The notes beneath the pieces were generated by a model. It did no database searches, had not been told where the DNA came from, and worked only from the letters and a program-made list of their open reading frames with translations. This document shows, one piece after another, positions 1 through 64,000 of a stretch of DNA of 64,000 nt. The DNA is from Marinicella sediminis (GTDB lineage: Bacteria > Pseudomonadota > Gammaproteobacteria > Xanthomonadales > Marinicellaceae): contig NZ_MVBD01000006.1 of assembly GCF_002000055.1 (NCBI RefSeq), forward strand, positions 62,001 through 126,000, given 5' to 3'. Positions within the stretch are counted from its first letter, which is position 1; every line of letters starts with the position of its first letter. A program made the position numbers and the translations under genes.

Positions 1-63
1 GCGGCACGCTTCATCGTTTACCTGTCGAGCATTTTGTCTGACATGAAGAAGATGCTACTGTAA
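1..63 (+). CDS. aceF: C-terminal end of pyruvate dehydrogenase E2 (dihydrolipoyl acetyltransferase), partial
   Basis: Only the last 20 codons and the TAA stop are inside the window. The residues read AARFIVYLSSILSDMKKMLL, which matches the usual C-terminal end of 2-oxoacid dehydrogenase E2 catalytic domains (a 'gaRFi..i...L.D...LL' pattern; E. coli AceF ends in a comparable LSDIRRLVM). A lipoyl-domain-bearing E3 lies 1.3 kb downstream on the same strand, and the aceE-aceF-lpd order is the standard pyruvate dehydrogenase operon. The call rests on this short tail plus context, so E2 of another 2-oxoacid dehydrogenase is not excluded. Confidence 0.72.
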   Translation, partial: AARFIVYLSSILSDMKKMLL

Positions 64-73
64 GTGACACCCC

Positions 74-748
74 ATGGGCATGCTGGATAAACTGAAGCAA
101 CTGGTGGAGGAAGCCCAAAAGCGCGGGGTACGCGCGGTTGATGCCAGTCAATTCAGTCATCCGGTGGCCGCACAAACCGAATGGCACCCGTTGAAACCGG
201 GCGGGGCCAATTTCCAGACCCACAGGCTGGACGACAGTAATCCGGACTTACTGGTGTTCAGGGCCACCACCTTCACCAAGGTGTTCTGCGGCATTTTTGC
301 CGGTGTCGGCGTCCTGGGCATTGCCATCCCTTTGTTGATCTTTATGCATCAGGGTGGCACTGATTGGGGTCTGTTGCTGTTTGCTTTCTTGTTCGGTGGC
401 ATTTTTCTGACAGCCGGATTGCTGATGTATTACTTCATGGCCACGCCACGGGTGTTTGACACTTTTTATGGCTGTTACTACAAAGGCCGGAAAAAACCCG
501 AACACACCCTGGGCATGAGCCGTGATGAACCACACGCCATCACCCACCTCAATGAAGTGGTGGCGATACAAGTGATCAGTGAACGGATCAGCAGCAAGAA
601 TGGCTCTTACCGCAGCTATGAAATCAACCTGGTGAAACAAGATGGCAGCCGCATCAATGTGGTGGATCACGGCAAACCCGCTGCGGTGATCACCGATGCC
701 GAAATACTGGCCACCCAACTGGGCCTGCCCCTGTGGGATGCCTCCTGA
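74..748 (+). CDS. Hypothetical membrane protein between PDH E2 and E3 genes (paralog 1)
   Basis: A 224-residue protein that starts 10 bases after the E2 stop, so it should be co-transcribed with the dehydrogenase genes. The N-terminus (about 1-65) is soluble and carries an HPVAAQTEWHPL block near residues 29-40. Two membrane segments follow at about 70-92 and 97-121. The remainder is a soluble C-terminal domain ending in LGLPLWDAS. No known catalytic motif is visible and I do not recognise the family. The next gene is a diverged paralog with the same layout. There is no strong Shine-Dalgarno sequence; ATG at 80 is an alternative start. Function unknown. Confidence 0.8.
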   Translation: MGMLDKLKQLVEEAQKRGVRAVDASQFSHPVAAQTEWHPLKPGGANFQTHRLDDSNPDLLVFRATTFTKVFCGIFAGVGVLGIAIPLLIFMHQGGTDWGLLLFAFLFGGIFLTAGLLMYYFMATPRVFDTFYGCYYKGRKKPEHTLGMSRDEPHAITHLNEVVAIQVISERISSKNGSYRSYEINLVKQDGSRINVVDHGKPAAVITDAEILATQLGLPLWDAS

Positions 749-1380
749 TGATCAGGCAGCTGAGAAAACACATCGGGAAAATGACAGATGTGCAGCGTGA
801 ACACCTGATTGACGAGGTTCAGTCTGCGCGCTTAGAACACCCAATTGCATCAGAAACAGACTGGCACCCTTTATCAAGCCAAGGCAATGGAAGGTTGATC
901 ACTCACCAACTGTACAATCAACCCAACGGTTCATTGATATACAGGCCTTCAAAACAAGTAAACACCTTAGCGATGTTTCTGATGCTAATCGGCTTGGCTT
1001 TCCCAGTGATTACCTGGTTACAAACTGGGTGGGGTGCTTATTTGCTGGCGGTTGCCAGTTTATCTGGCTTTCTTTTTTTAACTTCTGCCATGCTGGTTTA
1101 CAAACGCATCGGCAAGGTCATGCATTTCAATCCAGAGAATCAGGCTGGTCAGACGGATCATGACCAATCAGTCATTTTTGCTGAAGTACAAGCCATACAA
1201 TTATTGAATGTGAACCACAATCGTTACACGGCCCACGAACTGAATTGGGTCCTGAAAAATACCGGTCGAAGACAAGTACTGAGTCACAGTTCAATCAACA
1301 CCATCACGGAACAGGCCTCACGCATTGCAAAATTAATCAACGTCCCCGTGTGGGACGCAACAACCCAGAGAATAACATGA
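748..1380 (+). CDS. Hypothetical membrane protein between PDH E2 and E3 genes (paralog 2)
   Basis: A 210-residue protein whose ATG at 748 overlaps the preceding TGA (TGATG), which supports translational coupling; an upstream in-frame GTG at 733 is less likely. It repeats the plan of its neighbour: a HPIASETDWHPL block near the N-terminus, two hydrophobic segments in the middle, a soluble domain with AHELNWVL (compare YEINLV in paralog 1) and a near-terminal INVPVWDA (compare LGLPLWDA). The stop overlaps the lpd start as ATGA. The pair therefore arose by tandem duplication and sits fixed between E2 and E3. Function unknown; base composition is slightly more AT-rich than paralog 1. Confidence 0.8.
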   Translation: MIRQLRKHIGKMTDVQREHLIDEVQSARLEHPIASETDWHPLSSQGNGRLITHQLYNQPNGSLIYRPSKQVNTLAMFLMLIGLAFPVITWLQTGWGAYLLAVASLSGFLFLTSAMLVYKRIGKVMHFNPENQAGQTDHDQSVIFAEVQAIQLLNVNHNRYTAHELNWVLKNTGRRQVLSHSSINTITEQASRIAKLINVPVWDATTQRIT

Positions 1381-3113
1381 GCGAAATCACAGAGATTAAA
1401 ATTCCGGACATTGGCGACTTTGACAACGTACCGGTGATTGAAGTATTGATTGCCGTAGGCGATCAGGTCGACAAAGACCAATCACTGATCACCCTGGAAA
1501 GTGACAAAGCCACCATGGAAATACCCAGCCCGTACGCTGGAGTGATCAAATCACTGTCTGTCAAAGAAGGCGACAATGTATCCATTGGGCAAGTCATCGG
1601 TACCATGGAAGCCGAGGAACAAGCTGAAGCTCCAGCCAAAGAGGAACCTGCCAAAAAAGAACCCGCCAAAACCCAGCCAACAGCGGCTGAAAAACCGGCA
1701 CAAACTGCCGACAAAGCCACTGATTATGACACTGAGCTGTTGGTTCTCGGCGCGGGTCCAGGCGGCTACACCGCGGCATTCAGAGCCGCAGATCTGGGTA
1801 TGGATGTGACCCTGGTCGAGCGCTATGAATCCTTGGGCGGGGTGTGCCTGAATGTGGGTTGTATTCCCTCCAAAGCCTTGCTGCACACCGCTGCCATTAT
1901 CCGGGAAACCGAACAAATGGCCAGTCATGGGGTGACCTTTGGGAAACCTGAGATTGACCGGGAAAAACTGTTGGGTTTTAAAAATTCCGTGGTCCAAAAA
2001 CTCACCGGTGGCCTTGGACAAATGGCCAAACAACGCAAAGTCAGCCGCAAAACCGGAGAAGCCCGATTCACTGGTCCGCACAGTGTATCGATCAATGGTG
2101 AAGAACTTACTTTCAAACAGTGCATCATCGCTGCAGGTTCTCAGGTCTTTAAACTACCAGGCATGCCCTGGGATGATGACCGGTTGATGGATTCGACCGA
2201 TGCCCTGGAAATGAAGGAAATTCCAGCTTCGATGCTGATCATTGGTGGCGGCATCATTGGCCTGGAAATGGCGGCCGTTTATTCGGCACTGGGCACTGAA
2301 ATCACCATTGTGGAAATGATGGATCAAATCATTCCGGGTGCTGACAAAGACCTGGTCAGACCATTGATGCAACACATCAAAAAACAATACAAAGAGATCA
2401 AGCTCAAATCCAAAGTAACCGCCTGTGTGGCAGGTACCGATGGCCTTGAAGTAGAATTCGATGGACAAGAAAAGGTCATTTATGATCGTGTACTGGTGGC
2501 TGTTGGCAGGGTTCCCAATGGCAAGTTAATTGACGCTGATCAAGCCGGCGTGGAAGTGACCGACCGGGGTTTCATTCCCGTCGATAAACAGATGCGCACC
2601 AATGTGCCGCACATCTTCGCCATTGGAGACATTGTTGGACAACCCATGCTGGCCCACAAAGCCACCCATGAAGCCAAAGTCGCCGCCGAAGTCGCTCATG
2701 GTATGAAAGTCTTTTTCGATGCCCTGGTGATTCCATCTGTGGCATATACCGATCCCGAAGTGGCCTGGGTTGGCCTGACTGAACTGGAAGCCAAAGAAAA
2801 AGGCATCGCTTATGAAGTGGGTAAATTCCCCTGGGCCGCCAGTGGCCGGGCAATCGGCAATGACCGCACCGAAGGGTTCACCAAGCTGTTGTTTGATCCG
2901 GAAACTGATCGCTTGCTGGGAGCCGGCATCGTCGGCACCAACGCCGGCGAACTGATCAGTGAATTGTGTCTGGCCATTGAAATGGGCTGCGAAGCCGCTG
3001 ACATCGGCCTGACCATCCACCCGCATCCTACACTGGCTGAATCGGTGGCCATGAGTGCCGAGGCCTTCGAAGGCACCATCACCGATCTGTACATGCCCAA
3101 AAAGAAAAAATAA
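1377..3113 (+). CDS. lpdA: Dihydrolipoyl dehydrogenase (E3) with N-terminal lipoyl domain
   Basis: A 578-residue E3 subunit that reoxidises dihydrolipoamide with NAD+ for the pyruvate dehydrogenase complex. Residues 1-80 form a biotinyl/lipoyl domain with the lipoylation site DKATMEIP (Lys44). An Ala/Lys/Pro/Glu-rich linker follows at about 82-115. The flavoprotein has an FAD-binding GAGPGG, the redox disulfide GGVCLNVGCIPSK (Cys157/Cys162), the NAD-binding GGGIIGLE, the FAD-binding FAIGDIVG, and the C-terminal IHPHPTLAE with the catalytic His-Glu pair. E3 proteins with an extra lipoyl domain are known in several proteobacteria. The start at 1377 overlaps the previous stop (ATGA); longer upstream readings run through the other gene. 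Confidence 0.97.
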   Translation: MSEITEIKIPDIGDFDNVPVIEVLIAVGDQVDKDQSLITLESDKATMEIPSPYAGVIKSLSVKEGDNVSIGQVIGTMEAEEQAEAPAKEEPAKKEPAKTQPTAAEKPAQTADKATDYDTELLVLGAGPGGYTAAFRAADLGMDVTLVERYESLGGVCLNVGCIPSKALLHTAAIIRETEQMASHGVTFGKPEIDREKLLGFKNSVVQKLTGGLGQMAKQRKVSRKTGEARFTGPHSVSINGEELTFKQCIIAAGSQVFKLPGMPWDDDRLMDSTDALEMKEIPASMLIIGGGIIGLEMAAVYSALGTEITIVEMMDQIIPGADKDLVRPLMQHIKKQYKEIKLKSKVTACVAGTDGLEVEFDGQEKVIYDRVLVAVGRVPNGKLIDADQAGVEVTDRGFIPVDKQMRTNVPHIFAIGDIVGQPMLAHKATHEAKVAAEVAHGMKVFFDALVIPSVAYTDPEVAWVGLTELEAKEKGIAYEVGKFPWAASGRAIGNDRTEGFTKLLFDPETDRLLGAGIVGTNAGELISELCLAIEMGCEAADIGLTIHPHPTLAESVAMSAEAFEGTITDLYMPKKKK

Positions 3114-3148
3114 AAGCCTGGCATTAACCTTCGTTTTCTGAAAATTAA

Positions 3149-3176
3149 ACACAGTCTGAACAATGTCAGACTGTGT
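3149..3176. terminator. Perfect 11-bp hairpin downstream of lpdA
   Basis: The arms ACACAGTCTGA (3149-3159) and TCAGACTGTGT (3166-3176) are exact reverse complements around a 6-base loop. On the + strand no T-run follows, so it would be a weak terminator for lpdA. Read on the minus strand it is followed by TTTAATTTT. It may instead stabilise the 3' end of the dehydrogenase mRNA. Confidence 0.45.
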
Positions 3177-3296
3177 TCAGGCCTTGTCAGCACATGTCAC
3201 CATTTGTCGCTGGCAACCAACTCCCATGTCTTCATACATTGAATGCGACCTGCCACAGAGCAGGGTCAATAACATTCATTATTAAGGAGTAAAGAC

Positions 3297-4043
3297 ATGA
3301 ACATTCAAAAAACCATCATCATCCTGCTACTGGCCATCAGTTGCCAGTTGCATGCACAACTACAACTGGTAGACCTGGGTGAACTTAAATCAGGTATGGA
3401 ACATCACCAATCGGGAAAAATCCCGATTTTCAAGTCATCGCTCAAATTGGCTGGAAAACCGAAAATAAACTTAAATGCCGGACTGGACGTGTATGATCCG
3501 AACAACCTGCTGGCAGCCATTGATGGTCAACTGGTGGTGTTTCCCAAAGCCCAACTGGCGATCTCAAATGGCTTCAAACCCTTCAAAGACCTGATGGGCA
3601 TATCCAATGGATTCCTGCAATTAAAAAACCGCTATGGCGTGGGCGTGTGGACAGACCAAAACATTTCCAATGGTTTTCTCTATTTCCGTGGGTTTGCCTC
3701 GTTGAAAAGCTTTCATGTCATCAGTGACACTGCAGTAACCATGACCTGGAGAGATTATGACCCTGCTCAAAGCTCCACCGAGCTGGTCAGCGATGGATCG
3801 GAAAATCCGGATGATCCAGTGGATGACTGTAGGGACTGGGGCAATTGCGATGACGATGAACACGACTTCGAATTGTGGTGGTTCCTTGAAGAACTTAATC
3901 GCAACCACAACCCCTGGGATCGCATCATGGTGATGCTCGACGGAGTCATGGTTGAGATGTCAGTAGGTGCCGTCAGCGCTCACCTGAACAACGGCGCTTT
4001 CCGACTTGGTGGCGGTGATGGCCGCATGCCTGAATTTCCCTGA
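3297..4043 (+). CDS. Secreted protein of unknown function with repeated ISNGF motif
   Basis: A 248-residue protein with a clear signal peptide (MNIQKTIIILLLAISCQLHA, cleavage near residue 20) and a good ribosome site (AAGGAG, 3285-3290) ahead of the ATG. The central part carries the pentapeptide ISNGF three times, about 18-21 residues apart, each in an aromatic/basic context, which suggests a short beta-strand repeat. The C-terminal third is acidic (DDPVDDCRDWGNCDDDE) with two cysteines that could form a disulfide. No recognised domain. It is probably periplasmic or exported. It stands alone on the + strand, convergent with the winged-helix gene downstream. Confidence 0.75.
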   Translation: MNIQKTIIILLLAISCQLHAQLQLVDLGELKSGMEHHQSGKIPIFKSSLKLAGKPKINLNAGLDVYDPNNLLAAIDGQLVVFPKAQLAISNGFKPFKDLMGISNGFLQLKNRYGVGVWTDQNISNGFLYFRGFASLKSFHVISDTAVTMTWRDYDPAQSSTELVSDGSENPDDPVDDCRDWGNCDDDEHDFELWWFLEELNRNHNPWDRIMVMLDGVMVEMSVGAVSAHLNNGAFRLGGGDGRMPEFP

Positions 4044-4083
4044 AAACAGGGTTTAACCGCAACACAAGCTCAGCCTCCTTCTC

Positions 4084-4455
4084 TCAGATCGGGGCTGAAC
4101 TTGCTTGTCTGGTCAGCCACTTTTGATACAATTGAAACCACCACCCGGCTTTGCGGTATCTGGTTAACATCATGTACCCTTCTCCATGAATGGTACGGAT
4201 CACCGTTTGCCCCTCACCATCATCCCCCAACAAAACCCTCAGTCGCTGCACGGTTTTATACAAGGTGGTTTCACAAACCAGTTGTCCCTGCCAGACGTGT
4301 TTCCTGATGCTGCTTTTACTGACCAACTGATCACCTGATTCAATGAACAACATCAACAGCCTGAATAATTTCGGCGTCAGCGGGATGATGTTCCCGTTTT
4401 TGTTCAATGTACGGTTGTGGGTGTTGATTAAACAGTCCTGTATTTTGTAATGCAT
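4084..4455 (-). CDS. Stand-alone winged-helix (OmpR/PhoB-type) DNA-binding protein
   Basis: Taken from ATG at 4455, which has GGAGAAGG just upstream, the protein is 123 residues: essentially one Trans_reg_C winged-helix domain. The typical order is visible: an N-terminal beta part ending IIPLTPKLFRLLMLFIE, SIRKHVWQ, the recognition region TLYKTVQRLRVLLGDDG, and the wing IRTIHGEGYMM. No receiver domain and no membrane or sensor domain follows; the tail is only about 25 residues. A 197-residue reading from 4677 adds an N-terminal stretch with no recognisable domain. It probably binds DNA as part of a ToxR/CadC-like family that has lost its sensor, or it partners another protein. Target unknown. 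Confidence 0.75.
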   Translation of the reverse strand: MHYKIQDCLINTHNRTLNKNGNIIPLTPKLFRLLMLFIESGDQLVSKSSIRKHVWQGQLVCETTLYKTVQRLRVLLGDDGEGQTVIRTIHGEGYMMLTRYRKAGWWFQLYQKWLTRQASSAPI

Positions 4456-4824
4456 GTCCTTCTCCCTTTTTGTTGCGTGCGCATAATAAATATGTGCATA
4501 TATGTGTATGCCCATCATACTGAGCAGGATCATTAAAAACCTGAAAATTTCCTGATATTTATCTGAATTCAACATGAAAAAGGTGAAACATGCCCTTGCC
4601 TCGCTTGTTGCAATCAGATGATCAATATACCCATCATTGACCCTTCTGTTGTGTCCAACATACGCCATCACAGGCATTCAGAATTCCTGAGTATTTGAGG
4701 GTGTGAACACAGTGAAACGGGTCACAAAATGCCTGTGCTGAATGTAATATCCTGTCACTTTAACAACGATTTAACCCGCTTACAGGTACAGTATTTCTGA
4801 CTATTCAGAGACTGCTAAACATTC

Positions 4825-5376
4825 ATGTTCACCTTCAGACACATTGCCTGCCTTCTGCTGTTTTGCCTTTATGGTCATGCACAGGCCCAATGGGACTTCG
4901 ACCTCAAAGACAACGGACAAACCACCGATACCCTGCAATTGAACCTGCCCATGGTATACAGTGAAGCAGATTGCGAATTGACCTTCACCGCTTTCAAGGA
5001 TGGTAACCTGGAAAATGTGGTGATCAGCAACCCCCTGGGATGCGGCCAGCCTCATCTGTTGGTGATTGATGACTTTGTCTACCCCCTTCCTGACGATTTC
5101 ACCTTGACAGTTGATGCAGACAGCCATGAAGTGGACGGACTGGTCAACCTCGGTGCATGTGAACGATTGTCACTGTTGCCCATCACCACAGGATTACCCG
5201 CCCTGCTGGTCAACGCAGAATCATTTAAATTGGGATCAGGCAGCAATCAGTTATTTTACACCCGTGGAGGCATCACTTACTTTCAGATAGACACCCTGGA
5301 TGATGACATCTTTTGTGCCTCAGGAACCCCTTTTATCCACCCGGATGATTTGATATTCAGGACGGCATTCGAATGA
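4825..5376 (+). CDS. Secreted protein, unknown function, C-terminal IFxxxFE tail
   Basis: A 183-residue protein with a signal peptide (MFTFRHIACLLLFCLYGHAQA) and four cysteines after the signal (two likely disulfides). The C-terminus reads DDLIFRTAFE; short tails of the type 'lIF..gFE' recur at the ends of many exported proteins in Xanthomonadales-related bacteria (recollection, not searched), so this may be a sorting or surface tag. The stop overlaps the start of the next secreted protein (ATGA), so the two are co-translated. No SD sequence is evident before the ATG. No domain recognised. Confidence 0.7.
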   Translation: MFTFRHIACLLLFCLYGHAQAQWDFDLKDNGQTTDTLQLNLPMVYSEADCELTFTAFKDGNLENVVISNPLGCGQPHLLVIDDFVYPLPDDFTLTVDADSHEVDGLVNLGACERLSLLPITTGLPALLVNAESFKLGSGSNQLFYTRGGITYFQIDTLDDDIFCASGTPFIHPDDLIFRTAFE

Positions 5377-6272
5377 AAACAATCAGCCTCATCATCAGCC
5401 TCTTCTTCACCGCCGCCCAAGCTGGCACCCTGAACTATGAAATGAATGATCAAAACCAAATCAGGGTCCAAATGTTCAGCAGCGAAGCATCTCTGGAATT
5501 TGAGCACCCGGAATTGATCGGTTTTTTTCGCGGTCCCTGTGGCACCGATTCATGTGAAGTGGCCTCTGACAGTCCCCTGACCCTGACTTATCAAGTCAGT
5601 GGCGCCAGCACCTGTGATGCCCTGGATGGCAATCAGGAATGGCAAGGCCCGTTAACCGCCACAGACGGACAACATCAAGTCAATTTGGCCGCCATTGAAA
5701 GCAATACCACATTTACCCTCATGTGTATCGATTCCTCAGGACAATTTGATCTGCATCAGGTCGACATCACAGTAACGGCACCTGGATTTTGTACCACCGA
5801 AGTCTACCCGCCCGGACTGGCCAGGGTTGACGGGGTATATGCAAATTACAATGATGGGGTTGAGTTCGGCAATTCAACCAATGTCACCTTTGAGGCCAAC
5901 ATTGCCATCAGCACATTCCTGACCTTGAGCGAATTCAGCTTTGATCAGCCTGATACCCGTCGCCGCATCACCCTGGTGACCGCACCCACCAACTATGATC
6001 CCATTGAAGCTGGCACGATTTCGGTCAGTACGTGCCCGGGAGACTTCAGTCAAACCGCTGAATGCGTGTTCAATGTCACCAACAACAGTACCTTGTTCTT
6101 TTCAACCCGCCCAAGCGATGCAGGCTCTCCTTTTAACTTCTGCATCCTCGATCCGACACAGTCATATTACATCAACTACATCACCACCCCGGATCCTTAC
6201 AACCAGGCGCCCAATTGTGCCAACGGCGCTCAAAGCTGCGCCTTCTTTTATTCAGAAGCAGTGATGAACTGA
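5373..6272 (+). CDS. Secreted cysteine-containing beta-rich protein, unknown function
   Basis: A 299-residue protein with signal peptide MKTISLIISLFFTAAQAG. It overlaps the previous gene by 4 bases, so both are probably exported together. The mature part is rich in Thr, Ser, Asn and Gly with many evenly spaced cysteines (for example GPCGTDSCEVAS, STCDALDG, FTLMCIDSS, VSTCPGDFS, FNFCILD, APNCANGAQSCAFF), a pattern expected for a disulfide-stabilised extracellular beta protein. The N-terminal half (about 20-135) looks like an Ig-like fold. No catalytic motif. Followed by an intrinsic terminator at 6293. Confidence 0.72.
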   Translation: MKTISLIISLFFTAAQAGTLNYEMNDQNQIRVQMFSSEASLEFEHPELIGFFRGPCGTDSCEVASDSPLTLTYQVSGASTCDALDGNQEWQGPLTATDGQHQVNLAAIESNTTFTLMCIDSSGQFDLHQVDITVTAPGFCTTEVYPPGLARVDGVYANYNDGVEFGNSTNVTFEANIAISTFLTLSEFSFDQPDTRRRITLVTAPTNYDPIEAGTISVSTCPGDFSQTAECVFNVTNNSTLFFSTRPSDAGSPFNFCILDPTQSYYINYITTPDPYNQAPNCANGAQSCAFFYSEAVMN

Positions 6273-6292
6273 CTGTTCTGCGCGGCAACAAA

Positions 6293-6320
6293 AAAACCAC
6301 CGCCAGGGTGGTTTTCGTTG
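6293..6320 (+). terminator. Intrinsic terminator after the secreted-protein operon
   Basis: A 9-bp stem AAAACCACC / GGTGGTTTT with a 5-base loop, preceded by an A-run and followed by a T-rich tail. The same stem recurs at 7139 and 8291. It is symmetrical enough to act in both directions. Confidence 0.8.
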
Positions 6321-6322
6321 TT

Positions 6323-6340
6323 TGGTACACCCAAAGGGCG
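6323..6340 (-). pseudogene. Possible decayed tRNA 3' end next to terminator
   Basis: Read on the minus strand the segment ends in an acceptor-like GGGTGTA CCA immediately before the terminator hairpin, the same arrangement as the intact tRNA-Arg at 8323-8399. Beyond about 18 bases the similarity to a T-arm disappears, so no functional tRNA is present. The call depends on comparison with the two sibling units. Confidence 0.35.
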
Positions 6341-6585
6341 TCATTGAGAGGTGTCAGTCATTATTACTCAATCATGTTGTTCATTTGCTGATGCCAGCAG
6401 GATCCTTATCATGACTGCATTTCAACGTATTCAGTGCCATTCAAGTGAGTCTCACAGGAATCCGGCAATTGGGGCACTGGTCTGCATAGAAATTAACCTG
6501 TTCAGTTATTGATTCAGGACAAGTTTAAAAAACCAGTCTCCGTTGGTTTTCTTCAACCCAGGACATTCTTTTTTGATGCCAGAAA

Positions 6586-6849
6586 CTACTGTATTTTTCC
6601 TTCAAACCCACCACGCCCAAATCCATTGGACTTCCTGAACTCAGAAAGCTCTTTCTGTACCCGGTTAAGCTGGTTCATCAGGAATCGGTGCAGTTTTAAA
6701 TCCGGTTCTGCCTGGTGTGAAATTTTCACAATCTCATCTTTGATTTGCTGGATCTTGTCTAATATTTCAACGTCCGGTCTTTGCAGGTAATGGGCAGTCT
6801 GGATGAGTGCTTTCACTTGTTTATGTTCAGTCATCATTTGATTTCTCAT
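6586..6849 (-). CDS. Small helical hypothetical protein
   Basis: A possible 87-residue protein (MRNQMMTEHK...). It is rich in Lys, Gln, Glu and Leu and predicted by eye to be two or three amphipathic helices (QIKDEIVKISHQ, LMNQLNRVQKELSEF), ending in GFGRGGFEGKIQ. There is no signal peptide, no known domain and no strong ribosome site; ATG at 6837 or 6834 would also serve. The opposite strand carries a 93-codon open frame rich in Phe, Ser and Cys that looks like a shadow. It lies alone in a gene-poor region, so it may be a remnant. Confidence 0.4.
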   Translation of the reverse strand: MRNQMMTEHKQVKALIQTAHYLQRPDVEILDKIQQIKDEIVKISHQAEPDLKLHRFLMNQLNRVQKELSEFRKSNGFGRGGFEGKIQ

Positions 6850-7130
6850 TGTTTAGTTGGCCACCGATCGAACCTCGTTCCTAAGGGTCTTTCATCGGTA
6901 CTTCCGTGTTAAGTCAGCGACATGGGGCCCATTATCTTCTTATCACAGTGTCAGTGAAATAGAACTAATCTGAAATCAATGTCTATATTTTCCTACCGGT
7001 TAGGAATCAATCAGCATCAAATACATTGAAGACAAAAGATCTTGGGTCATTTATTCATCCACCGGAATTTCAATGGGGAATTGAACGGATGAAATACCTG
7101 ACAAAACTGTGTGGCACTGCGATCTGTGCA

Positions 7131-7184
7131 GAAACAAAAAAACCACCGCGAGTGGTGGTTTTTTATTGTTTGGCGCGCTCAGAG
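7131..7184. repeat. 54-bp direct repeat, copy 1: terminator plus tRNA-Arg 3' end
   Basis: Matches 8282-8336 with one inserted base and one substitution by my count. It contains the AAAACCACC/GGTGGTTTT terminator and then, on the minus strand, the last 14-18 bases of a tRNA-Arg gene including CCA (TGG at 7171-7173). The rest of the tRNA is missing or unrecognisable beyond 7187. This is what is expected from integration into, or partial duplication of, a tRNA gene end. Confidence 0.8.
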
Positions 7185-7401
7185 GGCGACAATCAAATGT
7201 GATTATGTAATTGATATATATGCATCATATATCTATAAATTATAGATTGACGTCTTTTTGCTTGATTTCTTGGTAGTACACGGTTTATTTCCTATTAATG
7301 CCGAGGGTGCCAATAACCAGGAAATAACTTCTGTGCAATTTTCTTTCAAACAACTAATCTAACAAGTTACCAGAATACCTTGGGGCTAAATTGAGGGCAT
7401 C

Positions 7402-7488
7402 ATGGATCGTCACACGAAAGAGCTTTCTGGGTCCAATAAACAATGGGCTTATTCAGTAAATGTCAATGTAGAAGTTGATGGGATTTAA
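7402..7488 (+). CDS. Possible 28-residue small ORF
   Basis: ATG preceded by GAGGG five bases upstream, then 28 codons (begins MDRHTKELSG, ends NVNVEVDGI) and TAA. It lies in the AT-rich stretch 7190-7505, where nothing else is recognisable. It could be a small peptide or the tail of a decayed gene. No homolog recalled. Confidence 0.22.
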   Translation: MDRHTKELSGSNKQWAYSVNVNVEVDGI

Positions 7489-7511
7489 TTGTGCTATCAG
7501 GTCTGGCCATT

Positions 7512-7770
7512 GGAGAGCTGATGATCAGCTCGACCCGCCGACTTGGTTAGGCAGATCATGCATATATGGCGGTTTGACGAAGTCAAGAAGCCATAATGGA
7601 ATGATCGATAAGCCGTGAGCGATAGCGAATCAGAGCGTCGAACGCTTGATCACACGACATGATCGCCGAGGCCTCGGTCTCTGTTCCAGACGAGACCCTA
7701 ACTCCTCCATCCGTAGAGTCGGCATTCACTTTTGTCAAGAACAAAAGTGAATGAAGTCCCAAGGTCATTC
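7512..7770 (+). repeat. Dispersed intergenic repeat, copy A (about 259 bp)
   Basis: Aligns without gaps to 35292-35550 (constant offset of 27,780) with about 15 mismatches by my count, so near 94% identity. A shorter, inverted copy lies at 27087-27228. Landmarks are a short palindrome GAGCTGATGATCAGCTC at the left end and, at the right end, a perfect 13-bp hairpin with arms CATTCACTTTTGT and ACAAAAGTGAATG around a 5-base loop (7723-7753). No transposase reading frame is present. A minus-strand frame runs through both full copies, but a repeat origin explains its conservation better than coding. Confidence 0.9.
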
Positions 7771-7856
7771 CTATTCGCTCCGTTCTAACAGTTCTTAATG
7801 AATAACTTTGATTAGTTACTGGTTTTCAAGAATATATTTTTAAGTGAACCACCTAA

Positions 7857-8069
7857 TCAATGAATAGGCGTTATAAATGATGTAAATGTACCGCCAGAAG
7901 TTTTGCAATGATGAACCATTCCCATAGCGGTTCCAAGGTTGTTGGAGCTTCCATGCCATGATGTTCCATCTGAGTAATTACAATATACTGTATAAGTAGG
8001 ATTGGCAAAAGCCGAACTGGTGACCATAAGAAGACAAAAACACGAAAACAAAGATTTTAATTTATTCAT
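7857..8069 (-). CDS. Small secreted protein
   Basis: A 70-residue product with a classic signal peptide (MNKLKSLFSCFCLLMVTSSAFA, cleavage before NPTYTVYC) and an AGGA ribosome site seven bases before the ATG. The mature peptide would be about 48 residues with two cysteines (TVYCNYSDGTSWHG, MVHHCKTSGG), compatible with one disulfide. It lies between the two 54-bp tRNA-end repeats, so it may have arrived with the segment they flank. Function unknown; a periplasmic or secreted micro-protein. Confidence 0.6.
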   Translation of the reverse strand: MNKLKSLFSCFCLLMVTSSAFANPTYTVYCNYSDGTSWHGSSNNLGTAMGMVHHCKTSGGTFTSFITPIH

Positions 8070-8281
8070 TATACATTCCTATTCAATTAAAACTAACAAC
8101 ATCGTACTATCTATATAGTATATAAATATAATTACATTGTCAAATAAGAAATGTTTCAACTATTGGCGTCTTTTACTCTATTTACCTATAAATAAAAACT
8201 GCAGTTTTATCATTACGCCGCATCCATAAATGCTGCTGACATTACAGCCGGGCCGAGGGAGTGATCATGCTCATGACATGA

Positions 8282-8336
8282 GAAACGAAAAAAACCACCG
8301 CGAGTGGTGGTTTTTTATTGTTTGGCGCGCCCAGAG
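8282..8336. repeat. 55-bp direct repeat, copy 2: terminator plus tRNA-Arg 3' end
   Basis: Partner of 7131-7184. Here the repeat runs into the complete tRNA-Arg gene. The two copies bracket about 1.1 kb that holds the dispersed repeat and the small secreted protein. Confidence 0.8.
8291..8316 (-). terminator. Intrinsic terminator of tRNA-Arg
   Basis: Stem AAAACCACC / GGTGGTTTT with a 6-base loop, lying 7 bases beyond the CCA end of the tRNA on the minus strand and flanked by A- and T-runs, so it can act in both directions. Confidence 0.8.
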
Positions 8337-8399
8337 AGATTCGAACTCCCGACCAACTGGTTCGAAGCCAGTTACTCTATCCAGCTGAGCTATGGGCGC
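8323..8399 (-). tRNA. tRNA-Arg (anticodon UCG)
   Basis: The complete cloverleaf can be drawn on the minus strand. The acceptor stem is GCGCCCA/TGGGCGC with discriminator G and encoded CCA (8323-8325). The D arm is GCTC AGCTGGATA GAGT and the anticodon stem is ACTGG/CCAGT with loop CTTCGAA, so the anticodon is TCG and reads CGA and related Arg codons. The T arm is GGGAG TTCGAAT CTCTC. Length is 77 bases including CCA. It resembles the E. coli tRNA-Arg(CCG) backbone. Its 3' end is duplicated at 7171. Confidence 0.95.
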
Positions 8400-8599
8400 G
8401 TAGGGTGTATTTTAACTTCTTATGGCAGGAACACAAGTCTCATTGTAGATATCTGAATGTCTGCCATGGGCCTGTTGGGTGATTAAGTGGAATTTGACTG
8501 CTCGCTCAGGTATCCATCACATAAGCAGCCTGGAGGATTTGACTTTGTCTGGAGCTCAGAGGATGATGGTTGTTGGGATAACAACAATAAGACAGGTGG

Positions 8600-11500
8600 A
8601 TGATGCGAAACTGGTGGATGATGTTTTTATACTTGGCTTTCTCAGGTCAATTGATGGCCAGAGAAATTCCGGAAGCCCTGGCAGAATGGCAGGAATGGGT
8701 CAGTCACAATCAACAATTCAGGGAATGTCCGTTCTATGCCTCCACATCTGCCGGGAACCCGGCTAACCACCTGTGTGCCTGGCCCCATCAACTGGCACTC
8801 GAGGTGCAGCAATCCAGCGCCAGCTTTGCCATCACCTGGGAAGTCATGCAACCCGGTTGGGTCTCCCTGCCGGGTAACCCCGGTTCCTGGCCTCAGGAAG
8901 TGACCATCAATCAACAACCAGCGGTGGTACAACAGCACCACAGTTTACCCCGGGTGTACCTGCAGGCAGGTCGCCATCAACTCAACGGGGTCTTTCGCTG
9001 GCAATCCAGACCTGAATCAATCACCATCCCTGCAGCGGTGGCTGATATACAACTCACCCTGGATGATCAGCCGGTGCGCTTTCCGGTACTGGAAGGCCAG
9101 GCTTTGTGGCTGGGGGAAACCATTGATGAACAACAGGTGGAAGCCAACAGCCTGGACATAGAGGTCAACCGGCTGATCATTGACGGTCATCCGATGACCG
9201 TGTTTGTGGCCATCGACCTGCAGGTTTCCGGGGTTGCCCGGGATGAAAACCTGGGCCGCATTCTGACCGATGCTTATCAAATCACCCGGGTGGGCGGTGA
9301 TTACAACGCCTGGGTGGACCCCAATGGTGATTTGTGGGCTCAACTTAAACCCGGTTACGGTGAAATCCTGGTTGGCATGAACATCCTGGGCTGGCCAGAT
9401 CAGTTGAGCTTTGTGGCCACTGGTGATGCCTGGCCAAAACAGGAAATCTGGGCTTATCAGGACAACAAAAACATCCGCTTGACCCAGATTGAAGGGGTGG
9501 CTCCAGTAAACCCCGAACAAACCTTTTCCCGCTGGGAAGAGGTGCCGAATTACCTGCTGAACCAAGGTGATGTGATGCACATCAGCGAGCAAAAAAGAGG
9601 CACCCTCAACCAAAATGAACAACTCCATCTGAGCCGCGAAGCCTGGTTATCGTTCAATGGTGGGAGCTACCGGACCAAAGACCAGATCACTGGAGAAAAA
9701 TTTGGCAGCTGGCGCCTCAATGCACAGGAGGGCTTACAGTTGTTGAGCGCCAAAAGCGATGATGAGAGCCTGCTGATCACCCGCTCAGAGAGTGGTCAGC
9801 AAGGGGTTGAATTGCGTAAACCCGCCGTTGGTTTGGTCATCGATGGTGAAACCGGTGAGCAAATACTTAATCAGATCAACGGCTGGGACATCAGCTTTGA
9901 GTCAGTATCCACCCGCTTGTATCTGCCCCATGGTCACCTGGCGCTGGCGGCGTGGAATGTCGACAAAAGCCGCAACGTCTGGCTGGATCAGTGGCAACTG
10001 TGGGACATTTTCATCATCATGCTATTGACGGTGCTGAGTTTTAAAATCATTGGCCTGAAGTCAGCATTGATGGCTTTGCTCACCCTGCTGTTAGGTTACC
10101 ATGAGTTCAATATGCCGGTGTACGCCTGGGGAAACCTGATCCTGGCGCTGGCACTGGTGGCCTGGATTCCCAAAGGTCGTTGGCTGCGTCTGTTTCAGAC
10201 TTATGCAGTGGTCAGTCTGGCCACCCTGGTACTCTGGCTGATTCCCCAACTGATCCAGCAGGCCAGGTTGTCCATGCATCCACAATTGGAGCAGGACCGT
10301 TATTCTGTCAGTGGCTTTGCCCCTCAATCCAAAACCAGAGCCCCCAGTCTCAACAAAGTATATTCGCAAACCTATAACGTACAGAATGTGATGCAGGATG
10401 AAGATGTCATGGAGCAGGGTAAAATCACCGTGACCGGTTCGCGGATCAAACGTGCTGACATTTTGAACCGCTATCAGACCGATGCCTTGATTCAGGCTGG
10501 TAAAGGTACCCCACAATGGCAGCACAATGCCGTGGAACTGAACTGGGATGGACCCATCACCGCCGACCAGAGTTATCAGCTGGTGGTGTTGTCACCCTGG
10601 ATGCGGGTCATCTGGCGGTTGTCACTGATCTTCGCCAGCATCTGGTGGTTGTGGAGCATCGCCAGCCACATGAAGCATTTGTTTGCCGGAAAAAACCGTG
10701 CCCTGACTGCGGGTCTGGTCTGGTTGCTGGTGCTCGGTCTGGCACCACTTGCTCAGGCCAACACCTTTCCTCCTGACGAACTGCTCAAACAGTTGCAGGA
10801 CCGGTTGTTTGACCCCCCTGAGTGTCAGGGTGAATGTGCCATGATTGAACACGCAGAGGTCAATGCCTCCGGCCAGCAATTGGAACTGGTGCTGACCTGG
10901 CATGCACTGGCCGATGTGGCAGTACCCATTCCACAATCCAAAGACTGGCAATTGACAGTGGTGGCGATTGATGACCAGCTGATCCGCGGCCGGATTCAGC
11001 ACAAAGGCAACCAATGGATCGCCCTGAAAAAAGGCATCCATCAAGTCAGCCTGAGCGGCCGGCTGGCCAACCGAAACACCATTGAATTGACATTCCCAAT
11101 GAAACCCGGGGTTTTGACCACCCGATCGGATGACTGGCAGTTTGCCGGCATGGATGGCTTACAGATGAGCAGTGATACACTGCAACTGCTGGCCACCAAT
11201 CAATCTGAAAACCATGATGAAGGCGCCGCTCAGGCCACCGACATCAAGCCTTTTGTCAAACTCACCCGCAGTATCTGGTTTGATGACCAATGGTCTGTTC
11301 ATAACGACGTAGAACGGGTGGCTCCTGAAGACGGGGTGTTAAGTTTGCGTGTGCCCTTGATGGAACATGAGTTTCCGATAGAAAAACTGAACATCAATGA
11401 TGTTGGTGAGGTGTTGGTCAACCTGACTCCAGATGACAACAGCCTGCTGTGGTCTTCACGCCTTGAACGAGTCAGTGAACTGACACTGACCGCTGCAAAC

Positions 11501-12625
11501 AACGAACACTATCTGGAAGAGTGGCGGCTGATGGCCTCACCGCAATGGCACATTGAATTATCTGGCATACCCCTGGTGGCCGAAGAATCGGTGCTGCAGG
11601 ACACCGATGATTATTTTGTTCATATCTACCTGCCCAGGCCGGGTGAACAGTTGAATGTGAGTGTCAGCAGACCAGCTGCCGTGGCCGGGGCGGTGTTGTC
11701 AGTCGATGCGGTAGACACCACTTATACCGTGGGCAAAAGAACCACCAAAGCCACCACCAAGATCACTTACCGGGCCACGCAGGGTGGGCAATTTGCGGTC
11801 AACCTCGATCCACAAGCCATGGTTAAGTCGGTGACTTTTGATGGCGTGGAATCCAATCTGGCCAACGAAAATGGAGTGGTCACCGTGAGCTATTTACCCG
11901 GCGCACACTCCGTCAACATTGAATGGCATGTCAATCAGTCACTGTCTATGATGTATCAGACCCCTGAGATCAGATTGGCCGATGCCTACAGTAACCTCAA
12001 CCAGACCATCAAGATCCCGCGCGACCGCTGGGTGCTGTTTGGCCGTTCAGAGGGCGTTGGTCCGGCCTTCTTGTATTGGGGCGAACTACTGGTGTTTATC
12101 ATCCTGGCGGTGTTTTTCAGCCGCATGAAGTATTCGCCACTGAAAACCTGGCAGTGGCTGGTGCTGGGTTGTGCTTTCGGCACTTTTTCCTGGCCGGCTT
12201 TTGTGCTGGTCGCCGGATGGTTGTACTTCATTGGCTGGAAGCAGCAATTTGCCGGTTTTACCACCCGGGGTAAAAACATCCTCCTGCAATGGTTCGCCCT
12301 GCTGTTCTCTGTGCTGGCTTTGGGGGTTTTGATTGGCGTGGTGGCCTATGGACTGCTGTCCTATCCTGACATGGGCGTGGCCGGAGCCCGCTCATCGGCC
12401 TATCAATTGCACTGGTACCTGGATCAGGGTCAACAACTGATACCGGACATCGGGGTATTCAGTCTGCATCTGTGGTGGTATAAACTGTTGATTCTGTTGT
12501 GGTCAATCTGGGTCAGTTTTGCGCTGCTTAGTTGGATCAAAACCCTGTTTCAAGGATTTCAAGCTGATCACTGGTGGCCGAAATTCAAACGCAAGAACAA
12601 AGCCAAAGCCGCCAAAGAAGAATAG
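8600..12625 (+). CDS. Giant membrane protein (1341 aa) with internal duplication and TonB-plug-like box
   Basis: Two adjacent ATGs (8600, 8603) follow AGGTGG; the signal peptide is MMRNWWMMFLYLAFSGQLMA. Residues about 21-465 are a soluble, beta-rich, probably periplasmic region. Membrane segments lie at about 470-552 and again near 670. A second signal-like stretch at about 690-712 (LVWLLVLGLAPLAQA) opens a second periplasmic region (to about 1145) whose start repeats the plan of the first: a helical PEALAEWQ/DELLKQLQ segment, a Cys-x4-6-Cys element, then a lectin-like beta domain. Several membrane helices close the protein (about 1150-1320). At about 607-620 the sequence GKITVTGSRIKRAD resembles the first motif of TonB receptor plug domains, though no beta-barrel follows. 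I do not recognise the family; function unknown. Confidence 0.85.
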   Translation: MMRNWWMMFLYLAFSGQLMAREIPEALAEWQEWVSHNQQFRECPFYASTSAGNPANHLCAWPHQLALEVQQSSASFAITWEVMQPGWVSLPGNPGSWPQEVTINQQPAVVQQHHSLPRVYLQAGRHQLNGVFRWQSRPESITIPAAVADIQLTLDDQPVRFPVLEGQALWLGETIDEQQVEANSLDIEVNRLIIDGHPMTVFVAIDLQVSGVARDENLGRILTDAYQITRVGGDYNAWVDPNGDLWAQLKPGYGEILVGMNILGWPDQLSFVATGDAWPKQEIWAYQDNKNIRLTQIEGVAPVNPEQTFSRWEEVPNYLLNQGDVMHISEQKRGTLNQNEQLHLSREAWLSFNGGSYRTKDQITGEKFGSWRLNAQEGLQLLSAKSDDESLLITRSESGQQGVELRKPAVGLVIDGETGEQILNQINGWDISFESVSTRLYLPHGHLALAAWNVDKSRNVWLDQWQLWDIFIIMLLTVLSFKIIGLKSALMALLTLLLGYHEFNMPVYAWGNLILALALVAWIPKGRWLRLFQTYAVVSLATLVLWLIPQLIQQARLSMHPQLEQDRYSVSGFAPQSKTRAPSLNKVYSQTYNVQNVMQDEDVMEQGKITVTGSRIKRADILNRYQTDALIQAGKGTPQWQHNAVELNWDGPITADQSYQLVVLSPWMRVIWRLSLIFASIWWLWSIASHMKHLFAGKNRALTAGLVWLLVLGLAPLAQANTFPPDELLKQLQDRLFDPPECQGECAMIEHAEVNASGQQLELVLTWHALADVAVPIPQSKDWQLTVVAIDDQLIRGRIQHKGNQWIALKKGIHQVSLSGRLANRNTIELTFPMKPGVLTTRSDDWQFAGMDGLQMSSDTLQLLATNQSENHDEGAAQATDIKPFVKLTRSIWFDDQWSVHNDVERVAPEDGVLSLRVPLMEHEFPIEKLNINDVGEVLVNLTPDDNSLLWSSRLERVSELTLTAANNEHYLEEWRLMASPQWHIELSGIPLVAEESVLQDTDDYFVHIYLPRPGEQLNVSVSRPAAVAGAVLSVDAVDTTYTVGKRTTKATTKITYRATQGGQFAVNLDPQAMVKSVTFDGVESNLANENGVVTVSYLPGAHSVNIEWHVNQSLSMMYQTPEIRLADAYSNLNQTIKIPRDRWVLFGRSEGVGPAFLYWGELLVFIILAVFFSRMKYSPLKTWQWLVLGCAFGTFSWPAFVLVAGWLYFIGWKQQFAGFTTRGKNILLQWFALLFSVLALGVLIGVVAYGLLSYPDMGVAGARSSAYQLHWYLDQGQQLIPDIGVFSLHLWWYKLLILLWSIWVSFALLSWIKTLFQGFQADHWWPKFKRKNKAKAAKEE

Positions 12626-12820
12626 CCAACCACAGGGTCGTTCAACCAACGGATGGGCCAGGGCTGTTGCTTTCTGGAACAACCGGTTGATCTTTGCCTG
12701 AGGCTGTTGCCCAGGGGAACGCTGATGAATGCCATCGCTGGTAAGGACAGTGATAGACAGGTGGTTGTCGAAGGAATAAACCTGCCTAAAACTTCGGATG
12801 ACCTTCAAGAAATCAGTGTG

Positions 12821-12905
12821 CCATTCCGACCGAACGTCAGAGGGTGGAGCCGTCTCCAAAACTACGGGAGATCCCTCGACTCGTTCCACTCGCTCGGCAT
12901 CACAG
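12821..12905. repeat. Imperfect palindromic intergenic element upstream of kynU
   Basis: A segment of roughly 85 bases with partly complementary ends (CATTCCGACCGAACG against CGTTCCACTCGCTCGG) and inner GAGGG/CCCTC arms. This resembles the short dispersed 'CATTCCGA...GGGATGAC' elements common between genes in many proteobacteria (from memory). Only one copy is in this window, so the repeat status cannot be shown here. The rest of 12626-13074 contains no convincing gene. Confidence 0.4.
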
Positions 12906-13074
12906 TGCCTTGTCTGCTGCTTTTTTCTGGAACAGACACGGAAGACCGGGCCGCCCTGCTCAACCAGCAGTTGAACTCAGGTCTCACTCACCAATTAAAC
13001 CGAATTCACTTTGTGAGCAGCGAATGTTTGCCATTTTAAGTCTTAGCCTGACGGCATTTTTCGATGGCTTGCTT

Positions 13075-13080
13075 TATAAT
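13075..13080 (+). promoter_or_regulatory. Possible -10 box for kynU-kmo
   Basis: A consensus TATAAT 27 bases ahead of the kynU ATG. No good -35 hexamer at 16-18 bases upstream, so an activator may be needed. No Shine-Dalgarno sequence lies before the ATG. Confidence 0.4.
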
Positions 13081-13107
13081 CTTGTTTTTTGTCGCCTCCA
13101 TGAACTC

Positions 13108-14382
13108 ATGAACTTTGAAGACAGCCCGGCTTTTGCCAGGAATCTGGACCAACAGGATCCGCTGGCGCACCTGCGTGATGCCTTTCATATACCGACCATT
13201 AAAGGCAGCGGAGAGCCTGAGATTTATCTGTGCGGAAACTCATTGGGCCTGCAGCCTAAACTGACCAGTCAGTACCTGAATGATGAACTGCACAAGTGGC
13301 AAACCCTGGGTGTGAAAGGTCATTTTGACTGCGAATTTCCCTGGATGCCATATCACGAATTTCTGACCGAAGAATCCGCCAGACTGGTTGGTGCCAAACC
13401 GACTGAAGTGGTATGCATGAACTCACTGACTGCCAACCTGCATTTTTTGATGGTCAGCTTTTACCGGCCCACTGCAAAGCGCTTTAAGGTGCTGATCGAA
13501 GATCATGCCTTTCCATCTGACCATTATGCGGTGGAGTCTCAGGTTCGCTTTCATGGCCATGATCCGAATGAAGCCATGGTCTTGCTCAAACCGAGGGCAG
13601 GTGAGGAATGCCTGCGCCTGGAGGACATCCTGGCGACCATCGATGATCACGCTGATGAGCTCGCCCTGATCATGTTGCCAGGAGTGCAATATTACACCGG
13701 ACAGGTGTTTGATATGCAGGCCATCTGTGACGCTGCGCAGCATCATGACATCACTGTTGGCTTTGATCTGGCTCATGCCACCGGTAACATCGAAATGCAG
13801 CTGCATGAATGGGGCGTGGATTTCGCCGCATGGTGTACGTACAAATACCTCAATTCCGGGCCAGGATCGGTGGCGGGTTGTTTTGTTCATGAAAAACACC
13901 ACGACGATCCGGACCTGCCGCGTTTTGCCGGCTGGTGGGGCCATGACAAAGCCACCCGCTTTAAGATGGAAAATCACTTCATTCCCATTCAATCTGCCGA
14001 AGGCTGGCAATTGTCCAATCCACCCATCCTGTCTCTGGCAGCCATCAGGGCTTCTTTGGACACCTTTAAACTGGCTGGCGGAATTGGCCCACTTCGCAAC
14101 AAATCAAAGCAATTAACTGCATATTTGCGATTTTTGCTGAACAATCGACTCGGTAAGCACATCGACATCATCACCCCGGATGAATCACTCAGTGGCTGCC
14201 AACTCTCCATCTGTGTGCGATCGGATGACAAATCCGGCCAACAGGTATTTGAAGCCATTGAAGCTGCTGGTGTGACTTGTGACTGGCGAGAACCCAATGT
14301 CATCCGGGTGGCCCCAGTGCCCCTGTACAACAGCTTCACCGACTGTCTTCGGTTTGTTGATATACTGGAGGCTGCCTTATGA
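13108..14382 (+). CDS. kynU: Kynureninase
   Basis: A 424-residue PLP enzyme that cleaves kynurenine or 3-hydroxykynurenine to anthranilate or 3-hydroxyanthranilate plus alanine. Visible family features are the N-terminal LAHLRDAFHIP, YLCGNSLGLQPK, VVCMNSLTANLH (phosphate-binding Thr), FDLAHATGN (Asp and His contacting the cofactor), and WCTYKYLNSGPG with the PLP lysine (Lys246), followed by GWWGH. The ATG at 13108 fits the family's usual 410-430 residue length; the open frame extends upstream to 12844, but that part is intergenic repeat sequence. The stop overlaps kmo (ATGA). Together they form the middle of the kynurenine pathway of tryptophan degradation or quinolinate/NAD synthesis. Confidence 0.96.
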   Translation: MNFEDSPAFARNLDQQDPLAHLRDAFHIPTIKGSGEPEIYLCGNSLGLQPKLTSQYLNDELHKWQTLGVKGHFDCEFPWMPYHEFLTEESARLVGAKPTEVVCMNSLTANLHFLMVSFYRPTAKRFKVLIEDHAFPSDHYAVESQVRFHGHDPNEAMVLLKPRAGEECLRLEDILATIDDHADELALIMLPGVQYYTGQVFDMQAICDAAQHHDITVGFDLAHATGNIEMQLHEWGVDFAAWCTYKYLNSGPGSVAGCFVHEKHHDDPDLPRFAGWWGHDKATRFKMENHFIPIQSAEGWQLSNPPILSLAAIRASLDTFKLAGGIGPLRNKSKQLTAYLRFLLNNRLGKHIDIITPDESLSGCQLSICVRSDDKSGQQVFEAIEAAGVTCDWREPNVIRVAPVPLYNSFTDCLRFVDILEAAL

Positions 14383-15737
14383 ACAACAACACACAACACA
14401 TCGTCATCATGGGCGCCGGCCTGGTGGGTTCCATGCATGCCATCTTCCTGGCCCGCCGCGGATACCGTGTTTCGGTGTATGAACAATTACCGGACATCCG
14501 CAAAGAAGCGATTTCTGCAGGGCGATCGATCAACCTGGCACTGGCCAACCGCGGCATTGATGCCCTGGACAAACTGGGTCTGATGGATGAAGTCAACAAA
14601 CTGTTGATCCCCATGCAGGGCCGCATGCTGCACAATGAGCAGGGCGAATTGAAATTTCAAAGCTACGGACAAAAACCCGAAGAAGTCATTTATTCAGTGT
14701 CCCGGGCTGGGCTGGTGAGCTTGCTGAGGGATGCTGCCGAGGCCACCGGGCAGGTGACTTTTTACTTCAAGCACGAATGTCTGGACATTGATTTCAAACT
14801 CAATGAATGTCAGGTGCATGACAAAATCAATAACCAAACCCATACCATTGGATACGATTACCTGATCGGCGCCGATGGTGGCGGCAGTCAGGTAAGGGCC
14901 TCTATGAAAGCCCTGAATGAAACGGAATTCACCGCTGATATTCTGGATCATTCCTACAAAGAACTGACCATTCCTGCTGGTCCGACTGGTGATTTTCAGC
15001 TGGAAAAAGAAGCCTTGCACATTTGGCCTCGTGGCGATTACATGATGATTGGCCTGCCTAATCCGGACGCCACCTTTACCCTGACATTGTTCATGCCCAA
15101 CGAGGGACCTGTCAGTTTTGCAGCGGTCAATGATTTGCCCTCGCTGCATGACTTGTTTGACACCTATTTTGCCGATGCCAAACCCCTGATACCTGATCTG
15201 GAGGCTGATTACTTCAACAACCCTACCGGATATTTAGGCACCATTCGCTGTGCAGACTGGCAATATCAAAAAGCCGTTCTGACTGGCGATGCGGCCCATG
15301 CCATCGTGCCGTTTCACGGGCAGGGTATGAACGCTGGTTTTGAGGATTGCGTGGCCATGGAACAAGCCCTGGATGCCTTCAATGATGACTGGGATCAGGC
15401 CATGCCAGCCTTTGTGAGCAGCCGCATGGACAACAGCAATGCCATCGCAGACATGGCTTTGGAAAACTATGTGGAAATGCGCTCAACAGTGAATGACCCC
15501 AAATTCCACCTGAAAAAAGCCATCGCTTTTGAACTGGAAAACCGCCTGCCGGATTACTTCATTCCACGCTATTCAATGGTCATGTTCCATTTGATCCCTT
15601 ATGCCCAGGCCTTTGCAAGGGGCAAGATTCAATACAAAATCCTCGACACCCTGGCCGAAGGCATTGAATCAGCCAGTGAGGTCAATTTTGAGCGGGCCGA
15701 GCGGCTGGTGAAACAGAAACTGCCTAAACTGAGTTAA
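14379..15737 (+). CDS. kmo: Kynurenine 3-monooxygenase
   Basis: A 452-residue FAD-dependent aromatic hydroxylase converting L-kynurenine to 3-hydroxykynurenine with NADPH and O2. It shows the FAD dinucleotide fold GAGLVGS (residues 11-17) with E35 in VYEQLPD, the GRSINLALANRG block typical of KMO, YDYLIGADGGGSQVR (the DG motif) and LTGDAAHAIVPFHGQGMNAG (the GD motif). The C-terminal hydrophobic stretch (YFIPRYSMVMFHLIPYAQA) is the usual KMO membrane-association region. It is translationally coupled to kynU and followed by a strong terminator. Enzymes for 3-hydroxyanthranilate oxidation are not adjacent. Confidence 0.97.
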   Translation: MNNNTQHIVIMGAGLVGSMHAIFLARRGYRVSVYEQLPDIRKEAISAGRSINLALANRGIDALDKLGLMDEVNKLLIPMQGRMLHNEQGELKFQSYGQKPEEVIYSVSRAGLVSLLRDAAEATGQVTFYFKHECLDIDFKLNECQVHDKINNQTHTIGYDYLIGADGGGSQVRASMKALNETEFTADILDHSYKELTIPAGPTGDFQLEKEALHIWPRGDYMMIGLPNPDATFTLTLFMPNEGPVSFAAVNDLPSLHDLFDTYFADAKPLIPDLEADYFNNPTGYLGTIRCADWQYQKAVLTGDAAHAIVPFHGQGMNAGFEDCVAMEQALDAFNDDWDQAMPAFVSSRMDNSNAIADMALENYVEMRSTVNDPKFHLKKAIAFELENRLPDYFIPRYSMVMFHLIPYAQAFARGKIQYKILDTLAEGIESASEVNFERAERLVKQKLPKLS

Positions 15738-15746
15738 GCATTGCAA

Positions 15747-15773
15747 AAAAAACCGGCCTGAAGCCGGTTTTTT
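15747..15773. terminator. Bidirectional intrinsic terminator, kmo / GlsB-like gene
   Basis: An 11-bp stem AAAAAACCGGC / GCCGGTTTTTT with a 5-base loop lies between two convergent genes; A- and T-runs on both sides let it serve both. Confidence 0.92.
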
Positions 15774-15789
15774 CTTAGGATCCACCTGA

Positions 15790-16050
15790 CTACTTGGTGG
15801 CTTTGCGGATTACCCCGATCACCAACAGCAACACCACAGCGCCAATGGTTGCCATGATGATGGAACCAATCAGACCACTGCCTATTGAAACACCCAGTAA
15901 GCCCAGCACATAGCTGCCCACAAAGGCCCCAACGATGCCGATCACAATGTTGGCCACCAGACCATAGCCAGAACCTTTCATGATCAGTCCTGCCAACCAG
16001 CCGGCAATGGCACCCACAATCAGTGTAATTAACAATGCTTCTAAATTCAC
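15790..16050 (-). CDS. GlsB/YeaQ/YmgE family stress membrane protein
   Basis: An 86-residue protein made of three hydrophobic helices, glycine-rich, with the family signatures GAIAGWLAGLIMKG near the N-terminus, IVIGIVGAFVGSYVLGLLG in the middle and a C-terminal helix ending GVIRKATK. These 'transglycosylase-associated' small inner-membrane proteins are commonly stress-induced; no enzymatic role is proven. A GAGG ribosome site precedes the ATG. It is monocistronic, convergent with kmo and divergent from the PaiB-like gene. Confidence 0.92.
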   Translation of the reverse strand: MNLEALLITLIVGAIAGWLAGLIMKGSGYGLVANIVIGIVGAFVGSYVLGLLGVSIGSGLIGSIIMATIGAVVLLLVIGVIRKATK

Positions 16051-16189
16051 AATACCTCTCCTCTTTTTATTTGTTGACCCAACTCAGATTGAATTGCGCT
16101 CTGAATTAAAATACCACATCTGCCACGGGGGTTTTCAGGTATTTGACATTTGCATACAATATCTGGACCATTCAATATCAGGATCAGCC

Positions 16190-16771
16190 ATGCATGTGCC
16201 ACCTCATTTTGCCATTAAAGACTCAAGCGTTATCGACCGGTTCATCAAAACCCATGCTTTTGGCCAGCTGACTTCAATTCATCAGGGCCGCCTGTGTTGC
16301 AGCCACATGCCGTTTTTATATGACCCCGGCAAAGGACTGTTGACCGGCCATTTGGGTAAGCGCAATCCACAACATCAGGACCTGGAAGGTCAGGAATTAC
16401 TGGTGACACTGCAGGGTGCCCACGGATACATTTCTCCCAGTTGGTATGTCAGTGAAGGTGTGCCCACCTGGAACTACCAGGCAGTCCACCTGTACGGTCA
16501 GGGTGAAGTATTTCATGACTGTGATTCGCTGAAACAGTTGGTTGACCAACTCACCGTTCAATTTGAACAATCTCAGGCGACACCATGGACAGCCTCTTAC
16601 GATGAACGCATGCTGCATGGTATTGTGGGCATTCGCATCAAAGTCAGCTCAATTGAAGGCCAATTCAAATTAAACCAAAACCGTTCGGTAGCAGATCGAC
16701 AAGGGGTGATCAATCACCTGGATCCAAGCCATCAGGCCGATCTATTGACAGCCATGAAACAGGTGCTATGA
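16190..16771 (+). CDS. FMN-binding PaiB-family protein
   Basis: A 193-residue protein of the FMN_bind_2/PaiB family (split-barrel flavin fold), with MHVPPHFAIKD at the start, the GHLGKRNPQHQDL block, GAHGYISPSWY and VPTWNYQAVHLYG, and the C-terminal MLHGIVGIRIKV / KLNQNRSVADRQGVI. PaiB of Bacillus is a transcriptional repressor of sporulation and protease genes; in Gram-negatives the role is mostly unknown and may be flavin or stress related. The ATG at 16190 has AGGA upstream and matches the family N-terminus; the longer frame from 15980 runs through the neighbouring gene's 5' region. Confidence 0.92.
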   Translation: MHVPPHFAIKDSSVIDRFIKTHAFGQLTSIHQGRLCCSHMPFLYDPGKGLLTGHLGKRNPQHQDLEGQELLVTLQGAHGYISPSWYVSEGVPTWNYQAVHLYGQGEVFHDCDSLKQLVDQLTVQFEQSQATPWTASYDERMLHGIVGIRIKVSSIEGQFKLNQNRSVADRQGVINHLDPSHQADLLTAMKQVL

Positions 16772-16777
16772 GCCAGG

Positions 16778-17227
16778 TTAAAACTTCAGTTTAAAGCCTT
16801 CATGGCTGGCAATGAACCCCAGGTTTTCATAAAACCGGATGGCCTCGGGGCGCTGTTTGTCAGAGGTCAGCTGAACCAATTGACAACCCCGCGCCCGCGC
16901 CCGTTCAATGGCCCACCGAAACAATTGTTGTCCGACACCCTGGCCACGGTGATCACGCTTAACCCGCACGCCTTCTATCAAACATCGCCATGATCCTCGG
17001 TAGGTCAGGTAAGGAATAAAAGTGAGTTGCAGCATGCCAATCAGTTCACCAGCTTGCTCAACCACCACCAACTCATTGTTAGGGTCCTGCTCAATGTGGG
17101 CAAAGGCAGTGAAGTAATCCTGACTGAGTGGCAAAGTGGAATCTTCCCTTTGTGCCCCCAAAGGGTCATCAGCCAGCATATTGATCAACACCGGCAAATC
17201 TTGTTTCCTGGCCTGTCTGAATTTCAT
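16778..17227 (-). CDS. GNAT family N-acetyltransferase
   Basis: A 149-residue acetyl-CoA-dependent acetyltransferase, with MKFRQARKQDLPVLINML at the N-terminus, the acceptor-side ELIGMLQLTFIPYLTYRG, the acetyl-CoA binding motif A region VRVKRDHRGQGVGQQLF (Q/RxxGxG/A) and motif B RFYENLGFIASHEGFKL. Substrate unknown. The ATG at 17227 overlaps the TGA of the upstream acetyltransferase gene (TGATG), so it is the last cistron of a VOC-GNAT-GNAT operon. Convergent with the PaiB-like gene, 6 bases apart. Confidence 0.92.
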   Translation of the reverse strand: MKFRQARKQDLPVLINMLADDPLGAQREDSTLPLSQDYFTAFAHIEQDPNNELVVVEQAGELIGMLQLTFIPYLTYRGSWRCLIEGVRVKRDHRGQGVGQQLFRWAIERARARGCQLVQLTSDKQRPEAIRFYENLGFIASHEGFKLKF

Positions 17228-17811
17228 CACCGCAGCCGCTCTTCGAGGAAACTTTTGATGCCCGGCCATTCATGGGCAATGATGCTGTAAACCACGGTAT
17301 CCCGCACACGCCCATCGGCCATCACCATGTGATTGCGCAACAAACCCTCGTACTTGGCCCCCAGGCGTTCAATGGCTCTTCTTGAGCGTTGGTTCAGGTG
17401 ATCGGTGCGAAACGCCACCCGCTTGAAACCCAGGTCTTCAAATGCGTGACCCAGCATCAGGTATTTGGCCTCGGTATTGATCGCTGTGCGTTGGTGGCTT
17501 TGAGCAATAAATGTAAAGCCAATTTCAGTGCGTCCATGGGACCAGTTGGTGTTTAAAAACCGGGTTGAACCGATCACCTGACCAGTGGCCTGTTCAATCG
17601 TTGAATACACCCTGCTGACACCTGCCTGTTGTTCTTTACCGGCTTGTTGGAAAAACCCACTGAGTTGATCAGGATGTGGAACACTGGTGACCATCAATTG
17701 CCACAACTGACCGTCTTCAACGGCCATTTTCAAACCAGGCAAATGGCTTTCCTGCAATGGTTCCAGCCTCACATGCTGACCTTTCAGGGCCTGATTGATA
17801 AAAGCATTCAT
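17227..17811 (-). CDS. RimJ/RimL-type GNAT acetyltransferase
   Basis: A 194-residue GNAT of the ribosomal-protein-acetyltransferase class (Acetyltransf_3). The signatures are GQHVRLEPLQESHLPGL, GQVIGSTRFLN, RTEIGFTFIAQSHQRTAINTEAKYLML (acetyl-CoA pyrophosphate region), FKRVAFRTDHLNQRSRRAIERLGAKYEG and the closing VVYSIIAHEWP. Such enzymes acetylate protein N-termini, amino acids or small molecules. The start overlaps the stop of the VOC gene (ATGA) and the stop overlaps the next acetyltransferase (TGATG), so all three should be made in fixed proportion. Confidence 0.92.
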   Translation of the reverse strand: MNAFINQALKGQHVRLEPLQESHLPGLKMAVEDGQLWQLMVTSVPHPDQLSGFFQQAGKEQQAGVSRVYSTIEQATGQVIGSTRFLNTNWSHGRTEIGFTFIAQSHQRTAINTEAKYLMLGHAFEDLGFKRVAFRTDHLNQRSRRAIERLGAKYEGLLRNHMVMADGRVRDTVVYSIIAHEWPGIKSFLEERLR

Positions 17812-18161
17812 TCAGACCACACGGCGAATTCATTCCCACAGGGATCCAGAAAATGGAACCGCTGTCCTCCGGGGAAACTGAACATCTGCTGATGGATCTT
17901 CCCACCGGCCGACACGATCAAATCCTGTGTTGCGGACAGGTCTTCACTGTAGAACACAATCAACACACTGCCTTGATCAACCGTGCTGGTTTGACTGCTG
18001 CGGTAAAAACCACCATCGATTCCAGCTGAGTCTGCAAAGGCACAATAATCAGGACCGTAATCAGTAAACTGCCAGTCAAACACTTGGGTGAAAAAGCTTT
18101 TAACCGCTTCCAGGTCATGTGCAGGAATTTCCAGGTAGTTAATTTTCAGGTGATTTGACAT
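17808..18161 (-). CDS. VOC (glyoxalase/bleomycin-resistance fold) family protein
   Basis: A 117-residue single vicinal-oxygen-chelate domain: KINYLEIPAHDLEAVKSFF then FDWQFTDYGPDYCAF in the first beta-alpha-beta unit and VLIVFYSEDLSATQDLIVSAGGKI then FHFLDPCGNEFAVW in the second. The terminal E in GNEFAVW and the early E in LEIP are usual metal positions. Small VOC proteins of this type act as glyoxalase-like enzymes or ligand binders. The ATG at 18161 has GGGA six bases upstream; the longer frame adds no domain. First gene of the VOC-GNAT-GNAT operon, divergent from the DDAH gene. Confidence 0.9.
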   Translation of the reverse strand: MSNHLKINYLEIPAHDLEAVKSFFTQVFDWQFTDYGPDYCAFADSAGIDGGFYRSSQTSTVDQGSVLIVFYSEDLSATQDLIVSAGGKIHQQMFSFPGGQRFHFLDPCGNEFAVWSE

Positions 18162-18259
18162 GTCTGTTCCCGGGTCATCAGAACCCCTTTTGGCTACTCT
18201 GTGATTGTAATTGAAAGCCAGACAGACAACAATGTCCGCTTTCATTCAATCAAACGCAA

Positions 18260-19021
18260 ATGTTCAGCCAGGCCATCGTCAAACAACCCAGTGAATCCCT
18301 GATCAACGGTATCACCGAAGCCAATCTGGGCTTGCCCGATATTCAGCTGGCCAGAGAACAACACAAGCAATACATCAAAGCACTTGAGCTATGCGGACTT
18401 TCGGTCACCGTGCTGTCTGCTGATGAGACATATCCTGACGGGTGCTTTGTTGAAGATCCGGCCATCATTACCCCGGCTGGCGCGATCATCACACGACCGG
18501 GCGCAGCCAGCCGAACAGGTGAGTGCGAGGCCATTTCTCAGGCACTGAAGGAAGTGCCACTGCAGACCACTGACATTCATGCTCCTGGCACCCTGGATGG
18601 TGGTGATGTGATGATGGTAGACTCTCATTATTACATCGGCCTGTCTGAGCGGACCAATCCGGCTGGTGCAAATCAGCTGATCCAAATTCTTGAGTCCTGG
18701 GGCCTGAGTGGATCAACCATTCAAATGAAAGACATGCTGCACCTGAAAACCGGCGTCAGCTACCTGGAAAACAACACTGTGCTGGTCTGTGGCGAATTTT
18801 TAAATGAACCCGCTTTTCAATCCTTTCATCGACTGGCAGTGGCAGAAGAAGAAGCTTATGCCGCCAACTGTATCTGGGTCAATGACCGGGTTATCATGCC
18901 GGCAGGCTATCCACGAACTCAGGCAATGATTGAATCTGCGGGCTATCAGGTATTGTCGGTTGATGTTTCAGAATTTCGCAAACTAGATGGCGGACTCAGC
19001 TGTCTGTCATTGCGCTTTTAG
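18260..19021 (+). CDS. Dimethylarginine dimethylaminohydrolase (DDAH) family
   Basis: A 253-residue amidinotransferase-fold enzyme expected to hydrolyse N-omega-methylated arginines to citrulline and methylamines. The substrate-binding YPDGCFVEDPA, THE-type central TLDGGDVMM, catalytic His161 in MLHLKTGVSYL and the C-terminal nucleophile Cys248 in LDGGLSCLSLRF all match DDAH (P. aeruginosa DdaH is 254 residues). Arginine deiminase is less likely because that enzyme is about 400 residues. The 3' end overlaps the convergent kinase gene by 4 bases. Confidence 0.92.
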   Translation: MFSQAIVKQPSESLINGITEANLGLPDIQLAREQHKQYIKALELCGLSVTVLSADETYPDGCFVEDPAIITPAGAIITRPGAASRTGECEAISQALKEVPLQTTDIHAPGTLDGGDVMMVDSHYYIGLSERTNPAGANQLIQILESWGLSGSTIQMKDMLHLKTGVSYLENNTVLVCGEFLNEPAFQSFHRLAVAEEEAYAANCIWVNDRVIMPAGYPRTQAMIESAGYQVLSVDVSEFRKLDGGLSCLSLRF

Positions 19022-21906
19022 TCCTTTGCGCAAAGCTCAACACCGACCCCTGGTGAGCGTTCCCGGGCAGAACGTACCATCGGATGTGTGACACCAAATT
19101 GTTGTTGAATCAGTTGTAAATCACATGCCAGCAACCGATCATATTGAGCATCACCCTGCCGGGCAGCCAGGCTGTTTCGTAAATGCCTGACAACTGCCAT
19201 ACGCCAATCATCATCAGCCAGTTGTGCTGACCTGATTGTCAACGCCTGATCAGCCAGCTGGCTGGCCAAGGCCCAATCTTTAATGGCCCAGGCCCACTCA
19301 GCTTTGGCCATCAAGGTGGCGGCGTACATCAGGTTATCGGTACCCAGTTTTTCTGCCCGCAAAGCCAATGCATCATCCAACCAGTTGTCGACCTGATCAG
19401 CTTGTCCCATCATCACATACATCCGTGCAATGTTGGTCATCGAAAAAGCAATGTTGACGTGCTGATGACCATTGGCCTGAAATTGCAGATCATATGATTT
19501 TTGAAACCACTCGAGTGCTTCTGGCAACAGGTTCTGATCATAGGCTGTTAACCCCAGATTATTGACCATGGCAGCCAGATCAGGGTGGGTTTCGCCCAAC
19601 AATTCAGTCTGAATGACCAGGGCCCGGGAAAACAATGCTGCAGCCGCCTGATATTGTTTTTGCTGGCGCTTAATCAATCCCAGGTTATTCAACACCCGGG
19701 TTAACTTGATCGATTGACCAAGCCCGCTGTCCTGCAAACCCTGCACAGCTGCCTGATAATGGGCTTCGGCATCAGCCAGTTGTCCCAATTCATAAAAAGC
19801 GGCCCCTACACGGTTATGGGCTTCAGCCGTCAGGTAATGGTTGTCACCCAATTGCTGTTGTCTTTGTTTGAGTACTTCATTCAATTTATCCAGGGCTTCG
19901 CTGAACCGGCCACGGGCATAATCCAGCACGCCAAGGGCTGACAAACTTCTGAGGGTCAGGTGATGGGCATTCCCCAGGCGTTGCACATGACTCTGGTAAC
20001 TGGCCTGATAGTGTTTTTTTACCTGTGGCCAATCACCCAATTTCCAATACACACTGCCCAACAAGTGGTTCATGTCGGCTTCCAATTGCCTGATTCTGTA
20101 TTCATCAGCCATTGGTTCAGCACTTGCAAGACGTGCCTTGGCCTCATTGATGACCTGGATCGCTGCTGTTGGATCACCAATTTGCGACAATAACTGACCC
20201 TGAAGCAAAGCCATTTTCATGACCAACGCAATGGGCAGGTTCAGCGTTCCTTGCTGTTGGTTAAAAAGATCCAACAATGCGAGTGCCGGTTTGATGTCAC
20301 CTTTGCTCTGTAACAACTGAGCCTCAATCAGCAAAGCCTCCAGCCGGTCCTGTGGCGATCGTTCGGTATTGATTCTGTTTGCTTCCTGCAACAACAACTC
20401 AGCCTGCTGTACATCACTCATGTTCAAATACACCGAACCCAGGGTCTCGTACAACTTGGCTCTGGTGGCCGGTTGGTCAGTAAACTGGCTGGCCAATTGT
20501 TCACTGGCATGATCCAGCAGGGTTTTGACATCAACCACTTCTGTTTGGGAGAGCAATGGGTCAGATGTTTTGAACACATCAATCAGAAAATCTGTGACTT
20601 GTCTGACCCGCTGTTTTTCCTGTTGAGTGGCCAGCAGCGACTGTTCCAACTCCACCGAGCGGTTAAACAACAACACCGATAACAACACCAATGCCATCAC
20701 AAACAAGCTGGTTGAAGCCACCCCGATGGCATGCCGCTGAGTAAATTTTTTCATCCGGTACCAAACCGAATCAGGACTGGCAAGGACCGGTTGATGGTGT
20801 AAATACCGCTGCAGATCTTCAGCCAGTTGTTGTGCCGATGAATACCGCCTGAGCGGATCCTTTTGCAACGCTTTACTGACGATGGCATCCAGCTCTCCTT
20901 TCAGTTTACCCCGCAGATTGGGTTCAACTTGACTCACTGATGATGCATCGGTGATGTGTTCACTTGGCGGAGGAGGAATGACTTCGGTGATTTGTTTGGC
21001 GGCATCAGCCAGGTCATGAGCTTTGATCTGGTGGGGTAACTGCCCGCACAACAATGCATGCAACACAACCCCAAGCGCATACACATCACTGGCCGTGGTG
21101 ATGAGTTCTCCTTTGACTTGCTCAGGACTGGCATAAGCCAAGGTCATCATCCAACCCGAAAGGGTCATCTCCGCCGACTCGTCCCGGCCACCGATGTCAG
21201 TGAATTTAGCCAAGCCAAAATCCAGCAATTTGGCCGTACCTTGTTGATCAACCATGATGTTGGACATTTTGATGTCACGGTGAATGATCAATGACTGGTG
21301 TAACGTGGCCACCGCATCACAAACTTGTATAAACAAACTGATGCGCGCTCTGAGTTTGAGCTGATGCTGATCACAATGCACATTCAGGTGTTCCCCATCG
21401 ATGTATTCCACCACCAGGTAAGGAATGTTGTCAGCTGAAACACCACCTTCATAGAGCCGTTCGATGTTGGGGTGGTTGAGGCTGAGCAACATGTTCAGTT
21501 CATTATTGAAACTGTCCAGTACCCAGCTGGAATAACGTCCGACTGGAGCCAGTTTGATGGCCACCGTGTGTTCAAAGCCGTCATTGTTCTGACGGGCTTT
21601 GAACACATCACCAGCACCACCGCTGCCCAAAGGACCGATGATTTCATAACCACCAATGTGGTCCGGAATTGTCAAATCTTGGTGCCAGTTGGTCAGTTGG
21701 TCAGGTTCGTCCAGCAAGGGATGATCGCTGTTGTGGGCAGTCAGCATGGCAGACAATTCCTGGTAACAATCCGGGTGCTGCACCCGCACTTGAGCCAGGA
21801 GGCTGATTTGTTGTTCTGCAGAACCGGATATGGCCTGGTCAAACAGTGACCACAACAGTTGCCATTGACTGTTTTGCTGATCTTTTGAACCTGTGTTGTC
21901 TTTCAT
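19018..21906 (-). CDS. Membrane Ser/Thr protein kinase with C-terminal TPR array
   Basis: A 962-residue protein. The N-terminal 80 residues resemble the short helical region found before kinases paired with ECF sigma factors. The kinase domain (about 86-370) has the Gly loop GPLGSGGAGDVFKA (91-104), VAIK lysine 118, HRDIKMSNIM (209-218), DFGLAKF (229-235) and YASPEQVKGE, so it should be active. One membrane segment at about 390-411 places the TPR-rich remainder (about 440-930, repeats such as AEAHNRVGAAFYELGQLADAEAHYQ) in the periplasm. Divergent from an ECF sigma gene 52 bases away, a known arrangement in which the kinase is thought to control the sigma factor. Confidence 0.95.
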   Translation of the reverse strand: MKDNTGSKDQQNSQWQLLWSLFDQAISGSAEQQISLLAQVRVQHPDCYQELSAMLTAHNSDHPLLDEPDQLTNWHQDLTIPDHIGGYEIIGPLGSGGAGDVFKARQNNDGFEHTVAIKLAPVGRYSSWVLDSFNNELNMLLSLNHPNIERLYEGGVSADNIPYLVVEYIDGEHLNVHCDQHQLKLRARISLFIQVCDAVATLHQSLIIHRDIKMSNIMVDQQGTAKLLDFGLAKFTDIGGRDESAEMTLSGWMMTLAYASPEQVKGELITTASDVYALGVVLHALLCGQLPHQIKAHDLADAAKQITEVIPPPPSEHITDASSVSQVEPNLRGKLKGELDAIVSKALQKDPLRRYSSAQQLAEDLQRYLHHQPVLASPDSVWYRMKKFTQRHAIGVASTSLFVMALVLLSVLLFNRSVELEQSLLATQQEKQRVRQVTDFLIDVFKTSDPLLSQTEVVDVKTLLDHASEQLASQFTDQPATRAKLYETLGSVYLNMSDVQQAELLLQEANRINTERSPQDRLEALLIEAQLLQSKGDIKPALALLDLFNQQQGTLNLPIALVMKMALLQGQLLSQIGDPTAAIQVINEAKARLASAEPMADEYRIRQLEADMNHLLGSVYWKLGDWPQVKKHYQASYQSHVQRLGNAHHLTLRSLSALGVLDYARGRFSEALDKLNEVLKQRQQQLGDNHYLTAEAHNRVGAAFYELGQLADAEAHYQAAVQGLQDSGLGQSIKLTRVLNNLGLIKRQQKQYQAAAALFSRALVIQTELLGETHPDLAAMVNNLGLTAYDQNLLPEALEWFQKSYDLQFQANGHQHVNIAFSMTNIARMYVMMGQADQVDNWLDDALALRAEKLGTDNLMYAATLMAKAEWAWAIKDWALASQLADQALTIRSAQLADDDWRMAVVRHLRNSLAARQGDAQYDRLLACDLQLIQQQFGVTHPMVRSARERSPGVGVELCAKD

Positions 21907-21945
21907 TGATATCGATTATCGCACAGATTTTTAATCTGGCTGCGG

Positions 21946-21951
21946 TACAAT
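21946..21951 (+). promoter_or_regulatory. Possible -10 box giving a leaderless ECF sigma mRNA
   Basis: TACAAT ends 7 bases before the ATG at 21959, and no Shine-Dalgarno sequence is present. If used, transcription would start at or next to the A of the start codon. No clear -35 hexamer. Confidence 0.35.
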
Positions 21952-21958
21952 ACATATT

Positions 21959-22525
21959 ATGGATGCCCTGGAAGAAACCCGCTCACAGGTCACAGCGCTG
22001 TTGACCCGCAATGACCTCAATGACAAAGACAAACACGATCAGCTGCTCAGCCTGATTTATGTGGAGTTGCGACGCATGGCACAACACAAAATGAGCCAGG
22101 AACGACCCGATCACACCCTGACCCCAACCGCATTGGTTCATGAAGCTTACCTCAGACTGGTCAACCAACCTGACCTCAGCTGGCAATCCAGGCGACATTT
22201 TTTTGCTGCGGTGGCCGAGTCCATGCGCCGCATTCTGATAGAATCTGCCCGCAGCAAAGCCAGCTTGAAACGCGGCGCCAATGCCCCCCACAGTCACCTC
22301 ATCGAATTGACACCCAATCCAGGGCAGGATGAGGACATTCTGGCCCTTGACCGGGCCCTCACCACACTGGAACAACAGGATACGCTGATGTCGGATGTGG
22401 TCAAATTACGCTACTTTTCAGGTCTGACCATTGATCAGGTGGCCATGGCACTGGACACTTCGCCCCGAACCATCAACCGGCTTTGGACACAGGCCAGGGC
22501 CTTTCTGATCAGACACATGCAATGA
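21959..22525 (+). CDS. ECF-type RNA polymerase sigma factor (kinase-associated)
   Basis: A 188-residue sigma-70 family protein of the ECF-like group related to TIGR02999. Region 2 shows LLSLIYVELRRMAQHKM, the LTPTALVHEAYLRLVNQ block diagnostic for this group, and RRHFFAAVAESMRRILIESAR; region 4 is DVVKLRYFSGLTIDQVAMALDTSPRTINRLWTQARA split over 160-185. It directs RNA polymerase to a specific promoter set, here unknown. No anti-sigma gene is adjacent; the divergent Ser/Thr kinase with TPRs is the probable partner. A related sigma gene is at 55363. Confidence 0.94.
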   Translation: MDALEETRSQVTALLTRNDLNDKDKHDQLLSLIYVELRRMAQHKMSQERPDHTLTPTALVHEAYLRLVNQPDLSWQSRRHFFAAVAESMRRILIESARSKASLKRGANAPHSHLIELTPNPGQDEDILALDRALTTLEQQDTLMSDVVKLRYFSGLTIDQVAMALDTSPRTINRLWTQARAFLIRHMQ

Positions 22526-22565
22526 ATCAATCAAAGCCTGACTCAGGCCATGGATGTGAGTTGCT

Positions 22566-23150
22566 TTACTGAACCACCAAAGAAACCTGACTGAAACCCG
22601 CTTTTTTTAGTTGATCACCCACACCGATCATCAGACCCGCATCCGGCTCGCCGGTGAATACCAATGCCACCTTTTCATAACGCACTGTCAGTTGATGATC
22701 GAAGATGTATTGCCGGATGTCTTTTTCAGCCACAATTTGATCCTGGATATATATCTGCCCCTGTTTCTCCACCACATACAGCACCCCTGGTTGGTTCATG
22801 TCCCGGCCAGGTCTGGTGATTTTGACTTCCCTCTGCTGCACGGGAAACGCCTGATTGAAGCGAGCCATGAACGGGGCATCCATTTTTTCCATGATGCACA
22901 TCATGTACTGACCCCCGGAAACCACAATTTCCTGGTCAGTCATCTGCGGTGAATCAAACCCATCCAGCAGATGCCGGCACTCAACGGCTTGTTGCTCCAG
23001 ACGGTCAAGGCAGGCTGAGCGCTGCTCACAAAAGAGCTTCAGCATATGGGTATGGGTGTTCATGTATGCCTGGCCGGACAATTCTTCATCGGCACAACCA
23101 CTCATCAGCGCCAGAATGATCAGCAGCCATGGTGTGAGGGATTTATTCAT
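22566..23150 (-). CDS. Lipoprotein with ExbD/TolR-like C-terminal domain
   Basis: A 194-residue protein with a lipobox (LALMSGC, Cys at residue 19), so it should be a lipid-anchored envelope protein. The middle has three further cysteines (FCEQRSACLDRL, VECRHLL, MMCIMEKM). The C-terminal 70 residues (GQIYIQDQIVAEKDIRQYI, KVALVFTGEPDAGLMIGV, DQLKKAGFSQVSLVV) follow the pattern of the periplasmic domain of ExbD/TolR, where a 'v.i..d....y..v...l...g...v.lvt' strand-helix-strand closes the fold. The N-terminal transmembrane helix of true ExbD is replaced by the lipid anchor. No exbB or tonB gene is nearby. Similarity judged by eye. Confidence 0.72.
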   Translation of the reverse strand: MNKSLTPWLLIILALMSGCADEELSGQAYMNTHTHMLKLFCEQRSACLDRLEQQAVECRHLLDGFDSPQMTDQEIVVSGGQYMMCIMEKMDAPFMARFNQAFPVQQREVKITRPGRDMNQPGVLYVVEKQGQIYIQDQIVAEKDIRQYIFDHQLTVRYEKVALVFTGEPDAGLMIGVGDQLKKAGFSQVSLVVQ

Positions 23151-23321
23151 GGTGTGTTGCTTTTTTCAGTGGGTTGAGAATAACTGATGCCATAAACCTC
23201 AAAAGCAACCGGAGAAAACACACATAAGTGGGTTTTCCTTGCTTTCCACCAATGAGGCTCTGGTTAATCAGTGGCGATATAATTTTCTTGAGTTACAGCC
23301 ATGATAACCCATCGGCTTTTG

Positions 23322-23327
23322 TATAAT
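23322..23327 (+). promoter_or_regulatory. Possible -10 box upstream of bioH-bioC
   Basis: A consensus TATAAT 35 bases before the bioH ATG, without a convincing -35 element. No BirA-type operator was recognised in 23200-23362. Confidence 0.35.
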
Positions 23328-23362
23328 ACAGCCCTTGTTTATTTTGTTGATGAAATTGTCGG

Positions 23363-24148
23363 ATGAAAATTGCTGCGACCAGAGGCCAGGGACCAGTGCT
23401 GAATGTGCTCCATGGCTGGGGCATGAATGCCCATCTGTTTGATGACTGGTCAGTTCAACTGGCCAATCATTTTCAGGTTAACCTGATCGACCTGCCTGGT
23501 CATGGGCTGAATCATGAGGAGCCGTTGAATCTGGACCTTGATGCACTGGCTGAAGAGGCCAGTGAAATTCCTTCCGGCATCTGGCTGGGTTGGTCCATGG
23601 GTGGCATGCTGGCTTTGAACCTGGCATTAAAACAACCCACGCAGGTGCAGTCACTGATCATGTTGTGTGCCACACCCTGCTTCGTGGCCCGTGATCACTG
23701 GCCCCATGGAACGGCTGTCAAGGTTTTGCAACAGTTTGCCAACAATCTACAACAAGATGTCAAACAAACCATACAAACCTTCCTGGCACTGGAAGTCATG
23801 GGTGTGGATGATGAACGGGGACAATTGCGTACACTGAAACAAAAAGTCTTTGAACGACCACTGCCCAACCCACAGGCCTTGTCCGCAGGGTTACAGTTGC
23901 TGGAACAGGTTGATCTGTCGGGGCAATTGAAAAACCTGCAAACACCCTCATTATGGATCAGCGGACGGCGTGACCGCTTGGTATTGCCTCAGGCCATGGA
24001 GCAGGCTGCCCAATTGTGTGGCGGCCAGTACCAACTGTTACGCGGCTCCGGACACGCCCCGTTCATCCGCCAGGCCAACGAACTGACCGAGCTGATACTG
24101 GCGTTTATCAATCCCGGTCAACAAACCAACCGACAGGATTATTCATGA
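23363..24148 (+). CDS. bioH: Pimeloyl-ACP methyl ester carboxylesterase
   Basis: A 261-residue alpha/beta hydrolase that would remove the methyl group from pimeloyl-ACP methyl ester at the end of pimelate synthesis for biotin. It has the oxyanion region VLHGWGMNAHLFDDW, IDLPGHG, the nucleophile elbow GWSMGG (Ser78), the acid in SGRRDRLVLPQA and the His in LRGSGHAPF. HGWGMN and W82-region GWSMGG(M/L)xAL are typical of BioH. The partner gene bioC follows with an ATGA overlap, which makes the biotin assignment strong. bioF, bioA, bioD and bioB are not in this window. Confidence 0.93.
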   Translation: MKIAATRGQGPVLNVLHGWGMNAHLFDDWSVQLANHFQVNLIDLPGHGLNHEEPLNLDLDALAEEASEIPSGIWLGWSMGGMLALNLALKQPTQVQSLIMLCATPCFVARDHWPHGTAVKVLQQFANNLQQDVKQTIQTFLALEVMGVDDERGQLRTLKQKVFERPLPNPQALSAGLQLLEQVDLSGQLKNLQTPSLWISGRRDRLVLPQAMEQAAQLCGGQYQLLRGSGHAPFIRQANELTELILAFINPGQQTNRQDYS

Positions 24149-24960
24149 GTTTAGAACATCATTTGATTCAGGCTTCATTTGACCAGGCCGCCGATCAGTA
24201 CGAACAACATGCGGTGTTGCAAAAAGAATCATTGCTGCGTTTGCTTGAACGCCTGGGCGATGATCTGAAAACCGCTCCGGGACAGATCCTTGATCTGGGT
24301 TGCGGTACCGGGTGGGCGGTGCCTGAATTGCTTCGCATGTACCCTGAAAGCCAACTCATCGCTGCTGATTTTGCCCCTTCCATGGTTGCCAAAGTCCCCG
24401 AGCATCCGCAAGTCACCACGCGGGTCACCGATGCCCACGCGATCGACGTACACGCGCAAAGCTGCGATCTGGTGTTTTCTAACCTGATGATGCAATGGTG
24501 TGACGAATCAACTGTACTGCAGGAAATCAAACGAGCGCTGAAGCCCGGCGGTATTGTGCACCTGACCACCATGGGTGAACACACCCTGCATGAACTGAAA
24601 CACGCCTGGGCCGGCATCGATGACAAACCCCACGTCAATCAATTCGTGCCAGCTGCTCAGATCGCTGATCTGGCAATGCGCCTGGGTTTTGAGGACGTGA
24701 TCGCCGACTCAGAATTCATCACCATGACCTATGCCAATGTGGTTGATGTGATGCGCGACCTGAAAAACATCGGCGCACACAATGTAGATCACAACCGCCA
24801 CAAAGGCCTGATGTCAGCCAAAGTGATCAAGCAACTGACCCAGAACTATGCCGAATTCCGCAGCGAAGACGGTTTGTTTCCCGCCACTTATGAATTGGTC
24901 TACCTCAGGGCCAGAAAACCCGCTGATGATAAAGGCCTGCCATTGAAAATCAAGTCCTGA
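24145..24960 (+). CDS. bioC: Malonyl-ACP O-methyltransferase
   Basis: A 271-residue SAM-dependent methyltransferase that methylates malonyl-ACP to start pimelate synthesis. It starts like BioC (IQASFDQAADQYEQHAVLQ), with the SAM motif I ILDLGCGTGWAVPELL, motif II IAADFAPSMV, FSNLMMQWCD (motif post II, a BioC hallmark), LKPGGIVHLTTMGEHTLHEL and the C-terminal Y(ARG)-type ATYELVYLRARKP. It overlaps bioH by 4 bases. Together they make the methyl-ester shielded route. Confidence 0.95.
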   Translation: MSLEHHLIQASFDQAADQYEQHAVLQKESLLRLLERLGDDLKTAPGQILDLGCGTGWAVPELLRMYPESQLIAADFAPSMVAKVPEHPQVTTRVTDAHAIDVHAQSCDLVFSNLMMQWCDESTVLQEIKRALKPGGIVHLTTMGEHTLHELKHAWAGIDDKPHVNQFVPAAQIADLAMRLGFEDVIADSEFITMTYANVVDVMRDLKNIGAHNVDHNRHKGLMSAKVIKQLTQNYAEFRSEDGLFPATYELVYLRARKPADDKGLPLKIKS

Positions 24961-25029
24961 GTGAAGATCCCCTGACCCACTACAGTCTATTGAAGTTTAA
25001 TGTTTCAATGCATGTTAACTTCATTGAGC

Positions 25030-25809
25030 TTATTTATCGGCAATCACTTGTAAACCACAAGATGGACATGGTTGGTTAACTGACCGATGAATAAAATTAA
25101 ATTGACAACGGGGGCACCTGACTCTTCCATTGCGCTGAACTGAGACATTTGCAGGCCCTTCAATCCAGCCCGGGTCTTTTTCTTTAGACATAACCACGAT
25201 GACTTTCTCGTTCAGTTCAGCGTATTTCACAAATTTTTCTGGCGATAATCTTTGCAACCCTTTGAGTGCCTTTTGACAATTCTCAGTGATGATCAGGTCT
25301 TCCTCAATTGGTCGGAACGCCTGTCTTTGAATGTGTTTGAATACTTTTTCTGTCGCTGTAATTAAGTGTTCATAGATTTTTTCTGCCTGGTTTCGGCTGC
25401 TGTGTTCACTGCTCAGTGCAAAAGCCATCAATGCCGTGCCACTGAGGTGAAGATAATGCCCGTTAAAACAACCACTGGTTTTGGCCCAAAGCCTGGCTGC
25501 CCGTAACGTCTGATCCGGCAGGTTTTTTTCCTTCAGATTCTCATAAAGGGCCTGACAAGCCAAAGCCATCGCCTGGCCGTCCATCCAAAGATTTCTCAAT
25601 TGTGACTTGGTAGCGGATTCAACCAGAAGACTGGCCTGATTTTCCAATTGTCCAAGACAATTATTCAATTCTTCAAGCTGATCACTGAGTTCATCATGAG
25701 ACTTGTCGTGAAATTTCCTGGACTGTCTGCAATATCTGGCCGCCAGGTAAGAGGAATATGAAGGGTTACTTTTAAAAACTGTATTGATGAGCCTGGTTAT
25801 TAAGTTCAT
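25030..25809 (-). CDS. Hypothetical protein with C-terminal zinc ribbon
   Basis: A 259-residue soluble protein, largely alpha-helical by eye (Leu/Glu/Lys/Gln-rich, for example DELSDQLEELNNCLGQLEN), with no signal peptide. The last 35 residues form a four-cysteine zinc ribbon: CPRCQFNF and CPSCGLQ about 17 residues apart. Residues about 95-150 carry repeated helical pairs that could be a TPR-like unit. I do not recognise the family. Isolated on the minus strand between bioC and the FkbM gene, with no operon partner. Confidence 0.78.
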   Translation of the reverse strand: MNLITRLINTVFKSNPSYSSYLAARYCRQSRKFHDKSHDELSDQLEELNNCLGQLENQASLLVESATKSQLRNLWMDGQAMALACQALYENLKEKNLPDQTLRAARLWAKTSGCFNGHYLHLSGTALMAFALSSEHSSRNQAEKIYEHLITATEKVFKHIQRQAFRPIEEDLIITENCQKALKGLQRLSPEKFVKYAELNEKVIVVMSKEKDPGWIEGPANVSVQRNGRVRCPRCQFNFIHRSVNQPCPSCGLQVIADK

Positions 25810-25917
25810 ATCAAACGCACAGAACCATCAGTGATCGTGGTGTTGAATGCCAGCTGTCACAATAAACCGCTGTAGATGTATCCCGATTGTTCAAATGAAT
25901 TGCGCTGAAAACGTTCA

Positions 25918-26814
25918 TCAAGAAATCACCGGAACCCCTCGTTTGACATGCTTTTCCCTGGCATTGAAATGAATCGGCTGGCGCAGTTGGTAGATGAAGT
26001 TCATCCGGGTACGATGGGTTTCCAGGTAACTGCGTTGCTTGAGCACTTCCAGCAACTCACCTTCCCACAACTGTTGGTTGTTTTCAAAAATGAAACAATG
26101 TGGCAGCAAGTGGTGAGGGGCATCCATCAAAAAAGGAATCAGGGCGCGGTCCTCGGCCCCTTCAATGTCGCATTTAATGACATCGATGCGCGACAATTTC
26201 TGTTGGTCAATGACCTCCAGCAAGGGCTGACATGGTACCTGGATCTGTGATGAACCTGACTCTTTTTCCAACAATGAACTGGCACCGAGGTTGTCATCAT
26301 CCAAATACAAGGTGAATTCACCAGACACATCGCTGATGCCGGTGTTGATGACTTCGATACGGGGTTTTTCTTTGCGATGATCGCGGGTGGCCTGCAAGTT
26401 GAAATTCAGGCGGTTGGTTAACCGGGGGTTGGCCTCAATTGCCAGCACCGTGCCCAGACGGTTCAGACCAGTGATGGCCTGGGCAGAATAAATACCCACA
26501 TTGGCCCCGATGTCAACAAACACGCCTTCAGCCGGCAGGGCCTCCGTCATCACCTGTCGCTCAATGGCATCCCAGCGCCAGGGCATAAACACAAACCCCC
26601 GCTCTGAGACATTGTCGGTCAGGTGACAGCGCATGCGCACCTCACCAATGGCCAGATCCAGGGGCAGTTCACTGCCATTGATGACCTGTTTTCTTAACCA
26701 TTGGGCCAGCTGCTTACCCAACCAGTTGTTGGGCATGCGCTGACACCAGTCAACTTTACGCTGGATGTGTGGCTGTGGTTGAAAATGGCCAAATGGCTGA
26801 TCGGCCTGGCTCAC
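25918..26814 (-). CDS. FkbM-family SAM-dependent methyltransferase
   Basis: A 298-residue protein with the FkbM-type methyltransferase fold: motif I GVFVDIGANVGIYSAQA, LAIEANPRLTNRLNFNLQ, the mid-domain VINTGISDVSGEFTLYLD and IDVIKCDIEGAEDRAL with the family's conserved D-I-E-G-A-E. These enzymes O-methylate sugars or polyketides; the substrate here is unknown. The start overlaps the stop of a small membrane protein gene (ATGA). No glycosyltransferase or polysaccharide genes adjoin it. Confidence 0.92.
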   Translation of the reverse strand: MSQADQPFGHFQPQPHIQRKVDWCQRMPNNWLGKQLAQWLRKQVINGSELPLDLAIGEVRMRCHLTDNVSERGFVFMPWRWDAIERQVMTEALPAEGVFVDIGANVGIYSAQAITGLNRLGTVLAIEANPRLTNRLNFNLQATRDHRKEKPRIEVINTGISDVSGEFTLYLDDDNLGASSLLEKESGSSQIQVPCQPLLEVIDQQKLSRIDVIKCDIEGAEDRALIPFLMDAPHHLLPHCFIFENNQQLWEGELLEVLKQRSYLETHRTRMNFIYQLRQPIHFNAREKHVKRGVPVIS

Positions 26815-27062
26815 AGCAGAAAACGGATCACCAGGTAAGGCACCGCAACAAAAATCAAAATCAGGATTTTGTAGGCGGCAATGAAATTAAAATAAGTTCT
26901 GAGCAACTGGTCTTTTGACAAAGCAAAGAACTGTTGATGTAACCTCACCACCCAGTGCCTGCCCAGGGTCAGAAAGGCCAGGGTGATCAGTAGCAGGCCG
27001 AAATGAATCACCAGATTCCAGCCCAGAAAAGTTTGTATTGTTGCGATTGTGTCTGCAGTCAC
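26811..27062 (-). CDS. Small membrane protein (DUF6868-like)
   Basis: An 83-residue protein with two hydrophobic segments: TFLGWNLVIHFGLLLITLAFL near the N-terminus and a second (YKILILIFVAVPYLVIRFLL) at the C-terminus. The loop WVVRLHQQFFALSKDQLLRTYFNFIAAYK matches the W..RLH...F.L......YF...A.YK pattern that I associate with DUF6868. Start chosen at GTG 27062, which has GAGG eight bases upstream; a longer reading from 27146 would translate the dispersed repeat and is unlikely. Co-translated with the FkbM gene. Confidence 0.75.
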   Translation of the reverse strand: MTADTIATIQTFLGWNLVIHFGLLLITLAFLTLGRHWVVRLHQQFFALSKDQLLRTYFNFIAAYKILILIFVAVPYLVIRFLL

Positions 27063-27086
27063 TGTCGGGTCCTCATGGTCATGAAG

Positions 27087-27228
27087 CAATGATCTTGGGA
27101 CTTCATTCACTGTTATTCCTGACAAAAGTGAATGTGGCCCCGGCAATCATGTTGGGTTTCAAGCGCTCGACTCTCTGATTCGCTTGCGCTCTCCAGCCAA
27201 GTCGGCGGGTCGGGCTGATCATCAGCGC
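27087..27228 (-). repeat. Dispersed intergenic repeat, copy C (inverted, shortened)
   Basis: The reverse complement matches the ends of copies A and B: GCTGATGATCAGC...CGACCCGCCGACTTGG at one end, GCGAATCAGAG.GTCGA.CGCTTGA in the middle and CATTCACTTTTGTCAGGA...AGTGAATGAAGTCCCAAGATC (split here) at the other. Two inner blocks present in A and B are missing, and the terminal hairpin is degenerate. It directly abuts the 5' end of the DUF6868-like gene. Confidence 0.8.
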
Positions 27229-27270
27229 TACCCAGCCAGGTCAACCTGACCTGGCTGTTGTGAAGTATTA

Positions 27271-27777
27271 TTATAGTTTACGGCCGAGCTTTTTTTCGAT
27301 TTGTTTCTTTTCCCATTGGGTACCAAATGAGCCAAAGACCTCAAAAGCCACCAGGCCATGAATGATCAGGCCGGCCACCCAGCCCAAAATAAGCCAACCC
27401 AGCTGTGGATGTGCGAACTTTCCGGTGACCAGGAAGGCCACCATGAAAACCACGAACATAAAAAGATGCCCGTAGAATTCTTTGATGCCTTTGACGTAAT
27501 TAATGGCTTCTTTTTCTGCTTTTGAGACTGTTGGCTGGTTGGGCGTTGAGTCTTTGACTGGTTTGTCACTTTCAGTGGATGTCATTTGTGTTTCTCCGGT
27601 TGTGGTAATAAAAGTATTTACTTCCACCTGAAATACAGCGGCCAGGGCGTTGGCAGAATCAAGGCTGGGCTGTGCACCTCGCTCAATGCGTTGTATGGTG
27701 CGTACACTCAGCCCTGAAATTTCTGCCAGTTGTTCCTGTGACCAACCTTTTTGTAATCTGAGTTTGCGTAAAATCAT
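27271..27777 (-). CDS. XRE-type HTH regulator fused to a 2TM domain
   Basis: A 168-residue protein. Residues 1-58 are a lambda-repressor-like helix-turn-helix (LRLQKGWSQEQLAEISGLSVRTIQRIERG). A polar linker of about 40 residues follows, then a 2TM domain (INYVKGIKEFYGHLFMFVVF, then GWLILGWVAGLIIHGLVAFEVFG and W-EKKQIEKKL). In the 2TM family this domain is often attached to HTH or histidine-kinase proteins and anchors the regulator to the inner membrane. ATG at 27777 has GGAG just upstream; ATG at 27807 is an alternative. Target genes unknown. Confidence 0.9.
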   Translation of the reverse strand: MILRKLRLQKGWSQEQLAEISGLSVRTIQRIERGAQPSLDSANALAAVFQVEVNTFITTTGETQMTSTESDKPVKDSTPNQPTVSKAEKEAINYVKGIKEFYGHLFMFVVFMVAFLVTGKFAHPQLGWLILGWVAGLIIHGLVAFEVFGSFGTQWEKKQIEKKLGRKL

Positions 27778-27971
27778 CGGTCTCCGTTGTTTATCAAGTG
27801 CAGCCATTATCACCAGCCAGAAGTGGCCTGAACACGACAGCGTCACGCCATGACGGGTTACTGTCAGGTTATTATAGCTGATTCAATACCAAACTGAAGC
27901 ACACGGGCGGGGGATCTCTCAAAAGGCATCTGGACCTTGATTTGCTGATTGATCAGAGATCAAGTTAAAAT

Positions 27972-28778
27972 ATGGACATGGAATCACAAACATTGAATGA
28001 CTTATTCGCTTCCACCGGAATTGCCCGGGAACAATGGCAACAAGCGATGAACTCAAACACAAGGATTGCACAACTTGATACCCCACAAGGTACATTCTGG
28101 TTAAAAAAATCAGCGCCACCGCGAGGCGAGTTCCGTTACCATGCCTTGAATTTTTTCAGCTGGATCATGCGCCTGTCTTTATTGAAAGCCGTCCCTCAGC
28201 CAGGTGGGAAAGCCGCCATTGCCATGGAGATCAACCGCATCGAACAGCTTACACAGTCTGGTGCACTGGTTCCCGAAGTGATCTCCAGCAGTGATGACTG
28301 GTTGTTGATTCGTCATGCCGGAGACTCCATTGTGAACATCTTAAAATCTGCCGACACCATTCAATGTCAGCGCCAATACCTCTTCAAACGAATCCTGGTG
28401 GCCTTGCGCAGAATTCATCACAACCAGCAATACCTGAGCCAGGCATTCATCAGAAACATCCTGCTGGATCAACAGCAGGACCGCATTGTCTTTATTGACT
28501 TTGAAGATGACCCACTGGCTGTCATGAGTCTGGCTGATGCCCAGGCCCGCGATCTGTTGCTGCTGATCAATTCCACCGCTCGCTTTTTCATCAATGACCA
28601 GGCTTTTTTACATCGCTGCATTCAGGGTTTTCTCAGCGATCATGACCCCCAGGTGATTGAAACGTTGAGAATTGCCAGTCAACGACTGCAATGGGTCACC
28701 CGTATTCCTTTTCAGCGATTGTTTGGTCATGACTATCAAAAACTCAAAACCGGAATCCTGGCCCTTAACGGTCTTTGA
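27972..28778 (+). CDS. Kinase-like (LPS kinase/BUD32-type) protein with altered catalytic loop
   Basis: A 268-residue protein that reads like a small bacterial kinase of the WaaP/Kdo-kinase/BUD32 type: a beta-rich N-lobe with FWLKKSAPPRGEFRYHALN (the lysine-containing strand), a central helix with AIAMEINRIEQLTQSG (the E of the K-E pair), an alpha-E-like LFKRILVALRRIHHNQQYL, then FIRNILLD and IVFIDFEDDP. The last Asp corresponds to the metal-binding DFG/DFE position. At the catalytic-Asp position of the loop there is a Gln (LSQAFIRNIL), so activity is uncertain. It overlaps the convergent acyltransferase gene by 14 bases. Confidence 0.75.
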   Translation: MDMESQTLNDLFASTGIAREQWQQAMNSNTRIAQLDTPQGTFWLKKSAPPRGEFRYHALNFFSWIMRLSLLKAVPQPGGKAAIAMEINRIEQLTQSGALVPEVISSSDDWLLIRHAGDSIVNILKSADTIQCQRQYLFKRILVALRRIHHNQQYLSQAFIRNILLDQQQDRIVFIDFEDDPLAVMSLADAQARDLLLLINSTARFFINDQAFLHRCIQGFLSDHDPQVIETLRIASQRLQWVTRIPFQRLFGHDYQKLKTGILALNGL

Positions 28779-29949
28779 TTTTTACCGGCGCGCGTTCAAT
28801 TTTCAGACCAAACAACAGTCGCAGCACCGCAAAGCGACGAATGATTTCATAACCAGCGAAACACCCGGCAAACGTCAGCACAATGACCCAAATGGGCTCC
28901 AACACCGGGCCCCACTGTTGGGGTGCCAACCACCAGGCCAGCACAATGATCAATGTTTGGTGCAAAATGTACCAGGGATATACCGCTTCGTTCAGGTAAG
29001 GCAACCAGCGGTGATTGTGATTCAAACAAGCCCGGGCATAGCCCAGAATGACCAGCAGCCACAACCAGCGGTTCAGGTAGACCAAACCTGTCTCCAACAC
29101 CTCCATCAGTTGCCCTGGTGATTCGGTGCGGCCCTGAAAATACCTATGATAATAGCCGATCAGTACCGCATAACTGACCACAGCCAGAATCAGCAGGCGG
29201 CTCCGGTTTGCCGCCACCTGTTGCCAGAACTGTCGGTGCCAGCCAATCAGAAAGCCACAACACAAAAAAGCAAAACCCCGGGCTTTTCTGATCCCTTCTC
29301 CATCATCCGGAAACAAGCCCAGGTGTAACACACTCATGCCTGCCACCAGCCCCAAAGTCAACGGCCACAATCCCCAGGTGGCAAACGGCCGTTCCATCCA
29401 TGGCCACAGTTTCAACCAACGCAAAACCAGGTAACCACCGAGTAAATACATGGAAAAATACCACAGTTCTCGGATGTACCACAGGTGATTAACATCCACA
29501 TGTGGGAAGATACCCGATTGGTATTCGGTAAAGTAAGGGTGTGACAAATCGAAAAAGGCCTGATAAAACTGATGGTAAGAGATTGAGGGCAAATCACCCT
29601 TTGACAGCATCTCTACATAAAGCTGTGGCGGCACCACCACCCAGATACCAAATAACAATGGCACCCACAGTCGCACCGTACGCAGTGCGACAAAGCGTCC
29701 GAGACTGACTTTGCTGACCAAAATACGCATGGCAATACCGGAAATCAGAAACAACAGTGGCAGGCGCCATTGATTGACCAGGATCATCAGGTTTTGCAGC
29801 CATTCTGACCGGTGTTCTGATTTATAATGAAAGCCCCAGTCCGCCACATATAGCATGCCTGCATGATAGAAAATCAACAACCCAAATACCAGAATTCGCA
29901 ACCAATCCAGGTCGTACCTGCGCTCTGTCACTGTCAAATCGTCTGCCAT
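28765..29949 (-). CDS. Acyltransferase 3 family membrane protein
   Basis: A 394-residue integral membrane protein with about ten hydrophobic helices. The start RRYDLDWLRILVFGLLIFYHAGM carries the family's 'lD.lR...f..ii..H' signature, followed by RLPLLFLISGIAM and RTVRLWVPLLFG. The later NEAVYPWYILHQTLIIVLAW is the typical C-terminal 'y..Y..H' block. Such enzymes O-acylate glucans, LPS or other envelope glycans; the acceptor here is unknown. Divergent from the membrane LytTR regulator, so co-regulation is possible. Confidence 0.92.
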   Translation of the reverse strand: MADDLTVTERRYDLDWLRILVFGLLIFYHAGMLYVADWGFHYKSEHRSEWLQNLMILVNQWRLPLLFLISGIAMRILVSKVSLGRFVALRTVRLWVPLLFGIWVVVPPQLYVEMLSKGDLPSISYHQFYQAFFDLSHPYFTEYQSGIFPHVDVNHLWYIRELWYFSMYLLGGYLVLRWLKLWPWMERPFATWGLWPLTLGLVAGMSVLHLGLFPDDGEGIRKARGFAFLCCGFLIGWHRQFWQQVAANRSRLLILAVVSYAVLIGYYHRYFQGRTESPGQLMEVLETGLVYLNRWLWLLVILGYARACLNHNHRWLPYLNEAVYPWYILHQTLIIVLAWWLAPQQWGPVLEPIWVIVLTFAGCFAGYEIIRRFAVLRLLFGLKIERAPVKIKDR

Positions 29950-30054
29950 GAATCATCCTCAAATCATCAATGATATGTTGAGCAAACCCCGAAACAAAGG
30001 GCTCTGGGATCAATCCCATGAATTCCGGGACGAACGCCAAAGAGGTTTGTTTTG

Positions 30055-30885
30055 GTGAACCGGTTTTCCCGTTCCCCGTGGTCTTTATGGGTTGTGTTGT
30101 TTGTGCTTGGCGCCTTGTTGGCGCTGAACAACAGCCTGACCACCACCGCTGATTTATCACGCAATCAAATTACCTACAAAGCCTGGGAGCCCTACGTCTG
30201 GGAATACAGCAGTTTTGTGGTGATCTTTGCCTTGTACGCTTTGGTCATACAGGTCACTGTCCGTTGGCCCTTGTTTTTCCACCAGCGTTGGCCCCGGCAC
30301 CTGCTCATACATGCGACCGCCAGTGTGGTGTTTTCCGTATCTCACGTGGTGCTGATGGTTCTCATCCGAAAAGCGATTTATCAATTAACCGATGGCACTT
30401 ATGATTTTGGTGACTGGGCCACAGAACTGGTTTATGAATACCGCAAAGATGTATTGACCTATTTCACTTTTGTATTGATTTACACTGGCTGGAAATACTG
30501 GATTCGGATCCAGACACAACAGTCATCTGATCCACCGGTGCGACTGAAGGTCACCCATAAAAAGGGCACCCGCTGGGTGGCCCTGGCTGAAATCATCAGC
30601 ATCGAATCAGGCGGCAACTACATTTACCTGCATACCCGTGATGAGGTGCTGCCTATGCGCGGCACCATGAAAACCATCATGGACGAATTGAACCCTCAGC
30701 AATTCATCCGGGTTCACCGCTCATACATCATCAACACCCTGTGCATAGAAAAGCTCACCGACTTATCTAAAGATCCCTGTACGCTGGTATTGGTCAACGG
30801 AAAAAAAGTGCCCGTTTCCAGAACATACCGGGCTGAATTAATGGCCATCATTGACCAACCTCAGACGGGTCTGGTGGTAAACTGA
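30055..30885 (+). CDS. Membrane-bound LytTR-family transcriptional regulator
   Basis: A 276-residue protein: four hydrophobic helices in the first 150 residues (LWVVLFVLGALLAL, SFVVIFALYALVIQVTV, LLIHATASVVFSVSHVVLMVLI, VLTYFTFVLIYTGWKYW), then a LytTR DNA-binding domain (about 178-270) with WVALAEIISIESGGNYIYLHT, EVLPMRGTMKTIMDEL, FIRVHRSYIIN and KKVPVSRTYRAEL. The domain binds paired short motifs upstream of target genes. GTG 30055 or TTG 30052 both fit the AGAGG site at 30041. It is divergent from the acyltransferase and followed 4 bases later by a DUF2007 protein. Confidence 0.92.
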   Translation: MNRFSRSPWSLWVVLFVLGALLALNNSLTTTADLSRNQITYKAWEPYVWEYSSFVVIFALYALVIQVTVRWPLFFHQRWPRHLLIHATASVVFSVSHVVLMVLIRKAIYQLTDGTYDFGDWATELVYEYRKDVLTYFTFVLIYTGWKYWIRIQTQQSSDPPVRLKVTHKKGTRWVALAEIISIESGGNYIYLHTRDEVLPMRGTMKTIMDELNPQQFIRVHRSYIINTLCIEKLTDLSKDPCTLVLVNGKKVPVSRTYRAELMAIIDQPQTGLVVN

Positions 30886-30889
30886 AAAT

Positions 30890-31228
30890 ATGCAAAAAGT
30901 ATTTGTCGACGAAATGTTCTCTTGGGTGATGCAAGCCAGGAATCTACTGGAAGATGCAGACATCCCTTGTTTCATTAAAAACGAATTTTCCGGCAACGTC
31001 GCCGGCGAAGTTCCCTTCCTGGAAACCTGGCCGGAACTATGGGTCCATCGTGACAGTGATGTGAACCGGGCCATGGACTTACTCAAACCACTGCGTGCCA
31101 GCCGCAAAGCCGATGAAAAACAATTAGCCGTTGCTGAGGACTGGCGATGCCCAGGCTGTGGTGAAACCAATGAGGGTCAATTTGCCTTGTGTTGGTCTTG
31201 TGGTCTGGTGGCAGAGATGGCCCCCTAA
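30890..31228 (+). CDS. DUF2007-domain protein with C-terminal zinc ribbon
   Basis: A 112-residue protein. Residues 1-70 fit the DUF2007 'putative signal transducing protein' domain (VFVDEMFSWVMQARNLLEDADIPCFIKNE, PELWVHRDSDVNRAMDLL). The tail holds CPGCGETNEGQFALCWSCG, a two-CxxC zinc ribbon. It begins 4 bases after the LytTR stop, so the two form an operon, and it overlaps the convergent gene by 4 bases. A regulatory or adaptor role is plausible but unproven. Confidence 0.88.
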   Translation: MQKVFVDEMFSWVMQARNLLEDADIPCFIKNEFSGNVAGEVPFLETWPELWVHRDSDVNRAMDLLKPLRASRKADEKQLAVAEDWRCPGCGETNEGQFALCWSCGLVAEMAP

Positions 31229-31848
31229 TTTGCAGGTAAGCTCATCATTAAAAAACCAGAAAAAGCCGCATTGCTTCCAGCCAGAGAAGGTACCACCTGC
31301 TGCTTCATGTCCATGATATTTGCTCTGTAACGTTGATAAAAATCCCAGCTGGGCCGTGGCTTGTACACCAAGTCTTGCAGCTCAAACCAATGAATCACTC
31401 CTTTGGCTGTGGTGGGTTTAACAAACACTTCACGATGAGGCCATACGTAATTGGGTAATATCGTCATCAATGACCACTTGGCCAGCTTTTGTGTCATCAA
31501 CAGGTTCAACAGATCCTCGAATCCACGGTGCTGGTCACCATACAACTGTTCATAAAAAGCCTCACTCAGACGGTCCACATCAGTACCCGGCAAGGACTTG
31601 ACAAAATCCTTGAATTTAGGCTTTTCAAACATAGAAACCATCGATGACCGGCTGACCATCCTGATCATCTCTTCCACAATACTGTGTGGTTTATTAAACG
31701 CCTGTTTGTCAAACAAAGCCTGACACTGCTCTATCATTTGTGGCATGCGGTGCTTTTTTCCAATCGCCAGCAATCCAGGATCAGCAAATCCTTGCGGATA
31801 CAGTTGTAAGAATTGTGCTTCGGCTTGTTTCAGTTTATCAAGGTTCAT
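31225..31848 (-). CDS. Conserved-looking hypothetical protein
   Basis: A 207-residue cytoplasmic protein without signal or membrane segments. It has a helical N-terminal half (LDKLKQAEAQFLQLYPQGF, IEEMIRMVSRSSM-like helices) and an aromatic-rich C-terminal half (WPHREVFVKPTTAKGVIHWFEL, YKPRPSWDFYQRYRANIMDM). The balanced codon use and clear termination suggest a real gene. I do not recognise the family and see no catalytic signature. Monocistronic, convergent with the DUF2007 gene. Confidence 0.78.
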   Translation of the reverse strand: MNLDKLKQAEAQFLQLYPQGFADPGLLAIGKKHRMPQMIEQCQALFDKQAFNKPHSIVEEMIRMVSRSSMVSMFEKPKFKDFVKSLPGTDVDRLSEAFYEQLYGDQHRGFEDLLNLLMTQKLAKWSLMTILPNYVWPHREVFVKPTTAKGVIHWFELQDLVYKPRPSWDFYQRYRANIMDMKQQVVPSLAGSNAAFSGFLMMSLPAN

Positions 31849-31981
31849 GACCAGATCTCATAGCGCTCAAGCTTCATTGTATAACCAGGAGCTGTGACTG
31901 GTAAAGTTTGCCGGCCAGTGTCATTCCCTTATTCAGCAGGGTCATCTACAATATTGCAGCAATGCACCTCAGATCATCAAC

Positions 31982-33121
31982 ATGACCACAAAAACACACT
32001 TTGAAACACGGGCCATTCAAGCCACCGAACCCCATGAGGACCAGACCGGTTCGGTGGCCAATGCCATTTACCCTTCCACCACTTTTAAACGGGAGACCGA
32101 CGGCAGTTATCAAAGTGGTTTTATTTACACCCGCGATGACAACCCCAACCGTCAATTGCTTGAACAGGCCCTCGCCGAGCTGGAAGGTGGATCACGGGCT
32201 TTTGCTTTTGCCTCTGGAATGGCTGCCATCAGCGCCATGCTGCAAACCCTGCAATGTGGCGATCATGTAATCCTGCCTGACGATGCCTATTATTCTGTCC
32301 ACGCTGCGGCAAAGGAGGTGTTTGAACGGTGGGGACTGACCCACAGCCTGGTTGACATGACCGATCTCAATGCGGTCCGGTCTGCCATCAATGAACAGAC
32401 CCGGTTAATCTGGCTCGAATCCCCATCCAACCCCCTGCTCAAAGTCTCAGACATCCGAACCGTCACCCAATTGGCTCACCAACACAATGCCCTGTGTGTG
32501 GTTGACAACACCTGGTGCACGCCGGTGTTACAACAACCATTGGCATTGGGTGCCGACGCCGTGATGTACTCGACAACCAAGTATTTTGGTGGTCATTCGG
32601 ATTGCCTCAGTGGCGCACTGGTACTGAATCCAAAGGCACCTGAAGAACTGACCACCCGACTCAAGCACATTCAAAAACTCAGTGGTGCAGTACCATCACC
32701 CTTTGATTGTTGGCTGATTACCCGAGGCATCAAAACCCTCAAACTGAGGCTGATGCAACAAACCACAAATGCCAGTCAACTGGCTGGTTTTCTGGATCAG
32801 CATCCGGCCATTGATGCGGTGCACTATCCTGGTTTAACCAGTCACCCTCAGCATGCCATTGCGGCGGCACAAATGACACATGGTTTTGGTGCCATGATGT
32901 CCGTACAGTATGCTGACAAAGCCTCTTCGATGGCGCTGACCGGACGACTGAAACTGTTCACTGCGGCGACTTCGCTGGGTGGTGTGGAAAGCCTTATAGA
33001 ACACCGGAAATCAGTCGAAGGCGATGCCAGTTTAACCCCGGATAACCTGCTGCGGATTTCAGTGGGTATTGAACACATTGATGACCTCATTGCTGACTGG
33101 ACCGATGCATTGAATGGTTAA
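31982..33121 (+). CDS. Cystathionine gamma-synthase/lyase-type PLP enzyme
   Basis: A 379-residue Cys/Met-metabolism PLP enzyme. Visible features are ETRAIQATEPHEDQTGSV, YPSTTF, YTRDDNPNRQLLEQALAELEGG, FASGMAAISA (phosphate site), the stacking Tyr in DDAYYSV, ESPSNPLLKVSDI, VDNTWCTP (Asp to the pyridine N) and the Schiff-base lysine in MYSTTKYFGGHSD. The C-terminus has SLGGVESLIEHRKS. It works on homoserine esters or cystathionine in methionine/cysteine interconversion; synthase versus lyase cannot be settled by eye, so no symbol is given. The HRKSVEG segment differs from the common HPASMTH and argues against classic MetB specificity. Confidence 0.92.
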   Translation: MTTKTHFETRAIQATEPHEDQTGSVANAIYPSTTFKRETDGSYQSGFIYTRDDNPNRQLLEQALAELEGGSRAFAFASGMAAISAMLQTLQCGDHVILPDDAYYSVHAAAKEVFERWGLTHSLVDMTDLNAVRSAINEQTRLIWLESPSNPLLKVSDIRTVTQLAHQHNALCVVDNTWCTPVLQQPLALGADAVMYSTTKYFGGHSDCLSGALVLNPKAPEELTTRLKHIQKLSGAVPSPFDCWLITRGIKTLKLRLMQQTTNASQLAGFLDQHPAIDAVHYPGLTSHPQHAIAAAQMTHGFGAMMSVQYADKASSMALTGRLKLFTAATSLGGVESLIEHRKSVEGDASLTPDNLLRISVGIEHIDDLIADWTDALNG

Positions 33122-33138
33122 AATATCTTAAAAAAAGC

Positions 33139-33174
33139 TTGCCTTTTCTTTCCATGGTGCTACATTATTAGCAC
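33139..33174 (+). promoter_or_regulatory. Promoter with overlapping BlaI-type operator
   Basis: -35 TTGCCT (33139-33144) is followed after 16 bases by TACATT (33161-33166). The perfect inverted repeat GTGCTA-N6-TAGCAC (33157-33174) covers the -10 region and ends 11 bases before the blaI-like start codon. Position and symmetry fit autorepression by a MecI/BlaI dimer. Confidence 0.7.
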
Positions 33175-33185
33175 ACTGCTACAAA

Positions 33186-33587
33186 ATGAGCACCATGAAT
33201 TATACAGAACCCTATCAACAACTGAGCCGCCGTGAACGACAAATCATGGACATTGTTTTCGCTGAACAGCAGGTGTCCGCTCAACAAGTGCTGGACCAGC
33301 TACCTGACCCTCCCAGCTATTCAGCCGTGCGGGCCATGCTCAGCCGACTGGTCAAAAAAAACATCCTGAGTCACCACCAGGCTGGTGCCAAATATGTCTA
33401 TCAGGCCGTGATGGACCCCAACCAGGCGCAGCAAAGTGCCTTAAAGAACCTCACCCGAACTTTTTTTAATGACTCTCCGGCAGCAGCGGTCACGGCTTTA
33501 TTAGGCCTGGAAAAAGAGGGGCTCACGACACAGGAACTGGATGACATCATGCAACAAATTGAAGCCGCCAAAAATCGGGGAGCATGA
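33186..33587 (+). CDS. BlaI/MecI/CopY-family transcriptional repressor
   Basis: A 133-residue winged-helix repressor: LSRRERQIMDIVFAEQQVSAQQVLDQL, PSYSAVRAMLSRLVKKNIL (recognition helix) and the wing HHQAGAKYVYQAV, then the dimerisation tail with FFNDSPAAAVTALLG. In the family, the repressor is cleaved after the partner membrane metalloprotease is activated. That partner gene overlaps its stop codon (ATGATGA). A symmetric operator lies over its own promoter, so the operon is probably autoregulated. Confidence 0.95.
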   Translation: MSTMNYTEPYQQLSRRERQIMDIVFAEQQVSAQQVLDQLPDPPSYSAVRAMLSRLVKKNILSHHQAGAKYVYQAVMDPNQAQQSALKNLTRTFFNDSPAAAVTALLGLEKEGLTTQELDDIMQQIEAAKNRGA

Positions 33588-35170
33588 TGAGTCAGTTTAT
33601 ACTTTCCATGAGTTGGTTGCTGTTACAAATGCTGGTGATTGCCGGATTGATGCGCTGGGCCAGTCAACAACCTCTGAGCGCAAGGCATCGATTGATGATT
33701 TGGCGAACTGGGCTGATCTCTATGACCATGATACCCTTCCTGAGCCCTCAAATGGCCATGATCCAATTACCCTGGCTGCCATCAGAGCAAGCACCCTCAC
33801 AATGGGTGCCTGTGACGGAACAAACCGCCGAGTTATTTACATCAACGCCATTTTCGGACAGCCACAATGGCTTTTACGGGAACTGGCTGATGACATTGTG
33901 GTTATTGGTTGCTGTGGTCCTGGTCATTGTGTGGCTGAAAAGGTTTTTTCATTTATGGATCATCACCAACCAGGCCACAAAAATAACCGATCCGGGCTGG
34001 TCTGAATTGGTTGTTGCATGCCGCCAGCAGCTCAACCTGCGACAAAGCCCGGTGCTCAGAACCACCAGGCATCTGCCATCGCCTTGTACCTGGGGTTTCA
34101 TCAGGCCAGTCATTCTGCTGCCTGACAACATCAGCAACCCGGCAACCCGCCGCATGGTTTTGCTGCATGAAATGGCCCACATCAAGCGCGGTGACTGGCT
34201 GTGGATGACCCTGGCTGAACTGACCACGATGATCTGTTGGTTTAACCCCTTCTTGTGGTGGGTCAAACGTCAATTGATCAATGGTTTTGAAACGGCTTGC
34301 GATGAGCTGGTGCTTCAACAATCCATCAAACCCAGTGCCTATGCCGAAACCTTATTACACTTTCATCAGGCCTCACAGCAGCAAATACTCAACGCAGTGA
34401 TGATGGCAGAACACAGCGCCATGTATCACCGGCTGCAATCCATCCTCAATCCACCAACCAGGAGTTTTCTCATGAACCACAACAAACAATTGATGATCAC
34501 CGCCACGGTGGCCACCCTGATGGCCCTGACCGGCTTCACCCAACTCACCCAGGCCCATTCGCCTGACGAGGCTGCTAAATACCCAAATCCACCAGTAGCC
34601 ATTGCTGAACCGCAGGCCGCACCGGCACCCGGTGCACCACCTGTCATCCATCCCGACATGCCTGTTGCTCCGGCAAGGATCCACGCACCGGATGCGATCC
34701 GGATTCAGCCAAAACCTCCGGTTGAGGGCAACCATCCCGCTACCCCACGAGCGCCTCAGATCGGCAACAGAGTTCAGCGGCATGAACAACAACGACGTGA
34801 AGCTCAACACCGTGTACGGGCAGAACAGCGACGGACCGACCAGGCAAGACATGAACAGCGTCTGCAACTGACACAACAGCGCAAGGCTCTGCGCACCCTG
34901 GAACAGTCCCAACTGCGCCAGGTCATTGAACAGCGACAGGCCATCCAAACTCATGCGCAACCCCTGGTGACAGCAGAAGAACGACAACTGATCAACGAAA
35001 GACACCGAATCAGGGCAACTGAAGCCCGCCTTAAAGCCAGAGAACAGGCCATTCGTACGCAACAAAAACAGCTCAATTCTGAACGCCTTCGCTTGCTGGA
35101 GCAACAACAAAAAATCCGCCTCGAACTGGACCAAGCTCAGCAGAATAACCACATACCAACCAATCAATAA
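33584..35170 (+). CDS. M56 (BlaR1/MecR1-like) membrane metalloprotease with coiled-coil sensor region
   Basis: A 528-residue partner of the BlaI-like repressor. Membrane helices lie at about 3-22, 103-125 and 303-320. The zinc protease domain holds HEMAHIKRGDW (His195, Glu196, His199) and the downstream NGFETACDELVL with the third-ligand Glu. In BlaR1 a penicillin-binding sensor follows; here the exported part (about 325-528) is instead a Pro/Ala-rich linker followed by roughly 140 residues of Gln/Arg/Glu-rich heptad-like helix (QRHEQQRREAQHRVRAEQRR and so on). No serine acylation motif is present, so it should not sense beta-lactams covalently. The signal is unknown. Confidence 0.93.
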   Translation: MMSQFILSMSWLLLQMLVIAGLMRWASQQPLSARHRLMIWRTGLISMTMIPFLSPQMAMIQLPWLPSEQAPSQWVPVTEQTAELFTSTPFSDSHNGFYGNWLMTLWLLVAVVLVIVWLKRFFHLWIITNQATKITDPGWSELVVACRQQLNLRQSPVLRTTRHLPSPCTWGFIRPVILLPDNISNPATRRMVLLHEMAHIKRGDWLWMTLAELTTMICWFNPFLWWVKRQLINGFETACDELVLQQSIKPSAYAETLLHFHQASQQQILNAVMMAEHSAMYHRLQSILNPPTRSFLMNHNKQLMITATVATLMALTGFTQLTQAHSPDEAAKYPNPPVAIAEPQAAPAPGAPPVIHPDMPVAPARIHAPDAIRIQPKPPVEGNHPATPRAPQIGNRVQRHEQQRREAQHRVRAEQRRTDQARHEQRLQLTQQRKALRTLEQSQLRQVIEQRQAIQTHAQPLVTAEERQLINERHRIRATEARLKAREQAIRTQQKQLNSERLRLLEQQQKIRLELDQAQQNNHIPTNQ

Positions 35171-35291
35171 GCGGTATTGTGCTGTTGAATGAGGCATGTC
35201 ATTTCAAGAAAAACGGCTTGTGCTAACTGCAAACCTTAAACACCGGCAGCCTGAATGATCATCCTTGATTTAAATCCAATCAGCAGGCCGC

Positions 35292-35550
35292 GGAGAGCTG
35301 ATGACCAGCTCGACCCGCCGAATCGGTTAGGCAGATCATACAGATATGGCGGTTTGACGAAGTCAAGAAGCCATAATGGAATGATCGATAAGCCGTGAGC
35401 GATCGCGAATTAGAGCGTCGGGCGCTTGATCACACCACATGATCACCGAGGCCCCGGTCTCTGTTCCAGACGAGACCCTAACTCCTCCATCCGTAGAGTC
35501 GGCATTCACTTTTGTCAGGAACAAAAGTGAATGAAGTCCCAAGATCATTC
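35292..35550 (+). repeat. Dispersed intergenic repeat, copy B
   Basis: Gap-free match to 7512-7770 with about 15 mismatches. The terminal hairpin CATTCACTTTTGT / ACAAAAGTGAATG is perfect here too, with loop CAGGA. It lies between the M56 gene and the TPR membrane protein gene in the 35171-35638 intergenic space, where I see nothing else. Both full copies are in the same orientation. Confidence 0.9.
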
Positions 35551-35638
35551 CCTTTTATGCGGCCTTTTATTGTCCATCAGGGTTTTTGAAACGAATTGTT
35601 AGATCGGGTAGAATCGGTGTTTTACTCAAGGATTGCTG

Positions 35639-36883
35639 ATGAGCGACGAGTTGCCTCCTTTTTGGAAAAACATGGGTTATTTCTTTCGCTACATGCAGAA
35701 AGACCAGCTGTATTTTCAAATCACTTTGCTGGCGCTGGCCAACATTTTATTGATCATACCCTCCTTAATCATCAACCTGATCATCAGTGCCTTGTTGTTT
35801 CTGACATCATACAAACTGGCCTTCGAAGTGTTACATACGGTGGCCTCCGGCCACCTGAGTTATCAGGACAAACAAACCTTCGACATCGACGATAAAATTG
35901 GTTTCAAGGCCGTTGCCATGGGCGTGTTACAGATTTTAATCTATCTGTTCGTGTATCGTTATGATCCACCCATTGGTTTGTCACTGTTGATCTGTTCGGT
36001 GCTGGTCACCCCGGCCTATTTAATGGTCCTCAGTCAAACCCAAAGTGTCTTGGCATCATTCAATCCGGCTAACCTGTTTTTAGTCATGACTCGCATTGGT
36101 GCAGAATATGTCGCGTTGTTGCTATTTTTTGTGGGTTGTTCTGCTCTCAATTTGTTGATTCGCTACTATCTGGGAGGTGCCTTACCAGGCCTGGTGGGAG
36201 ATGTGTTACTGGCCTGGCTGCTGTACTTTTTACTTATTTTTTCATTTTTGGTCATCGGCTATGTGATGTACCGGCATGCCGATGAGTTGGGTCAGGAGAC
36301 CATTGACACCATCCATGTTAAACCTGATACCAGCGGCCACATCGATCCCATCAAGGATCGCATCAAAGAGCTGTTGAAACATAAAAAATACCCAGAAGTA
36401 ATCGCCATCGTTGAAGAACTGGAAACCGAAGGATCGCGCAAAGACCTGCACAATTACCTGGCACAGGCTCAGCAGGCGTTGACCAAACAACAACGTCTGC
36501 GGCCGGAAGAACGGCTCAGTCAGATGGTTGACAACCGTCAAATGAAGGCGGCACTGGAGTTGGCATTGTCATACATAGATGACGGGCACCACATCAAACC
36601 CCTTGATCCCGAGCCAATCAATGCACTGATTCGCTTTGCTTTTGAAAATAACCGATTCAATGAAACCCTGAAATTATGCCGGGGTTTTGATCACAGGTAT
36701 CCGATGGAACATCAGGCCATCGTGGATCATTTTTTTCTGGTGGCCAAAATTTATTACCAGAACAAGCGTCAGGAGCAATCTAAAAAGCTCCTGCAGTCAT
36801 TGATCAGTAAATACCAGAACACCACCAACATCAATGCAGTCAAATCTTACCTCAAAGGCATTGAAAAATTAGCTGACCGATGA
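35639..36883 (+). CDS. Multi-pass membrane protein with TPR-like cytoplasmic tail
   Basis: A 414-residue protein. The first 215 residues contain about six hydrophobic segments (ITLLALANILLIIPSLIINLII, FKAVAMGVLQILIYLFVY, LSLLICSVLVTPAYLMVL, YVALLLFFVGCSALNLLI, VLLAWLLYFLLIFSFLVIGYV). The rest is a helical TPR-like domain (IKELLKHKKYPEVIAIVEEL, LHNYLAQAQQAL, NRFNETLKLCRGF, VAKIYYQNKRQEQSKKLL). No enzymatic motif. ATG 35639 has AAGGA upstream; TTG 35633 is an alternative. It ends one base before the stop of the convergent halogenase gene. Function unknown; possibly a scaffold in the membrane. Confidence 0.85.
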   Translation: MSDELPPFWKNMGYFFRYMQKDQLYFQITLLALANILLIIPSLIINLIISALLFLTSYKLAFEVLHTVASGHLSYQDKQTFDIDDKIGFKAVAMGVLQILIYLFVYRYDPPIGLSLLICSVLVTPAYLMVLSQTQSVLASFNPANLFLVMTRIGAEYVALLLFFVGCSALNLLIRYYLGGALPGLVGDVLLAWLLYFLLIFSFLVIGYVMYRHADELGQETIDTIHVKPDTSGHIDPIKDRIKELLKHKKYPEVIAIVEELETEGSRKDLHNYLAQAQQALTKQQRLRPEERLSQMVDNRQMKAALELALSYIDDGHHIKPLDPEPINALIRFAFENNRFNETLKLCRGFDHRYPMEHQAIVDHFFLVAKIYYQNKRQEQSKKLLQSLISKYQNTTNINAVKSYLKGIEKLADR

Positions 36884-38509
36884 TCAGGTCCAACCAGCAG
36901 GCGGTTGAGCAGGCGGATAATCAGGCATGTCCAACTTGGCTTTCAGCCAATCTGCATGACTTGGAAAACGGTTTTGCGCCATCTGCAGGCGTTGCCGGAC
37001 CACCGGATGCAAAGTAGCTGCTGTCGGGTTGTTATAACGAAACACCTTTGATCTGTTTTCAAAACCCATAGAATACATCACAAACATGTAATTATGATGA
37101 TTCCAGATACCGGCATCATCCACCGCTGGCCGGGTGTCTCCGCCGGTTTTACCGGCTGGAAAATGAGCCTGTGAGAAGCCCGGCATCAACTGATCTTCAA
37201 AGTCTGAGGCGCTGGGTGGTTTCATGGTCCAGAAATCCAGCTTGGCTTTCAATCTGGGATTGATCCGTTGGTCTTTTTGCACCTCCCTCCAAAAAGCGGT
37301 GTCATTGCGCTGAGTCAGGCAATAGTGCATATTGATAAAATCCAACACCTCATAGTACCGGTTGGATAAGATCCGGTTGTAACGAAAAGCCATGTCTGCC
37401 ATGTGGTCCTCATGCCAAGGAAAATGCTCTGCCAGCATCACTGCACCCAAATCGCTGAGGTACAGACCAGTGGATTCAAGCGGTTCAATAAAACCACCAG
37501 CCAGACCCAAGGCAATGCAGTTGCCTTTCCAGTGCTGGTGGCGGCGACCGACTTTGAAATGAATGGTTCTGGCTGGCAAATCATCTGTGCCTGGCCCCTG
37601 ATAAGCGCGCAATTCCTGCTCTGCCTGTTCTTCAGTAATGTAATCACTGGCATGCACATAACCAATGGACCGCTGATGCAACATTGGGATGTCCCACACC
37701 CAGCCGTTGGACAAGGCGGTGGCGGTGGTATAAGGCCGAACCATACCTGGATAAAACCGATCATAGGGCACATGCATGGCGATCGCCCGGTTGCACAACA
37801 GGTACTGAGAAAAATCTTCCCAGCCCACGCCCATTTGCTGTTCAATCAGCATGGCTCTGAAGCCGGTACAATCAATGAACAGGTCTGCTTCTCTATCGCC
37901 GGCACGATCTGTTTGAACGGCATTGATGTGGCCATTGTCCTGCATGATGACACCTTCCACATTGGCCTGAATGTGTTGAACGCCACGGGCCACAGAAAAG
38001 TCACGCAGGTAGTCGGCGAATTTTTGCGCATTCATGTGAAAAGCTGCGCTGAACTGACCTCCTGGGGTGAGGCCACCATCCAGCGATTTGGGAGCCAGGC
38101 CCAATTCGCAAATTTTCGCCTGTGCAGAACAGCTGTCAACAAAAGAAATACTGCGGTCACTGGCCAGCCATTGCTGGGCCAGGTGATCCATTGGTTTGGG
38201 TGCGAGGCGATTGAACGGGTGGTAGTAGTGGGAGTTGTCATTTTTCACCCAATTGGCGTACTTAATCGCTTGTTTAAATGACCCATCAGTGGCTTTTAAC
38301 AATTCCATTTCATCAATGCCGATCACCGCCAGGGTATGGCGGATGGACAGCACCGTAGCCTCACCCACCGAAATGCGAGGGATGTCTGGCGATTCAATCA
38401 GGGATATCTCTACCCTGGGGTTGTTGCCTTTGTCGTTCAGGGCGCCATTGAGGTAGGCCGCGGCAGTCCAGCCAGAAGATCCTCCACCAACTATCACCAA
38501 CCGTTTCAC
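36884..38509 (-). CDS. Flavin-dependent tryptophan halogenase (second of tandem pair)
   Basis: A 541-residue FADH2-dependent halogenase of the PrnA/RebH type. It has the FAD fold IVGGGSSGWTAAAYL, SVGEAT, the lysine that carries the chloramine (FKQAIKYANW, Lys83), ADLFIDCTGFRA, the diagnostic WxWxIP as GWVWDIP, and the glutamate in GGFIEPLESTGLYLS. These enzymes halogenate tryptophan or related indoles; the physiological substrate in TonB-receptor loci is unknown. GTG 38509 overlaps the upstream stop (GTGA). The frame upstream of it belongs to the first halogenase. Very similar to its neighbour, so a tandem duplication. Confidence 0.95.
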   Translation of the reverse strand: MKRLVIVGGGSSGWTAAAYLNGALNDKGNNPRVEISLIESPDIPRISVGEATVLSIRHTLAVIGIDEMELLKATDGSFKQAIKYANWVKNDNSHYYHPFNRLAPKPMDHLAQQWLASDRSISFVDSCSAQAKICELGLAPKSLDGGLTPGGQFSAAFHMNAQKFADYLRDFSVARGVQHIQANVEGVIMQDNGHINAVQTDRAGDREADLFIDCTGFRAMLIEQQMGVGWEDFSQYLLCNRAIAMHVPYDRFYPGMVRPYTTATALSNGWVWDIPMLHQRSIGYVHASDYITEEQAEQELRAYQGPGTDDLPARTIHFKVGRRHQHWKGNCIALGLAGGFIEPLESTGLYLSDLGAVMLAEHFPWHEDHMADMAFRYNRILSNRYYEVLDFINMHYCLTQRNDTAFWREVQKDQRINPRLKAKLDFWTMKPPSASDFEDQLMPGFSQAHFPAGKTGGDTRPAVDDAGIWNHHNYMFVMYSMGFENRSKVFRYNNPTAATLHPVVRQRLQMAQNRFPSHADWLKAKLDMPDYPPAQPPAGWT

Positions 38510-40146
38510 GCCAACCACCCTTTGGGTTGTGCCGCCGTTGTGTACTGTCCCATACCCACATGATGTTGTAGCCATTGGTGATGTAATGGTAATTTGCCAT
38601 GGGCCTGTTGCAGGCGCTGGAGGATGTAGGGGTGTACCTGTAAGGGTGGACGATTCTGACCGAATCTTTGGCGATACCCTTCACTGTCAAAATGCATGCC
38701 ATACAAGATGCATTCATAACTTTCATGATTCCACAAAGCTGCGGTATCCACCGGTACCCTCTGGTCTTGCATAAAGGGGTTATCAGCCATGGATTGCAGC
38801 GCCTGTCCGGGCAGCAATTGATCTTCAAAATCAGACATGCTCGGTGGCTTTTTGGCCCAATAGGCCAACTTTGCCTGTAAGCGGTCATTGATTCGCTCAG
38901 GCTTCTGTACTTCCCGCCAGAAGGCCGTGTCGGTGCGTTTGCTCAGACAATAGTGCATGTTGATGAAATCCAGCACCTCATAGAAACGGTTGCTCAAAAT
39001 GCGGTTGTATCTGAATGCCATGGCTTCCATGTGGTCATCGTGGTTGGGGAAGTATTCGGCCAGCATCACCGCACCCAAGTCGCTGAGGTAAAGTCCGGTC
39101 GATTCCAGTGGTTCGATGAAACCACCTGACAAGCCAATGGCCACACAGTTACCTTGCCAGTTGGCCTGCCGTCGACCCACTTTAAAATGCACGGTCCGCA
39201 CCGGAAGCTCTTCGCAGCCTGGGCCCTGATAAGCCTGTAATTCTTTGATGGCATCCGCTTCACTGATGAAGTCACTTGAATGCACATAGCCCATGGAACG
39301 CTGTGATTGCATGGGAATGTCCCATACCCAGCCATTGGAAAGGGCCGTTGCGGTGGTATATGGCCTGACCATCCCGGGGTAGTGATGCTTATAGGGGGCA
39401 TGCATGGCCACCGCGCGGTCACACAATAACCACTGAGAACAGTCTTCAAAACCCACACCCATGGTCTGCTCAATCAACTTGGCCCGAAAACCAGTGCAAT
39501 CGATGTATAAATCAGCCGTCAGCTGCTGTTGTTGATCGGTGTTTACTGCTGCTATCCAACCATTGTCTCGTTGGCTGATGTCTGTGACATTGGCATAGAT
39601 GTGCCTGACCCCTTTGGGGACGATGAAATCCCGCAGGTAATCGGCAAATTTCTGAGCATTCATGTGATAGGCGTATGTCAAAGGCGCGCCCATGTCCCAG
39701 GGCCCCATCATCAATGGCGCTTTCCCCATTTCACAAATCACTGGTTGTTCTGAACACGTTTCCATGAATGGAATTTTGCGGTCACTGGACAGCCACTGCA
39801 CGCCGGCAAAATCCAACGGCTGACGTCGTGTTCGTCCAAAGGGATGGTGATAATAACTGTTATCCAGGTGCTCCCAGTTCACATATTTAATCGATTGTTT
39901 GAAAGTGGCATCGGTGGCCCGCATAAAATCCAGTTCATCAACACCAATTACTGACAGCAAATGGCGCATTGAAGGGATGGTCGCCTCACCCACAGAGATG
40001 CGCGGGATATCCGGAGATTCAACCACGGTGATAGCTGCCCTCGGTGGTAATCCTGGAACATTCAATGCCTGATGAAGATAAGCAGCAGCCATCCAACCGG
40101 CTGAACCGCCACCAACAATCAATATTGTTCTCACTGCTTGTTCCAT
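38506..40146 (-). CDS. Flavin-dependent tryptophan halogenase (first of tandem pair)
   Basis: A 546-residue paralog of the adjacent halogenase with IVGGGSAGWMAAAYL, SVGEATIPSM, FKQSIKYVNW (Lys87), YIDCTGFRAK, GWVWDIP and GGFIEPLESTGLYLS. The active-site set is intact in both copies, so both are expected to be active, perhaps with different substrates or positions. It starts 3 bases after the stop of the sulfotransferase-like gene. A flavin reductase, required to supply FADH2, is not encoded nearby. Confidence 0.95.
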   Translation of the reverse strand: MEQAVRTILIVGGGSAGWMAAAYLHQALNVPGLPPRAAITVVESPDIPRISVGEATIPSMRHLLSVIGVDELDFMRATDATFKQSIKYVNWEHLDNSYYHHPFGRTRRQPLDFAGVQWLSSDRKIPFMETCSEQPVICEMGKAPLMMGPWDMGAPLTYAYHMNAQKFADYLRDFIVPKGVRHIYANVTDISQRDNGWIAAVNTDQQQQLTADLYIDCTGFRAKLIEQTMGVGFEDCSQWLLCDRAVAMHAPYKHHYPGMVRPYTTATALSNGWVWDIPMQSQRSMGYVHSSDFISEADAIKELQAYQGPGCEELPVRTVHFKVGRRQANWQGNCVAIGLSGGFIEPLESTGLYLSDLGAVMLAEYFPNHDDHMEAMAFRYNRILSNRFYEVLDFINMHYCLSKRTDTAFWREVQKPERINDRLQAKLAYWAKKPPSMSDFEDQLLPGQALQSMADNPFMQDQRVPVDTAALWNHESYECILYGMHFDSEGYRQRFGQNRPPLQVHPYILQRLQQAHGKLPLHHQWLQHHVGMGQYTTAAQPKGWLA

Positions 40147-40149
40147 GAT

Positions 40150-40938
40150 TCAAACATATCCCAGCAATTTACGCAGTCCAGGTACGGCATAATCCACCAA
40201 TTGCTTTTGGACGTCCGGCAATTCTTTGGGCAACTCGACGGGTTTACCATACAGGTTTTCTCTGGCTGTGCCACTTTGTTTGCGGTCAGCACCAGCCGCA
40301 ATTCGCTGTTGCCAATCATCCGGTAATTCAGCAATGCCCGCATCTGTCAGTATCTCAGAAAAGAACCTTTTTGCAGCTGGTTGATCCAGGTTTTTGACGT
40401 GATGAACCAGGTCTTCAAATTTTACCAATCGTGCTCCGGTACCCAACCAGGCCACGGCGTTGTGGGTGAAAATTTCTGCCATGGTCGGGGCTTTCTGGTA
40501 GATGCCAAAAATCATCATGTTGAGGATTTGCTCAACGCTGAACTCCGGCCCTTTTAAATGACCCAGGTCACCTTCAAATGAATCGGAAAGAAAAAACCGT
40601 GCCCGTGCCAACACCCAATCGTAGGGATCACGAACCACGACGATTTGTTTTACCTGATGCATGGCATATGCTGATTCATCTGAAAACAACAGGTGGCCCC
40701 AACTGAGCTTGGGCTGCTTTTTGTCGAATGCCCTGAGGTGTTGATGCAACACCGGTATCTGAATAAACATCTCATGATACTGTTGCTGTACAGGAACAAA
40801 CATGCGGAAGATGTTACGAATCAAGTGGGTCCCACATTTGGGGACCGAGTTGAGAAAAACCGGCTGCTTCAGCGGTTGTTGTGTGAATTGTTGATTGATT
40901 TCATTGAGGTTATCGGCTTTGGCGATGATTCTGGGCAT
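40150..40938 (-). CDS. Sulfotransferase-domain protein
   Basis: A 262-residue protein with the two PAPS-binding elements of sulfotransferases: the 5'-phosphosulfate loop SVPKCGTHLIRNIF (compare PKSGTTW) and the 3'-phosphate site VVVRDPYDWVLARARFFL. The mid-region YQKAPTMAEIFTHNAVAWL and LVKFEDLVHH (the conserved 'yEdl') also fit. Substrate unknown. It is the first gene of an operon with two tryptophan halogenases, so a sulfated, halogenated product is conceivable but speculative. A terminator separates it from the upstream TonB receptor. Confidence 0.88.
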   Translation of the reverse strand: MPRIIAKADNLNEINQQFTQQPLKQPVFLNSVPKCGTHLIRNIFRMFVPVQQQYHEMFIQIPVLHQHLRAFDKKQPKLSWGHLLFSDESAYAMHQVKQIVVVRDPYDWVLARARFFLSDSFEGDLGHLKGPEFSVEQILNMMIFGIYQKAPTMAEIFTHNAVAWLGTGARLVKFEDLVHHVKNLDQPAAKRFFSEILTDAGIAELPDDWQQRIAAGADRKQSGTARENLYGKPVELPKELPDVQKQLVDYAVPGLRKLLGYV

Positions 40939-40996
40939 GGTGTCTTGTTTTACGGGTTATTCTGATTGTACCTAACTTGTTCGATGCTGTGGAAAT

Positions 40997-41025
40997 AAAA
41001 AAGCCGGCTTTCGCCGGCTTTTTTT
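40997..41025 (-). terminator. Intrinsic terminator after the TonB receptor
   Basis: Stem AAAAAAGCCGGC / GCCGGCTTTTTT with a 4-base loop and T-runs on both sides. It lies 18 bases beyond the receptor stop and 59 bases before the sulfotransferase start on the minus strand, so the receptor and the halogenase operon are at least partly separate units. Confidence 0.9.
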
Positions 41026-41042
41026 CACCATTCTGAAACTGA

Positions 41043-44009
41043 TCAAAAGTCGTATTTCAGGTTTACGAAATAAGTTCTGCCATATGAGTCATATTGACTG
41101 TAGAACGCTGAATTACCCGCCCGGGTTCCACCACCTCTGGAGAGTCTCGGTGGCTCTTTGTCGGTCAGGTTTCTGACACCAATGACACCAGACCAACCAC
41201 TTTCCGCATGTCTATAACCATAGGAAAGGGTGTGATAAGCAATCCCTGGAGCCCGAACAATTCGTCGACTTGGAATACCGTTGAAAGTCAGCTCTTCAGA
41301 AACGCCGGCTAACGTGCTGTTGTCTCCACGACCTACGAACCGGGTAAACCACGACACATACCAATCATTGCGATCAAATTTAACCAGCAAATTACCGGTG
41401 TGTTTAGGCTCACCTACCGTACCATTAAAATCAACCGCAGGTGATCCTTCAAGCAACACCCGTGATGATTCTTTCTGATAGGTGTGTTCAGTCGAAATAT
41501 TCAAGGTTCCCCAAGGGACTTCTCTCGAATAATCAATCCTTAAGTCATAACCTGAATTGTCCTGAGTGGCGATGTTGATGAAACTGTCGCGAATGTTTGT
41601 GATCCGACCGTCAAGTGGATCACGGTCAAACTGTGCACACAATGGATCAACTGGGAAAGCGGTGGAGTTATAACACCCACGAACAATGGTTGCCGCTCCC
41701 AGCTGAGTGACCTCATCTTCGATCTTGTAATCAAAATAATCGAACGAAATACTCAAATCAATGTTTTCCGGACGCCATACAACACCCCAGACATTGGACT
41801 CTGAGGTTTCCGACTCGAGAATACCAAATCCACCACCAGTGATTGATGTGGCTGAAATCGCCCCACCCGCGTAGTCAGTGGCAAAGCCATCTGCAATACA
41901 GTTGTCATACTGGAGCTGACTGATGTTTCCATCTTCAAGGTTGTCTTCAATGCGGATACATGGATCAACCGCACGTTGTCCGGGAAATGCGGTCTGATCT
42001 GCCAAAAACAGTTCAAACAAAGCAGGAGCTCTGAATGAAGTACCGAACGAACCCCGAACGGTAAAGCCACCACCAATTTTCCAAGCCAATCCAGCTTTGT
42101 AAGTGGTGTCTGAGCCCGCATCAGGTACATCAGTATAGCGAGCTGATAAAGTCAGGTTCAACTCTTCAACTGCTGGCAGGTCTGCCAACAGTGGCATATC
42201 AATCTCACCAAACACAGCATAGGACTCGATTGCACCTTTGGTGATACCTGCGGATGACAAGCCCCAACTGTTGGCAGCCAAGGTTTGAGGACCCGGGGTA
42301 TCCAAAATCGAATCTTTCTGATACTGGAAGCCAAATGCACCGGCTGACCAACCACCGGGAACTTCAAACAAATCACCGGTAATCACACCTTCTATGGTGG
42401 TTTGTTCAAACTGGGTGTTACCCACATCCACACCAAACAGGTATTCCCTGTCAGCCTGTGAAATGTTACCCGCCAGGAATTGCGGATCCAGCCAGGGAAC
42501 ATCCTGACACGGAACACCGTTTACCGATGTGGTCTGACCTGCACAGGAACCATAGGCAAACCACTGGTCCTGAATCGCGTCGTTATAAATGATGTCAACC
42601 GCATAGTCACCATCACTTTCAGAATGTTGTAACGACACATCCCAATACCAACGATCTGCTTCACCAAAGGTGCCTTTTAAACCAGCCACAAACCGGGTGT
42701 AATCCACATCTATCTGACTGCCGTTGTGATCAGTGATGGCCGTTGGGCTCAACCACTGTGCACCGGTCCAGCCAGCGGATAACGAACTGCCGCCACCAGG
42801 GGTGACACCGTCGACAAAATTGAAATTTTCGTTGTAAATATAGGTCCAGAATTGACGGTAGCCATTGGTGGTGGTTTTGCGTCGGTTAACCAGTACTTCA
42901 GCATAGCCTTCAACGCGGTCGCTGAATTCATAGTTACCAGTGGCCAGAATGGTGGCTCGACTGGATTCCGGTACAAAACTTTGCAAATCTTCGAATGGAT
43001 GATCAGCATTCAAAACCGGTGAACCCCCATTAACCAGGAACCAGCCAGGTGGTGCGGAGATGTCTGCCGGATCCACCGCCGGGCCAATCGGGTCAATGTA
43101 CTGACCAAGATCATTGTCGTAGTCAAACTGTGCCAGGTTGCCAGTGAAGTTCCCGCCGCCATAATCATACAGCCAGACATGGCCCCAGGGAAGATCATTA
43201 CAATGCGGTTGACCCGTTCTTGGATCAATCAAAGTGTTGCGGTTATTAGAGTCAGCCTCAAAGTAATATCGCTCACCACAGGCATAGAAATCCCGGTCAC
43301 CCCGTGCCAATTCAGATTGCTTGTCGTAATCGGCGGTGATTCGCACACTGCCTTTGGAATAAGTTTTTCCCCAGGTGGCACTGATTCTTGAACGCTCGCC
43401 TCCTGAATCAGCAGGTTGTGAAGTAAACCCTTCAATGGTTCCGCCATCACCTTCTTTGGTGATGATATTAACCACCCCGGCGACCGCGTCAGAACCGTAT
43501 AAAGACGACGCACCGTCTTTGAGGATTTCAACCCGTTCGACACCAGACAGCGGAATGGTATTGAAGTCAAAAGAAGATACGCCACCACGGGTACCGGCCG
43601 GGCCGGCCCGTCTGCCATTGAGCAGCACCAGGGTTCTGTTGGCACCCAGGCCACGCAAAGACAGCGTTTCTGCACCCTGACCACCATTGGTCACAAAAGC
43701 CGTGGAAATGGCCGAGTTGATTTGAGCTGATCCCGATGCCAGGGTGCTTTCCTGAAGCAGTTGTCCGACCGTGGTCAGACCCCGATCGATGGCATCATCA
43801 GCAACGATCACTTCAAGTGGCACCGTGTCGTTCATTTCATCCCGCCGAATCCGGGTGCCGGTCACAACGATTTTGCCGCTGTCCACCACATCTTCATCAT
43901 CGTCGGAACCTTCCTGCGCCTGTACATTAACGGAAGTCACCGCCAGTGCCAACGCAACCGCCTTACTCAGCGGATTTGGTTTCCAGTTTTTTTCATTGTC
44001 GTTTTTCAA
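41043..44009 (-). CDS. TonB-dependent outer-membrane receptor
   Basis: A 988-residue receptor that imports a large or scarce substrate using TonB energy. It has a signal peptide (LSKAVALALAVTSVNVQAQ), a TonB-plug start SGKIVVTGTRIRRDE, plug motifs GAETLSLRGLGANRTLVLLNGRR and VERVEILKDGASSLYGSDAVAGVVNII, then a long beta-barrel (QADXXYGLAW-type strands, AWKIGGGFTVRGSFGTSFRAP, NLTDKEPP) ending with the aromatic C-terminus FVNLKYDF. TTG 44009 is chosen as start because AGAGG lies upstream and the product begins with a proper signal peptide; the longer frame has no ribosome site. Substrate unknown; neighbours are halogenases. Confidence 0.96.
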   Translation of the reverse strand: MKNDNEKNWKPNPLSKAVALALAVTSVNVQAQEGSDDDEDVVDSGKIVVTGTRIRRDEMNDTVPLEVIVADDAIDRGLTTVGQLLQESTLASGSAQINSAISTAFVTNGGQGAETLSLRGLGANRTLVLLNGRRAGPAGTRGGVSSFDFNTIPLSGVERVEILKDGASSLYGSDAVAGVVNIITKEGDGGTIEGFTSQPADSGGERSRISATWGKTYSKGSVRITADYDKQSELARGDRDFYACGERYYFEADSNNRNTLIDPRTGQPHCNDLPWGHVWLYDYGGGNFTGNLAQFDYDNDLGQYIDPIGPAVDPADISAPPGWFLVNGGSPVLNADHPFEDLQSFVPESSRATILATGNYEFSDRVEGYAEVLVNRRKTTTNGYRQFWTYIYNENFNFVDGVTPGGGSSLSAGWTGAQWLSPTAITDHNGSQIDVDYTRFVAGLKGTFGEADRWYWDVSLQHSESDGDYAVDIIYNDAIQDQWFAYGSCAGQTTSVNGVPCQDVPWLDPQFLAGNISQADREYLFGVDVGNTQFEQTTIEGVITGDLFEVPGGWSAGAFGFQYQKDSILDTPGPQTLAANSWGLSSAGITKGAIESYAVFGEIDMPLLADLPAVEELNLTLSARYTDVPDAGSDTTYKAGLAWKIGGGFTVRGSFGTSFRAPALFELFLADQTAFPGQRAVDPCIRIEDNLEDGNISQLQYDNCIADGFATDYAGGAISATSITGGGFGILESETSESNVWGVVWRPENIDLSISFDYFDYKIEDEVTQLGAATIVRGCYNSTAFPVDPLCAQFDRDPLDGRITNIRDSFINIATQDNSGYDLRIDYSREVPWGTLNISTEHTYQKESSRVLLEGSPAVDFNGTVGEPKHTGNLLVKFDRNDWYVSWFTRFVGRGDNSTLAGVSEELTFNGIPSRRIVRAPGIAYHTLSYGYRHAESGWSGVIGVRNLTDKEPPRLSRGGGTRAGNSAFYSQYDSYGRTYFVNLKYDF

Positions 44010-44258
44010 ACTAACACCTCTTTTGATTATAATTTTTAAAGTGTATATGCATAAAGTAGATGGCTTTAACAATCTACGCCATATTTAGTACACCACAGTT
44101 AGTAGACTATTGCAATATTAAATTTATGTTAACACACCGTTTGATTATAAATAACGCCGACCGCAGTATTCAACTTAATTAAGCAGAAATATGATGGCAC
44201 TGTGAAGGATGTTCAGAGAAAAACAAAGACCCCTAAAAAATGAAGGTTGACCTCAGGT
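44010..44258 (-). promoter_or_regulatory. AT-rich leader/promoter region of the TonB receptor
   Basis: On the minus strand TTGCAA followed after 17 bases by TGTACT could form a promoter about 80 bases before the receptor start (44068-44104). The region is AT-rich compared with its neighbours and contains GTTAAC-like half sites, but no riboswitch or known operator was recognised. Confidence 0.3.
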
Positions 44259-44837
44259 TTAATGCTGAATGGCCTGATGATAACGGTAATGGCCGCTGAT
44301 GGGGTGATCAAACAACATGTCATTCTGTTGTGGCCCCCAGCCAATGTTGTGGATAATCAGCGGATTACCAGATGTTGAAATCAGATCACTGACCACTCCA
44401 ATATGCGGCCTTCCCGAGCCACTGAGTCGCCAGGTCACCAGATCGCCAGGCTGATAATCACCGGCAGACTGGGTGACCGGTAGTGTCTGACCAAACCGGG
44501 CAAAAAACACTTCCAAATTGGGTACCCGGCGGTGATCAATGTTGCTGTCTGGCTGACTCAAACCCCAATGATCCGGGTAACTGGAGAAATGTTGCTGCAT
44601 GTCCTCATGAACCCGCTGTTGCAGGTCTATGCCCAGCTGTCGGTAGGCCCTGATGATGACATCAGTACATACCCCCCTGCTGTCAGCCACATCTCCCATC
44701 GGATAGTCAAGTTGCTGGTAAGAACCATCATAAATGACCACATGATTCAACCGTTCTTTGGCAGCTGATACCAAAGATTGACTGTAAACCGGTGATACCC
44801 CACAAACTGAAATGACCCATAACATCAAATAACGCAT
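44259..44837 (-). CDS. DUF1287-domain periplasmic protein
   Basis: A 192-residue protein with a signal peptide (MRYLMLWVISVCGVSPVYS). The domain shows VIYDGSYQQLDYPMGDVADSRGVCTDVIIRAYRQLGIDLQ (split here), DHRRVPNLEVFFARFG, YQPGDLVTWRL, HIGVVSD and IIHNIGWGPQ, the ordered set of DUF1287, which has an NlpC/P60-like Cys (CTDV) and His (HIGVV) arrangement. It is probably a periplasmic thiol hydrolase acting on peptide bonds, but no substrate is known. ATG 44837 gives the natural signal peptide; the 44906 reading adds a non-signal extension. Confidence 0.92.
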   Translation of the reverse strand: MRYLMLWVISVCGVSPVYSQSLVSAAKERLNHVVIYDGSYQQLDYPMGDVADSRGVCTDVIIRAYRQLGIDLQQRVHEDMQQHFSSYPDHWGLSQPDSNIDHRRVPNLEVFFARFGQTLPVTQSAGDYQPGDLVTWRLSGSGRPHIGVVSDLISTSGNPLIIHNIGWGPQQNDMLFDHPISGHYRYHQAIQH

Positions 44838-44981
44838 GTTGAATGAGACATGTGAGCAGCAGAAAAATTCAATTCCCGCTGGATAAAACAGCCTGACATG
44901 AAACAAGGCTCGTTGTGCAGTCTATGCCGGCTGTTCGGCATTAAGTCTGCAAAAACCAACTTCTTGTCAGGCCTGATTGAC

Positions 44982-45185
44982 TCAGCCTTCGAGTACAAAT
45001 GTGACTTTCATCACCACTCGATATTCGGTGATTTCACCATTTTCAACCACTACTTTCTGGCTTTCCACCCAGGCACCAGTGACGTTGTTCAGGGTTTTCG
45101 ACGCCCGGCTGACACCGTTTTCAATGGCTTTTTCAAAACTCTTTTTGGATCCTGCAATGATTTCTGTGACTTTGGCTACACTCAT
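44982..45185 (-). CDS. Dodecin family flavin-binding protein
   Basis: A 67-residue protein typical of dodecins: VAKVTEIIAGSKKSFEKAIENG, SRASKTLNNVTGAWVESQKVVV and EYRVVMKVTFVLEG. Dodecins assemble into dodecameric shells that bind riboflavin, FMN or CoA and buffer free flavin. The W in GAWVES is the flavin-stacking residue. ATG 45185 follows AGGAG at good spacing, and the size matches the family; the longer frame is not supported. Monocistronic. Confidence 0.95.
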   Translation of the reverse strand: MSVAKVTEIIAGSKKSFEKAIENGVSRASKTLNNVTGAWVESQKVVVENGEITEYRVVMKVTFVLEG

Positions 45186-45287
45186 GATGTACTCCTGTGT
45201 TGTTAAAGAACTCCTGAGCATACCAAGCACCAGAGTAAAGCACCAGCAAACGGCCGGTGATTTCACAATTGTTGAATATTTCCCCAT

Positions 45288-45317
45288 AAAAAAAGCCAGT
45301 TCTCAGAACCGGCTTTT
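45288..45317 (-). terminator. Intrinsic terminator of the M2 peptidase gene
   Basis: Stem AAAAGCCaGTTC / GAACcGGCTTTT with a 3-base loop and one mismatch; on the minus strand it is followed by seven T's. It lies 22 bases past the peptidase stop. Confidence 0.82.
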
Positions 45318-45339
45318 CATAAACGTCATTGCAGCTCGA

Positions 45340-47142
45340 TTACCAGCCACACGCCCGTCCCTGGTTTTGCTCATCCAACCAGGTCTTCAGTGGAGCAAAG
45401 TAATCCAGTACTGCAGTGGCATCCATATCACGAGAATTGGCGATCACTTCCATGGCATCCTGCCAGGGTTTTTCGGCGCCCATTTCCAGTACTTTGATCA
45501 GCTTTTCACCGGCTGCCTGATTGTTGTAAATGGAACACCGGTGCAGGTCACCTTCAAAGCCAGCGGCCTCACACAATTCACGGTGAAACTGAAACTGCAG
45601 GATGTGAGCCAGGAAATACCGGGTGTAAGGTGTGTTACCCGGAATGTGGTATTTGGCACCTGGATCAAAATCCGCTTCGGTCCGTTCAACCGGTGCTTTC
45701 ACACCCTGGTACTGATTGCGTAACTGCCACCAGCCAGCATTGTATTCAGCCGGTGAAATCTCACCATTAAAGACTTTCCAACGCCATTGGTCAATCATCA
45801 GACCAAAGGGCACAAATGCGATTTTTTCCAGGGCTTTTTGCATCAGCATGCCCAAATCGTTTGATGATGCAGGAATGGCATCAATCAAACCAATGTCCTT
45901 CAGGTACTTCGGGGTGATTGACAAGGCCACCGTGTCACCTATGGCCTCATGGAAACCATCATTGGCACCATTGCGATAAAGGATACTTTTGTCTTTGTAA
46001 GCCCGTTGATAAAAGTTATGCCCCAGTTCATGATGGATGGTAACAAAATCTTCATAATCTTCCTTGATACACATCTTGATGCGGATGTCTTCTTCATTGT
46101 CAATGTTCCATGCACTGGCGTGACAGACGACATCACGGTCTTCTGGCTTGGTAAACAAAGAACGCTGCCAAAAAGTCTCCGGCAATGGATCCAGACCCAA
46201 TGAGGTGAAAAAACCTTCTGCGGTTTTGACCATCTTTTGTGCATCGTAATCGTGTTTTGCCAACAGGGCTGTCACATCAATGGTGGAACCGGCACTTTCA
46301 GGTTTGACCAGGTCATAGACCGCTGTCCAGTCCTGAGCCCACATGTTGCCCAACAGATGCGCTGGGATCATGCCATCATCACCCATGATTTCTTCACCAT
46401 AATGCTCTGAGAGTTTGGTTCTGACATGACATTGTAAAGAATCATACAGTGGTTTGACTTGCGTCCACAAACGATCCAACTCTACAGGAAATTCACTGGC
46501 TGGCATGTCATAGCCAGCACGCCACATGGCACCGGTATCGGCAAAACCCAGTTCACGGGCGCCTTCGTTGGCCAATTCAACCATGCGTTGATACTGATCC
46601 CTCATTTGTGGCGAAACGGTTCGCCAGCCCTGCCAGGCTTCCAGCAATTGTTCATGATCACGTGATTCAGCAATGGTTCTGGACAGTTGCCCCAGAGACT
46701 GACAGGCACCATCCACACAATATTTTCCGGCTCCATACATGGCTTCCAGTTTGGCCTGGATTTGAGCCAGCTCAGCATTTTTTTCAACATCATCAGGTGC
46801 CGCCAGAGTCAGGCCACCTTTGATGATGTTAAGCCGACGGCGCATGTCATCTGACAATGACAACTGATCAAACTGTTTGGCTTCGTTGGCAAACTTAACT
46901 GATAAGGCGCCCATTTTTTCAATGCTCTTGGCTCCAAGCCAGACGGTGTCGTCGGTGATGAAGTTAGCCTGCACCCAGGCAATCCGCGCCGCATATTCAC
47001 CTTCTTTGAGGTAAGTCTGTTCAACTTTATCCAGAAAGGCTTTGGCATCAGCCGCAGTGGGTCCTTGCGAAGTGGGTTTGGTGGTATTTTGCTGACAAGC
47101 AGTCAACATGAATAAGCCACAAAAAGTGAGTATGTTTTTCAT
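45340..47142 (-). CDS. M2-family peptidyl-dipeptidase (ACE-like), lipoprotein
   Basis: A 600-residue zinc metallopeptidase related to angiotensin-converting enzyme. The zinc site HHELGHNFYQRAY (about residues 369-381) and downstream GFHEAIGDTVALS supply the third ligand Glu, both M2 signatures; HLLGNMWAQDW and the C-terminal LAHILQFQFHRELCEAAG also match. It removes C-terminal dipeptides from oligopeptides. The N-terminus has a lipobox (LFMLTAC), so it should be a lipid-anchored envelope enzyme. Flanked by terminators on both sides, so monocistronic. Confidence 0.95.
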   Translation of the reverse strand: MKNILTFCGLFMLTACQQNTTKPTSQGPTAADAKAFLDKVEQTYLKEGEYAARIAWVQANFITDDTVWLGAKSIEKMGALSVKFANEAKQFDQLSLSDDMRRRLNIIKGGLTLAAPDDVEKNAELAQIQAKLEAMYGAGKYCVDGACQSLGQLSRTIAESRDHEQLLEAWQGWRTVSPQMRDQYQRMVELANEGARELGFADTGAMWRAGYDMPASEFPVELDRLWTQVKPLYDSLQCHVRTKLSEHYGEEIMGDDGMIPAHLLGNMWAQDWTAVYDLVKPESAGSTIDVTALLAKHDYDAQKMVKTAEGFFTSLGLDPLPETFWQRSLFTKPEDRDVVCHASAWNIDNEEDIRIKMCIKEDYEDFVTIHHELGHNFYQRAYKDKSILYRNGANDGFHEAIGDTVALSITPKYLKDIGLIDAIPASSNDLGMLMQKALEKIAFVPFGLMIDQWRWKVFNGEISPAEYNAGWWQLRNQYQGVKAPVERTEADFDPGAKYHIPGNTPYTRYFLAHILQFQFHRELCEAAGFEGDLHRCSIYNNQAAGEKLIKVLEMGAEKPWQDAMEVIANSRDMDATAVLDYFAPLKTWLDEQNQGRACGW

Positions 47143-47217
47143 GATTTGATGGTGTCCCGGTTGTTAAAAACGCTGACATTCTACATCAAAGGGGTCTTTT
47201 TGTCGGCCTCACCACTC

Positions 47218-47244
47218 AAAATGCCCGGACTGGCCGGGCATTTT
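47218..47244 (-). terminator. Intrinsic terminator of the Tyr/Arg-rich lipoprotein gene
   Basis: An 11-bp perfect stem AAAATGCCCGG / CCGGGCATTTT with loop ACTGG, 23 bases past the stop codon of the gene at 47268. Confidence 0.9.
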
Positions 47245-47267
47245 GCGGTACAGCCAACTCGTTAAAG

Positions 47268-48542
47268 CTATCTTTGGCGTTCTCTTTTACCCTGTTTGAC
47301 TGTTCTGTTCGCCGGTCTTGATGTTCGTTCATTACGGTCATTGTTCACGGCTGGTTTACTGGAACGAGATTTCGCCGGTTTGACAGTCTTAACCGTGCTG
47401 ACAGAGCGGGCGGGCTGGGTTCTGGCCGTTGCTGACCGATTTGGCCGGGCCTGACTGCGTTGAACCGTGGGACTGCGTTGCACCGAGGGCGAAGTTTGTC
47501 TGCTGTTTTGCAACTGGTTCTGTGATGAACGGGCACGGGTATTGGGTTGGTATACCGGTGATTGGCTGGCCATCGGCTTAACCCGGGCCTGACCCCGAAC
47601 GGCTGCTCTGGCTGGCCGGTCTGAACTGCGGTTTGAACTGGTCTGAGTGCGGTTATTCCGGGCTGTCTGATTGTACTGATTTCTGACCGATTGCTGTACA
47701 CTGTTTTGACGCTGGGTAGATTGGCGCTGCATGATTTGATTTTGTGCCGTTGAGCGGGTCGCATTGGGTCGTCTGACCACAGTTGGTTCACGTTGGTATC
47801 GCAGACTGCGTTCCCCTTGCCGGAGTGAAGCCTCCTGTTGGCGTTGTCTGTTGTTGGTCGAACGATCACGGTTAGCCGAGCGGCTGCTTTGCACCCCCCG
47901 GTTGACTGACCGGCTTCTTTGTACACCCCGGTTACCTGAGTTTCTGCTGCGGTCAACCATACCCCGGTTGTTATTTCTGCGATAACTGCCCTCACTCTGG
48001 GATCGCTTGTTGTAGCGGTCATATCGGTTGTTTCGCTGTAACCGCAAAACCTCATTTCGGGCATTGTTATAGCCATGCCTGTCAGCACGGTAATGCACGT
48101 AGTTACGGTTTCTCCAGTGGTTGTACCACCAGTAGTTATCATAGTAACTGTAATAACTCAGGCCAAAACCCCATGACGGCCACCAGGAGGTCGCATAGTA
48201 AGCAGAAGGCCGGTAACTGTAGCCACACCAATTGTCCCAGTATGAATGTCCGCAGTGACCTCCGGATGAGTAATAAAACCCAACCCTCGGATACCTGTAA
48301 GGGCTGTAATAAACATTGCTGTATGTCACCCCCCAGCGGTCGGGGTAATAATTGTAATTACTGTAATACACCCCATCACCAGCTGAACTGTATTCTGCTG
48401 ACCCGTATCCATAGTATGGATCGTAACCATCATAGGCATAATAATCGCTTTGGTAATAAACGTCCTGTTCGGCATCATAGCGGTGTTGATGGACCGCACA
48501 CGAAGTGAGGAACAGGGTGATAAATGGCAACAGTTTTTTCAT
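47268..48542 (-). CDS. Low-complexity lipoprotein: Tyr-rich head, Arg/Ser/Asn/Gln-rich tail
   Basis: A 424-residue protein with lipobox FLTSC (Cys15). Residues about 20-150 are extremely tyrosine-rich (YYQSDYYAYDGYDPYYGYG and similar, plus Trp and Ser) with two Cys near HCGHSYWDNWCGYSY. Residues 150-424 are disordered and strongly basic, made of Arg, Ser, Asn, Gln and Thr with short repeats such as NRGVQRSRSVNRGVQSSRS and PSVQRSPTVQRSQ. No enzymatic domain. A surface role, for example binding acidic polymers or forming condensates, is possible. Codon use matches its neighbours; the overlapping minus-strand frame at 47345-48142 is a shadow. Confidence 0.88.
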   Translation of the reverse strand: MKKLLPFITLFLTSCAVHQHRYDAEQDVYYQSDYYAYDGYDPYYGYGSAEYSSAGDGVYYSNYNYYPDRWGVTYSNVYYSPYRYPRVGFYYSSGGHCGHSYWDNWCGYSYRPSAYYATSWWPSWGFGLSYYSYYDNYWWYNHWRNRNYVHYRADRHGYNNARNEVLRLQRNNRYDRYNKRSQSEGSYRRNNNRGMVDRSRNSGNRGVQRSRSVNRGVQSSRSANRDRSTNNRQRQQEASLRQGERSLRYQREPTVVRRPNATRSTAQNQIMQRQSTQRQNSVQQSVRNQYNQTARNNRTQTSSNRSSDRPARAAVRGQARVKPMASQSPVYQPNTRARSSQNQLQNSRQTSPSVQRSPTVQRSQARPNRSATARTQPARSVSTVKTVKPAKSRSSKPAVNNDRNERTSRPANRTVKQGKRERQR

Positions 48543-48729
48543 GATATTGGGCTTTGATTCACTGAATCACTATACTACAGCCCGATCACTGAATAAAAGC
48601 TGAATCAATCCGGGCTGCGCAGCATGGGCCTGTGTATATAATAAAATTTTCTCACACAAGCATTTCAACCCAACAGAAAATCAAGTCTAATACGCCTTTT
48701 GAAACCCATTGCAATGCAGGTATACGAAT

Positions 48730-49638
48730 ATGACCCATGAAAACTGGAAAAAAGGCCTGATACTGTCACTGATCACAGTGTTGTTCTGGAGCACTTTACC
48801 GATTTCATTGAAAATCGGCCTTCAGGCCACTGATGCCATGACCCTGACCTGGTTTCGTTTTCTGGTCGCTGCTTTGGTTACCTTACTGATTCTGTATACC
48901 AGGGACAAATTGAGGGCGTATCAGAACCTGACCTTACAGCAATGGCTATGGCTCTCCCTGGCAGCTCTCATGCTGATCGGCAACTATGTGTTCTATCTGA
49001 TTGGCCTGGAACTGACCTCTCCGGCCAATGCGCAGGTTTTCATCCAGCTCGCTCCCTTGCTGATGACCCTGGGAGGTGTTGTGCTCTTCAAAGAGACGTT
49101 CACCCGGCAACAGCAATTGGGGGTGATTTCAATCATCATTGGCCTGGGGCTGTTCTTTCGTGACCAGATTCAACAAATCATCGCCAGTGATTACACCCTG
49201 GGCATCTGGGTCATGTTCACTGCAGCCCTGACCTGGGCCATTTATGCCCTGATCCAGAAAAAGCTGGCCACGGTGCTGTCATCTCAGGCGATTCTGTTGT
49301 TCATATATTGTTTTGCATCACTGAGTTTGTTGTTTTTTGCTGATTTTGGTCAACATGAGGCCATCAGTTCTACTCAATGGGTTGCCATCGCCTATGCCTG
49401 CATCAACACCGTGGTGGCTTACGGGGCTTTCGCCGAAGCCATGAATCATTGGAATGCATCACGGGTTGGTATGGTTCTGGCACTGACACCAGTCACCACC
49501 CTGCTGTTCATCAACCTGTTTGCCTGGTTGTTCCCTCATTTACTCAGCAGTGAAAACATTCATTGGTTGGGCTACATTGGCATGGCCTTTATAGTCAGCG
49601 GCTCAATGTTGGCCAGTTTGAAGAAACAAGCCCGCTGA
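48730..49638 (+). CDS. EamA/DMT-family transporter
   Basis: A 302-residue inner-membrane protein with ten hydrophobic segments arranged as two EamA repeats. The first has VLFWSTLPISLKIGLQ, TLTWFRFLVAALVTLLIL, IGLELTSPANAQVFIQLAPL and GVVLFKETFTRQQQLGVISI. The second has WVMFTAALTWAIYALIQKKL, AYACINTVVAYGAFAEAMNHW and SRVGMVLALTPVTTLLF. This family exports amino acids or metabolites; the substrate is unknown. ATG 48730 follows AGGT and starts a better product than the ATG at 48709. Divergent from the Tyr/Arg-rich lipoprotein. Confidence 0.93.
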   Translation: MTHENWKKGLILSLITVLFWSTLPISLKIGLQATDAMTLTWFRFLVAALVTLLILYTRDKLRAYQNLTLQQWLWLSLAALMLIGNYVFYLIGLELTSPANAQVFIQLAPLLMTLGGVVLFKETFTRQQQLGVISIIIGLGLFFRDQIQQIIASDYTLGIWVMFTAALTWAIYALIQKKLATVLSSQAILLFIYCFASLSLLFFADFGQHEAISSTQWVAIAYACINTVVAYGAFAEAMNHWNASRVGMVLALTPVTTLLFINLFAWLFPHLLSSENIHWLGYIGMAFIVSGSMLASLKKQAR

Positions 49639-49726
49639 GCTGACCGCGCCGTTACCTCTGGCACTGTTGATTTTCGCTGGTCTTGTTTATAGTAATTAAT
49701 AAGCGAAATCACTGAGGAAACTAACC

Positions 49727-50113
49727 ATGTCAGAACAAGACAACAAAGATCCGGTCATAGCAGGTGAAGTTGAAGAAAACACCACCGGCGAACAAACAAC
49801 CCAGAACAAAGAGAAATCCTCCAGGATCACCAATGATGTGCTGACCAGAATTTTGGTCACCATTCTTTTTGCTTTGATCGGCTGGGTTTCATTGTGGGTA
49901 TTTTGTGTGGTCGTACTGGTGCAATTTGGCTTCCTGCTGATCACCGGCAACCTCAACAAAAACCTCAAAGCCTTCAATGGTGAGTTGGGCAGCTATTTGT
50001 CCGACATCATTCACTATGTGGCCTTTCAGACAGAACAAAAACCGTTTCCCTTTAAGTCATGGGATTATGACGATGACAAAGAGAAAGCCAACGGAGAAGC
50101 CACCCAGTCTTAA
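49727..50113 (+). CDS. DUF4389-domain membrane protein
   Basis: A 128-residue protein with a polar N-terminus of about 35 residues, then two membrane segments typical of DUF4389 (VLTRILVTILFALIGWVSLWVF and VVVLVQFGFLLITG) and a soluble tail with NLKAFNGELGSYLSDIIHYVAFQTEQKPFPFKSW, in which the conserved 'fs..la.yl..v..Y..f.sd..PFPF' pattern is clear. Function unknown. GAGGAAAC provides the ribosome site. Monocistronic, with a terminator after it. Confidence 0.92.
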   Translation: MSEQDNKDPVIAGEVEENTTGEQTTQNKEKSSRITNDVLTRILVTILFALIGWVSLWVFCVVVLVQFGFLLITGNLNKNLKAFNGELGSYLSDIIHYVAFQTEQKPFPFKSWDYDDDKEKANGEATQS

Positions 50114-50143
50114 ACCTACATTTCATGTCTCTCTAAATGATTT

Positions 50144-50171
50144 ACGCCAGGCCCGACCTGGCGTTTTTTTT
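50144..50171 (+). terminator. Intrinsic terminator after DUF4389 gene
   Basis: An 8-bp stem ACGCCAGG / CCTGGCGT with a 5-base loop and eight T's. Confidence 0.92.
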
Positions 50172-50249
50172 GTCTGATTTACTGACTGCAGGTGACTGAT
50201 GACCCTTATTACCTGTAAGATAATCACTCTTTCCGGGTCATTAAACTGC

Positions 50250-50453
50250 ATGAAAATATATGATTTAAAAGGCTACACTCTGGTACTTGATAAAGTGGTT
50301 TTTGTCAGCGCCGTTTTCACCGCCGATCACGAAGAAGGCAAACAGTTCAATGTCCGCCTGGTTGGTGATCTTTTGAAGTTTAAGTTTCCCACCCATGAAG
50401 AAGCAGTTCTGGCCCGGCAATTATTAATCAAAGCCATCAAGGAGGCAAACTAA
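50250..50453 (+). CDS. Small hypothetical protein preceding SDR
   Basis: A 67-residue soluble protein (MKIYDLKGYTLVLDKVVFVS...) with a beta-strand-rich first half and a final helix (HEEAVLARQLLIKAIKEAN). The stop (TAA, 50451-50453) shares a base with the SDR start codon (TAATG), which indicates coupling. It looks like a small PH-like or Sm-like fold by eye, but I do not recognise it. The ATG at 50250 is preferred; the frame also opens at 50199. Confidence 0.72.
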   Translation: MKIYDLKGYTLVLDKVVFVSAVFTADHEEGKQFNVRLVGDLLKFKFPTHEEAVLARQLLIKAIKEAN

Positions 50454-51241
50454 TGCAACTGGATCTCACCGGTAAAACTGCCTGGGTCTGTGGATCAACC
50501 CAGGGTATGGGTCTGGCGATTGCCAGACAATTGGCAGAACAAGGCGCCGAGGTGGTGCTGCTTGCCCGCAATGCGGCAAAACTCAATGAATTGGTTGCTA
50601 CCCTGTCTGTGCAGGCGGCGCAAAATCATCGGGTCATTGTGGCTGATTTTTCCGCACCTGATGGGCTGAAATCAGCAGTTGAACAACACCTCAAAATATA
50701 CCCTGAAGTCAACATCCTGGTGAACAACACCGGCGGACCGCCGCCGGGGCTGGCCAAAGACGCTGAACCGGAAGGCTTTCAGGCTGCTTTCAATCAACAC
50801 CTGATCTGCAACCAGGTTCTGGCTCAGGCTGTGATTCCGGCGATGCAACGGGCCGCTTACGGGCGCATCATCAATGTCATCTCAACGTCAGTCAAACAAC
50901 CATTACCCAATCTGGGCGTTTCCAATACCATTCGTGGTGCGGTCGCCAGTTGGGCCAAAACACTGGCCAATGAGCTGGGACAATACAACATCACGGTCAA
51001 CAATGTATTGCCTGGTGCCACAGAAACCAATCGCTTATCAACGATTTTTGACAACAAGGCGAAAAAAACCGGGACTCCTGTAGAGGCAGTCATTGAGCAT
51101 GAGAAATCAATCATACCCATGCGCCGCTTTGGAACGCCTGAAGAATTTGCCAATGTGGTCGGTTTTCTGGCATCACCAGCTGCAGCATATGTAAATGGCA
51201 CCAACATACCGGTTGATGGCGGCCGCACAGCATGTCTCTGA
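50453..51241 (+). CDS. SDR-family protein lacking the YxxxK catalytic pair
   Basis: A 262-residue short-chain dehydrogenase/reductase: NAD(P)-binding AWVCGSTQGMGLAIA (residues 10-24), the NNTGG-type VNNTGGPPPG and the C-terminal GxxV-like FLASPAAAYVNGTNIPVDGG. In the active-site helix the usual YxxxK is replaced: STSVKQPLPNLGVSNTIRG has Ser and Arg at the Tyr and Lys positions, as in a divergent SDR subset. It may use a different chemistry, or bind rather than reduce. It overlaps the downstream aldehyde dehydrogenase by 10 bases, so the two act together. In other bacteria such a pair accompanies tryptophan or aromatic catabolism (from memory). Confidence 0.92.
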   Translation: MQLDLTGKTAWVCGSTQGMGLAIARQLAEQGAEVVLLARNAAKLNELVATLSVQAAQNHRVIVADFSAPDGLKSAVEQHLKIYPEVNILVNNTGGPPPGLAKDAEPEGFQAAFNQHLICNQVLAQAVIPAMQRAAYGRIINVISTSVKQPLPNLGVSNTIRGAVASWAKTLANELGQYNITVNNVLPGATETNRLSTIFDNKAKKTGTPVEAVIEHEKSIIPMRRFGTPEEFANVVGFLASPAAAYVNGTNIPVDGGRTACL

Positions 51242-52686
51242 TTGTCATACACAATTACATCAATGGTGAATTGCTCCCACCGGCAGATGGTGAGTACCTG
51301 GATACTTATGAGCCTGCCACCGGACAGGTCTATGCCCGCACCCCTGAATCAGGAGCAGCTGACTTACAAACAGCCATAGACGCTGCTCAGGCGGCTTTTC
51401 CTGGCTGGGCCCAAATGCCTGGTGAACACAAAAGCCAGTGCCTGATCCGCCTGGCCGATTTAATTGAAGCCAACCATGACCAGTTAGCAGAGGCCGAAGC
51501 CAGAGACAACGGCAAGCCGGTCACCCTGGCACGAAATGTGGATATTTACCGAGCAGCCGCCAACATCCGATTTTTTGCCCAGGGCCTGACCCAATTCAGC
51601 AGTGAATCACATGGTATGGAAAACCGTGCCATCAACTTCACCTTACGTGACCCGTTGGGCGTGGTGGCTTGTATTTCTCCCTGGAACCTGCCGTTGTACC
51701 TGTTCACTTGGAAAATAGCCCCGGCACTGGCCATGGGTAACACCGTAATCGCAAAACCTTCAGAAATCACCCCCATGACTGCCTGGTTATTTTCCAGGTT
51801 GTGTATCGAAGCTGGCTTGCCAGCGGGGGTACTGAACATCTTACATGGGTCCGGGCCGGCCATCGGCGGTCCCCTGACCACTCACCCTGCCATCAAGGCG
51901 ATCAGTTTCACCGGCGGCTCAGCCACCGGCACCCTGATCAAACAAGCCACGGCCCATCAGCACAAAAAACTGTCTCTTGAACTGGGCGGCAAAAATCCAA
52001 CACTGGTGTTTGCCGACTGTGACTTTGACCGTACAGTAGAACAAGTGGCCAGGTCTGCTTTTGCCAACCAGGGGCAAATTTGCCTGTGTGGATCACGCAT
52101 ATACATTGAACGTTCAATCTACGACCGTTTTGTAGACGCCCTGACCGAACAGGTCAAACAACTGAAAATCGGCGATCCACTGGACCCACAAACTCAATTT
52201 GGCGCTCTGGTCTCAGAAGACCACATGAGAAAAGTGCTGGGTTACATCGATCTGGCCAGGCAGGAAGGCGGAACCGTGTTGACCGGTGGAAAACAAATCA
52301 GACTGGAAGGTCGTTGTGCCGATGGCTATTTCGTGGCTCCCACCATCATCGCCGGACTGAGTAACCAATGCCGTACCAACCAGGAGGAAATATTTGGGCC
52401 GGTATGTACAGTTCAGGCCTTTGACAACGATGATGAAGCCTTGCTGATGGCCAATGATTCCGACTATGGACTGGCCTGCAGTCTGTGGAGTCGTGACATC
52501 AACCGCTGTCACCGCCTCGCTCAGCAAATCAACACCGGTATTGTGTGGATCAATTGTTGGTTGCTGCGGGATTTACGAACTCCGTTTGGAGGAATGAAAG
52601 CTTCAGGCTCTGGTCGGGAAGGCGGATTGGAGGCCATGCGGTTTTTTACCGAAGCCAAAAATGTCTGCATCCAATACAACGACTGA
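51232..52686 (+). CDS. Aldehyde dehydrogenase (muconic-semialdehyde-type)
   Basis: A 484-residue NAD(P)+-dependent aldehyde dehydrogenase with ISPWNLPLYLFTWKIAPAL, KPSEITPMTAW, SFTGGSATG, the general base Glu in LSLELGGKNPTLVF, the catalytic Cys284 in NQGQICLCGSRI and EIFGPVCTV. The C-terminal LLRDLRTPFGGMKASGSGREGG is typical of 2-hydroxymuconic and 2-aminomuconic semialdehyde dehydrogenases, which would link it to the kynurenine pathway genes at 13-15.7 kb. That link is inference from sequence class, not shown here. It starts inside the end of the SDR gene. Confidence 0.92.
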   Translation: MSLIVIHNYINGELLPPADGEYLDTYEPATGQVYARTPESGAADLQTAIDAAQAAFPGWAQMPGEHKSQCLIRLADLIEANHDQLAEAEARDNGKPVTLARNVDIYRAAANIRFFAQGLTQFSSESHGMENRAINFTLRDPLGVVACISPWNLPLYLFTWKIAPALAMGNTVIAKPSEITPMTAWLFSRLCIEAGLPAGVLNILHGSGPAIGGPLTTHPAIKAISFTGGSATGTLIKQATAHQHKKLSLELGGKNPTLVFADCDFDRTVEQVARSAFANQGQICLCGSRIYIERSIYDRFVDALTEQVKQLKIGDPLDPQTQFGALVSEDHMRKVLGYIDLARQEGGTVLTGGKQIRLEGRCADGYFVAPTIIAGLSNQCRTNQEEIFGPVCTVQAFDNDDEALLMANDSDYGLACSLWSRDINRCHRLAQQINTGIVWINCWLLRDLRTPFGGMKASGSGREGGLEAMRFFTEAKNVCIQYND

Positions 52687-52834
52687 GCGGCCTGTTGACT
52701 TTTTTTGTAAGGATTTCGTTAACCAGAGGTCTGTTCATATGAATACCCGGCTTACAAAGGGACTTATGGCACATTCTTACCCTGTCTGGCCTGGTTAATA
52801 TATCAATACGCACTGAAGATTATTTATTTAGTAA

Positions 52835-52863
52835 TTGACGTACGTAAGACTTAGTAGTATAGT
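52835..52863 (+). promoter_or_regulatory. Strong sigma-70-type promoter
   Basis: TTGACG (52835-52840), a 17-base spacer and TATAGT (52858-52863); each hexamer is one mismatch from consensus. Transcription would begin near 52870. No good protein-coding gene starts downstream until 53246. Confidence 0.72.
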
Positions 52864-52869
52864 TATTGC

Positions 52870-52985
52870 ATCACACATTGATTCATCTGACAAAGACGTA
52901 AAATGTGGCAAGCTTTGGAGTTACAGAAATTCCTCCCCTAACGCTTTTTAACTCTCTGATTTCTGTAACTCCACCCTCTTTTAGA
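52870..52985 (+). ncRNA. Candidate small RNA with C/U-rich anti-Shine-Dalgarno-like loop
   Basis: The predicted transcript is about 115 bases. It contains a perfect 14-bp stem, GGAGTTACAGAAAT (52917-52930) with ATTTCTGTAACTCC (52959-52972), closing a 28-base loop that includes TCCTCCCC (52931-52938) and a CTTTTT run. The stem is followed by ACCCTCTTTT, a modest terminator tail. CCTCCCC can pair with AGGAGG-type ribosome sites, as in several known C-rich-loop sRNAs. It could alternatively be the untranslated leader of the gene at 53246, or an old insertion palindrome. No Rfam family recognised. Confidence 0.5.
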
Positions 52986-53245
52986 ATCTGACCTGATTGT
53001 CATGAGGGAATGCAGCCTTGTGAAACCAAGGCGCACCATGCTTTTTTATTATAATTATGATGACGATCGCTTCAATCACTCGAAGCTCAATGTCATGGGC
53101 TGTGACAAACAAAAAACTGCGGGTCTCCTCTTTTTTATTTTCTCACCCTGCGAATGCAAGTCACAACCGTCCTTGTGCTTTTCATTATATACTGAAAAAG
53201 GCATAATACCTCAACCTGTTTTTTAACTTTTTTCTAACACAATCC

Positions 53246-53746
53246 ATGTTTACCAACTCCGAAGATATTCGTATAGACCTGGTCGAAGTCGCTGATGCCA
53301 GCCCCATGGCAGGCACTTTGTTCAAAAGGTCGTTTCACGCTGAGATTCCTGATTTTCCCAAGCATTTTGTGCTGTTGGCTGCTGACCCGACTGGCCGTTT
53401 ACTGACGCTGGGCTATGTTCATTTCACCAAAGAGCAGAACATGTACCTTGGTGGCGGTATGTGCGTCAATCTACGTGGCCTCAAACAACTACCCAAACCC
53501 TGGCGTGATCAGCTGAATATTCAGGGTGGGGTGGCTTTCACCATGTTGTCCGAAGCCGTCAAACAACTCAATGATTGTGATGCGGTGTTTGGCTATGTGG
53601 GGCATAAAGGGGCTTATAAAATAGACCTGGCTGTGGGCTTCGAGCAGACCCAATATCAACACCTGATTGTGTACTGGAAAAAACCGCTGGATCAGCAACA
53701 ACAACACAACATCATTCAACAGGCACACCAATTCGGACCTTTTTGA
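53246..53746 (+). CDS. Conserved-looking hypothetical protein
   Basis: A 166-residue soluble protein with no signal peptide. The sequence suggests an alpha/beta domain similar in pattern to a degenerate GNAT fold (LLTLGYVHFTKEQNMYLGGGMCVNLRGL, then FTMLSEAVKQLNDCDAVFGYVGHKGAYKIDLAVGF and LIVYWKKPL), but the acetyl-CoA R/QxxGxG loop is not clear. It lies 52 bases upstream of the glutathione reductase gene on the same strand and may be co-transcribed. There is no ribosome site of note before the ATG. Function unknown. Confidence 0.8.
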   Translation: MFTNSEDIRIDLVEVADASPMAGTLFKRSFHAEIPDFPKHFVLLAADPTGRLLTLGYVHFTKEQNMYLGGGMCVNLRGLKQLPKPWRDQLNIQGGVAFTMLSEAVKQLNDCDAVFGYVGHKGAYKIDLAVGFEQTQYQHLIVYWKKPLDQQQQHNIIQQAHQFGPF

Positions 53747-53798
53747 AAGCCTTTGAGCACAAACTGGTCTGTACACAGGTCATCAAACAGGAGACAGC

Positions 53799-55127
53799 AT
53801 GAAATACGATTATGATTTATTGGTCATTGGAGCCGGTTCCGGCGGTGTCAGGGCGGCCAGAATAGCTGCGGGGTATGGCCAGAAAGTGGCCATCTGTGAA
53901 GCTGACCAGGTGGGCGGAACGTGTGTAATCAGGGGTTGTGTACCCAAAAAACTGCTGGTTTATGCCGCTCAATACAAAAAAATGTTCTCCACAGCCAAGG
54001 CATATGGCTGGAACATCCAAAGCCAGTTTGATTGGTCCTCCTTGATCAGCAACAAAGACCAGGAAATTGACCGTCTCAATGGCATTTATCTGAACTTATT
54101 GGATAACGCTGGGGTTGAACTGTTGCAGGGATTTGGGGCTTTCGTGGATCCACACACCGTGGCTGTTGATGGTGATCACCACACCGCACGTCACATCCTG
54201 ATCGCCACGGGTGGCATTCCGGCGGTTCCCAACATTCCTGGCCGTGATCAAGTCATCACCTCTAACGAAGCACTCAACCTGGCAAAACTGCCTGAAACAA
54301 TCACCATCAACGGAGGTGGCTATATTGCAGTCGAGTTTGCTGGCATATTCAATGCCTTGGGTGTGGAGGTCAATCTGGTCTACAGAGGTCAGCAATTACT
54401 GCGGGGGTTTGACGATGAAGTGGCCGCTTTCGCACAGCAAGCCTTTACAGAAGCAGGTATCCGGGTGATCACCAACACAGAAATTGATGCTGTAGAAAAA
54501 ACCGCAAGAGGCCTGATCTGTCATGCCGGTGAGACTGGCATTGAATCAGACGTTGTGCTGTTTGCCACAGGCAGACAAGCCAATACCGCCGGCCTGAACC
54601 TTCAAGCTGCTGGCGTTGATTGTCAGGCCAATGGTCAGGTTTTGGTTAATCATGATCAAGCATCATCAACGCCACATATTTATGCCGTTGGTGACGTGTG
54701 CAACAATGACAACCTGACACCCGTGGCCATCAAAGAAGGGCACTTGCTGGTTAATCGGTTGTTCAATGATGGTAAAGAATATCCTGAGTATGATTTCATT
54801 CCCACCACGGTATTCTCCCAACCTGAGATTGGTACCTGTGGACTAACTGAAGCCGAAGCCCGATCAAACCATGCCCACATAGAATGTTTCACCAGCACTT
54901 TCAGAGCCATGAAATATGCCATGAGTGATGTTCATGAGAAAACCTTCATGAAACTGGTGGTCAATCAGCAGACCGATCAGGTATTGGGTATTCATGTGGT
55001 GGGCGCTGATGCCGGAGAAATGATTCAGGGTTTTGCAGTGGCCTTAAAACAAGGATTAAGCAAAACCCAGTTGAACAAAACCATCGGGATTCACCCCACT
55101 TCTGCCGAAGAGTTGGTAACCATGTAG
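53799..55127 (+). CDS. gor: Glutathione-disulfide reductase
   Basis: A 442-residue flavoprotein disulfide reductase. FAD fold VIGAGSGGVRAARIAA (9-24), the redox pair GGTCVIRGCVPKKLL with Cys42 and Cys47 (the CVIRGCVPKK form is characteristic of glutathione reductase rather than dihydrolipoyl dehydrogenase or mercuric reductase), NADPH fold INGGGYIAVEFAG, YAVGDV and the C-terminal IGIHPTSAEELVTM with the catalytic His-Glu. It regenerates GSH from GSSG with NADPH. GGAG precedes the start. Confidence 0.95.
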   Translation: MKYDYDLLVIGAGSGGVRAARIAAGYGQKVAICEADQVGGTCVIRGCVPKKLLVYAAQYKKMFSTAKAYGWNIQSQFDWSSLISNKDQEIDRLNGIYLNLLDNAGVELLQGFGAFVDPHTVAVDGDHHTARHILIATGGIPAVPNIPGRDQVITSNEALNLAKLPETITINGGGYIAVEFAGIFNALGVEVNLVYRGQQLLRGFDDEVAAFAQQAFTEAGIRVITNTEIDAVEKTARGLICHAGETGIESDVVLFATGRQANTAGLNLQAAGVDCQANGQVLVNHDQASSTPHIYAVGDVCNNDNLTPVAIKEGHLLVNRLFNDGKEYPEYDFIPTTVFSQPEIGTCGLTEAEARSNHAHIECFTSTFRAMKYAMSDVHEKTFMKLVVNQQTDQVLGIHVVGADAGEMIQGFAVALKQGLSKTQLNKTIGIHPTSAEELVTM

Positions 55128-55141
55128 AACCAATGGCCCGG

Positions 55142-55243
55142 TCACCAGTACCGGGTCAATGCATACAACCCAACAACCAAAACCATCAATCCGATGATTT
55201 GTATGGTGAATTTCTTCACAGATCTTTTGCCGTGATGATTCAT
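55142..55243 (-). CDS. 33-residue single-pass membrane protein
   Basis: A short frame too small for usual gene callers: MNHHGKRSVKK, then FTIQIIGLMVLVVGLYAL and the end TRYW, stop TGA. It has a basic N-terminus, one membrane helix of about 18 residues and an aromatic end, the layout of bacterial small membrane proteins. It is convergent with gor and upstream of nothing on its strand. Ribosome site is weak (AAAGTG directly before ATG). Real status uncertain but the amino-acid pattern is coherent. Confidence 0.5.
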   Translation of the reverse strand: MNHHGKRSVKKFTIQIIGLMVLVVGLYALTRYW

Positions 55244-55362
55244 CACTTTACAAGAATTAAGATAAAAGAACGGCGGATCTATCGGATTTGCAATTTACCT
55301 GACAGTGACTCACCTCTGGTCATTCAGAGTGATCATCAGTGGCCGTGAATCAAACCGACGAC

Positions 55363-55932
55363 TTACTGATCCTTCGCATCTTCAATGAGGTTGAGCAACA
55401 CGGACCGGGCCATCTGCCACTGTTGATACACCTGGCTTTTGCTGACTGATCGGATGTCAGCCATCTCTTCAAAAGAAAATCCACCAAAAAACTTCAGCTC
55501 AACCACCGATGCCAGATCAGTGTCGATTGATTCAAGGTGCGCCAAAGCCTGATGCAAAGTCAACACATCAACCTGCAACTGATCGGTGTCAGCCACCCCA
55601 TCGGCGGTCAGTACGGTATGCACCCCACTGTTTTTCAGGGTGTTCTGCTGACGAATCAGATCAACCAGATAAAAACGCATACAACGGGCGATCAGGCTGT
55701 AAAAGTGTTTGCGGTTCTGTAGGTTCAATTCGTCATTTTTTTTCAGTTTAATGAAACACTCATTGACCAGCATGGTCGGTGACATGTCTTGTTGCTGACC
55801 CATTTTACGCAATTGAGCGTTGGCAATTTTCTTCACTTCAGGATAGAGCGCTGTGAACAGGCAATCCACCGCTGCACCCTTCTGCAAGGCATGTGAGTTG
55901 AGGATTTTGGTGATGTTTTTTATTTCTGACAT
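55363..55932 (-). CDS. ECF-type sigma factor, second member, no adjacent kinase
   Basis: A 189-residue sigma factor of the same group as the one at 21959: MSPTMLVNECFIKLKK (compare LTPTALVHEAYLRL), NRKHFYSLIARCMRFYLVDLIRQQ (region 2), and region 4 ELKFFGGFSFEEMADIRSVSKSQVYQQWQMAR. ATG 55932 follows GGGTAAC. The neighbours are a small membrane ORF, gor and a polysaccharide deacetylase; no kinase or anti-sigma gene adjoins it, so its regulator must be elsewhere or it is controlled at expression level. Confidence 0.92.
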   Translation of the reverse strand: MSEIKNITKILNSHALQKGAAVDCLFTALYPEVKKIANAQLRKMGQQQDMSPTMLVNECFIKLKKNDELNLQNRKHFYSLIARCMRFYLVDLIRQQNTLKNSGVHTVLTADGVADTDQLQVDVLTLHQALAHLESIDTDLASVVELKFFGGFSFEEMADIRSVSKSQVYQQWQMARSVLLNLIEDAKDQ

Positions 55933-56007
55933 GTTACCCAATGATCTTACCTGTGAATGATTTTAAGCACAATCCCGGCTGAAAAAAACCGTGGCATGTG
56001 ATTGAGT

Positions 56008-56826
56008 TCATTTGCCCTGCAGCAAATCTGCCAGTTGTGTCGTTGAGTTCCAATGGTAATTGCACACCAGGCGAGGCATGGCCCACCGGTCTGTGTCACG
56101 GCTGACCAGGTCCTTCCGAGTGGTGAAAGCGGCCATCAAACCCAATTCTCTGGCTTTTTGTGGCAGGTATTTCTGGTGTAAGTAATCGCTGTAATTTCCA
56201 TAAGGATAGGCAAAATAAGGGCAATTGAATCCGATACCCATTTTTTCCTGAAGATAAAGCTGGGCCTGTTTAATCTGCTGATCACAACTGGCTTCATCCG
56301 CAATGTCAGCAAAAGAGTCATCGCTGTGGTTGTTATTATCCAACACCCCGTGGTTGTGGTCCCAGCTGTGGTTGGCGATTGACATCAATCCGGATTGTTG
56401 CGCTGACTGCCACCAGTCATCTCCCCACCAACCCCGGCCCACCAGACACAACTGATCCAATCGCTTCCTGGCTTCTGGTGAAACGATCACAAAGTTGGTC
56501 ATGTGAACCTGCTTGCCAGTTGTTAGCTGATGGTTTTTAAGGAGGGTAAACAGGCTCTTTTGTGGTCCATAACTGGGGTGGTCAAGGTCATGATAATCAA
56601 ACCAGGTTCCATCATCACAGGTCAACACCACAGCCTGCTTAACCGCCTCATCGGGCAACTGGCCGGCATACCAGGCCAACAATTGATCCATGGTGATAAT
56701 CCGCCAGCCAATGGCATCAATCAGCTGCAAATCTGCCTGAAAAGCCACCAAATCATTGTTGGTGTACTCCAGACCATTGATGTTGTTGCCATGGTAGGTG
56801 AGGATCGGTACCCGTGTGGTTGCCAT
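56008..56826 (-). CDS. Polysaccharide deacetylase (NodB-fold) family protein
   Basis: A 272-residue protein with the NodB deacetylase pattern: VPILTYHGNN at the start, the metal-binding Asp pair in VVLTCDDGTWFDYHD, and the HxxxH-type motif in MSIANHSWDHNHGVL (His-Ser-Trp-Asp-His), then YFAYPYGNYSDYL. It lacks a signal peptide, so it may act in the cytoplasm or be exported differently. It lies 9 bases after the SufT-like gene and should be co-transcribed with it. Substrate unknown. Confidence 0.88.
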   Translation of the reverse strand: MATTRVPILTYHGNNINGLEYTNNDLVAFQADLQLIDAIGWRIITMDQLLAWYAGQLPDEAVKQAVVLTCDDGTWFDYHDLDHPSYGPQKSLFTLLKNHQLTTGKQVHMTNFVIVSPEARKRLDQLCLVGRGWWGDDWWQSAQQSGLMSIANHSWDHNHGVLDNNNHSDDSFADIADEASCDQQIKQAQLYLQEKMGIGFNCPYFAYPYGNYSDYLHQKYLPQKARELGLMAAFTTRKDLVSRDTDRWAMPRLVCNYHWNSTTQLADLLQGK

Positions 56827-56835
56827 GCTGATTCC

Positions 56836-57441
56836 TCAGAGCATGCCGGTTTCGAGTTTGGCGGCTTCTGACATCATGGACTGATCCCAGGGCGGATCGA
56901 AAACAATGTCGCAATGCACCTGTTTGATTTCCGGAATGAGTTTAATTTTGGCGGCGGCATCAGAAACCAGTACATCGCCCATGCCACAACCCGGGGCGGT
57001 GAGCGTCATGTCTATGTCCACTTCATATCCACCTTCATCGAGCGCTTTGACGTCACACTCATACACCAGGCCTAATTCAACAATACTCACCGGAATTTCC
57101 GGATCATAAACGGTTCGCAACTGATCCCATACGGCTTGCTCAACATCATCCTGAGTGGCATTCTCCGGTAACACCGGTGCGGGCAAAGGCTCGCGGCCAA
57201 GGGCATCGGCATTGTGTCCCAGAATCATGAACATACTGCCGTCCACAAAAATGGTGAAACTGCCTCCCAATGCCTGGGTGATGTAACCCACCACACCTGC
57301 CGGCAACTCGATGGTCTCTCCGGTTGGTACGGCGATGGCTTCTACATCCCGGTCTAATTTAAACGGTTCACTGGTTAAACTGTACATCTGATTTGGCGAC
57401 CATTGAGCTGCCTCAACCGTCTTTGTTTTAAAGCCGCTCAT
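56836..57441 (-). CDS. sufT: SufT-type Fe-S cluster assembly protein
   Basis: A 201-residue protein: an N-terminal beta domain (VEAIAVPTGETIELPAGVVGYITQALGGSFTIFV, split here), followed by a MIP18/PaaD-like domain (DQLRTVYDPEIPVSIVELGLVYECDV, TLTAPGCGMGDVLVSDAA, DIVFDPPWDQSMMS). This two-part form, about 200 residues, is the usual SufT, which supports Fe-S enzyme maturation when demand is high. The conserved Cys is in PGCGMG. ATG 57441 chosen since MSGFKTKTVEA begins the domain; no suf operon genes flank it. Confidence 0.9.
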   Translation of the reverse strand: MSGFKTKTVEAAQWSPNQMYSLTSEPFKLDRDVEAIAVPTGETIELPAGVVGYITQALGGSFTIFVDGSMFMILGHNADALGREPLPAPVLPENATQDDVEQAVWDQLRTVYDPEIPVSIVELGLVYECDVKALDEGGYEVDIDMTLTAPGCGMGDVLVSDAAAKIKLIPEIKQVHCDIVFDPPWDQSMMSEAAKLETGML

Positions 57442-57743
57442 TTTATCATGATACGTGTGAGCTGTGATCAACATAAGACAAGGAATCACACCCAACAGTA
57501 CCGGATTTTTTCAGGAACCTATTGGGTTTGGACTGGTCTGAAAGTGGCTGTCTTCAGATGAAGCTTACTTTTGACACATTCATAGGTCCGGCGATCTTGT
57601 ATAATCACCGGTTCAGCCTGGACCCTTGAAAAGAATGGTTCAGGAACTAAATTAACATTCGGCACCCATGGCCCGATATTGAACAATGCATAAACCACAA
57701 GGTTCACCGGGCATTGAAAACCACCAACAAAACCAGAATTACT

Positions 57744-58727
57744 ATGGAACAAAACACGGCAGAATTGACCCGCGCATTCAGCAACATCCGGGAAGTGATA
57801 GGTACTCAGATTTTAGGTCAGCAAAAACTGGTTGACCGCTTATTGATGGCGCTGTTGTCACACGGCCACTTACTGGTTGAAGGCGCACCCGGGCTGGCTA
57901 AAACCACCGCCATCAAGGTGCTTTCTGAATGTATTGAAGGTAATTTTCACCGCATTCAGTTTACCCCAGATCTGCTACCAGCCGACTTGACTGGAACCGA
58001 TGTCTATCATGCTGAATCAGCCACTTTTGAATTCCAGAAAGGTCCTTTGTTTCATAACCTGGTGTTGGCTGACGAGGTGAATCGGGCACCTGCCAAAGTA
58101 CAATCTGCTTTGCTTGAAGCCATGGGAGAACAGCAAATCACTGTGGGTAAAACCACTTATGATTTGCCGCAGTTATTTCTGGTTATGGCCACCCAAAACC
58201 CCATTGAGCAGGAAGGCACCTACCCATTGCCCGAGGCGCAACTGGATCGGTTTTTGATGCATGTCACCATAGGCTACCCTGAGGCTGACACTGAATTGGA
58301 CATCCTCAAACTGGCCCAACAGAAAGACCTGGCTGAATTCGGAACACACAATCAACCGGTTGAACTGTTGTCACAGGAACAAATCTTTGCCGCCCAAAGG
58401 CACATCCTCGAACTGTTCGTCGCGGAAAATCTGGAGCAGTACCTGGTAGAACTCGTGCTGGCTACTCGCAACGCCGAAAAGTACGATGAACAACTGGGCA
58501 GCCAGATTGAGTTTGGCGGCTCTCCCAGGGCCACCATTGCTTTGGACCGTTGTGCCAGAGCGCACGCCTTTTTACAGGGTCGTGATCATTTATTGCCAGA
58601 AGACATCCATGCCGTGATACATGATGTATTGCGCCACCGTATTATCTTATCTTTTGAGGCTGAAGCTGAAGGGTTGACGGTCGATCAGGTTATTGACAGA
58701 TTGTTACAGATCGTACCGCTGCCCTGA
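57744..58727 (+). CDS. MoxR-family AAA+ ATPase
   Basis: A 327-residue AAA+ chaperone: Walker A in LLVEGAPGLAKTTAIKVL, DLLPADLTGTDVY, Walker B NLVLADEVNRAPAKVQSALLEAM, sensor 1 VMATQNPIEQEGTYPLPEAQLDRF and arginine finger regions typical of MoxR. In this setting MoxR proteins assist assembly of the von Willebrand factor proteins encoded next to them. First gene of a six-gene operon (MoxR, DUF58, DUF4381, BatA, BatB/C, BatD). ATG 57744 is preferred over the upstream 57714 opening. Confidence 0.95.
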   Translation: MEQNTAELTRAFSNIREVIGTQILGQQKLVDRLLMALLSHGHLLVEGAPGLAKTTAIKVLSECIEGNFHRIQFTPDLLPADLTGTDVYHAESATFEFQKGPLFHNLVLADEVNRAPAKVQSALLEAMGEQQITVGKTTYDLPQLFLVMATQNPIEQEGTYPLPEAQLDRFLMHVTIGYPEADTELDILKLAQQKDLAEFGTHNQPVELLSQEQIFAAQRHILELFVAENLEQYLVELVLATRNAEKYDEQLGSQIEFGGSPRATIALDRCARAHAFLQGRDHLLPEDIHAVIHDVLRHRIILSFEAEAEGLTVDQVIDRLLQIVPLP

Positions 58728-58742
58728 TCCAAATCAATCCCG

Positions 58743-59693
58743 ATGGTCGTAAAAGAAACAGACAACCCCAACACCCAGGTCACTGCCAAATCCATGGTGG
58801 AAACCCGCCACCATGCCCGGCAATTCAACCTCACCAGCATTAAAAAAGCGTCTTCAGCCATATCTGGCTTACATGATTCACGATTTCGCGGGCGAGGCAT
58901 GGATTACCAGGAATCAAGGATTTATCAGGCAGGTGACGACATCCGGAATATGGATTGGCGGGTCACCGCCAGAACCGGTAATGCCCACACCAAACTTTTT
59001 CAGGAAGAACGGGAAAGGCCCACTTACCTGGTGGTTGACACCAACAGCAGCCTGCATTTTGGCACCCGCACACAGTTCAAATCGGTACTTGCCAGCAAAG
59101 TCGCTGCACTGCTGGGTTGGTCATCGGTACAACAGGGTGATCGCATCGGCGTGTTGACTTATGGCAACAACGGCGTACACATCGTCAAAGCCACCGCCGG
59201 CAAGCGGGGCATGATGGCCATGATGGCTCACCTGATCAAGGCATTCAATGACCCGGGGACCGAACAACACAGTCTTGATCAGGCTTTACAGCAACTCAGG
59301 ACGGTCATTCGGCCTGGCTCTTTGGTGGTGTTGATCAGCGACTTGTATGACCTGGGAGCTGATTGCAAAAGGCACTTGTTACAACTGCGCAAACACAATG
59401 ACTTGCTGAGCATCAAAATCAGCGATCCATTCGAAAACCAACTGCCATTGCCGGCACTATACGGGGTGCAGACCAACAGCCAGCCAAGGGTGCTGGACAC
59501 CCATCAGCAGCGCACCCAGGAAAAAATGCGCCAACACAGGCAGCAACATTTCGACCAACTCAAGGAACAGGTGATCAGGGCTGGTGTACCCATCATTCCA
59601 GTTCAAACCAATGACCCCTGGGTTAACACCCTGAAGAATGGCCTGGGCAATCCCAATTTGGCCTTCAGTCACTGGCTGGGAGCAGACAATTGA
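58743..59693 (+). CDS. DUF58-domain protein
   Basis: A 316-residue protein with the DUF58 signature RFRGRGMDYQESRIYQAGD then MDWRVTARTG and RPTYLVVDTNSSLHFGT, a VWA-like fold whose MIDAS is DTNSS rather than a canonical DxSxS. It follows MoxR by 15 bases. No membrane segment is evident. It works with MoxR and the Bat proteins; the precise role is unknown. Its stop overlaps the DUF4381 start (TGATG). Confidence 0.94.
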   Translation: MVVKETDNPNTQVTAKSMVETRHHARQFNLTSIKKASSAISGLHDSRFRGRGMDYQESRIYQAGDDIRNMDWRVTARTGNAHTKLFQEERERPTYLVVDTNSSLHFGTRTQFKSVLASKVAALLGWSSVQQGDRIGVLTYGNNGVHIVKATAGKRGMMAMMAHLIKAFNDPGTEQHSLDQALQQLRTVIRPGSLVVLISDLYDLGADCKRHLLQLRKHNDLLSIKISDPFENQLPLPALYGVQTNSQPRVLDTHQQRTQEKMRQHRQQHFDQLKEQVIRAGVPIIPVQTNDPWVNTLKNGLGNPNLAFSHWLGADN

Positions 59694-60214
59694 TGCAAAT
59701 GCCTGATCCACAACAAACCACCTTGCCTTTACGCGACATCCGATTACCGGCCGAACCCGGCTTTTGGCCACTGGCTCCAGGTTGGTGGATATTGCTTGCA
59801 TTGCTCGCCTTGCTGATGATCTGGCTGGGCATCCTGTGGGTCCGCTACAGCCGCCGCAAACGACGCTGGCAAGCCATCAACCAACAGCTGTCCACCATTG
59901 AGTTTAACTACCGCCAACACCACGACAAGCAACAACTGTTACAACAACTGTCGGTATTTCTGAGGCGTTTTGTGAAACACCAACTGCATGATCACCAAGC
60001 CGTCAGCTCCAGTGGCGATCGCTGGATCAATGCCCTCAATCAATATCTGCCGGGTGAGCCATTCAAGGCCTATTCACAGCCGTTGACCAGCGGAGTTTTT
60101 CAGTCCGCTTGTGAATATGACGAACAACAATTACTGGCCTTGACCCGTCAATTGATCAAAACCCAGGTGATGCGCCCGGGACGCGCAAAAGCTCCGGAGG
60201 TCAGCCATGTTTAA
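59693..60214 (+). CDS. DUF4381-domain membrane protein
   Basis: A 173-residue protein with one hydrophobic segment (PGWWILLALLALLMIWLGILWV) after the typical LRDIRLPAEPGFWPLAPGWW block, and a cytoplasmic helical tail (LLQQLSVFLRRFVKHQL, GDRWINALNQYLPGEPF). This matches the DUF4381 proteins that sit between DUF58 and BatA in aerotolerance operons. TTG 59690 is an alternative start, but ATG 59693 gives the TGATG overlap. It overlaps batA by 8 bases. Confidence 0.92.
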   Translation: MQMPDPQQTTLPLRDIRLPAEPGFWPLAPGWWILLALLALLMIWLGILWVRYSRRKRRWQAINQQLSTIEFNYRQHHDKQQLLQQLSVFLRRFVKHQLHDHQAVSSSGDRWINALNQYLPGEPFKAYSQPLTSGVFQSACEYDEQQLLALTRQLIKTQVMRPGRAKAPEVSHV

Positions 60215-61172
60215 TCTTTACTGGCCCTGGATTTTTGGGTTGCTGCCTTTGCCTTTACTGATTCGCCTACTCCCCCGTGTCAGGCAAGCCAGTATCACCA
60301 CAATCAAAGCGCCTTTTCTCGATGATTTGTTCACCGGTAACCACCGGCAGCGGCGGCAAAATGCTTCCTGGATGAATTGGTTGCCCTGGTTACTGTTGCT
60401 GTTGGCTGTGAGCCGGCCTCAATGGATTGGCGAACCCGTTGCCTTGCCCATTGAGGGCAGGGATCTGATGCTGGCGATTGACATATCAGGCAGCATGGAA
60501 CAAAAAGACATGCAAATCAATGGTCAGGCAGTGGACCGATTGACCGCCGTTAAAAAAGTTGCCGGTGACTTCATTGAACGTCGCACCGGTGACCGCATTG
60601 GCCTGATCCTGTTTGGTGAAAATGCCTATTTACAGGCACCCCTTACTTTTGACCGGAAAACCGTCAAAGCACTGCTTTATGAAGCCGCCATTGGCCTGGC
60701 AGGTAAATCAACCGCCATCGGAGATTCCATTGGTTTGGCGGTCAAAAAGGCCCGGGAAACAGAAAACAACAACCGCATCCTCATTGTCCTGACGGACGGT
60801 CAAAACACCGCTGGGGCCATCGAACCACTCAAAGCTGCAGAGCTCGCACGGGCAGAAGACTTAAAAATTTATACCATAGGTGTGGGAGCCGACGAATTGC
60901 TGGTCAACAACTTTTTCGGACAACGCAGGATCAACCCTTCATCAGACCTTGATGAGGCCTCCCTGCGACGCATTGCTGCCATCACCGAAGGGAAATATTT
61001 CCGGGCCAGAGACACCAGTGAACTGGAACAGATCTATGCCATTCTTGACGAACTGGAACCACTGGCCGAAGAAGAACAGTTCTACCGGCCAACAGATGAA
61101 TTGTATTACTGGCCACTGCTGGCAGCCTTGGTTACCATGCTGTTAACCCTTTATTGGAGGCGCTGGCAATGA
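60207..61172 (+). CDS. batA: BatA-like VWA-domain membrane protein
   Basis: A 321-residue protein: two N-terminal membrane segments (LYWPWIFGLLPLPLLIRLLP and WMNWLPWLLLLLAVSRPQWI), a von Willebrand A domain with the MIDAS DISGSM and T in LPIEGRDLMLAIDIS, NRILIVLTDGQNTAG, and a C-terminal helix (YYWPLLAALVTMLLTLYW). BatA acts in the periplasm-facing membrane complex linked to oxygen tolerance in Bacteroides; the mechanism remains unclear. GGAGG precedes the start at 60196-60200. It overlaps the next gene by 4 bases. Confidence 0.93.
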   Translation: MFNLYWPWIFGLLPLPLLIRLLPRVRQASITTIKAPFLDDLFTGNHRQRRQNASWMNWLPWLLLLLAVSRPQWIGEPVALPIEGRDLMLAIDISGSMEQKDMQINGQAVDRLTAVKKVAGDFIERRTGDRIGLILFGENAYLQAPLTFDRKTVKALLYEAAIGLAGKSTAIGDSIGLAVKKARETENNNRILIVLTDGQNTAGAIEPLKAAELARAEDLKIYTIGVGADELLVNNFFGQRRINPSSDLDEASLRRIAAITEGKYFRARDTSELEQIYAILDELEPLAEEEQFYRPTDELYYWPLLAALVTMLLTLYWRRWQ

Positions 61173-62959
61173 TGGCAGAATGGGCATGGGCCGAATTTCA
61201 TTTTCTCAGACCCTGGTGGCTGGCCTTGTTGCTGCCCTCCTGGATCTTACTGAAAATGTGGTTACATAACACCACCCGTGAAGATGGCTGGCAACAAAGC
61301 TGTGATCCTGAGTTGTTGCAAGCCATGCAAATACAAAGTGCCACAAAAAGCACCCGCTGGACCCGCCTGTACTGGCCGGTGGTTACCCTGATGGTTCTGG
61401 CCTTGGCCGGACCAGCCATCCGACAGGTTCCACTGCCCATGCTGAAAAACCAGTCAGCACTGATCATTGCACTGGATGTGTCAAAAAGTATGCTCTCTGA
61501 TGACTTGAAGCCATCCAGATTACAAAGAGCCAAATTTAAAATTCAGGATTTACTGGAAGGCCGCCAGGACGGGCAAACGGCTTTGGTGGTGTATTCAGGT
61601 GATGCTTTTGTGGTCACCCCACTGACTGATGATACGGCGACCATCACCGCCTTACTTGATGTGATTGATCCGGGCATCATGCCTGCCAGTGGAACCAACA
61701 CCGTGGCCGCGCTGGACAAAGCCGAAGAATTGCTCAAACAGTCAGGTATCACCAAAGGGCAGGTTCTGCTGGTGACTGACCAGATTGAAATGTTTAAAAC
61801 CGAAGGCCGGATCGCTGAACTGCAAACTGCCGGAATTACCACCCATGTATTGGCCGTGGGGACCGCTGAAGGCGCTCCAATACCCACTGCCCAGGGATTC
61901 CTCAAAGACCTCAGGGGTAAAATCGTGATTCCGCAGGTTAATTACAATGAACTGCAACAAGCCGCCAAAGTGGGTCAGGGCCAATTCAGTGTATTAACCA
62001 ACAGCATCAATGAGGACACCCTCTATGACACCGATGCCGAACAGGGTGATGAAACCAATGAGGAAGAAACCGCTGGCACCAACTTCATCGATGACGGTCC
62101 CTGGCTGGCTGTGTTGATCATTCCTATGCTGGCATTGCTCTACCGGCGTGGACTGCTGATGGTGTTGTGCCTGGGCTTTATGCTCAACACCCCTGAAGTC
62201 CATGCCTGGTCGTGGGATGACTTGTGGCTGAATGAAGATCAACAGGCATTCCGACAATTGGAAAAATCGCCTGAACAGGCCTATGCGCAAGCCCAAAGCA
62301 CCGATCTGAAAGCCGCTGCCGCCTATAAAAAAGGCGATTACAAGACTGCCACACAATTGTACCCAGAACAGGGACAAACACTGGCCGATCATTACAACCG
62401 GGGCAATGCCCTGGCTCAAGCCGGTGAGCTGGAAGATGCCATCGACAGTTATAACCAGGCCCTGACTTTCGACCCTGAAGATGCCGACACCCTATACAAC
62501 AAACAGATCGTTGAGCAGGCACTTGAGCAACAGCAACAGCAACAGCAACAACAGCAAAATCAGGATCAGCAAAACCAGGACAGCGAGTCCAGTGAGTCTG
62601 AAGAACAACAATCGCAGGAACAGCAACAAAGCAGCGAACAGGAACAACAGGAACAACAACAGCAGGCACAAAAAGATCAGCAATCAGAAGCCAGTGAAGG
62701 AGACAGCGAATCTCCTGAAGAAAGTGCTGATCAACAACAGCAGACTGCTGAACAAAGCAATGAACAACCTGCTGAAGAAATTGAGTTAACCCCTGAAGAA
62801 ATGGCCCTCGATGCCGAAGAAAAACAGGCCATGGAACAATGGCTGAGAAGAATCAAAGATGATCCGGGCGGCTTATTACGCAGAAAATTTTTATACCAAT
62901 ACCACAAACGAAATCAAGACGGTGAAAGCTATGACAATCAAACCACTGAAGACTGGTGA
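61169..62959 (+). CDS. BatB-BatC fusion: VWA domain plus TPR, Gln-rich tail
   Basis: A 596-residue protein. N-terminal membrane helix (WWLALLLPSWILLKMWL), a VWA domain with MIDAS DVSKSM (about 100-105) and VLLVTDQIEMF, a second membrane segment (WLAVLIIPMLALLYRRGLLMVLCLGFML), then a TPR (DHYNRGNALAQAGELEDAIDSYNQALTFDPED, split) like BatC. The tail (about 450-560) is an extreme Gln/Glu/Ser run encoded by CAG/CAA repeats, then a short conserved end (WLRRIKDDPGGLLRRKFLYQY). In several species BatB and BatC are separate genes; here they are fused. Overlaps batA (ATGA) and precedes batD by 4 bases. GGAGG at 61155-61159. Confidence 0.92.
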   Translation: MMAEWAWAEFHFLRPWWLALLLPSWILLKMWLHNTTREDGWQQSCDPELLQAMQIQSATKSTRWTRLYWPVVTLMVLALAGPAIRQVPLPMLKNQSALIIALDVSKSMLSDDLKPSRLQRAKFKIQDLLEGRQDGQTALVVYSGDAFVVTPLTDDTATITALLDVIDPGIMPASGTNTVAALDKAEELLKQSGITKGQVLLVTDQIEMFKTEGRIAELQTAGITTHVLAVGTAEGAPIPTAQGFLKDLRGKIVIPQVNYNELQQAAKVGQGQFSVLTNSINEDTLYDTDAEQGDETNEEETAGTNFIDDGPWLAVLIIPMLALLYRRGLLMVLCLGFMLNTPEVHAWSWDDLWLNEDQQAFRQLEKSPEQAYAQAQSTDLKAAAAYKKGDYKTATQLYPEQGQTLADHYNRGNALAQAGELEDAIDSYNQALTFDPEDADTLYNKQIVEQALEQQQQQQQQQQNQDQQNQDSESSESEEQQSQEQQQSSEQEQQEQQQQAQKDQQSEASEGDSESPEESADQQQQTAEQSNEQPAEEIELTPEEMALDAEEKQAMEQWLRRIKDDPGGLLRRKFLYQYHKRNQDGESYDNQTTEDW

Positions 62960-62963
62960 TTCC

Positions 62964-64000
62964 ATGACAGCAGAACGGTTTTTTACCGGCTTGCTGCTGC
63001 TGTTCATGTGGCTACTCTCCAGTCAGGCACAGGCAGAAATCAAAGCTGCTGTTGATCGGCCAACCCTGTATTTTGGAGAATCATTGACATTAACCATCAC
63101 GTCAGACCAAAACACCAATACTCAACCCGACTTTACGCTACTGGATGCGGTGTTTCATGTGGGTCAGACTGGCAAATCATCATCCACCCAGATCATCAAT
63201 GGCGAAATGTCCACCCAGACCCAGTGGCAGGTTCTGCTGGTACCCAAATCCATGGGAAGTCACATCATTCCACCGATTGAGGTCGATGGTGAACGCACAG
63301 ATCCGATTAAAATCACGGTCAACAAACCAGACCCCAACGCCCAGGCCAAAGGCGATATATTCATTGAAATCGAAACCAATAAAGAAAGTGCTTTTGTGCA
63401 GGAAGAAATCATCCTGACCGTACGCCTTTTGTACGCCATCGCTCTGAAAAATGGCGCCTTGTCAGAACCTGGTGGTGATGGTGTAATTGTTCAGCAGATC
63501 AACAAAGGTGCCAATTACACCACCCAAAGGGATGGTAAAACCTATCAGGTACTGGAAAGAAAATACGCCATATTTGCCGAAAACAGTGGCCGCTTAACGC
63601 TCAACCCATTGGTTTTTGAAGGCGAGGTAACCGATAATTCACGCCGCTCTTTTGGGATGTTTCAACGGGGACGCCCCATTCGCCAGGTTTCAGAAATACG
63701 GGAACTTGACATCAAACAAATCCCGCAGTCCTTTATTGGCCAGGACTGGATTCCTGCCAAACAGCTCAACCTCACCCAAAGCTGGTCTCAGGACAAGCCA
63801 TATCAAGTAGGCGAACCCATTACCAGAACGATCACCCTGGCAGCTCATGGCCTGTCAGAAACCCAACTACCTGAGCTGCAAATACCTACACTGAACGGCG
63901 CCAAAGTGTACCAGGATAAAACCGACACCATGACCCGCACTGACGGCAAACAGTTGATTGCCACCAAGGTCATCAAATATGCAGTCATTCCAACCTCAGA
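62964..64000 (+). CDS. batD: BatD family protein, partial (runs off the window)
   Basis: The first 345 codons of an open frame with no stop before the window end. A signal peptide (RFFTGLLLLFMWLLSSQAQA) is followed by beta-rich Ig-like domains typical of BatD: LYFGESLTLTITSDQN, LLDAVFHVGQTGKSSSTQIIN and GRLTLNPLVFEGEV, plus YQVGEPITRTITLAAHGLSETQLPEL (split here). BatD is the periplasmic member of the Bat complex. An in-frame ATG at 62931 would start 11 codons earlier, overlapping the previous gene; 62964 gives a cleaner signal peptide and lies 4 bases after the stop. Confidence 0.92.
   Translation, partial: MTAERFFTGLLLLFMWLLSSQAQAEIKAAVDRPTLYFGESLTLTITSDQNTNTQPDFTLLDAVFHVGQTGKSSSTQIINGEMSTQTQWQVLLVPKSMGSHIIPPIEVDGERTDPIKITVNKPDPNAQAKGDIFIEIETNKESAFVQEEIILTVRLLYAIALKNGALSEPGGDGVIVQQINKGANYTTQRDGKTYQVLERKYAIFAENSGRLTLNPLVFEGEVTDNSRRSFGMFQRGRPIRQVSEIRELDIKQIPQSFIGQDWIPAKQLNLTQSWSQDKPYQVGEPITRTITLAAHGLSETQLPELQIPTLNGAKVYQDKTDTMTRTDGKQLIATKVIKYAVIPTS

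Follow-up and report, generated by a model that had tools for sequence, protein, structure and literature searches.

The 559 bases between an aldehyde dehydrogenase gene and a gene encoding an uncharacterised protein in Marinicella sediminis contain a promoter-like sequence followed by a long hairpin with a C-rich loop. This arrangement raises the question of whether the gap encodes an independently transcribed small RNA, terminates the transcript of the upstream gene, or forms the leader of the downstream gene. The window, that is, the whole stretch of 64,000 nucleotides that was analysed, was compared with the corresponding regions of related genomes, and the following features were recognised.

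51232..52686, + strand: aldehyde dehydrogenase gene, upstream neighbour (PF00171, E = 4e-169)
52768..52816, + strand: putative upstream element P1, GGCACATT followed about 19 nt on by TTAATATA, recognised by conservation
52835..52863, + strand: predicted promoter P2, TTGACG-N17-TATAGT, recognised by its hexamers and by conservation in 11 of 12 species
52870..52982, + strand: proposed small RNA of about 113 nt, both ends predicted from promoter and fold
52874..52907, + strand: 5' hairpin SL1, CACATT...AATGTG, conserved in pairing but not in sequence
52908..52915, + strand: single-stranded spacer (G)CAAGCTT(T), its AAGC present in nearly all of the 12 species
52916..52973, + strand: main hairpin SL2, a 15-bp stem with a 28-nt loop, near-invariant in 12 species and with compensatory changes when four short-loop homologues are included
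52931..52958, + strand: SL2 loop TCCTCCCCTAACGCTTTTTAACTCTCTG, 28 nt, opening with TCCTCCCC, about 91% identity across 12 species
52974..52982, + strand: pyrimidine tail CCCTCTTTT, a weak terminator-like tract, recognised by conservation
53011..53047, + strand: second hairpin, GCCTTG...CAAGGC, with T6 behind it, conserved in 10 of 12 species
53164..53245, + strand: predicted promoter block P3 together with the short 53246 leader, with TTTTCA-N17-CATAAT at 53179-53207, kept in 10 of 12 species
53246..53746, + strand: gene for an uncharacterised 166-aa protein, downstream neighbour, GNAT-like fold predicted

The hairpin and the promoter-like sequence in the window

The gap extends from 52687 to 53245, in agreement with the gene desert of 559 bases named in the preliminary description, and the main stem begins 230 nt past the dehydrogenase stop codon. 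In this stem, TGGAGTTACAGAAAT (52916-52930) pairs with ATTTCTGTAACTCCA (52959-52973), forming 15 Watson-Crick pairs plus one U.G pair; the preliminary description was right in calling the stem perfect but gave its length as 14 bp, which is too short. The TTGACG-N17-TATAGT sequence, the 28-base loop, and the weak T-run that it had listed were all found, the last as CCCTCTTTT, located 5 nt away from the stem. SL2 is the sole perfect inverted repeat of at least 14 bp with a short loop in the window (first-order Markov copies contained three perfect inverted repeats of at least 14 bp in 60 windows), and it is also the longest stem followed by a T-run. The region 52870-52990 folds with a minimum free energy of -27.5 kcal/mol (z = -4.2, none of 200 shuffled sequences being as low), and the CCTCCCC of the loop is unpaired in the window RNA with a probability above 0.9.

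The -35 hexamer of P2 (TTGACG, 52835-52840) and its -10 hexamer (TATAGT, 52858-52863), separated by a spacer of 17 nt, match the consensus at 10 of 12 positions, and the predicted transcript probably starts at about 52870, some 7 nt past the -10 box. Four promoter-like sites were found in the 1.3 kb searched versus 2.0 expected, and the P2 hexamers alone are not significant. Because hexamers of this quality are near chance when taken alone, the case for an RNA rests on comparison. At its other end, the RNA would stop in the weak U tract after SL2, at a length of about 113 nt; the favoured range is about 113-145 nt. A tail resembling A(C)CCTCTTTT is present in most species, including the short-loop homologues described below, and the T-run is poor or absent in G007 and G008; the position of the 3' end is uncertain because the T-run is weak and is absent in these two species.

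A search of the whole window against Rfam at the gathering threshold matched only a tRNA, and at E <= 5 the sRNA region yielded one spurious snoRNA match only; no family fits. A phage origin was dropped, as no exact match was found among viral contigs, and a dispersed repeat or mobile element was dropped because the element occurs in one copy per genome across the genus. The genome encodes Hfq. The protein encoded by gene 53246 had no match in Pfam or NCBIfam, and the best PDB matches of its AlphaFold model (pLDDT 86) were GNAT acetyltransferases, with weak TM values of about 0.4-0.56.

Conservation among related species

The intergenic region aligns in 12 of 41 genomes, all belonging to one genus and counting the genome of the window itself. 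A covariance model detected a single SL2 stem-loop in each of 12 genomes out of the 18 of the genus (82-106 bits) and, in a search of 299 genomes of the order, nothing comparable outside the genus; two incomplete genomes, G006 and G016, were left out of the reading of presence and absence. As far as tested, the RNA gene appears to be confined to one species group within the genus. On every contig that includes both flanks, the RNA is placed between the aldehyde dehydrogenase gene and the 53246 homologue, and all three share one strand.

Across the 12 species, mean identity is 0.94 for the SL2 hairpin and 0.91 for its loop, whereas the fourfold-degenerate sites of the neighbouring dehydrogenase gene are saturated, with a mean identity of 0.34, and the dehydrogenase proteins share about 71-80% identity with that of the window. 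Changes in the SL2 stem within this group keep the pairing (one A-U to G-C, several to G.U), the sole exception being the outermost pair in G014, and they indicate that the + strand is the RNA, because the G.U pairs would be A.C mismatches on the opposite strand. CCTCCCC is kept in 10 of the 12 species and reads TCTCCCC in G013 and CCTCCC in G011; conservation covers the entire loop, AACTCTC included, and not this motif alone. Both signs that the preliminary description had proposed to look for by a covariance search in relatives, compensation in the stem and a conserved CCTCCCC, were accordingly found.

In 11 of the 12 species, TTGACG is retained together with the 17-nt spacer (G011 has lost P2), and the -10 hexamer is TATAGT in seven species and TATATT, TATAAT, TAATAT or TAGTAT in one each. 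Sigma-70 promoters tolerate change at the -10 positions that vary here. This pattern suggests that P2 is an active promoter belonging to the RNA itself. The palindrome ACGTACGT, which overlaps the -35 box and is kept in 10 of the 12 species, is a possible operator. Further upstream, P1, with GGCACAT or CACAT at near-constant spacing in all 12 species, is possibly an activator site or a second promoter. The conserved blocks upstream of P2, between 52707 and 52816, comprise TTTGTAAGNATTTCGTTAA, then the two P1 motifs GGCACATT and TTAATATA, and ATACGTACTGA.

The stretch from the predicted start to the AAGC linker varies between 33 and 69 nt and cannot be aligned between species, yet an SL1 hairpin forms in all 10 species with P2 and sufficient sequence (G014 was left out of the folding set, its leader being too short to fold). 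In most species, about 5-6 nt separate the predicted start from SL1, and 2 nt separate SL1 from the linker. Compared with dinucleotide shuffles, its z-scores range from -0.9 to -4.1 in the ten species, and the combined value of about -8.3, calculated as sum/sqrt(10), ignores the relatedness of the species. When the arms were swapped between species, with one of two near-identical species dropped, 16 of 20,000 permutations paired as well as the species' own arms. The position of SL1 is tied to the predicted start and therefore lends independent support to transcription starting there.

Judged by the conservation of structure, strand, promoter, and loop, the locus is a conserved, structured RNA gene, and its RNA is very probably transcribed independently of the neighbouring genes. 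Independent transcription had been proposed in the preliminary description, and both the conserved promoter and the covarying SL1 near the predicted start support it.

Relation to the neighbouring genes

In four related species (G001, G002, G009 and G012), a related hairpin with a loop of 4-15 nt stands right behind the dehydrogenase stop codon, as exemplified by TGGCATTACAGCAATTTTCCTCAAAAACTGCTGTAATGCCAACCTCTTTTTTT in G009. The covariance model missed these hairpins or scored them weakly, and they were spotted by reading the DNA. Their arms and tail align with SL2 of the window, and they carry an A-rich 5' flank and a CCTCTTTTT tail. When the four were added to the SL2 arm alignment, 97% of the cells were paired, six pairs were doubly changed, and none of 500 shuffles was as good; the arms had been put in register by hand, so that the value of 97% leans towards structure, and slid controls gave 30-51%. 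The four species form a single clade in a midpoint-rooted tree of the dehydrogenase (support 100/100), in which G019, a member of a neighbouring genus without a hairpin at this place, groups with G011 and G014.

SL2 was probably derived from the intrinsic terminator that ended transcription of the dehydrogenase gene. In the simplest history, the ancestral state would have been a terminator directly behind the dehydrogenase gene, the arrangement still seen in the sister clade. In the lineage of the 12 species, promoter DNA would have come between the stop codon and the hairpin, and the loop would then have lengthened to its C-rich form of 28 nt and become frozen. We infer the direction of change, from terminator to sRNA, and the reverse history, with a loss in the four short-loop species, is possible, given the midpoint rooting of the tree and the placement of G019. 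The chances are about even that this is a lineage-specific sRNA family with a readable birth, in which a terminator gained a promoter and a C-rich loop, the loop came to be among the most constrained sequences at the locus, and the sister clade keeps the plain terminator. A literature search on sRNAs originating from terminators found nothing, and the sister-clade hairpins would provide a rare before-and-after view of an sRNA gene arising from a terminator.

The placement of the short-loop hairpins right behind the stop codon, their flank and tail, and the rank of SL2 as the longest stem-plus-T-run in the window would also fit a simpler account, in which SL2 is the transcription terminator of the dehydrogenase operon and has no other function. 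We consider this very unlikely. A terminator can do without a conserved 28-nt loop, whereas this loop keeps 91% identity in species whose fourfold sites are saturated; the conserved P2 and the covarying SL1 stand between the stop codon and the stem; and in the window, the stem is 230 nt away from that stop codon.

The preliminary description had also left open a role as leader of gene 53246. The P2 transcript would then continue into a 53246-gor unit, and the hairpin would act in cis as an attenuator or as a sensor of a protein or ligand. The RNA indeed precedes the 53246 homologue and is read in the same direction, its T-run is weak, and the distance from the stem to the ATG is only 39 nt in G011 and 66 nt in G014, which makes read-through possible in these two species. 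Against this, the distance ranges from 39 to 272 nt among the species, and in G014 a promoter-like sequence was seen by eye in the stretch from the stem to the ATG. The remaining ten species have the second hairpin, further conserved blocks, and the separate block P3 in between, and the conservation of P3 suggests that 53246 is probably independent of P2. In addition, the start of 53246 is not preceded by a Shine-Dalgarno sequence in the window or in the species viewed, its complementarity to the loop amounts to only -0.6 kcal/mol, and the stem of the short-loop clade adjoins the upstream gene instead. A leader role is thus unlikely, and the specific idea of a cis-acting anti-Shine-Dalgarno element on 53246 was dropped, there being no such site to sequester and no loop pairing.

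The second hairpin has changes on both sides in two of eight pairs, its covariation term is not favourable, and its T-run starts at 53042; it is possibly a back-up terminator. A further conserved block at 53090-53145, TCAATGTCATGGG...GAGCCTCCTCTTATTATTTT, is found in 10 species and holds a second anti-Shine-Dalgarno-like motif, CCTCCTC; it may represent a further regulatory element or RNA, and its place is taken by TTCAATGTCGAAACTTATTGATGCCACAAGCCCC in the short-loop clade. In one member of that clade, G012 (locus L081), the 53246 homologue gave no tblastn match, yet one can still recognise its upstream promoter block and where the reading frame started, which marks it as a decayed gene.

Proposed action and comparison with known small RNAs

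The reading we favour, and consider reasonably probable, is an independently transcribed two-hairpin sRNA that starts at P2, acts through its CCUCCCC loop on G-rich ribosome sites, and owes SL2 to a terminator. P2 would initiate the RNA at about 52870, and the transcript would consist of SL1, in which the pairing is fixed and the sequence is free, the conserved linker, and the long stem presenting the 28-nt loop. The unpaired CCUCCCC would repress the translation of trans-encoded mRNAs by pairing with their G-rich ribosome-binding sites. An anti-Shine-Dalgarno function is plausible, and by analogy with sX13 and NmsR, discussed below, the RNA is likely to act in trans on G-rich ribosome sites. 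The loop resembles the ribosome's own anti-Shine-Dalgarno tail, which makes the question of targets directly testable. Since a literature search found no sRNA described for this lineage, the RNA would represent a new sRNA family there, and the evidence on structure, strand, and promoter warrants naming it.

Possible targets were searched for in 9-12 genomes as GGGGAGG or the 8-mer AGGGGAGG before ATG; for G005, three of its sites were included. The ribosome-site pattern with GGGGAGG had 4-13 matches per genome, many of which are not gene starts, and AGGGGAGG is rare before ATG. The few gene starts found with either motif, named by eye, include an rplV-like gene in G007, a response regulator in G014, and others. 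No orthologous gene recurred among those with GGGGAGG 3-9 nt before ATG in nine genomes. This result argues against a large conserved regulon recognised through an extended seed, although the 7-mer search is insensitive. The strict test is weak because sX13, an RNA of Xanthomonas, needs only about four G residues (PMC3771888).

The conservation of the whole loop leaves room for what may be protein binding or a second seed. If the stem and loop were a site for a protein, such as a ProQ- or Hfq-like chaperone or a translational repressor, and held no antisense seed, both the near-invariance of the stem and of the loop beyond CCTCCCC in 12 species and the lack of a recurrent target with the strict seed would be accounted for. 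This explanation is quite unlikely, as the unpaired CCTCCCC matches an established antisense mode, and the target test that found nothing recurrent used a 7-mer, whereas sX13-like RNAs need about 4 G (PMC3771888).

Among described RNAs, sX13 comes from the same order. It is family-restricted and highly conserved, folds into three stem-loops, and is located beside or downstream of polA; its exposed loops carry CCCC, and it has been shown experimentally to repress mRNAs with G-rich motifs (PMC3771888). The favoured sRNA is likewise a conserved, strongly structured, and lineage-restricted intergenic RNA with CCCC in an exposed loop, but it has two hairpins, lies between the aldehyde dehydrogenase gene and 53246 instead of by polA, and has no Rfam match. 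NmsRA and NmsRB of Neisseria meningitidis are two siblings with three stem-loops, a UC-rich anti-Shine-Dalgarno loop, and promoters of their own, and for them, too, action of the loop on G-rich sites has experimental support (PMC5362039). The RNA described here shares with them the C-rich anti-Shine-Dalgarno-like hairpin loop and a predicted -35/-10 promoter of its own, and it differs in its single copy, its much longer loop, and the lack of an Rfam match at E <= 5.

The cuckoo RNAs, or alpha-r14 (NfeR1), of the Alphaproteobacteria have three hairpins with an anti-Shine-Dalgarno motif in each and often occur in several copies (PMC7143759). An unpaired motif of this kind in a hairpin loop and a stem varying freely in sequence, here SL1, are common to both. 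In contrast to the cuckoo RNAs, the present RNA belongs to the Lysobacterales and combines two hairpins, one C-rich loop, a near-invariant main stem, and a single copy. The preliminary description had named the cuckoo RNAs as a comparison only; membership in that family is not supported, given the two hairpins, the one C-rich loop, and the lack of a related Rfam match. With intrinsic terminators and 3'UTR-derived sRNAs, the RNA has in common that SL2 has its homologue, in four related species, in the apparent terminator of the dehydrogenase gene, and it is set apart from them by its own predicted promoter, its 5' hairpin, and its near-invariant long loop in the 12 species.

Other hairpins of the group were noticed during the comparison. 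Of 14 arm bases, 13 are common to SL2 and a palindromic repeat of a neighbouring genus (GGAGTTAAAGAAAT). That repeat is a separate palindrome, about 100 nt long and present in multiple copies, and the likeness is probably due to chance. In neighbouring genus g3 (loci L036, L037, L210-L214, L224 and L225), a dispersed palindrome of about 100 nt, CAGGAGTTAAAGAAATCCCCAT...ATGGGGATTTCTTTAACTCC, is present in several copies in some genomes and is MITE-like. A near-perfect fold-back of more than 60 bp at a contig end (L051, G048:C55:8823-8892) is probably an assembly or amplification artefact. A hairpin similar to SL2, GAGTTTCAGGTTG...CAATCTGAAACTCCCCACCCTTTT (L052, G011:C101:13668-13727), is a probable terminator, and the CCACCC-T tail may be a terminator habit of the genus.
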